Assembly (NCBI GenBank): GCA_016192135.1
Contig: JACPUR010000008.1
Location: forward strand, 1-18,139
Source of the DNA: Candidatus Tectomicrobia bacterium
Lineage (GTDB): Bacteria > UBA8248
Direction: 5' to 3'
Length of the DNA: 18,139 bases
The notes below the pieces were generated by a model. The model saw only the letters and a list, made by a program, of their open reading frames with translations, was not told where the DNA came from and did no database searches. The position numbers and the translations under genes were made by a program. Below are positions 1 through 18,139 of the stretch, in pieces (within the stretch, counting starts at the first letter, position 1; every line of letters begins with the position of its first letter).

Positions 1-209
1 ATGCCTTCCTCCCCGAGCTTGCCCGCCCGGGAGAAGGCCGTCAGCTGCTGCTTGCAGTAGGGTCACCAGTGGCCCCGGTAGAAGAGCACCACCCCCCAGC
101 CGCCCTTGAGGTCGCCGGGGAGGGTGATCTTCCCCCCGCCCGCCTTGGCGATCTCCAGGGCCGGAAAGGCGTCCCCCGAGTCCAGCATCCGGTCCGTCAT
201 TCTCGGCAT
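1..209 (-). CDS. Peroxiredoxin-like (AhpC/TSA-type) protein, putative selenoprotein, 3' end cut by window edge
   Basis: This is a thiol-dependent redox enzyme of the peroxiredoxin-like group whose active site normally reads FYRGHWCPYC. The reading frame starts at ATG 209-207, with a GGAGG Shine-Dalgarno at 218-222, 8 nt away. It runs through the core VVLFYRGHW and meets TGA at 65-63, then continues in the same frame to the window edge as PYCKQQLTAFSRAGKLGEEG with no further stop. The TGA is codon 49, exactly the first cysteine of the CxxC motif, giving U49-P-Y-C52. Sec in place of the peroxidatic or CxxC cysteine is established for several Prx- and thioredoxin-fold families. An inverted repeat downstream could be the bacterial SECIS. 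The alternatives are a real nonsense mutation or a sequencing error (TGC to TGA). The family call is strong; Sec decoding is inferred, since no sel genes are in the window. Confidence 0.82.
3..38 (-). promoter_or_regulatory. Candidate bacterial SECIS hairpin downstream of the in-frame TGA
   Basis: In the mRNA sense, a hairpin begins 24 nt after the TGA. The outer stem pairs GCCUUC with GAAGGC (33-38 with 3-8), and an inner UCCC/GGGA stem follows past a one-base bulge. The remaining 15 nt can fold further (GGGC with GCUC) to leave an apical loop GGGCAA starting with G, about 38 nt after the TGA. Bacterial SECIS elements lie within the coding region just after the UGA and usually present a G near the start of a small apical loop. 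The fit is reasonable but was not tested by folding or covariation. Confidence 0.45.
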
Positions 210-270
210 CGGAAATTCCTCCAGAGAAAAAACCGCACGCACGCCCGATTTTCGAATGGCCATCTCGATT

Positions 271-299
271 GTTATAGGCAGTGCGCGTGGTGATTTCAA
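271..299 (-). promoter_or_regulatory. Sigma70-like promoter for the putative selenoprotein
   Basis: On the minus strand, TTGAAA (299-294) is followed by a 17-nt spacer and TATAAC (276-271), five of six matches in each box. This places a start near 264 and a leader of about 55 nt before ATG 209. Confidence 0.55.
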
Positions 300-362
300 T
301 TGAGCTGGAAAAACTCTTTAGCCCCGGCGAAATTCCCAGGGGCATTTTTTCCGCCGAAATCA

Positions 363-392
363 TTGACTTCATGGACGTTCGCGGGTTAAGAG
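363..392 (+). promoter_or_regulatory. Weak promoter candidate upstream of the CDF transporter
   Basis: TTGACT at 363-368 resembles a -35 box. The best -10 at 17-18 nt spacing (TTAAGA or TAAGAG near 386-392) is poor. The rest of the 210-466 divergent intergenic stretch shows no other convincing signal in this direction. Confidence 0.2.
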
Positions 393-466
393 CACAACGG
401 GCGGAGGGGACTCCCGCGGGGGTTTGTCCCTTCAGAGCATCCTCTCCCTCTCACAGGAATATGCGC

Positions 467-1399
467 ATGAGCGGGGACGCGCCGGTGCAAGGCCGATTCC
501 ATTCACACCCGGGGGAGGACGCGCGCCTCCGCGCCCGGCAGGGGCGCCGGGTGACGCTGGCGGCGATGGCGGTGAACCTTTTCCTCGCCTCCATCAAGGG
601 GGCGGCCGGCTGGCACGGCGGGAGCCAGGCCCTCCTCGCGGATGCGCTCAACTCCCTCTCCGACGTGGGGACGGACATCGCCATCCTCATCGCGCTCGGC
701 CTCGCCGCCCGGCCGCCCGACCGCGAGCACCCCTACGGGCACGGCAGGATGGAACCAGCCGCCGCCTTCGGGATGGGCGTCCTCGTCGTCGTGGGAGGCG
801 CCATGCTGCTCTTCAACGCCGCGGGCGACATCTGGACGGCCCGGCCTTACCGGCCGGGCCTCCTGGTGCTGCCCGTCATCGCGGCCTCCATCGCCCTCAA
901 GGAGATGCTCTACCGCGCCACGGTCCGCGTCGCCCGGCGGACCCTCAACCAGGCTCTTCTCGCGAACGCCTGGAACCACAGGCTGGACGTGTTCGCTTCG
1001 GGCATCGCCTTCGCGGGAGTGGCGCTCACCCTGCTCGGCCTGTGGTGGGGAGACGCCCTGGCCGCCGCCGTCGTGGCCAGCCTCGTCCTTTGGTTCGGAG
1101 GCCGAATCGCCCGGGACGCGCTGGACAGCCTGATGGACATCGCCCCGCCCGCGGACGTGGTCGGGCGCATCCGCTCGGCCATCGAGGGGGTGGAGGGGGT
1201 GCGCGACGTCCATGCCCTGCGGGTTCACCGGGCCGGGCACCGTCTCTTCGTGGACGTCCACGTCGAAGTGGACTCCGGCATCAGCGTGGCGGCAGGCCAC
1301 GCCATCGCCCACAGGGGCCAGGACTCCGTGCTCTCGCGGGTGGAGGAGGTCGCCGAGGTCCACGTCCACATCGAGCCCTATCACGCCCCCAACCCTTGA
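467..1399 (+). CDS. Cation diffusion facilitator (CDF) family metal transporter
   Basis: This is an inner-membrane metal/proton antiporter of the CDF family, 310 aa, about the usual size. ATG 467 is chosen over ATG 461 because AGGA at 455-458 lies 8 nt before it. The sequence shows six hydrophobic helices, the conserved cytoplasmic motif HPYGHGRME (residues 88-96), and a C-terminal ferredoxin-like domain with VRDVHALRVH and HVHIEPYH. The transport-site motifs are altered: TM2 reads N62-S-L-S-D66 and TM5 reads N170-H-R-L-D174, where zinc transporters have H/DxxxD and HxxxD. Mn-type CDFs use N/DxxxD in TM2 and DxxxD in TM5, so an Asn in both helices leaves the metal uncertain. The family is sure; the substrate is not. 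It is divergent from the putative selenoprotein. Confidence 0.93.
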   Translation: MSGDAPVQGRFHSHPGEDARLRARQGRRVTLAAMAVNLFLASIKGAAGWHGGSQALLADALNSLSDVGTDIAILIALGLAARPPDREHPYGHGRMEPAAAFGMGVLVVVGGAMLLFNAAGDIWTARPYRPGLLVLPVIAASIALKEMLYRATVRVARRTLNQALLANAWNHRLDVFASGIAFAGVALTLLGLWWGDALAAAVVASLVLWFGGRIARDALDSLMDIAPPADVVGRIRSAIEGVEGVRDVHALRVHRAGHRLFVDVHVEVDSGISVAAGHAIAHRGQDSVLSRVEEVAEVHVHIEPYHAPNP

Positions 1400-1450
1400 C
1401 ACCGTCCGGCCGCCCCTCTAGCATTGGCCCGTCCTTTTCGGGAGACGGAG

Positions 1451-1720
1451 ATGGGCGAGCGGGTCCCCTGCGAGTACTGCAAGAGCATCCCCTGCGACCG
1501 GTGCAAGGCCACGCCCGGCGGCTGCGCCGAGTACGCCGAGCTCACCCCCGAGGACGCCGCCCGTTACCTCCCGCGGGAGGGGCAAGAGAACCTCATCGTG
1601 CCCAAGAGCTGCCCCATCCCGCCCCTGACGAGCGTCATCCGCTACGGCCCGAACTACTACGTCATCAAGAAGGGCCGCGTCCTCCGCACGGGCTTCGCCC
1701 GCGCCCTGCCCCCCTACTGA
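1451..1720 (+). CDS. Small cysteine-rich protein of unknown function, possible zinc binder
   Basis: An 89-aa protein that I do not recognise. ATG 1451 is preferred over an upstream TTG at 1424 because GGAG at 1441-1444 gives a 6-nt spacing. The N-terminus carries CEYC (Cys7, Cys10) and CDRC (Cys15, Cys18), with further cysteines at 25 and 54. A CxxC-x4-CxxC arrangement is typical of a small zinc knuckle or Fe-S site. The C-terminal half is basic and ends in PPY, with a pattern (SVIRYGPNYYVIKKGRVLRTG) that could form a small beta sheet. No signal peptide is seen, so it is probably cytoplasmic. It starts 51 nt after the CDF gene and could be co-transcribed with it. Confidence 0.7.
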   Translation: MGERVPCEYCKSIPCDRCKATPGGCAEYAELTPEDAARYLPREGQENLIVPKSCPIPPLTSVIRYGPNYYVIKKGRVLRTGFARALPPY

Positions 1721-1817
1721 GCCTCTTTTCCGGGGCCACGGCCCTTTCTTTCCGAACCGCCGTTTGCGCTACAATGGCCCGGCCGATCCGCCGATGCGCC
1801 CCGGAGGAGGGCCCCCG

Positions 1818-2180
1818 ATGCGAGCGCGCAAGTTCGACTGGAGCGCCATGCCCGCCGAGCGGGTGACCGCGCTGTTCTCCCGCAAGCTGGTGGTGGGCGA
1901 GAACGAGATGCTCTGCTGGCTGGAGCTCAAGCCGGGCTGCAAGGTGCCCCGGCACAGCCACATCCACGAGCAGATCTCCCACGTCCTGAGGGGGAGGCTC
2001 CGGTTCGAGGTGGACGGCGAGCCGGTGGAGGTGGGGCCGGGCGAAACCCTCCTCATCCCCTCCAACGTGCCGCACTCGGCCGAGGTGGTGGGCGGGGAGA
2101 CGGTGATCGACTACGACATCTTCAGCCCCATCCGCCGCGACTGGCTGGACGGGACGGACGACTACCTGAAGGGGAAGTGA
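1818..2180 (+). CDS. Single-domain cupin protein
   Basis: A 120-aa small beta-barrel metal-binding protein of the cupin_2 type. The start ATG 1818 has a GGAGGAGG Shine-Dalgarno at 1803-1810. Motif 1 is GCKVPRHSHIHEQISHVLRG (residues 40-59), with likely ligands His46, His48 and Gln52 (Gln replacing the usual Glu, as in many HSHxHEQ cupins). Motif 2 is GETLLIPSNVPHSAEV (75-90), giving His86. Such proteins are dioxygenases, isomerases or metabolite sensors, and the sequence does not decide which. It lies between a cysteine-rich protein and a lipoprotein on the same strand, 97 nt after the former and 33 nt before the latter. Confidence 0.88.
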   Translation: MRARKFDWSAMPAERVTALFSRKLVVGENEMLCWLELKPGCKVPRHSHIHEQISHVLRGRLRFEVDGEPVEVGPGETLLIPSNVPHSAEVVGGETVIDYDIFSPIRRDWLDGTDDYLKGK

Positions 2181-2213
2181 CGCAGCCGCCTAGCGGGAGT
2201 GGGTGAGACAGAC

Positions 2214-2981
2214 ATGAAGATCCGAGCCTTGCGGACGTGGATCCCGGCGGGGAGATCGGCCGGCCTCCTGGCCCTGGCCCTGGCGGCCGGCCTCGCGGGC
2301 TGCGCCACGGAGCGCATCCAGCACGCCGTCTCCCTGCATTACGAGGGGACGGACGCGCCCCGCCTGTTCCAGGGCGCGCAGTCCCCCACCGTCGTCGTCA
2401 CGCCCTTCCAGGACCGGCGGGTGAACCCGGAACGCCTCGGCGTCTACTACTGGCAGCGGCTGATCGTGGACATGATCCCGAGGGGCGGGACGGCCTCCTC
2501 CGCCCTGACCGCGATGGCCGCCGAATTCCTCCAGCGCATGGGCATGCGGCCCGTCGAGGGGAGGTGGGACGGCGAGGCCACCTCGCTCCATGCCATCCCG
2601 GCCGATTACGCGCTGTACGGGGAGATCCTGGACCTCCGCTTCACGGGCGAGGGCACCCTGCGTGACGCGGCGAACAAGGGGAAGGTGACGATCGAGGTCC
2701 GCCTCGGCAGCCGCGCCAACCGCACGGTGGTGCGCCGCAGCGTGGAGGTGGCGCCGGACGAGACTCAGTTCATCCTCTTCGACAACCGTTACGAGCACAT
2801 CAACCGGATGGAGCAGGTCATCCGGCGCTCGGTCAGCCGGGCCATGCGGGACAGCCTGACGGACTTGGTCCGCCGCACGGGGGCGGGCCAGGCTCCGGGC
2901 CAGGCTCCGCAGGGGCCGGCCCGCGAGCTCCCGCCGGCCCCGGGCGAGCCCAATCCCTTCGAGCGCTTCCAGCAGCGGTAG
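2214..2981 (+). CDS. Envelope lipoprotein, YajG/ABC-auxiliary-like fold suggested
   Basis: This is a 255-aa lipoprotein. A basic N-terminus and hydrophobic run lead to the lipobox LAGC, with lipidated Cys30 and no Asp at +2, consistent with outer-membrane sorting. ATG 2214 is preferred with GGGTGAG just upstream; an in-frame GTG at 2199 is possible. The pattern TVVVTPFQDRR near the start of the mature part, followed by YALYGEILDLRF and alternating strands, resembles YajG-like or ABC-transport auxiliary lipoproteins, but only loosely. The C-terminus is a Pro/Gln-rich tail with an internal repeat (GQAPGQAPQ, from a 12-bp tandem repeat near 2883-2906), ending in NPFERFQQR. It is convergent with hflC, with 11 nt between them. 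The function is unknown. Confidence 0.75.
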   Translation: MKIRALRTWIPAGRSAGLLALALAAGLAGCATERIQHAVSLHYEGTDAPRLFQGAQSPTVVVTPFQDRRVNPERLGVYYWQRLIVDMIPRGGTASSALTAMAAEFLQRMGMRPVEGRWDGEATSLHAIPADYALYGEILDLRFTGEGTLRDAANKGKVTIEVRLGSRANRTVVRRSVEVAPDETQFILFDNRYEHINRMEQVIRRSVSRAMRDSLTDLVRRTGAGQAPGQAPQGPARELPPAPGEPNPFERFQQR

Positions 2982-2992
2982 AGCGGGCGCGC

Positions 2993-3895
2993 CTACTTGG
3001 CCCGGCCGCCCGGCCGGCCGTCCCGCTTCCCGTCCTGGAGGAACCGCAGGAGGTTGCTGTCCGAGGGGAGAAGGATGGTGGTCTTGTCCTTGAAGGACTT
3101 CTGGTACACCTCCAGGCTCTTCAGGAAGGCGTAGAATTCGGGATCCTGGCCGAAGGCCTTGGCGGTGGTTTCGATGCTGCGCGCGTCCCCCTCGCCCCGC
3201 AGCCTCTGCTCCTTCTCGTAGGCGTCGGCCAGGAGGATGTCGCGCTCGCGGTCCGTCTCGGCCCGGATCTTCTGGGCCTCCTCCCGCCCCTCGGAGCGGT
3301 ACTGGGTGGCGATGCGCTGGCGCTCGGCCTGCATCCGGCCGTAGATGGCCTTGAGGTTCTCGGAGGGCAGGTCGGCCCGCTTGAGGCGCACGTCCACAAT
3401 CTGAATGCCGTAGTCCCGCGCCTTGCGGTCGCTCTCCGAGGTCACCAACTCCATCAGGTGGGCGCGCTCCTGGGCCACGGTCTCGATCAGGTCCTTCCGC
3501 CCCAGCTCCCGGCGCAGCTCGCTGTAGATGATGTCGTCCAGCCGCGCCTGGGCTCCCACCTCGTCCCGCACCGTGCGGAGGAACTGGAGAGGGTCGACGA
3601 TGCGCCAGCGGGAGAAGTTGTCCACCAGGAGGACCTTCTTGTCCTGGGTGATGATCTCCGTGGTGCTGGAGTCGTACTCGAGCAGGCGCCGGTCGAAATA
3701 CGTGAGCTGCTCGACGAAGGGCACGCGGTAGTTGAGGCCGGCGTCGCGGACCACCCGCACGGGCTTGCCGAAGCGGGTAACCACCACCTGCTGGTCCTCC
3801 CGGACGGTGAAGAACACCATGTTCGCGCCGATGACGGCGGCGACCAGCACGACGAGGGCCGCGACCAGCCACCTGGGAAGGGGCATGGAGTTCAC
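2993..3895 (-). CDS. hflC: HflC, SPFH-domain modulator of FtsH
   Basis: HflC and HflK form a large inner-membrane complex that surrounds the FtsH protease and controls its access to substrates. This copy is 300 aa, close to the usual length. It has one N-terminal membrane segment (about residues 10-29), an SPFH/band-7 domain starting at VREDQQVVVTRFGKPV, and a long charged coiled coil with the typical repeats of Ala, Glu and Arg after VDVRLKRADLP. The start is GTG 3895, with GGAG 8 nt upstream, and overlaps the hflK stop codon by 4 bp (GTGA), which points to translational coupling. An in-frame ATG at 3886 is the alternative. No hflX or ftsH is nearby. Confidence 0.95.
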   Translation of the reverse strand: MNSMPLPRWLVAALVVLVAAVIGANMVFFTVREDQQVVVTRFGKPVRVVRDAGLNYRVPFVEQLTYFDRRLLEYDSSTTEIITQDKKVLLVDNFSRWRIVDPLQFLRTVRDEVGAQARLDDIIYSELRRELGRKDLIETVAQERAHLMELVTSESDRKARDYGIQIVDVRLKRADLPSENLKAIYGRMQAERQRIATQYRSEGREEAQKIRAETDRERDILLADAYEKEQRLRGEGDARSIETTAKAFGQDPEFYAFLKSLEVYQKSFKDKTTILLPSDSNLLRFLQDGKRDGRPGGRAK

Positions 3896-4920
3896 GGCTT
3901 CATCTCCTTCGCCCCGTCCCGCAGGGGGAGGATGGGAAGCACGCCCGAGCCCTGTTTCTCGAGGATCACCTTGTCCACCGAGGGCATGACCTCCTGGAGC
4001 ATCTCCAGGTGGAGGCGGGTGCGCGTGATGTCCGGGGCCTTCTTATATTCCTCCAGGGTGGCGAGGAAGCGGCCGGCGTCGCCGCGCGCCTGGCGGATCT
4101 TGGTCTCCCGGTAGGCGGTGGCGCGCTCGACGATCTCCGCCACCCGCCCGCGCGCCTCGGGGATCACCTTGTTGCGGTAACCCTGGGCCTCGTTGATGAG
4201 GCGGTTCTTGTCCTCCCGGGCGCTCGCCACGTCCCGGAAGGCCTCGCTCACGTCCTTGGGCGGATTCACATCCTGGAGCTGGACGGCCACGACCGTCAGG
4301 CCGCTCTGGTAGCGGTTCAGGATGGCCTGCAGGGTTTCCATCGTCTCCTGCTGGATGGCTCCCTTGCCCGTCGTCAGCGCCTCGTCGATGGGCTTGTTGC
4401 CGACCACCTGGCGGAGGGCCGCCTCGGCCGCGAGGCGCACCGTCCGGTCGGGGTTCCGCACCTTGAAGAGGTACTCCAGCGGGTCCTTGATGCGGAACTG
4501 GATGATGACGTTCACGTCGAGCATGTTCTCGTCGCCCGTGAGCATGCGCGACTCTTCGGGGTGATCTTGATACCGCGCCGGCGGCCCCGGATCGATCGTC
4601 CGGAAGCCGATCTCGATGCGCTTCACCTCTGTGACCTTGGGCTTGTAGACGGTTTCGAACGGGAAGGGGAAGTGGTAGTTCAGCCCCGGGCTGACCACCC
4701 GCTCGATGCGCCCGAAGCGAAGGACGACCCCCTGCTCGTCCGGGCCGACGGTGAAGATTCCCGAAAGCAGCCAGAGGGCGGCCACCCCCGCCGCCAGAAG
4801 CGCCCACGGGAGGCGGATATTCCGGAAACTGGGGATCTGGAACTGGGGCATTCGAATCTGGGGAGGAAGGCCGCCTCCGCTCTGGCGGCGGGCCTTGAAC
4901 TCATCCCAATCCATGGGCAT
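3892..4920 (-). CDS. hflK: HflK, SPFH-domain modulator of FtsH
   Basis: Partner of HflC in the periplasm-facing SPFH cage around FtsH. The protein has 342 aa. The short cytoplasmic N-terminus is polar with a small Gly patch (RRQSGGG) and shorter than in enteric HflK. It is followed by one membrane helix (about 39-57) and the SPFH domain beginning VGPDEQGVVLRFGRIERVV. DENMLDVNVIIQFRIKDP is diagnostic of HflK. A helical region with EAxGYRNKVIPEARG and YKKAPDITRTRLHLEMLQEV follows, as in the family. ATG 4920 has GGAG 7 nt upstream. It heads an hflK-hflC operon with a promoter candidate just upstream. Confidence 0.96.
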   Translation of the reverse strand: MPMDWDEFKARRQSGGGLPPQIRMPQFQIPSFRNIRLPWALLAAGVAALWLLSGIFTVGPDEQGVVLRFGRIERVVSPGLNYHFPFPFETVYKPKVTEVKRIEIGFRTIDPGPPARYQDHPEESRMLTGDENMLDVNVIIQFRIKDPLEYLFKVRNPDRTVRLAAEAALRQVVGNKPIDEALTTGKGAIQQETMETLQAILNRYQSGLTVVAVQLQDVNPPKDVSEAFRDVASAREDKNRLINEAQGYRNKVIPEARGRVAEIVERATAYRETKIRQARGDAGRFLATLEEYKKAPDITRTRLHLEMLQEVMPSVDKVILEKQGSGVLPILPLRDGAKEMKP

Positions 4921-4968
4921 GGAAGGACTCCAATCGATTCAGTTAGGCAAAAGAAATCCGCGATTTGC

Positions 4969-4997
4969 ACGGTAAGTGGGACGGCCGGGGAAGTCAA
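4969..4997 (-). promoter_or_regulatory. Promoter candidate for hflK-hflC
   Basis: On the minus strand, TTGACT (4997-4992), a 17-nt spacer and TACCGT (4974-4969) lie about 50 nt before the hflK start. The -35 box is good and the -10 box is moderate (three of six). The remainder of 4921-5052 is GC-rich and shows only a small inverted repeat, AAATC-CGC-GATTT. Confidence 0.4.
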
Positions 4998-5052
4998 CCC
5001 ATGGGAAGCGGCCGGGGCCCGCCTCCCGGCATCCGCACATCCGGGCGCCGGC

Positions 5053-5868
5053 CTACCGCGCCCCGTCCCACACGCGCTGCAGGCAGCGGTGCGCCCGCTC
5101 GAGCCGCCCGTCCAGCCGCGCCTCGAATCCGGCTCCCTCCGCCAGCCCCGCGCACTCCGCGCTCGCCTGTTTCCGCCTCACGAGATCCCGCACCGCCGGG
5201 GAGTTCAGGACCGCCTGGATGCGCTGCCGCAGCGCGTCCTGGCGCGCCTGAAGCTCGTTCAGCTTGTAGTTGTTCTCTTTCTTCCGCTTCGTCCAGTCGA
5301 GCACGCCCCGCTGCAGGTCGGCGTAGCGCTCGTTCAGGCCCTTCTCCTTCATCGCCAGCGTGTCCCTGCGGCTGTCGACCCGCTGCGCGTTGGCGTTCAC
5401 GCGCCGCCGCCAGGGCTCGAGGGTGCTCTGGTTGTAGGAGTTGATCTGCGCCGCCGCCGCGTTGCAGGCGTTCACATACCCCTGGTCGGAGAAGGTGCCG
5501 GTGCATCGCGCGTTGTGGGACTGCACCTTCGCGCCGTGCTGCGCCGCGGCCGCCCGCTGGCTGGCCGCATCGGCGTTGTGCGCCTGGAGCTCGCCGCGCC
5601 ACGCCTGGACCTCGTTGAGGAAATTCTTCTTGGCGCCGTCCAGGAGCTCGCGCGTCGCGATCAGCCGCTTCTCCTCGTTCTGGAGCGCGGCCTGCTCGGC
5701 GAAGAGCGCCTGGCTGGCGGCCTGCGCCTGGCCCAGCTCGGTGTTGAGGGCCTGGAGCTCATTGGCCACGGAGGAAGGAAGCTCCTGGGCGCGGCCCGGG
5801 AGAGGCGCCGCCAGATGCACCGCGAGAACGAAAACCACCGCGAATCCAGCCCATCCGGCCATTTTCAC
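5053..5868 (-). CDS. Secreted coiled-coil protein of unknown function
   Basis: A 271-aa protein that I do not recognise. GTG 5868 is chosen because GGAGGGG lies 5 nt upstream; the alternative is ATG 5862. A Sec signal peptide is clear (hydrophobic residues 5-21, then PLPGRAQ), so the mature protein is periplasmic. Almost the entire mature chain is predicted helix or coiled coil, rich in Ala, Gln, Glu and Arg (QALNTELGQAQAASQALFAE and following). Four cysteines (122, 135, 239, 262) could form two disulfides. Around Cys122-Cys135 the pattern HNARC...YVNACNAAAAQINSYN recalls uncharacterised secreted proteins with paired Cys and NxxYN motifs. It lies between the ribokinase gene and hflK on the same strand, separated from both by gaps of about 100-130 nt. 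Confidence 0.78.
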   Translation of the reverse strand: MKMAGWAGFAVVFVLAVHLAAPLPGRAQELPSSVANELQALNTELGQAQAASQALFAEQAALQNEEKRLIATRELLDGAKKNFLNEVQAWRGELQAHNADAASQRAAAAQHGAKVQSHNARCTGTFSDQGYVNACNAAAAQINSYNQSTLEPWRRRVNANAQRVDSRRDTLAMKEKGLNERYADLQRGVLDWTKRKKENNYKLNELQARQDALRQRIQAVLNSPAVRDLVRRKQASAECAGLAEGAGFEARLDGRLERAHRCLQRVWDGAR

Positions 5869-5967
5869 GGCTTCCCCTCCTCTGCCCGCGAGGAACCCCC
5901 TGGAAGACGATGAAAAGCATTCCGATACGATACCATAAACCCGCTCCGCCCTTCTCGCCCGGGCGCC

Positions 5968-6945
5968 CTAGTTCCGGGCGCCGAGGCGCCGTGTCCGCAC
6001 GCGGCGCCGGGCGCGGAGGATCTCCCGCCGCCCGGGAAGCCCCTCCTGGGCGCCCTCCCTCCGCACCGACAGGGAGGAGGCCGCCACGGCGAGCCGGACC
6101 GCCCCCGCCAGTCCCGCTCCCTCGGCCAGGGCGAGCGCCAGCGCCCCGCAAAACGCGTCCCCCGCCCCCGTCGTATCCACCGCCCGGATGCCCGGCGGCG
6201 GCTCCGCCCATCCTCCCTCATCCCCGCCCAGGAAAAACGCGCCGCGCGCTCCCGCCGTGATCACCACCGCCCGCGGCCCCAGCGAGAGGAGATCCCGGGC
6301 GAGGCCCGGAAGCTCTCGGGGACGGGGGGCCGGCTTCCGGCCCAGGAGACGGGCCGCCTCGGCCTCGTTGGGCGCGAGAACGTCGGTCAGGGCCAGCAGC
6401 CCGGCGGGAAAGGAGGAGGGCGCGGGGGCGGGATTCAGGATGGTGACGGCCCCCCGGCGCCTCCCCCGCCGGAAGGCCTCGCGCACGACGGAGAGCGGCA
6501 CCTCGAGCTGCGCAAGGACAGCCGCGCCCCAGTCCAGAAGATCGCGCCGCGCGCCCAGCCTCCCCGGCGTGAGGAGGGCGTTGGCGCCGGGCGAGACGGC
6601 GATCTGGTTCTTTCCCTCGCCGTCCACCAGGATGAGGGCGGTGCCGGTGGGACCTCTCGCGCGCAGGAGGCCCCCGCGCTCGATCCCCTCGGCGGCCAAG
6701 AACTTGCGATAAGACGCCCCGGCCGCATCCTCTCCGGTGAAGCAAACCAGCCTCACGCGGTGTGCGCCCCCCGCGGCGCGCGCGGCGGCCAAAGCCTGGT
6801 TGGCGCCCTTCCCTCCCCGGAACTCCCGGCGCGGGCCCCCGAGCACCGTCTCGCCCGGCCGCGGGAGGCGGGGGACGCGGACCACGATGTCGAAGTTGGC
6901 GCTCCCCACCACGAGGACGCCGGGGCGGCTCTCAGGCCCAGCCAT
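5968..6945 (-). CDS. rbsK: Ribokinase (PfkB family)
   Basis: This enzyme phosphorylates ribose to ribose 5-phosphate with ATP in the cytoplasm. It has 325 aa. Family features are GSANFDIVVRVPRLPRPGET at the N-terminus, FRGGKGANQALAAAR (PfkB signature 1), GPTGTALILVDGEGKNQIAVSPGAN, LAPNEAEA, and the catalytic/anion-hole signature DTTGAGDAFCGALA, whose last Asp is the catalytic base. ATG 6945 has GAGG 7 nt upstream and lies inside the end of the nucleoside hydrolase gene (14-bp overlap). That makes ribose liberated from nucleosides the likely substrate. The C-terminal 20 residues are very Arg-rich. Three GGCGCC copies lie around the stop codon (5962-5990) but no U-tract follows, so no intrinsic terminator is called. 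Confidence 0.92.
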   Translation of the reverse strand: MAGPESRPGVLVVGSANFDIVVRVPRLPRPGETVLGGPRREFRGGKGANQALAAARAAGGAHRVRLVCFTGEDAAGASYRKFLAAEGIERGGLLRARGPTGTALILVDGEGKNQIAVSPGANALLTPGRLGARRDLLDWGAAVLAQLEVPLSVVREAFRRGRRRGAVTILNPAPAPSSFPAGLLALTDVLAPNEAEAARLLGRKPAPRPRELPGLARDLLSLGPRAVVITAGARGAFFLGGDEGGWAEPPPGIRAVDTTGAGDAFCGALALALAEGAGLAGAVRLAVAASSLSVRREGAQEGLPGRREILRARRRVRTRRLGARN

Positions 6946-7903
6946 GGTAGGACCTCAGCCTTTCCAGGAAGAAACGCAGGAAGCCCCGCTCGTCCACGTC
7001 GAGGGCCACCTCCACGTTCCCGCGGGGCGCCTCGGGCCTCAGGTCCACCACCGTCATGCCGCGCGCGGGCCCCCGGCCGCACTCCACCCTCACCGGCAGG
7101 CGCTCGCAACCGAGGAGGCCGGGCCGGATGGCCGCCGCCAGCGCCAGCGGATCGTGCAGGGTGACGCCGTCCCGCCCGCGCCGGCGCAGGGAGAAGCCCG
7201 CGTAAATCCCGGTGAGGTCGCGCAGCGCCCTCCGGAAGGAGCCGCCTCCTGCGAGCATCCGGGAGGGCAGAAAGGCGCGCCGCGTCACGTCGAGGCCAAC
7301 CATGGTGACCCGGGCGCCCGAGGCGAAGACGGCCTCGGCCGCCTCGGGATCGCAGTGGACGTTGAACTCGGCGGCGGGCGTCACGTTGCCGGGCATCCGG
7401 GCGGCGCCGCCCATGAGCACGATGCGGCCCACCCCGGGAAGGGCGGAGGGGTCCCGCCGGTGGACCCGCGCGAGGTTGGTCAGCGGGCCCAGCGCCACGA
7501 CGGTGAGGCGGCGGCCCCATGCCCGGGCGTGGGCGAGGAGGGCCTCCTCCGCCCCCTCGCCCGGCCGCCCCGCCGGCCGGGGCGGCCGGCGGGCGCCGGA
7601 GAAGAGCCTCCCCAGGCCCTCCGGGCCGTGGATGGCGGCGGAGGCTTTCCAGTCCACTCTCCCCTTGCCGAGGGGCCGGCTCCCGCCGGGATGGACGGGC
7701 GGAAGCGCCCGGGCGGCGGGAAGATGGCCCCCGAGCCAGCCCACCAGCCGGCGGGCGTTGCGGAAGGCGGCCCCGGCGGGGACGTTGCCGCGAACGGCGG
7801 TAATCGCCAAGACCTCCAGTTCGGGCGAGGCCAGCGCCAGGGCCAGCGCGAGGGCGTCGTCCACCCCTGGATCGCAATCGATCACCACTGGAATCTTTTT
7901 CAT
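6932..7903 (-). CDS. Inosine-uridine preferring nucleoside hydrolase (IUNH family)
   Basis: It hydrolyses the N-glycosidic bond of ribonucleosides to give a free base and ribose. It has 323 aa, the normal length. The calcium-binding N-terminal signature DCDPGVDDALAL (Asp9, Asp11, Asp15, Asp16) is intact, as are AEFNVHCDPEAAEAVF in the middle and LHDPLALAAAI near the C-terminus, which carries the His-Asp pair of the active site. It is the first gene of a two-gene unit with ribokinase, which would trap the ribose product. The start codon ATG 7903 is preceded by AGGGG, which can pair with CCCC next to the start. A 14-bp palindrome lies about 30 bp upstream. Base specificity cannot be read from the sequence. 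Confidence 0.93.
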   Translation of the reverse strand: MKKIPVVIDCDPGVDDALALALALASPELEVLAITAVRGNVPAGAAFRNARRLVGWLGGHLPAARALPPVHPGGSRPLGKGRVDWKASAAIHGPEGLGRLFSGARRPPRPAGRPGEGAEEALLAHARAWGRRLTVVALGPLTNLARVHRRDPSALPGVGRIVLMGGAARMPGNVTPAAEFNVHCDPEAAEAVFASGARVTMVGLDVTRRAFLPSRMLAGGGSFRRALRDLTGIYAGFSLRRRGRDGVTLHDPLALAAAIRPGLLGCERLPVRVECGRGPARGMTVVDLRPEAPRGNVEVALDVDERGFLRFFLERLRSYHGWA

Positions 7904-7933
7904 GGGGAAAAGCCCCTATTTCTGCAAATAAAC

Positions 7934-7947
7934 CAAGAAGATTCTTG
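7934..7947. promoter_or_regulatory. Palindrome upstream of the nucleoside hydrolase, possible operator
   Basis: CAAGAAGATTCTTG is a perfect inverted repeat (6+2+6) located about 30 bp before the nucleoside hydrolase start. Its length suits a dimeric repressor. No regulator gene is adjacent, so this is inference. Confidence 0.35.
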
Positions 7948-7948
7948 C

Positions 7949-7995
7949 ATTCGGCCTCCATTCCTCCACGGGAGGCAGGAATCGGATGGCCGAAT
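7949..7995. repeat. Nested inverted repeat in the iunH/hyuA divergent intergenic region
   Basis: The outer arms ATTCGGCC (7949-7956) and GGCCGAAT (7988-7995) are perfectly complementary. Inside them a second stem CCTCC-ACG-GGAGG (7963-7975) is also perfect, and ATTCC/GGAAT can extend the pairing. The 47-bp structure would be transcribed in the leader of the nucleoside hydrolase mRNA if its promoter lies further right. It has no following T-tract in either direction strong enough to call a terminator. Confidence 0.55.
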
Positions 7996-8122
7996 CCATA
8001 CAAAAATCAAGCGAGTGCAAACTCCCCGCCGTGCCTGATATTATTTTTATCTCAAGTTACATTCGGATGATTTACCAAAAGCCATTGTAAATCAATTACT
8101 TTACGCCATGCCGCCGCCGGGC

Positions 8123-8154
8123 CATTTGACAAATGCCCGATTTTCCGATACTTA
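8123..8154 (+). promoter_or_regulatory. Promoter candidate for hyuAB with a palindrome over the -35 box
   Basis: A consensus -35, TTGACA, lies at 8126-8131. Two poor -10 choices follow: GATACT (15-nt spacing, four of six matches) or TACTTA (17-nt spacing, two of six). The -35 is the centre of a perfect 13-bp palindrome, CATTTG-A-CAAATG (8123-8135), flanked by GGG and CCC, which looks like an operator. A regulator bound here would block the -35. Confidence 0.4.
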
Positions 8155-8257
8155 GATGAATCTGGCCTCGCCCCTCGCCGATGGCAAAGGGGAACGGGGC
8201 CTTTGATTCTGGCCACCTCGATCCCCCAAACCACGGGACACGCCTAATCTGCTTGTG

Positions 8258-10363
8258 ATGGCCCAACAACGAGACGCCGCGTCCGCAAACTCTGGGCGGA
8301 GATTGGTCGCCGCTATCGATATCGGGGGAACCTTCACCGATATCGTTATCTACAATCCCTCCTCGGGCAAAGCCGCGGTCGGAAAATACCTCACCACCCC
8401 GAACGACCCCTCCATCGGGGCTCTGGCCGGGCTGCGCACCCTGCTGGAGGAGGAGAATCTCCGCTTCCGCAACCTCACCCAGGCCGTTCACGCCACCACC
8501 CTGGCGGCCAACGCCATCGTCGAGCGCAAGGGGGCCCCCACCGGCCTCCTGACCACCAAGGGCTTCCAGGACATCCTCCAGGTGGGCCGCGAGTCGCGCT
8601 ACGACATCTACGACCTCGTGCCCGAGTTCCCCGAGCCCCTGGTGGGCGGCACCATGCGCCGCGAACTCACCGAGCGCATCGCGGCCACGGGCGACACCCT
8701 CCAGCCCCTCAGCATGCAGGAGGTGAAGGTCACCATCCAGGAGCTGGTGGACAGGGGCGCCAAGTCTATCGCCGTCTGCCTCCTCCACTCCTACGTGAAC
8801 CCCGAGCACGAGGAGGCCGTGGGGGAGGTCATCGCGGAGTCGTTCCCCGACATCAGCTACAGCCTCTCCTCGAAGGTCTGTCCCGAGATCCGGGAGTATG
8901 AGCGCACCTCCACCACGGTGGCGAACGCCTACATCCAGCCCATCGTCTCGCGCTATCTCGAGGACCTCGAGACCAACCTGGAGAACGTCGCCCTCTACAT
9001 CATGCTCTCGAACGGGGGCATCTCGACGGCCAAGTCGGCCGCCGAGACACCCATCCGCATGTTCGAGTCCGGCCCCGCGGCGGGCGCCCTCTCGGCCGCC
9101 TGTTTCGGCAAGCTGTCGGGGTTCAACAACGTCGTCGCCTTCGACATGGGCGGCACCACGGCCAAGACCTGCGTCATCGAGAACGGCCACCCCCACATCT
9201 CCACCGAGTTCGAGATCGCCCGCGTCAAGCGCTTCAAGAAGGGGAGCGGCCTTCCCATCCAGGTGTCCTGCGTGGACCTGATCGAGGTGGGGGCGGGAGG
9301 GGGCAGCATCGCTCGGATCGACTCGATGGGGCTGCTGAAGGTGGGGCCCGATAGCCAGGGCGCCTCGCCCGGACCCGCCTGCTACGGCCTGGGCGGAACC
9401 GAACCCACCGTGACGGACGCGGACCTCATCCTCGGCTACATCGACCCCGCCTATTTCCTGGGCGGGGAAATGGAAATCTTCCCGGAGGCGGCCTCCGAGG
9501 CCATCCGGAAGAAGATCGCCGAGCCCCTCAAGATCGAGGAGGTCCAGGCGGCGTGGGGCGTCCACGAGCTCGTCAACGAGACCATGGCCGCCGCCGCGCG
9601 CATCCAGCTCTCCGAGCGCGGGAAGGACCCCCGCAACTTCACCCTCATCGCCACCGGCGGGGCGGGCCCGGTGCACGCCTTCCGCCTGGCGCGCAAGGTG
9701 GGCCTGCGGCGCATCGTCTGCCTGCCGGCGGCCGGCCTCGCTTCCGCCCTGGGCCTCCTGGTGGTCCCGATCAAGGTGGACACGGTGGACAGCCACGTCT
9801 CTCCCCTGGACCAGGTGGACCTGAACAAGATCAACGCCCTCCTGGCCGACCGCGAGAAGAAGTGCGTCGCCCTGCTCAAGGCGGCGGGGGTGCGGGAACG
9901 GGAGATCCGCATCGAGCGGATGGCCGACGTCAGCTTCCTGGGCCAGGGTTTCCCGCTGACCATCCCCATCCCCACCGGCAAGCTGGGGCCCCAGCACATC
10001 CAGGTGATCGACAAGACCTTCCGCGAGCTCTACTCCTCCACGCACGGGGGCGTGATCGGCGCCGTGCCTCTCCAGGTGATGAACTGGCGGATCTTCGGCC
10101 TGGGCCCCGATCCGAAGGCCAACTTCAAGTTCTCGAACCTCTCGGAGCGCGGCTCGCGCAACGTCCTCAAGGGCACGCGGCGGATCTACCTCCCCGAGAA
10201 CAAGGGCTACCGGAAGGTCAACGTATACGACCGCTATCTCCTGAAGCCGGGCCAGAAGTTCAAGGGGCCCGCCCTGGTGGAGGAGCGGGTGACGACGACG
10301 GTGGTGGGCTCGCGGTCCACCTTCTACGTGGACAAGACGCAGAACCTCATCATCGAGCTGTAG
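8258..10363 (+). CDS. hyuA: Hydantoinase/oxoprolinase family protein, subunit A (HyuA)
   Basis: ATP-dependent hydrolase or carboxylase subunit of the HyuA type, as in N-methylhydantoinase, 5-oxoprolinase and acetophenone/acetone carboxylases. It has 701 aa from ATG 8258 (a GTG one codon earlier is possible; no clear Shine-Dalgarno). The N-terminal domain has the phosphate-binding motif DIGGTFTD (21-28) and HATTLAANAIVERKGAPTGL. The middle domain has ESGPAAGALSAA and a second actin-like phosphate motif, FDMGGTTAK, followed by EVGAGGGSIA and GPACYGLGGTEPTVTDADL. The C-terminal portion after VDTVDSHVSPLDQ is the usual beta-rich tail. The subunit B gene follows after 9 nt. The substrate cannot be deduced. 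The nearby D-2-hydroxyacid dehydrogenase suggests catabolism of a cyclic amide or related compound. Confidence 0.93.
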   Translation: MAQQRDAASANSGRRLVAAIDIGGTFTDIVIYNPSSGKAAVGKYLTTPNDPSIGALAGLRTLLEEENLRFRNLTQAVHATTLAANAIVERKGAPTGLLTTKGFQDILQVGRESRYDIYDLVPEFPEPLVGGTMRRELTERIAATGDTLQPLSMQEVKVTIQELVDRGAKSIAVCLLHSYVNPEHEEAVGEVIAESFPDISYSLSSKVCPEIREYERTSTTVANAYIQPIVSRYLEDLETNLENVALYIMLSNGGISTAKSAAETPIRMFESGPAAGALSAACFGKLSGFNNVVAFDMGGTTAKTCVIENGHPHISTEFEIARVKRFKKGSGLPIQVSCVDLIEVGAGGGSIARIDSMGLLKVGPDSQGASPGPACYGLGGTEPTVTDADLILGYIDPAYFLGGEMEIFPEAASEAIRKKIAEPLKIEEVQAAWGVHELVNETMAAAARIQLSERGKDPRNFTLIATGGAGPVHAFRLARKVGLRRIVCLPAAGLASALGLLVVPIKVDTVDSHVSPLDQVDLNKINALLADREKKCVALLKAAGVREREIRIERMADVSFLGQGFPLTIPIPTGKLGPQHIQVIDKTFRELYSSTHGGVIGAVPLQVMNWRIFGLGPDPKANFKFSNLSERGSRNVLKGTRRIYLPENKGYRKVNVYDRYLLKPGQKFKGPALVEERVTTTVVGSRSTFYVDKTQNLIIEL

Positions 10364-10372
10364 GAGAGGGCC

Positions 10373-12034
10373 ATGGCCCGCAAGGGACTCGACGCCATCA
10401 CGCTGGAAGTCCTGTGGAGCCGCCTCATCGCCATCGCGGAAGAAGCGGCCACCGAGGTGGTGCGCACCGCCTTCTCGACCACCATCCGCGAGTCAAAGAA
10501 CTTCGCCCTCGTGCTTCTCGACCCGCGCGGGCACTCCATCGCGCAGGCGAGTTCCACCATGCCGAGCTTCGTCGGGGCCATCCCGCTGACGGCCCGGCAC
10601 CTGCTCAAGGCGTTCCCGCTGGACGCCTGGGCGCCGGAAGACCTCGTCCTCGCCAACGACCCCTGGATCACGACCGGGCATCTCCAGGACGTGAGCTCCC
10701 TGAGCCCGATCTTCTACAAGAAGAACCTCATCGCTTTCGCGGGGATCACCACCCACGTCACCGACATGGGCGGCAAGCTCCGCTCGCCCGAGGTGCGCGA
10801 GATCTACGAGGAGGGGCTCCAGCTCCCGCCGTGCAAGTTCCTGAACGCGGGCAAGGTGAACCCGGACATCCTGCGCATCATCCGCCAGAACGTCCGGGTC
10901 CCGGACCAGGTCGAGGGCGACCTCATCTCCCACGTCTCGGCGAGCAAGCTGGCGGCGCGGCGGGTGCAGGAGATGATGGACGAGTACCGTCTGCGCGACC
11001 TCGACCAGGCCGCCTCGACGATCTACCAGCGCTCCGAGAACGCGATGCGCGAGGCCATCAAGAAGGTGCCGGACGGGGAATACCGCTTCCAGGTGAGCAC
11101 GGACGGCTACGACGAGCCCCTCGTCATCCGCGTCGAGGTGCGGGTGCGCGGGAGCAGCATCCTGGTGGATTACACGGGCTCCTCGCCCCAGGTGGACCGT
11201 GGGCTCAACGCGACGCTGAATTACGTTTACGCCTACTCGGCGTATTCCCTGAAGTGCCTCTTCTGCCCCTCCGTGCCGAACAACGAGGGCAACTACCGTC
11301 CCGTCACCGTCTCGGCCCCCGAGGGCAGCATCCTGAACCCGCGCTACCCGGCCCCGGTGAACGGGCGCTCGATGGTGGGCCACTTCATCCCGTCGGCCAT
11401 CTTCGGCGCCTTGTGCAAGGCCGTGCCCGACCTCGTCCAGGCGGCGAGCGGGAGCCCCACCTGGGCCATCAACGCCGCGGGCATCGCCAAGGACAACCGC
11501 CGCTTCGCCGGCAACTTCTTCCTGAACGGCGGCCAGGGCGCCTCCAAGGACCACGACGGCCGGGCCTGCCTGTGCTTCCCCTCGAACACCTCGGCGACCC
11601 CCATCGAGGTCCTCGAGCACATGGTGCCGCTCCTCGTCGAGCGCAAGGCCGTCATCCGCGACAGCGGCGGCGCCGGGGAGTTCACCGGGGGGGACGGCCA
11701 GCAGGTCATCGTGAAGTCGCTCTCGGACAGCCCAATCCTCCTTACCTTCCTGAGCGAGCGCACCCGGCACCCCGCCTACGGCCTCTTCGGGGGGCGCAAC
11801 GGGCGCGTGGGGAAGGTCACCCTGAACGGCCGGCCCATCAACCCCAAGCGCCAGTGGGTGATGCACCCGGGCGACCGCCTCGTGCTCGAGGTGCCGAGCG
11901 GCGGCGGCTACGGGGATCCCAAGCAGCGGCGGCCCGAGTTCATCGAACGCGACCTGCGCGAGGGGCTTCTCTCCCTCCAGAAGGCCCGCGCCGAATACAA
12001 CTACGACGGCGACTTCAGCATCTCCAGCCTCTAG
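10373..12034 (+). CDS. hyuB: Hydantoinase/oxoprolinase family protein, subunit B (HyuB)
   Basis: Partner subunit of HyuA; the two form the enzyme core. It has 553 aa, in the normal range. The start ATG 10373 follows GGAGAGGG at 10364-10371. Characteristic segments are LLDPRGHSIAQASSTMPSFV, LANDPWITTGHLQDV, ITTHVTDMGGK, VRVRGSSILVDYTGSSPQVDRGLN, GGQGASKDHDGRACLCFPSN, DSGGAGEFTGGDGQQV and the glycine-rich end PSGGGYGDPKQR. The protein has no signal peptide and should be cytoplasmic. Gene order hyuA-hyuB with a 9-nt gap is the usual arrangement, and the dehydrogenase starts 13 nt downstream. Confidence 0.94.
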   Translation: MARKGLDAITLEVLWSRLIAIAEEAATEVVRTAFSTTIRESKNFALVLLDPRGHSIAQASSTMPSFVGAIPLTARHLLKAFPLDAWAPEDLVLANDPWITTGHLQDVSSLSPIFYKKNLIAFAGITTHVTDMGGKLRSPEVREIYEEGLQLPPCKFLNAGKVNPDILRIIRQNVRVPDQVEGDLISHVSASKLAARRVQEMMDEYRLRDLDQAASTIYQRSENAMREAIKKVPDGEYRFQVSTDGYDEPLVIRVEVRVRGSSILVDYTGSSPQVDRGLNATLNYVYAYSAYSLKCLFCPSVPNNEGNYRPVTVSAPEGSILNPRYPAPVNGRSMVGHFIPSAIFGALCKAVPDLVQAASGSPTWAINAAGIAKDNRRFAGNFFLNGGQGASKDHDGRACLCFPSNTSATPIEVLEHMVPLLVERKAVIRDSGGAGEFTGGDGQQVIVKSLSDSPILLTFLSERTRHPAYGLFGGRNGRVGKVTLNGRPINPKRQWVMHPGDRLVLEVPSGGGYGDPKQRRPEFIERDLREGLLSLQKARAEYNYDGDFSISSL

Positions 12035-12047
12035 CCCCGAGCCTCCC

Positions 12048-13094
12048 ATGCCCGCGCGCCGATGGGTGGCCGTCACCGCGACGGCGGACTTCCCGGTCGC
12101 CCTGGCCCCAATCAAGCAGGCCCTGGCCGGCATCGCCCCGGTGCGGACGGTCCCCCTCCCCTTCCGGCCGCTCATGCCGGCCGAGGAGGCCTCCTTCGCC
12201 CGGCGCCTCCGGGGCGCCGAGGGCATCCTCCTGCGGCCCGGCTACATCACCGCCTCCCTGCTGGACCGGCTTCCGGACCTCCGGGCCGTGGCCGTGCACG
12301 GGGCGGGGGTGGACCAGGTGGACGTGCCGGCCTGCACCCAGCGCGGCGTCCTCGTGACGAACGCGCCGGGGGCGAACGCGGACTCGGTCGCCGAGCTGGC
12401 GCTGGGCCTCATGCTCAGCCTGGCCCGGCGCATCCCGGAGGCGGCGCGGCGGGTGAAGGAGGAGCGCGCCTGGGGGGAGGCGCGGCACACCGGGCGGGAG
12501 CTCAAGGGGAAGACCCTGGGCATCGTGGGGCTCGGCCAGATCGGGGCGCGCCTGGCCCGGCTGGCGGCGGCCCTGGGGATGGAGGTGACCGCCCACGATC
12601 CGGCCTTGAGGCCCGCCGAGATCCGCCGGCGGGGCGCCCGCCCCCTGGCGCTCGATGCGCTGCTGCGGGAGGCGGACTGCCTCTCCCTCCACGCGCCCCT
12701 CATGCCCTCGACGCACCACCTGATCGATCGCAAGGCCATCGCCCGGATGAAGAAGGGGGCTTTTCTCGTGAACTGCGCCCGGGGGCCGCTGGTGGACGAG
12801 CTGGCGGTGGCGCGGGCGCTCCGCTCGGGCAGGCTGGGGGGCGCGGCGCTGGACGTGCTCGAAGGCGAGCCCCCGGACCCCGGGAGCCCCATCTTCGGCG
12901 CCCCCAACCTCGTGCTCACCCCCCACATGGCGGGCTCGACGGTGGAGGCCCTCGAGGCCATCGCCCGCGCCGCGGGAGAGGACCTCGCCCGCGTATTAAG
13001 CGGAAAACCCCCGAAGTTCCCGGTGAACCGGCCTTCAGCCGGCCGGAGCCGGCTTTCGTCCGGCGAAGGCCGGCCGGAGAAGGCGAAGCGGTAG
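12048..13094 (+). CDS. D-isomer specific 2-hydroxyacid dehydrogenase
   Basis: NAD(P)-dependent oxidoreductase of the D-2-hydroxyacid dehydrogenase (SerA-like) family, 348 aa. The Rossmann motif GLGQIG is at 161-166, and Asp184 at the end of the next strand favours NAD over NADP. Catalytic residues are in place: Arg245 in CARGPLVDE, Glu274 in LEGEPP and His293 in TPHMAGS. There is no ACT domain, so it is probably not the serine-biosynthesis form. It follows hyuB by 13 nt and likely acts on a product or precursor of that pathway. The last 20 or so residues (from about 327) are encoded by a GC-rich inverted repeat and look like an added tail. Substrate unknown. Confidence 0.9.
   Translation: MPARRWVAVTATADFPVALAPIKQALAGIAPVRTVPLPFRPLMPAEEASFARRLRGAEGILLRPGYITASLLDRLPDLRAVAVHGAGVDQVDVPACTQRGVLVTNAPGANADSVAELALGLMLSLARRIPEAARRVKEERAWGEARHTGRELKGKTLGIVGLGQIGARLARLAAALGMEVTAHDPALRPAEIRRRGARPLALDALLREADCLSLHAPLMPSTHHLIDRKAIARMKKGAFLVNCARGPLVDELAVARALRSGRLGGAALDVLEGEPPDPGSPIFGAPNLVLTPHMAGSTVEALEAIARAAGEDLARVLSGKPPKFPVNRPSAGRSRLSSGEGRPEKAKR
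13028..13074 (+). repeat. GC-rich inverted repeats at the 3' end of the dehydrogenase gene
   Basis: CCGGCCTTC (13028-13036) is the exact reverse complement of GAAGGCCGG (13065-13073). A more compact hairpin pairs 13048-13058 with 13064-13074 (11 bp, one G-U) around a 5-nt loop. The element is inside the coding frame and supplies the basic C-terminal tail. It resembles an extragenic palindrome captured by the gene or a Rho-independent stem without a U-tract. Confidence 0.55.
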
Positions 13095-13101
13095 CCGCCC
13101 C

Positions 13102-13141
13102 ACGGTCCCCTGCTCCATCCATTGAGAGAGAAGCAGACCGT
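13102..13141. terminator. Possible shared stem-loop between convergent operons
   Basis: ACGGT-CCC-CTGCT (13102-13114) can pair with AGCAG-ACCGT (13132-13141), with CCC bulged and a 17-nt loop, in the 47-nt gap between the convergent dehydrogenase and lipoprotein genes. Its position suits a bidirectional terminator, but there is no U-tract on either side, so confidence is low. Confidence 0.3.
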
Positions 13142-13780
13142 TCAGTCCAGGCGGAACACCATCCGCACGGACGGCCGGGCGAGAGACTCGACGGTCCAGC
13201 GGTGCTCCCCGCCGGAAACCGCCTGCGCGTCGTGCTCCACCACCTTCCCCTGGACGCGCAGGGAGAGCGCGCCCTTCATCTCCAGGCCGAGATGCCGGAA
13301 ACGCTCCTGATCTTCGGGGGGAACCTTTCTCCGCTCGAGGAGCAGCGCGCCGTCCGCCCCCCGGCGCAGGTAGAGCATGTCCACCAGGAAGGACATGACG
13401 TCCGGCTTTCCCTCGCTGAAGGGGGTCCTCGTCTTCTTGAACTCCGCGTGCAGGTTCCCCCTCCGCCGGTAGGTCACCCGGTAGCGGAACGGGCTCTCCT
13501 CCCGGATGCTGAAGTCCTCCGCCTTTCCCTCGGGCTGCTTGAGGACGGCCCGCAGGGTTTCCTTGCTCCGGCGGTCCGCCTCCTCCGCCGGGAACTCCCC
13601 CTTCTTCCACCGCTCGTAGGGGTTCCATTCGACAAGGACGCCGGAGAAGAACTCCTCGAAGTCCCCGTTCCGCTGGATGGCGATGCGCAGGTCGAAATCC
13701 GTGGGGAAGAAGCAGCCCGCGAGGACGAGGAGCGGGAGGAGGACGAGGAAAATCGAGCGGAAAAAGGGGAGGCGGCGCAT
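13142..13780 (-). CDS. Small envelope lipoprotein of unknown function
   Basis: A 212-aa protein with a classical lipoprotein signal: MRRLPFFRS, a hydrophobic stretch, then lipobox LAGC with lipidated Cys23. The +2 residue is Phe, so outer-membrane sorting is expected if Lol rules apply. The mature part begins FFPTDFDLRIAIQRNGDFEEFFSGVLVEW and alternates short strands with charged segments. It ends with WTVESLARPSVRMVFRLD, suggesting a beta-rich domain. I do not recognise a family. It is the last gene of the five-gene minus-strand operon, starting 10 nt after a TRAP-type binding protein, with AGGGGA overlapping the upstream stop region as its ribosome site. It may anchor or assist the secreted proteins encoded upstream. 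Confidence 0.75.
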   Translation of the reverse strand: MRRLPFFRSIFLVLLPLLVLAGCFFPTDFDLRIAIQRNGDFEEFFSGVLVEWNPYERWKKGEFPAEEADRRSKETLRAVLKQPEGKAEDFSIREESPFRYRVTYRRRGNLHAEFKKTRTPFSEGKPDVMSFLVDMLYLRRGADGALLLERRKVPPEDQERFRHLGLEMKGALSLRVQGKVVEHDAQAVSGGEHRWTVESLARPSVRMVFRLD

Positions 13781-13790
13781 GACGATTCCC

Positions 13791-14705
13791 CTACCGGATC
13801 GCCTGAACTTTGCGGATGAAGGCCTTGCCCTCTTCCGAGCCGGCGCCCTCGGCCGGATCGGGCCGCTGGCTCTCGAAGGCCCGCTGATTCGGCTCGACGA
13901 TGGTGACCCCCTGCTTCTTCAGCGCCTCGATGGCGCGCGTCTCGGCCTCGTAGGTCTGGGCGCTGCAGCGGTCGGCCATCCCGCGCGCCCAGGCTACGAG
14001 GCTTTGGCGCTCCTTCGGGGCGAGGCCGTCCCACACGTCGTTCGACACGGCGATGGCCAGGGCCTGGTGCTGGATCTCGATCCGGTTGAAATAGGGCGCG
14101 GCGTCCGCGAGACCCAGCCGGACGGCGTGGATGGGCGTCGCGAGCACGGCGTCCACCAATCCGCTCTTGAGGGCGCCGCCCATGCGGTTGAGGGGAACCA
14201 TCACGCGGTACGTCTTCCATGCTTTGAGGTCAGAGCCGCCGCTGCCCAGCTTCAGGCCCCCCATGTCGCGCGGCTCGCGGAGGGGCTTCTTCGACATCGG
14301 ATAGGTGGTCCCCGCGTAGGCGAGGGCGAGCGGGCGGAGGCCGGGGAACTTGGCCCCCTCCTCCTCGAAGAGGGGACTCCGCGCGAACGCCCGGAAGTGG
14401 GCGAGGTCCCGGAAGATGAAGGGGCGGGCGATCTCGCCCAGCTTCGTCTGCCCGAGCCGGAAAAAGCCGGCCAGGGCAATCGCCAGGGTCCGGCCCTCGG
14501 TCTGGGCCTTCGCCAGCACGCCGTTGGAGAGCAGCCCCTGGTACAGGGGGTCGGGCTCCAGGCGGAAGGGCCCCTCCTTGGCCCCGGCCAGGAGCCGGCC
14601 GCACTGGGCGATCTCATCCATCTTGGGGAAGCCCAGCCGCAGGGCGGGCTGGGCGTGGGCGGCCGCGGCCAGGAGAACCGCCGCGAGCAGGATCAACCTC
14701 CGCAT
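13791..14705 (-). CDS. Divergent TRAP-type (DctP-like) periplasmic solute-binding protein, paralog 3
   Basis: A periplasmic binding protein of the TRAP DctP family, 304 aa. The signal peptide is residues 1-18 (cleavage around AHA-QP). Family traits are RPFIFRDLAHFRAFARSPLFEE (93-114), PLREPRDMGGLKL (141-153), LKSGLVDAVLATPIHAV and the C-terminal helix LAPKERQSLVAWARGMADRC. The arginine that usually follows GLKL/I and salt-bridges the ligand carboxylate is Gly154 here, so a typical organic acid ligand is doubtful. Cys35 and Cys247 match cysteines in both paralogs and may form a disulfide. The start ATG 14705 has GGGGAG just upstream, overlapping the stop of the preceding gene. No DctQ or DctM membrane subunit is in the window. 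Confidence 0.8.
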   Translation of the reverse strand: MRRLILLAAVLLAAAAHAQPALRLGFPKMDEIAQCGRLLAGAKEGPFRLEPDPLYQGLLSNGVLAKAQTEGRTLAIALAGFFRLGQTKLGEIARPFIFRDLAHFRAFARSPLFEEEGAKFPGLRPLALAYAGTTYPMSKKPLREPRDMGGLKLGSGGSDLKAWKTYRVMVPLNRMGGALKSGLVDAVLATPIHAVRLGLADAAPYFNRIEIQHQALAIAVSNDVWDGLAPKERQSLVAWARGMADRCSAQTYEAETRAIEALKKQGVTIVEPNQRAFESQRPDPAEGAGSEEGKAFIRKVQAIR

Positions 14706-14715
14706 CGTGTCTCCC

Positions 14716-15633
14716 CTACCGGATCGCCTGAATCCTGCGGATGAAGGCCTTGCCTTCCTCGGATTTCATGCCCCCCGTGGGATCAGGTCTCTGGCTCTCG
14801 AAGGCTTGCCAGTGGGGTTCGATAATCTGGACCCCCTGCTTTTTCAACGTTTCAATGGCCCGTTTTTCAGCTTCGAAGATCCGGGCGCTGCATTGGTCCG
14901 CCATCCGCTTCGCCCAGGCGGAGAGGGCCCCGCGCTGGGAGGGATTCAGGCCTTGCCAGCCCGGCTCGTTGACCGTAAAAACAAAGGCGCGGAGACTAAT
15001 CGCAACCAGATTGAAAAAAGGCGCGGCATCCGAAAGACCATCCCGCACGGCTTCGATGGGGGTGAGGACCGCCGCATCGATTTGTCCGCTCTTCAAGGGG
15101 CCTCCGGCCCGTGCCTTCGCCGATGCCCACCCCTGATCCCGATCATACTTGTCCTCTATTTTCAAACCGCCCATCTCCTTCGGCTCCCGGATGGGCTTCC
15201 TCGACATGACATAGGCGGTTCCCCGGTAGGCGAGGGCGATGGGCCGGACCCCTCTGGCCTTCCCCGCCTCCTCTTCAAAGAGGGCGCTTCTCGAGAACGC
15301 CCGGAAGTGGGCCAAATCCCGGAAAACGAAGGAACGGCCGATTTCGGATAGCGCCGGCGCACCGTCCACGAGCGGACCTGGCGGAGAAATTCGCAGGGCG
15401 GGCCCCACCCTTTTAAACCCTCCATCCGTCATGCGATCAAGTAAGGAAGCAAACGGATCCATTCGAAAATCGACGGGAGCGCCTTCCGCCGATTCCAGCA
15501 GCTTACCGCATTGGATGGATTCCTCCTCATTCACGTCGAAAAGGATCTTCCAGGGGGGCTCGGCCGCTTGGGAAACACCTGCCCAGACGGTCAAGCCCAC
15601 GGCAAACAAAACCGCACGAAAGCTGGGGTACAT
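14716..15633 (-). CDS. Divergent TRAP-type (DctP-like) periplasmic solute-binding protein, paralog 2
   Basis: Second of three tandem paralogs, 305 aa, with a signal peptide ending near VSQA-AEPP. It is closest to the downstream copy: GRSFVFRDLAHFRAFSRSALFEEE, PIREPKEMGGLKI, LKSGQIDAAVLTPIEAVRDGLSDAAPFFN, and a nearly identical C-terminus (EEGKAFIRRIQAIR against EEGKAFIRKVQAIR), so a recent duplication is likely. The ligand arginine position is Glu160, a charge reversal. The region after it (DKYDRDQGWASAKARAGG) is shortened against the family. Cys42 and Cys248 form the conserved pair. The ribosome site GGAGGGG overlaps the stop codon of the previous gene. Confidence 0.8.
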   Translation of the reverse strand: MYPSFRAVLFAVGLTVWAGVSQAAEPPWKILFDVNEEESIQCGKLLESAEGAPVDFRMDPFASLLDRMTDGGFKRVGPALRISPPGPLVDGAPALSEIGRSFVFRDLAHFRAFSRSALFEEEAGKARGVRPIALAYRGTAYVMSRKPIREPKEMGGLKIEDKYDRDQGWASAKARAGGPLKSGQIDAAVLTPIEAVRDGLSDAAPFFNLVAISLRAFVFTVNEPGWQGLNPSQRGALSAWAKRMADQCSARIFEAEKRAIETLKKQGVQIIEPHWQAFESQRPDPTGGMKSEEGKAFIRRIQAIR

Positions 15634-15642
15634 CGTCCCCTC

Positions 15643-16587
15643 CTACTTCAACGCCTGAAGCTCGTTCCACGTCCCGGCCGTCCAGCCAGGGCCTCCCTTG
15701 GGGGCGGGGAGCCTGGCCCTGACCTTGGCCGCGTCGAAGGGAAAGACGCGCACCCCCTTCGACTCCAGCTCCTTCAGCGCCCGACTCTCGGCGTCGTAGT
15801 TGGCGCGGCTGCAAGCCTCCGCCGCCTTGGAAATCCACATGCCCACCTCCTTCCGCGTTTCGGGTGGAAGGGCGCTCCAGGCCTTGGACTGGACCGAGAA
15901 GAGGACCGTCTCGGTGACGAAGCCGGTCAGGTACAGGTTCCGGGCGGCTTCAGGCCATTTCAGGGAGGAGATCAGCGTGGGCAGCGTTTCGGCGGCATCC
16001 ACCACGGATCGGTCGAGCGCGGGCTTCACCTCGGCCAGGGGAAGCGATACGGCCTTGGCGCCCAAGGCAGGGAAAAGCGTCTTGGAAAACGACCGGACGC
16101 GCATCCCCTTGAAATCCTCCAGCGAGGCGATCGGCTTCTTGGACAAGAGGGCCTGCTGGCCGGCGTAGGCGGCGGCGACGGGGAAGATCCCATCCCGCTT
16201 GGCCTGGCCGGCGGCCATCACCCGGAAGAGGCGGCTGCGGGCGAAGCTCCGGAAGTGAACGGGGTCGCGGAAGGCGAGGGGCTCGGCCAGCATCCGGAAA
16301 GATCCATCTCGGGCGATGGAGAGGCCGATGGAGGTTTCTCCGGCTTGCAAGCGCCGCAAGTATTCCCAGACCGTGGGCGCCGGAGGGTCTTTTAGATAGC
16401 CGCGGATTTTCGTGGAGGGTAGGGAGTCCCCGAGGGCTTGCAGACAGGCTTCCACCTCGCCCAGACGCTGCGGGTAAATGGAAATCCGGATCGGAGCGAA
16501 AGGCTGCGCACCCCGCGCCTCCGAAAGAGCGAAAAGCGCCATCAAGGCCGCCGCCCAGGCACAACAACCCTTCACCGCCCGGCTCAT
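15643..16587 (-). CDS. TRAP-type (DctP-like) periplasmic solute-binding protein, paralog 1
   Basis: First of the three paralogs in transcription order and the most family-like, 314 aa. A signal peptide with two cysteines (GCCAWAAALMALFA) ends near ARGA-QPF. Motifs include EPLAFRDPVHFRSFARSRLF, LEDFKGMRVRSFSKTLFPALGAKAVSLPLAEVKPAL and VVDAAETLPTLI. These follow the standard DctP order, with Arg165 at the carboxylate-binding position. Cys48 and Cys259 match the pair in the other copies. The C-terminus (WNELQALK) parallels the QAIR ends of the paralogs. The Shine-Dalgarno (AGGG, about 12 nt from ATG 16587) is weaker than in the neighbours. It begins 12 nt after the large low-complexity gene. Confidence 0.82.
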   Translation of the reverse strand: MSRAVKGCCAWAAALMALFALSEARGAQPFAPIRISIYPQRLGEVEACLQALGDSLPSTKIRGYLKDPPAPTVWEYLRRLQAGETSIGLSIARDGSFRMLAEPLAFRDPVHFRSFARSRLFRVMAAGQAKRDGIFPVAAAYAGQQALLSKKPIASLEDFKGMRVRSFSKTLFPALGAKAVSLPLAEVKPALDRSVVDAAETLPTLISSLKWPEAARNLYLTGFVTETVLFSVQSKAWSALPPETRKEVGMWISKAAEACSRANYDAESRALKELESKGVRVFPFDAAKVRARLPAPKGGPGWTAGTWNELQALK

Positions 16588-16599
16588 GGAGAACAGACC

Positions 16600-18139
16600 C
16601 TACTGGTTAAAAGGGTTCTGGCGCCCGGGGACGGGAGTGGAGCCTCCGGCCGCCTGGGGAGGCCCCGCCTGTTGCTCCGGCTGCTTAGGCTCCGCCGAGA
16701 AGCAGCCGAGCTTCCGGCGGCGGTCGTAGTCCTGCTGGCCCGCGATCAGCTCCTCGGCGGTATTGAAGCCGCCGGCGATGGCCCGCTCGGCTTGGTAGGC
16801 CTCATCCGACTGCCGGCATTCCGGCCGGGCGAGCATCTGCTTGTTCAGCGGCTCCTCCGAGGGAAGCGTGGGCTGGAGGCTCGCCTGGGACTGGGGCGGG
16901 GCGGGCTCCTCAAACGGATTCACCCGCGGCGCGGCCGCCGCCGGAGGAACCAACGCGGCCGGGCCACCCGGGCCGGCTCCCGATCCTGAGGGCGGATTCA
17001 CAGGAACCGTGGAGGCGGGGCCGCCGGTTTCGCTCTCCGCCTGCCTGCGGCGCATGGCCTCGCGCTCCGCCTGCCTGCGGAGCACGGCCTCGCGCAGGGC
17101 TTTCTTCTTGGATCCTTCTCCCTTCCCGGCTTCTCCGGCCTTGGGGCCGTCCGAGCCCTGGGGCGCCGGCTTGGCGCCGCCCGTCAGGTCGTAGCAGCCG
17201 CGCACGTCGGGCGGATGGGGCCCCGGGCCGCATCCGAAGGGATTGTTCCTCTCCCCTCCGCCCGGAAGGTTCTTGAAGTCGGGCATCACGAAGCCGTCGC
17301 GTTCCTGCTGCACCCGCAGGACGCAGATGGTCTGCTGGGTAGGAGATAGCTTCCCGCACTTCCTGGCGATCTCGGGATCGCTTTGGACGGCGAGCTTGGC
17401 GCGCTGCTCGCTACGCTGGCTCTTGTAAAGAGCCTCGCACATGCCGGGGTTGGAGGTAGAAGCGCACTGGCGGCGGATCGCTTCATCGCTTATGCCCGCG
17501 TTCTTCCAAAAATCATCCCTTTCCGGGCCTTGCCCGGAGGGATTCGCCCTTCCCTCCCCGTCGGGAGGCACCGGGGAGAGGAAGAGCTCCTTCACCGCCT
17601 GCTCCCGCTCCCCCTGCTTGGCCTTGTGCTGCTCCTCCCAGCGCCGGGCCTGCTCGCGCTGGCGCTCGCGCTCCCGCTGCTCCCGCTTGGCCCGTTCTTG
17701 CCTCTCCATCCTCTCGCGGGTCCGGTTGATGTGGTTCTGCATGACGGCCATGTTCGAGCCTTCGCCGTTCTGCTGGAAATACTGGTACCCGCGCTGGAAG
17801 GCGTAGAGGGCCTGCTCATACCGCCCGCTGTTGTAATGGTCGACGCCCTCGCTCTCCGCCTCGCGGCCCAGGCGGTTGTTCTCCTGGTGCTCCCGCTGCT
17901 CCTGCTGGCGGATCATGTCCTGGACGCCGCCGAGGATTCCCTGGAGGGCCCCCAGGCCCTGCTGGTAGCGGTTGCCCCCGCCGCCCGAGTAGCCGCCTCC
18001 GCCGCCCGAATGGCTCTGCAGGCAGGCGTTGTAGGCGTTGACCAAGGCGTTGCGCTGGTTGATGTGGTAGTTGCGATTGCTCGCTGTGGTGTCCTGGCTC
18101 ATCGCCCGGTCGACATTGGCGATGTGATTCCGGATGGAA
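16600..18139 (-). CDS. Large low-complexity protein with TPR-like and coiled-coil segments, 5' end outside the window
   Basis: The frame runs open to the right edge. An ATG at 18102 lacks a Shine-Dalgarno, and the codons before it (SIRNHIANVDRA) continue without a stop, so the true start is outside. The visible part is about 512 aa. In order, numbered from that ATG: a helical NRNYHINQRNALVNAYNACLQ segment; a Gly-rich patch (32-43); a TPR-like unit (GVDHYNSGRYEQALYAFQRGYQYF, 86-109); a long Arg/Glu/Gln coiled coil (about 125-170); a Cys-containing middle (CASTSNPGMCEALYKSQRSE and others); a basic tandem repeat; and a Pro/Ala-rich linker. The C-terminal part has two more cysteines. NPF occurs three times (NNPFGC, VNPFEE, and the end QNPFNQ). 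I do not recognise a family. It leads the binding-protein genes by 12 nt. Confidence 0.72.
   Translation of the reverse strand, partial: SIRNHIANVDRAMSQDTTASNRNYHINQRNALVNAYNACLQSHSGGGGGYSGGGGNRYQQGLGALQGILGGVQDMIRQQEQREHQENNRLGREAESEGVDHYNSGRYEQALYAFQRGYQYFQQNGEGSNMAVMQNHINRTRERMERQERAKREQRERERQREQARRWEEQHKAKQGEREQAVKELFLSPVPPDGEGRANPSGQGPERDDFWKNAGISDEAIRRQCASTSNPGMCEALYKSQRSEQRAKLAVQSDPEIARKCGKLSPTQQTICVLRVQQERDGFVMPDFKNLPGGGERNNPFGCGPGPHPPDVRGCYDLTGGAKPAPQGSDGPKAGEAGKGEGSKKKALREAVLRRQAEREAMRRRQAESETGGPASTVPVNPPSGSGAGPGGPAALVPPAAAAPRVNPFEEPAPPQSQASLQPTLPSEEPLNKQMLARPECRQSDEAYQAERAIAGGFNTAEELIAGQQDYDRRRKLGCFSAEPKQPEQQAGPPQAAGGSTPVPGRQNPFNQ
17031..17090 (-). repeat. 30-bp tandem repeat, two units, inside the low-complexity gene
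   Basis: Two adjacent 30-bp units (17031-17060 and 17061-17090) differ at 3 positions. They encode two copies of a basic decapeptide of the form REAxxRRQAE, extending the helical charged region. Confidence 0.7.

Follow-up and report, generated by a model that had tools for sequence, protein, structure and literature searches.

A predicted peroxiredoxin-like selenoprotein gene of the UxxC type, truncated at a contig end of a Candidatus Tectomicrobia bacterium

The locus and its break at the contig end

The window, meaning the whole stretch of DNA that was analysed, is the complete contig C8 with a length of 18,139 bases, and its start is an end of that contig. On the minus strand, positions 209-1 translate to MPRMTDRMLDSGDAFPALEIAKAGGGKITLPGDLKGGWGVVLFYRGHW-U-PYCKQQLTAFSRAGKLGEEG, with U denoting an in-frame TGA at 65-63, which is residue 49. 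In its context (...LFYRGHW-TGA-PYCKQQL...), the TGA stands where a WCPYC motif has its first Cys, and it is followed by 20 open codons up to the contig edge. The initial annotation had placed a TGA on the first Cys of a CxxC site at exactly this position, and both its coordinates and the translation agree with the present reading. The features of the locus are as follows.

1-141, no strand assigned: same bases as at the start of contig C31, the k-mer overlap at the break in the duplicated gene (comparison of C8 and C31)
1-209, minus strand: 5′ part, 69 codons, of a predicted Prx-like selenoprotein gene (gene 1, UxxC type; translation, PF00578 match and same-genus homologue)
8-36, minus strand: candidate SECIS hairpin behind the UGA, 11 bp, with the apical loop GGGCAA at 24-19 (folding)
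54-56, minus strand: TGC, second Cys of UxxC, at the peroxidatic position of peroxiredoxins (profile alignment to solved peroxiredoxins)
63-65, minus strand: in-frame TGA, read as selenocysteine, residue 49, position 1 of the CxxC site (translation and codons of homologues)
207-209, minus strand: ATG, probable start codon (MPRM start kept in relatives)
218-222, minus strand: GGAGG, ribosome-binding sequence ahead of the ATG (read from the sequence)

The open frame behind the TGA had been described as family-like, and this is borne out by a PF00578 (AhpC-TSA) match of the 69-aa fragment, which has an E value of 3e-10 and extends to residue 63, that is, beyond the TGA. The match scores 40.4 bits for the fragment and 67.9 bits for a full same-genus homologue, at a cut-off of 26. 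That homologue (L044:827-1324) is a full-length protein of 166 aa with 91% identity over the window part, and the window gene would be expected to continue past the contig end to a full length of approximately 165 aa. A decay of the frame beyond the window, which the initial annotation had considered, does not occur; full-length relatives reach about 165 aa. From the comparison of sequences, TGA 65-63 would almost certainly be a selenocysteine codon in a peroxiredoxin-like enzyme.

The position of the break is accounted for by a duplication. The starts of C8 and C31 share exactly 141 identical bases, as do the reverse-complemented end of C5 and the start of C28, and these overlaps would be the trace of a de Bruijn assembler with k = 141 at both sides of a repeat. 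The 5′ part of gene 1 is found on C8 and C31, and its last approximately 45 codons lie on C5 and C28; therefore, two near-identical copies of gene 1 are present, the common middle of which is absent from the assembly. The truncation of gene 1 is an assembly effect only. In the same-genus genome G001, a LivK-like gene is followed by gene 1 and then by a second, related gene, termed gene 2 (locus L072), and by synteny the arrangement C31-(middle)-C5 would be the counterpart of this locus. The neighbours of the window copy are a cation efflux gene, a cupin gene, and two Band_7 genes resembling HflK and HflC, all of which also flank gene 1 in other genera. Since C31-C5 is matched to the G001 locus and the C8 neighbours flank gene 1 elsewhere, C8 would, by elimination, be physically joined to C28, which thus probably carries the 3′ end of the window gene.

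Two further observations were made. In genome G002 (L043), the gene-1 copy is likewise cut off by a contig end, immediately behind the position of the TGA; perhaps gene 1 is duplicated there, too, and the contig is broken for that reason. Elsewhere in the window, at 13791-16587, three consecutive look-alike genes are located on the minus strand, the first and third of which, the two that were scanned, match PF03480 DctP.

Conservation of the TGA and the selenocysteine machinery

The TGA of gene 1 is no chance occurrence, as it recurs on C31, in the second copy, and in a C5 paralogue. This paralogue, gene 2 (C5:13218-13733, corresponding to L007:3219-3734, minus strand), has a complete frame from start to stop containing two TGAs nine bases apart, which form the UxxU motif ..YRSHW-U-PY-U-LVQL... 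Among the other genomes of the same family, 16 of 17 gave a match, each with two neighbouring copies. Gene 1 is of the UxxC type in all 15 of these genomes in which the site is readable, the G002 copy being left out of the count because its contig ends just after the TGA position, while gene 2 is either UxxC or UxxU. Every copy of gene 1 or gene 2 within the family that reaches the site has TGA there. An alignment with Cys homologues, as proposed in the initial annotation, yielded only TGA or a Cys codon at the site: 57 homologous loci in named genomes comprise 33 with TGA (UxxC; 13 of them from same-family genomes counted again and 20 from outside that family), 24 with TGC or TGT (CxxC), and none with any other codon. 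The protein frame after the TGA is kept over more than 110 residues in 15 same-family genomes and in distant phyla. In the protein tree, Sec and Cys forms are interleaved, and nine changes are needed to explain the labels UxxC, CxxC, and UxxU. Most of the wider family bears a Nitrospinota/Nitrospinae label in the named genome collection, where two 'Candidatus Tectomicrobia' MAGs appear to correspond to the two same-genus genomes.

The presence of sel genes, which had been named as a check on the selenocysteine reading, is confirmed in most parts. Both selA (540 bits) and selB (389 bits) score over cut-off and are located approximately 1 kb apart on C15, and a tRNA-Sec with the anticodon tca (74.8 bits, over cut-off) is encoded on C28. 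The part that did not hold for this assembly is selD, for which the profile search found no gene. The top match, C13:54341-55048 with 83.5 bits, was rejected, as it looks like thiL and adjoins thiE. In both same-genus genomes, selD is found over cut-off, each time with an internal TGA, and selD itself is therefore a probable selenoprotein there. The absence of selD is taken to be a gap in the assembly, which is 96.8% complete.

Further in-frame TGAs were encountered in the genome. On the minus strand of C28, a deiodinase-like gene (L038:222-1037; PF00837, 67.7 bits) has one in the context EFGAIT-U-PPF and would probably encode a further selenoprotein. Another Prx-like gene, on the plus strand of C3 at approximately 12.9-13.1 kb (L041, 900-2400), has one in FYRGHF-U-GHC.

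Taking these lines together, it is very probable that positions 209-1 of the minus strand hold a selenoprotein gene up to its codon 69, truncated by assembly only. The UGA at 65-63 would be decoded by the bacterial SelA/SelB/tRNA-Sec route, assisted by a stem-loop that follows closely in the mRNA, and the product would be a protein of approximately 165 aa with a Prx fold and a U-P-Y-C redox pair.

Three other explanations of the TGA were tested and rejected, based on conservation, on independent copies, and on TGA stops elsewhere. A genuine stop at the TGA, with nothing beyond a 48-aa product or a pseudogene, would accord with the ordinary use of TGA as a stop in this genome (six of the 17 window genes), but is highly improbable given a post-TGA frame conserved over more than 110 residues and a site that is always TGA or Cys. 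A sequencing or assembly error with TGC or TGT as the true codon might be suspected from the closeness of the site to a contig end. However, that end is separately explained by the break at the 141-base repeat, and the identical TGA is found on both C8 and C31, in the paralogue of C5, and in other species that were assembled independently; because independent copies and genomes share it, a read error is ruled out, and the chance left to this explanation is minimal. An in-frame TGA inside a conserved gene would also be expected if TGA had been reassigned throughout the genome, to Trp or Gly for instance, instead of being recoded as Sec. This is improbable in the extreme, considering that TGA terminates other genes of the window, that the TGA of gene 1 aligns with Cys only, and that tRNA-Sec (tca), selA, and selB are present in the genome. 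Selenocysteine insertion at UGA 65-63 would thus be the preferred reading. Speaking against it are the missing selD of this assembly, the absent middle of the gene, and the candidate hairpin of gene 1, which is placed at the limit of the spacing range and lacks two-sided covariation among close relatives.

Hairpins downstream of the UGA codons

For bacterial SECIS elements, a stem of 4-16 bp, a loop of 3-9 nt with a G within the first two loop places, a distance of 16-37 nt from the UGA, and an MFE of at most -7.5 kcal/mol have been published as limits (PMC13188914). The candidate hairpin of the window gene (-17.5 kcal/mol, z -3.2) lies within these limits with regard to stem, loop, and energy. 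Its spacing from the UGA is 37 or 38 nt, according to how the closing C-G pair is treated, with the published range ending at 37. In a reduced form of eight pairs, 90% of the cells are paired among the gene-1 relatives, without two-sided changes. Alternative placements of the gene-1 stem at nt 15-29 and at nt 9-21, with numbering from the first UGA base, gave no covariation, and an Rfam search with E values up to 1 returned no match to a SECIS family.

Of 17 copies of gene 2, 16 retain a hairpin of 7 bp (UUCUCCC-GGGC-GGGAGAA). Its six codons show zero synonymous change in 15 of 16 copies, against averages of 0.45-0.48 for other conserved codons up- and downstream. In the C5 paralogue, the loop GGGC has a spacing of 34 nt to the first UGA and of 25 nt to the second one, in agreement with the SECIS limits. 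A different hairpin, likewise within these limits, is found in distant Sec homologues (GUCAGC-AGUUG-GCUGAC, with the loop AGUUG 16 nt after the UGA). Two-sided changes occur there at three of the six pairs, and the covariation score was reached by none of 500 shuffles, a value to be read with the caveat that kinship among sequences can by itself give scores above such shuffles; sliding of the partners also abolished the signal. The five core pairs of this hairpin are complete (5/5) in all 15 Sec loci, compared with a mean of 1.9/5 in 18 Cys loci; no hairpin of the SECIS type follows the site in Cys homologues.

Fold, predicted chemistry, and relation to known systems

A structure model of the full-length same-genus homologue, with Cys in place of Sec, has a Prx fold (pLDDT 93), and the 50 solved structures that match it best are peroxiredoxins or thiol peroxidases related to them. 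Profile alignments place the TGA position on the Thr of the PxxxTxxC motif and the second Cys on the peroxidatic Cys; a Ser is found where solved peroxiredoxins have the Arg in front of their FIID strand. The classical features of peroxiredoxins, PxxxTxxC and the catalytic Arg, are therefore absent here, and with Sec at the Thr position and Ser at that of Arg, the protein is neither a classical peroxiredoxin nor a Sec-peroxiredoxin of the TxxU type. The description of the TGA as occupying the catalytic Cys of a peroxiredoxin-like protein consequently needs to be modified: it stands in so far as Sec takes the place of the first Cys of a thioredoxin-like CxxC site, but the peroxidatic position of peroxiredoxins is that of the second Cys, with Sec at that of Thr.

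Chemically, a selenol-thiol pair would most likely alternate with a Sec-Cys selenenylsulfide. The product would be, with somewhat better than even chances, a thiol:disulfide oxidoreductase. An alternative that concerns the chemistry only, leaving the selenocysteine reading in place, is a Prx-type thiol-dependent peroxidase in which the second Cys would be peroxidatic and would be resolved by Sec. The whole-chain fold, which is that of a peroxiredoxin, and the alignment of the second Cys with the peroxidatic Cys speak for such an enzyme, whereas the replacement of the Thr of PxxxTxxC by Sec, the Ser opposite the Arg, and the additional profile matches to CxxC proteins, ResA among them, speak against it, so that a peroxidase would be a tentative possibility.

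Prx-like thiol:disulfide oxidoreductases with a PF00578 domain and a UxxC or UxxU motif are an already known selenoprotein family (reference record WP_010940744.1; PMC13188914, Table 1; PMC9312934), and a 'Prx-like protein' with UXXC has been described from the Sargasso Sea (PMC1088965). The window gene is a further, well-supported member of this kind and constitutes no new phenomenon; the assignment was made by PF00578, the TGA at position 1 of CxxC, and the pairs of Sec and Cys homologues. Shared with the known family are the PF00578 domain, the thioredoxin-like UxxC instead of the TxxU of Sec-peroxiredoxins, the distant homology to Prx, the Sec/Cys homologue pairs, and the presence of one or two Sec residues. 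What differs here is the occurrence of a gene pair side by side, the first UxxC and the second either UxxC or UxxU, which is conserved in one family labelled Tectomicrobia/Nitrospinota, and the duplication of gene 1 in its own genome. A limited literature search found no description of the neighbouring UxxC-UxxU arrangement or of the duplication, and none pairing 'Nitrospinota' with 'selenoprotein'.

Other related systems are more remote. Sec-peroxiredoxin TxxU (PrxU, NF040737) has the Prx fold in common with the window gene, but its Sec occupies the peroxidatic position, while that of the window gene is located three residues earlier; the same-genus homologue scores 23 bits against NF040737, the cut-off being 270. 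SelL, in which UxxU is known, is represented by the profile of SelL-related redox proteins (NF040769), which are similarly redoxin-like with a CxxC-type site. At a cut-off of 120, the C5 paralogue scores 20 bits and a distant homologue (L059) 28 bits with this profile, and the same-genus homologue of the window gene gives no match to it. Thiol:disulfide oxidoreductases of the ResA/TlpA type share the CxxC site and profile similarity; in distinction from these, the overall fold of the window-gene protein is nearer to Prx, and its N-terminus appears to have no evident signal peptide or membrane anchor.

Summarizing, the window holds a gene that would escape both standard gene calling and short-read assembly, with an active-site residue recoded from UGA and a contig end broken by a repeat. 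With it, the Tectomicrobia/Nitrospinota-labelled lineage would join the users of Prx-like selenoproteins. For the neighbouring pair of genes in this bacterial family, there is an even chance that a two-selenoprotein redox module is formed, in which the one invariant SECIS of gene 2 would serve both UGAs and give rise to a diselenide-type UxxU. The UxxU paralogue would offer a natural test case of one SECIS acting on two close UGA codons.
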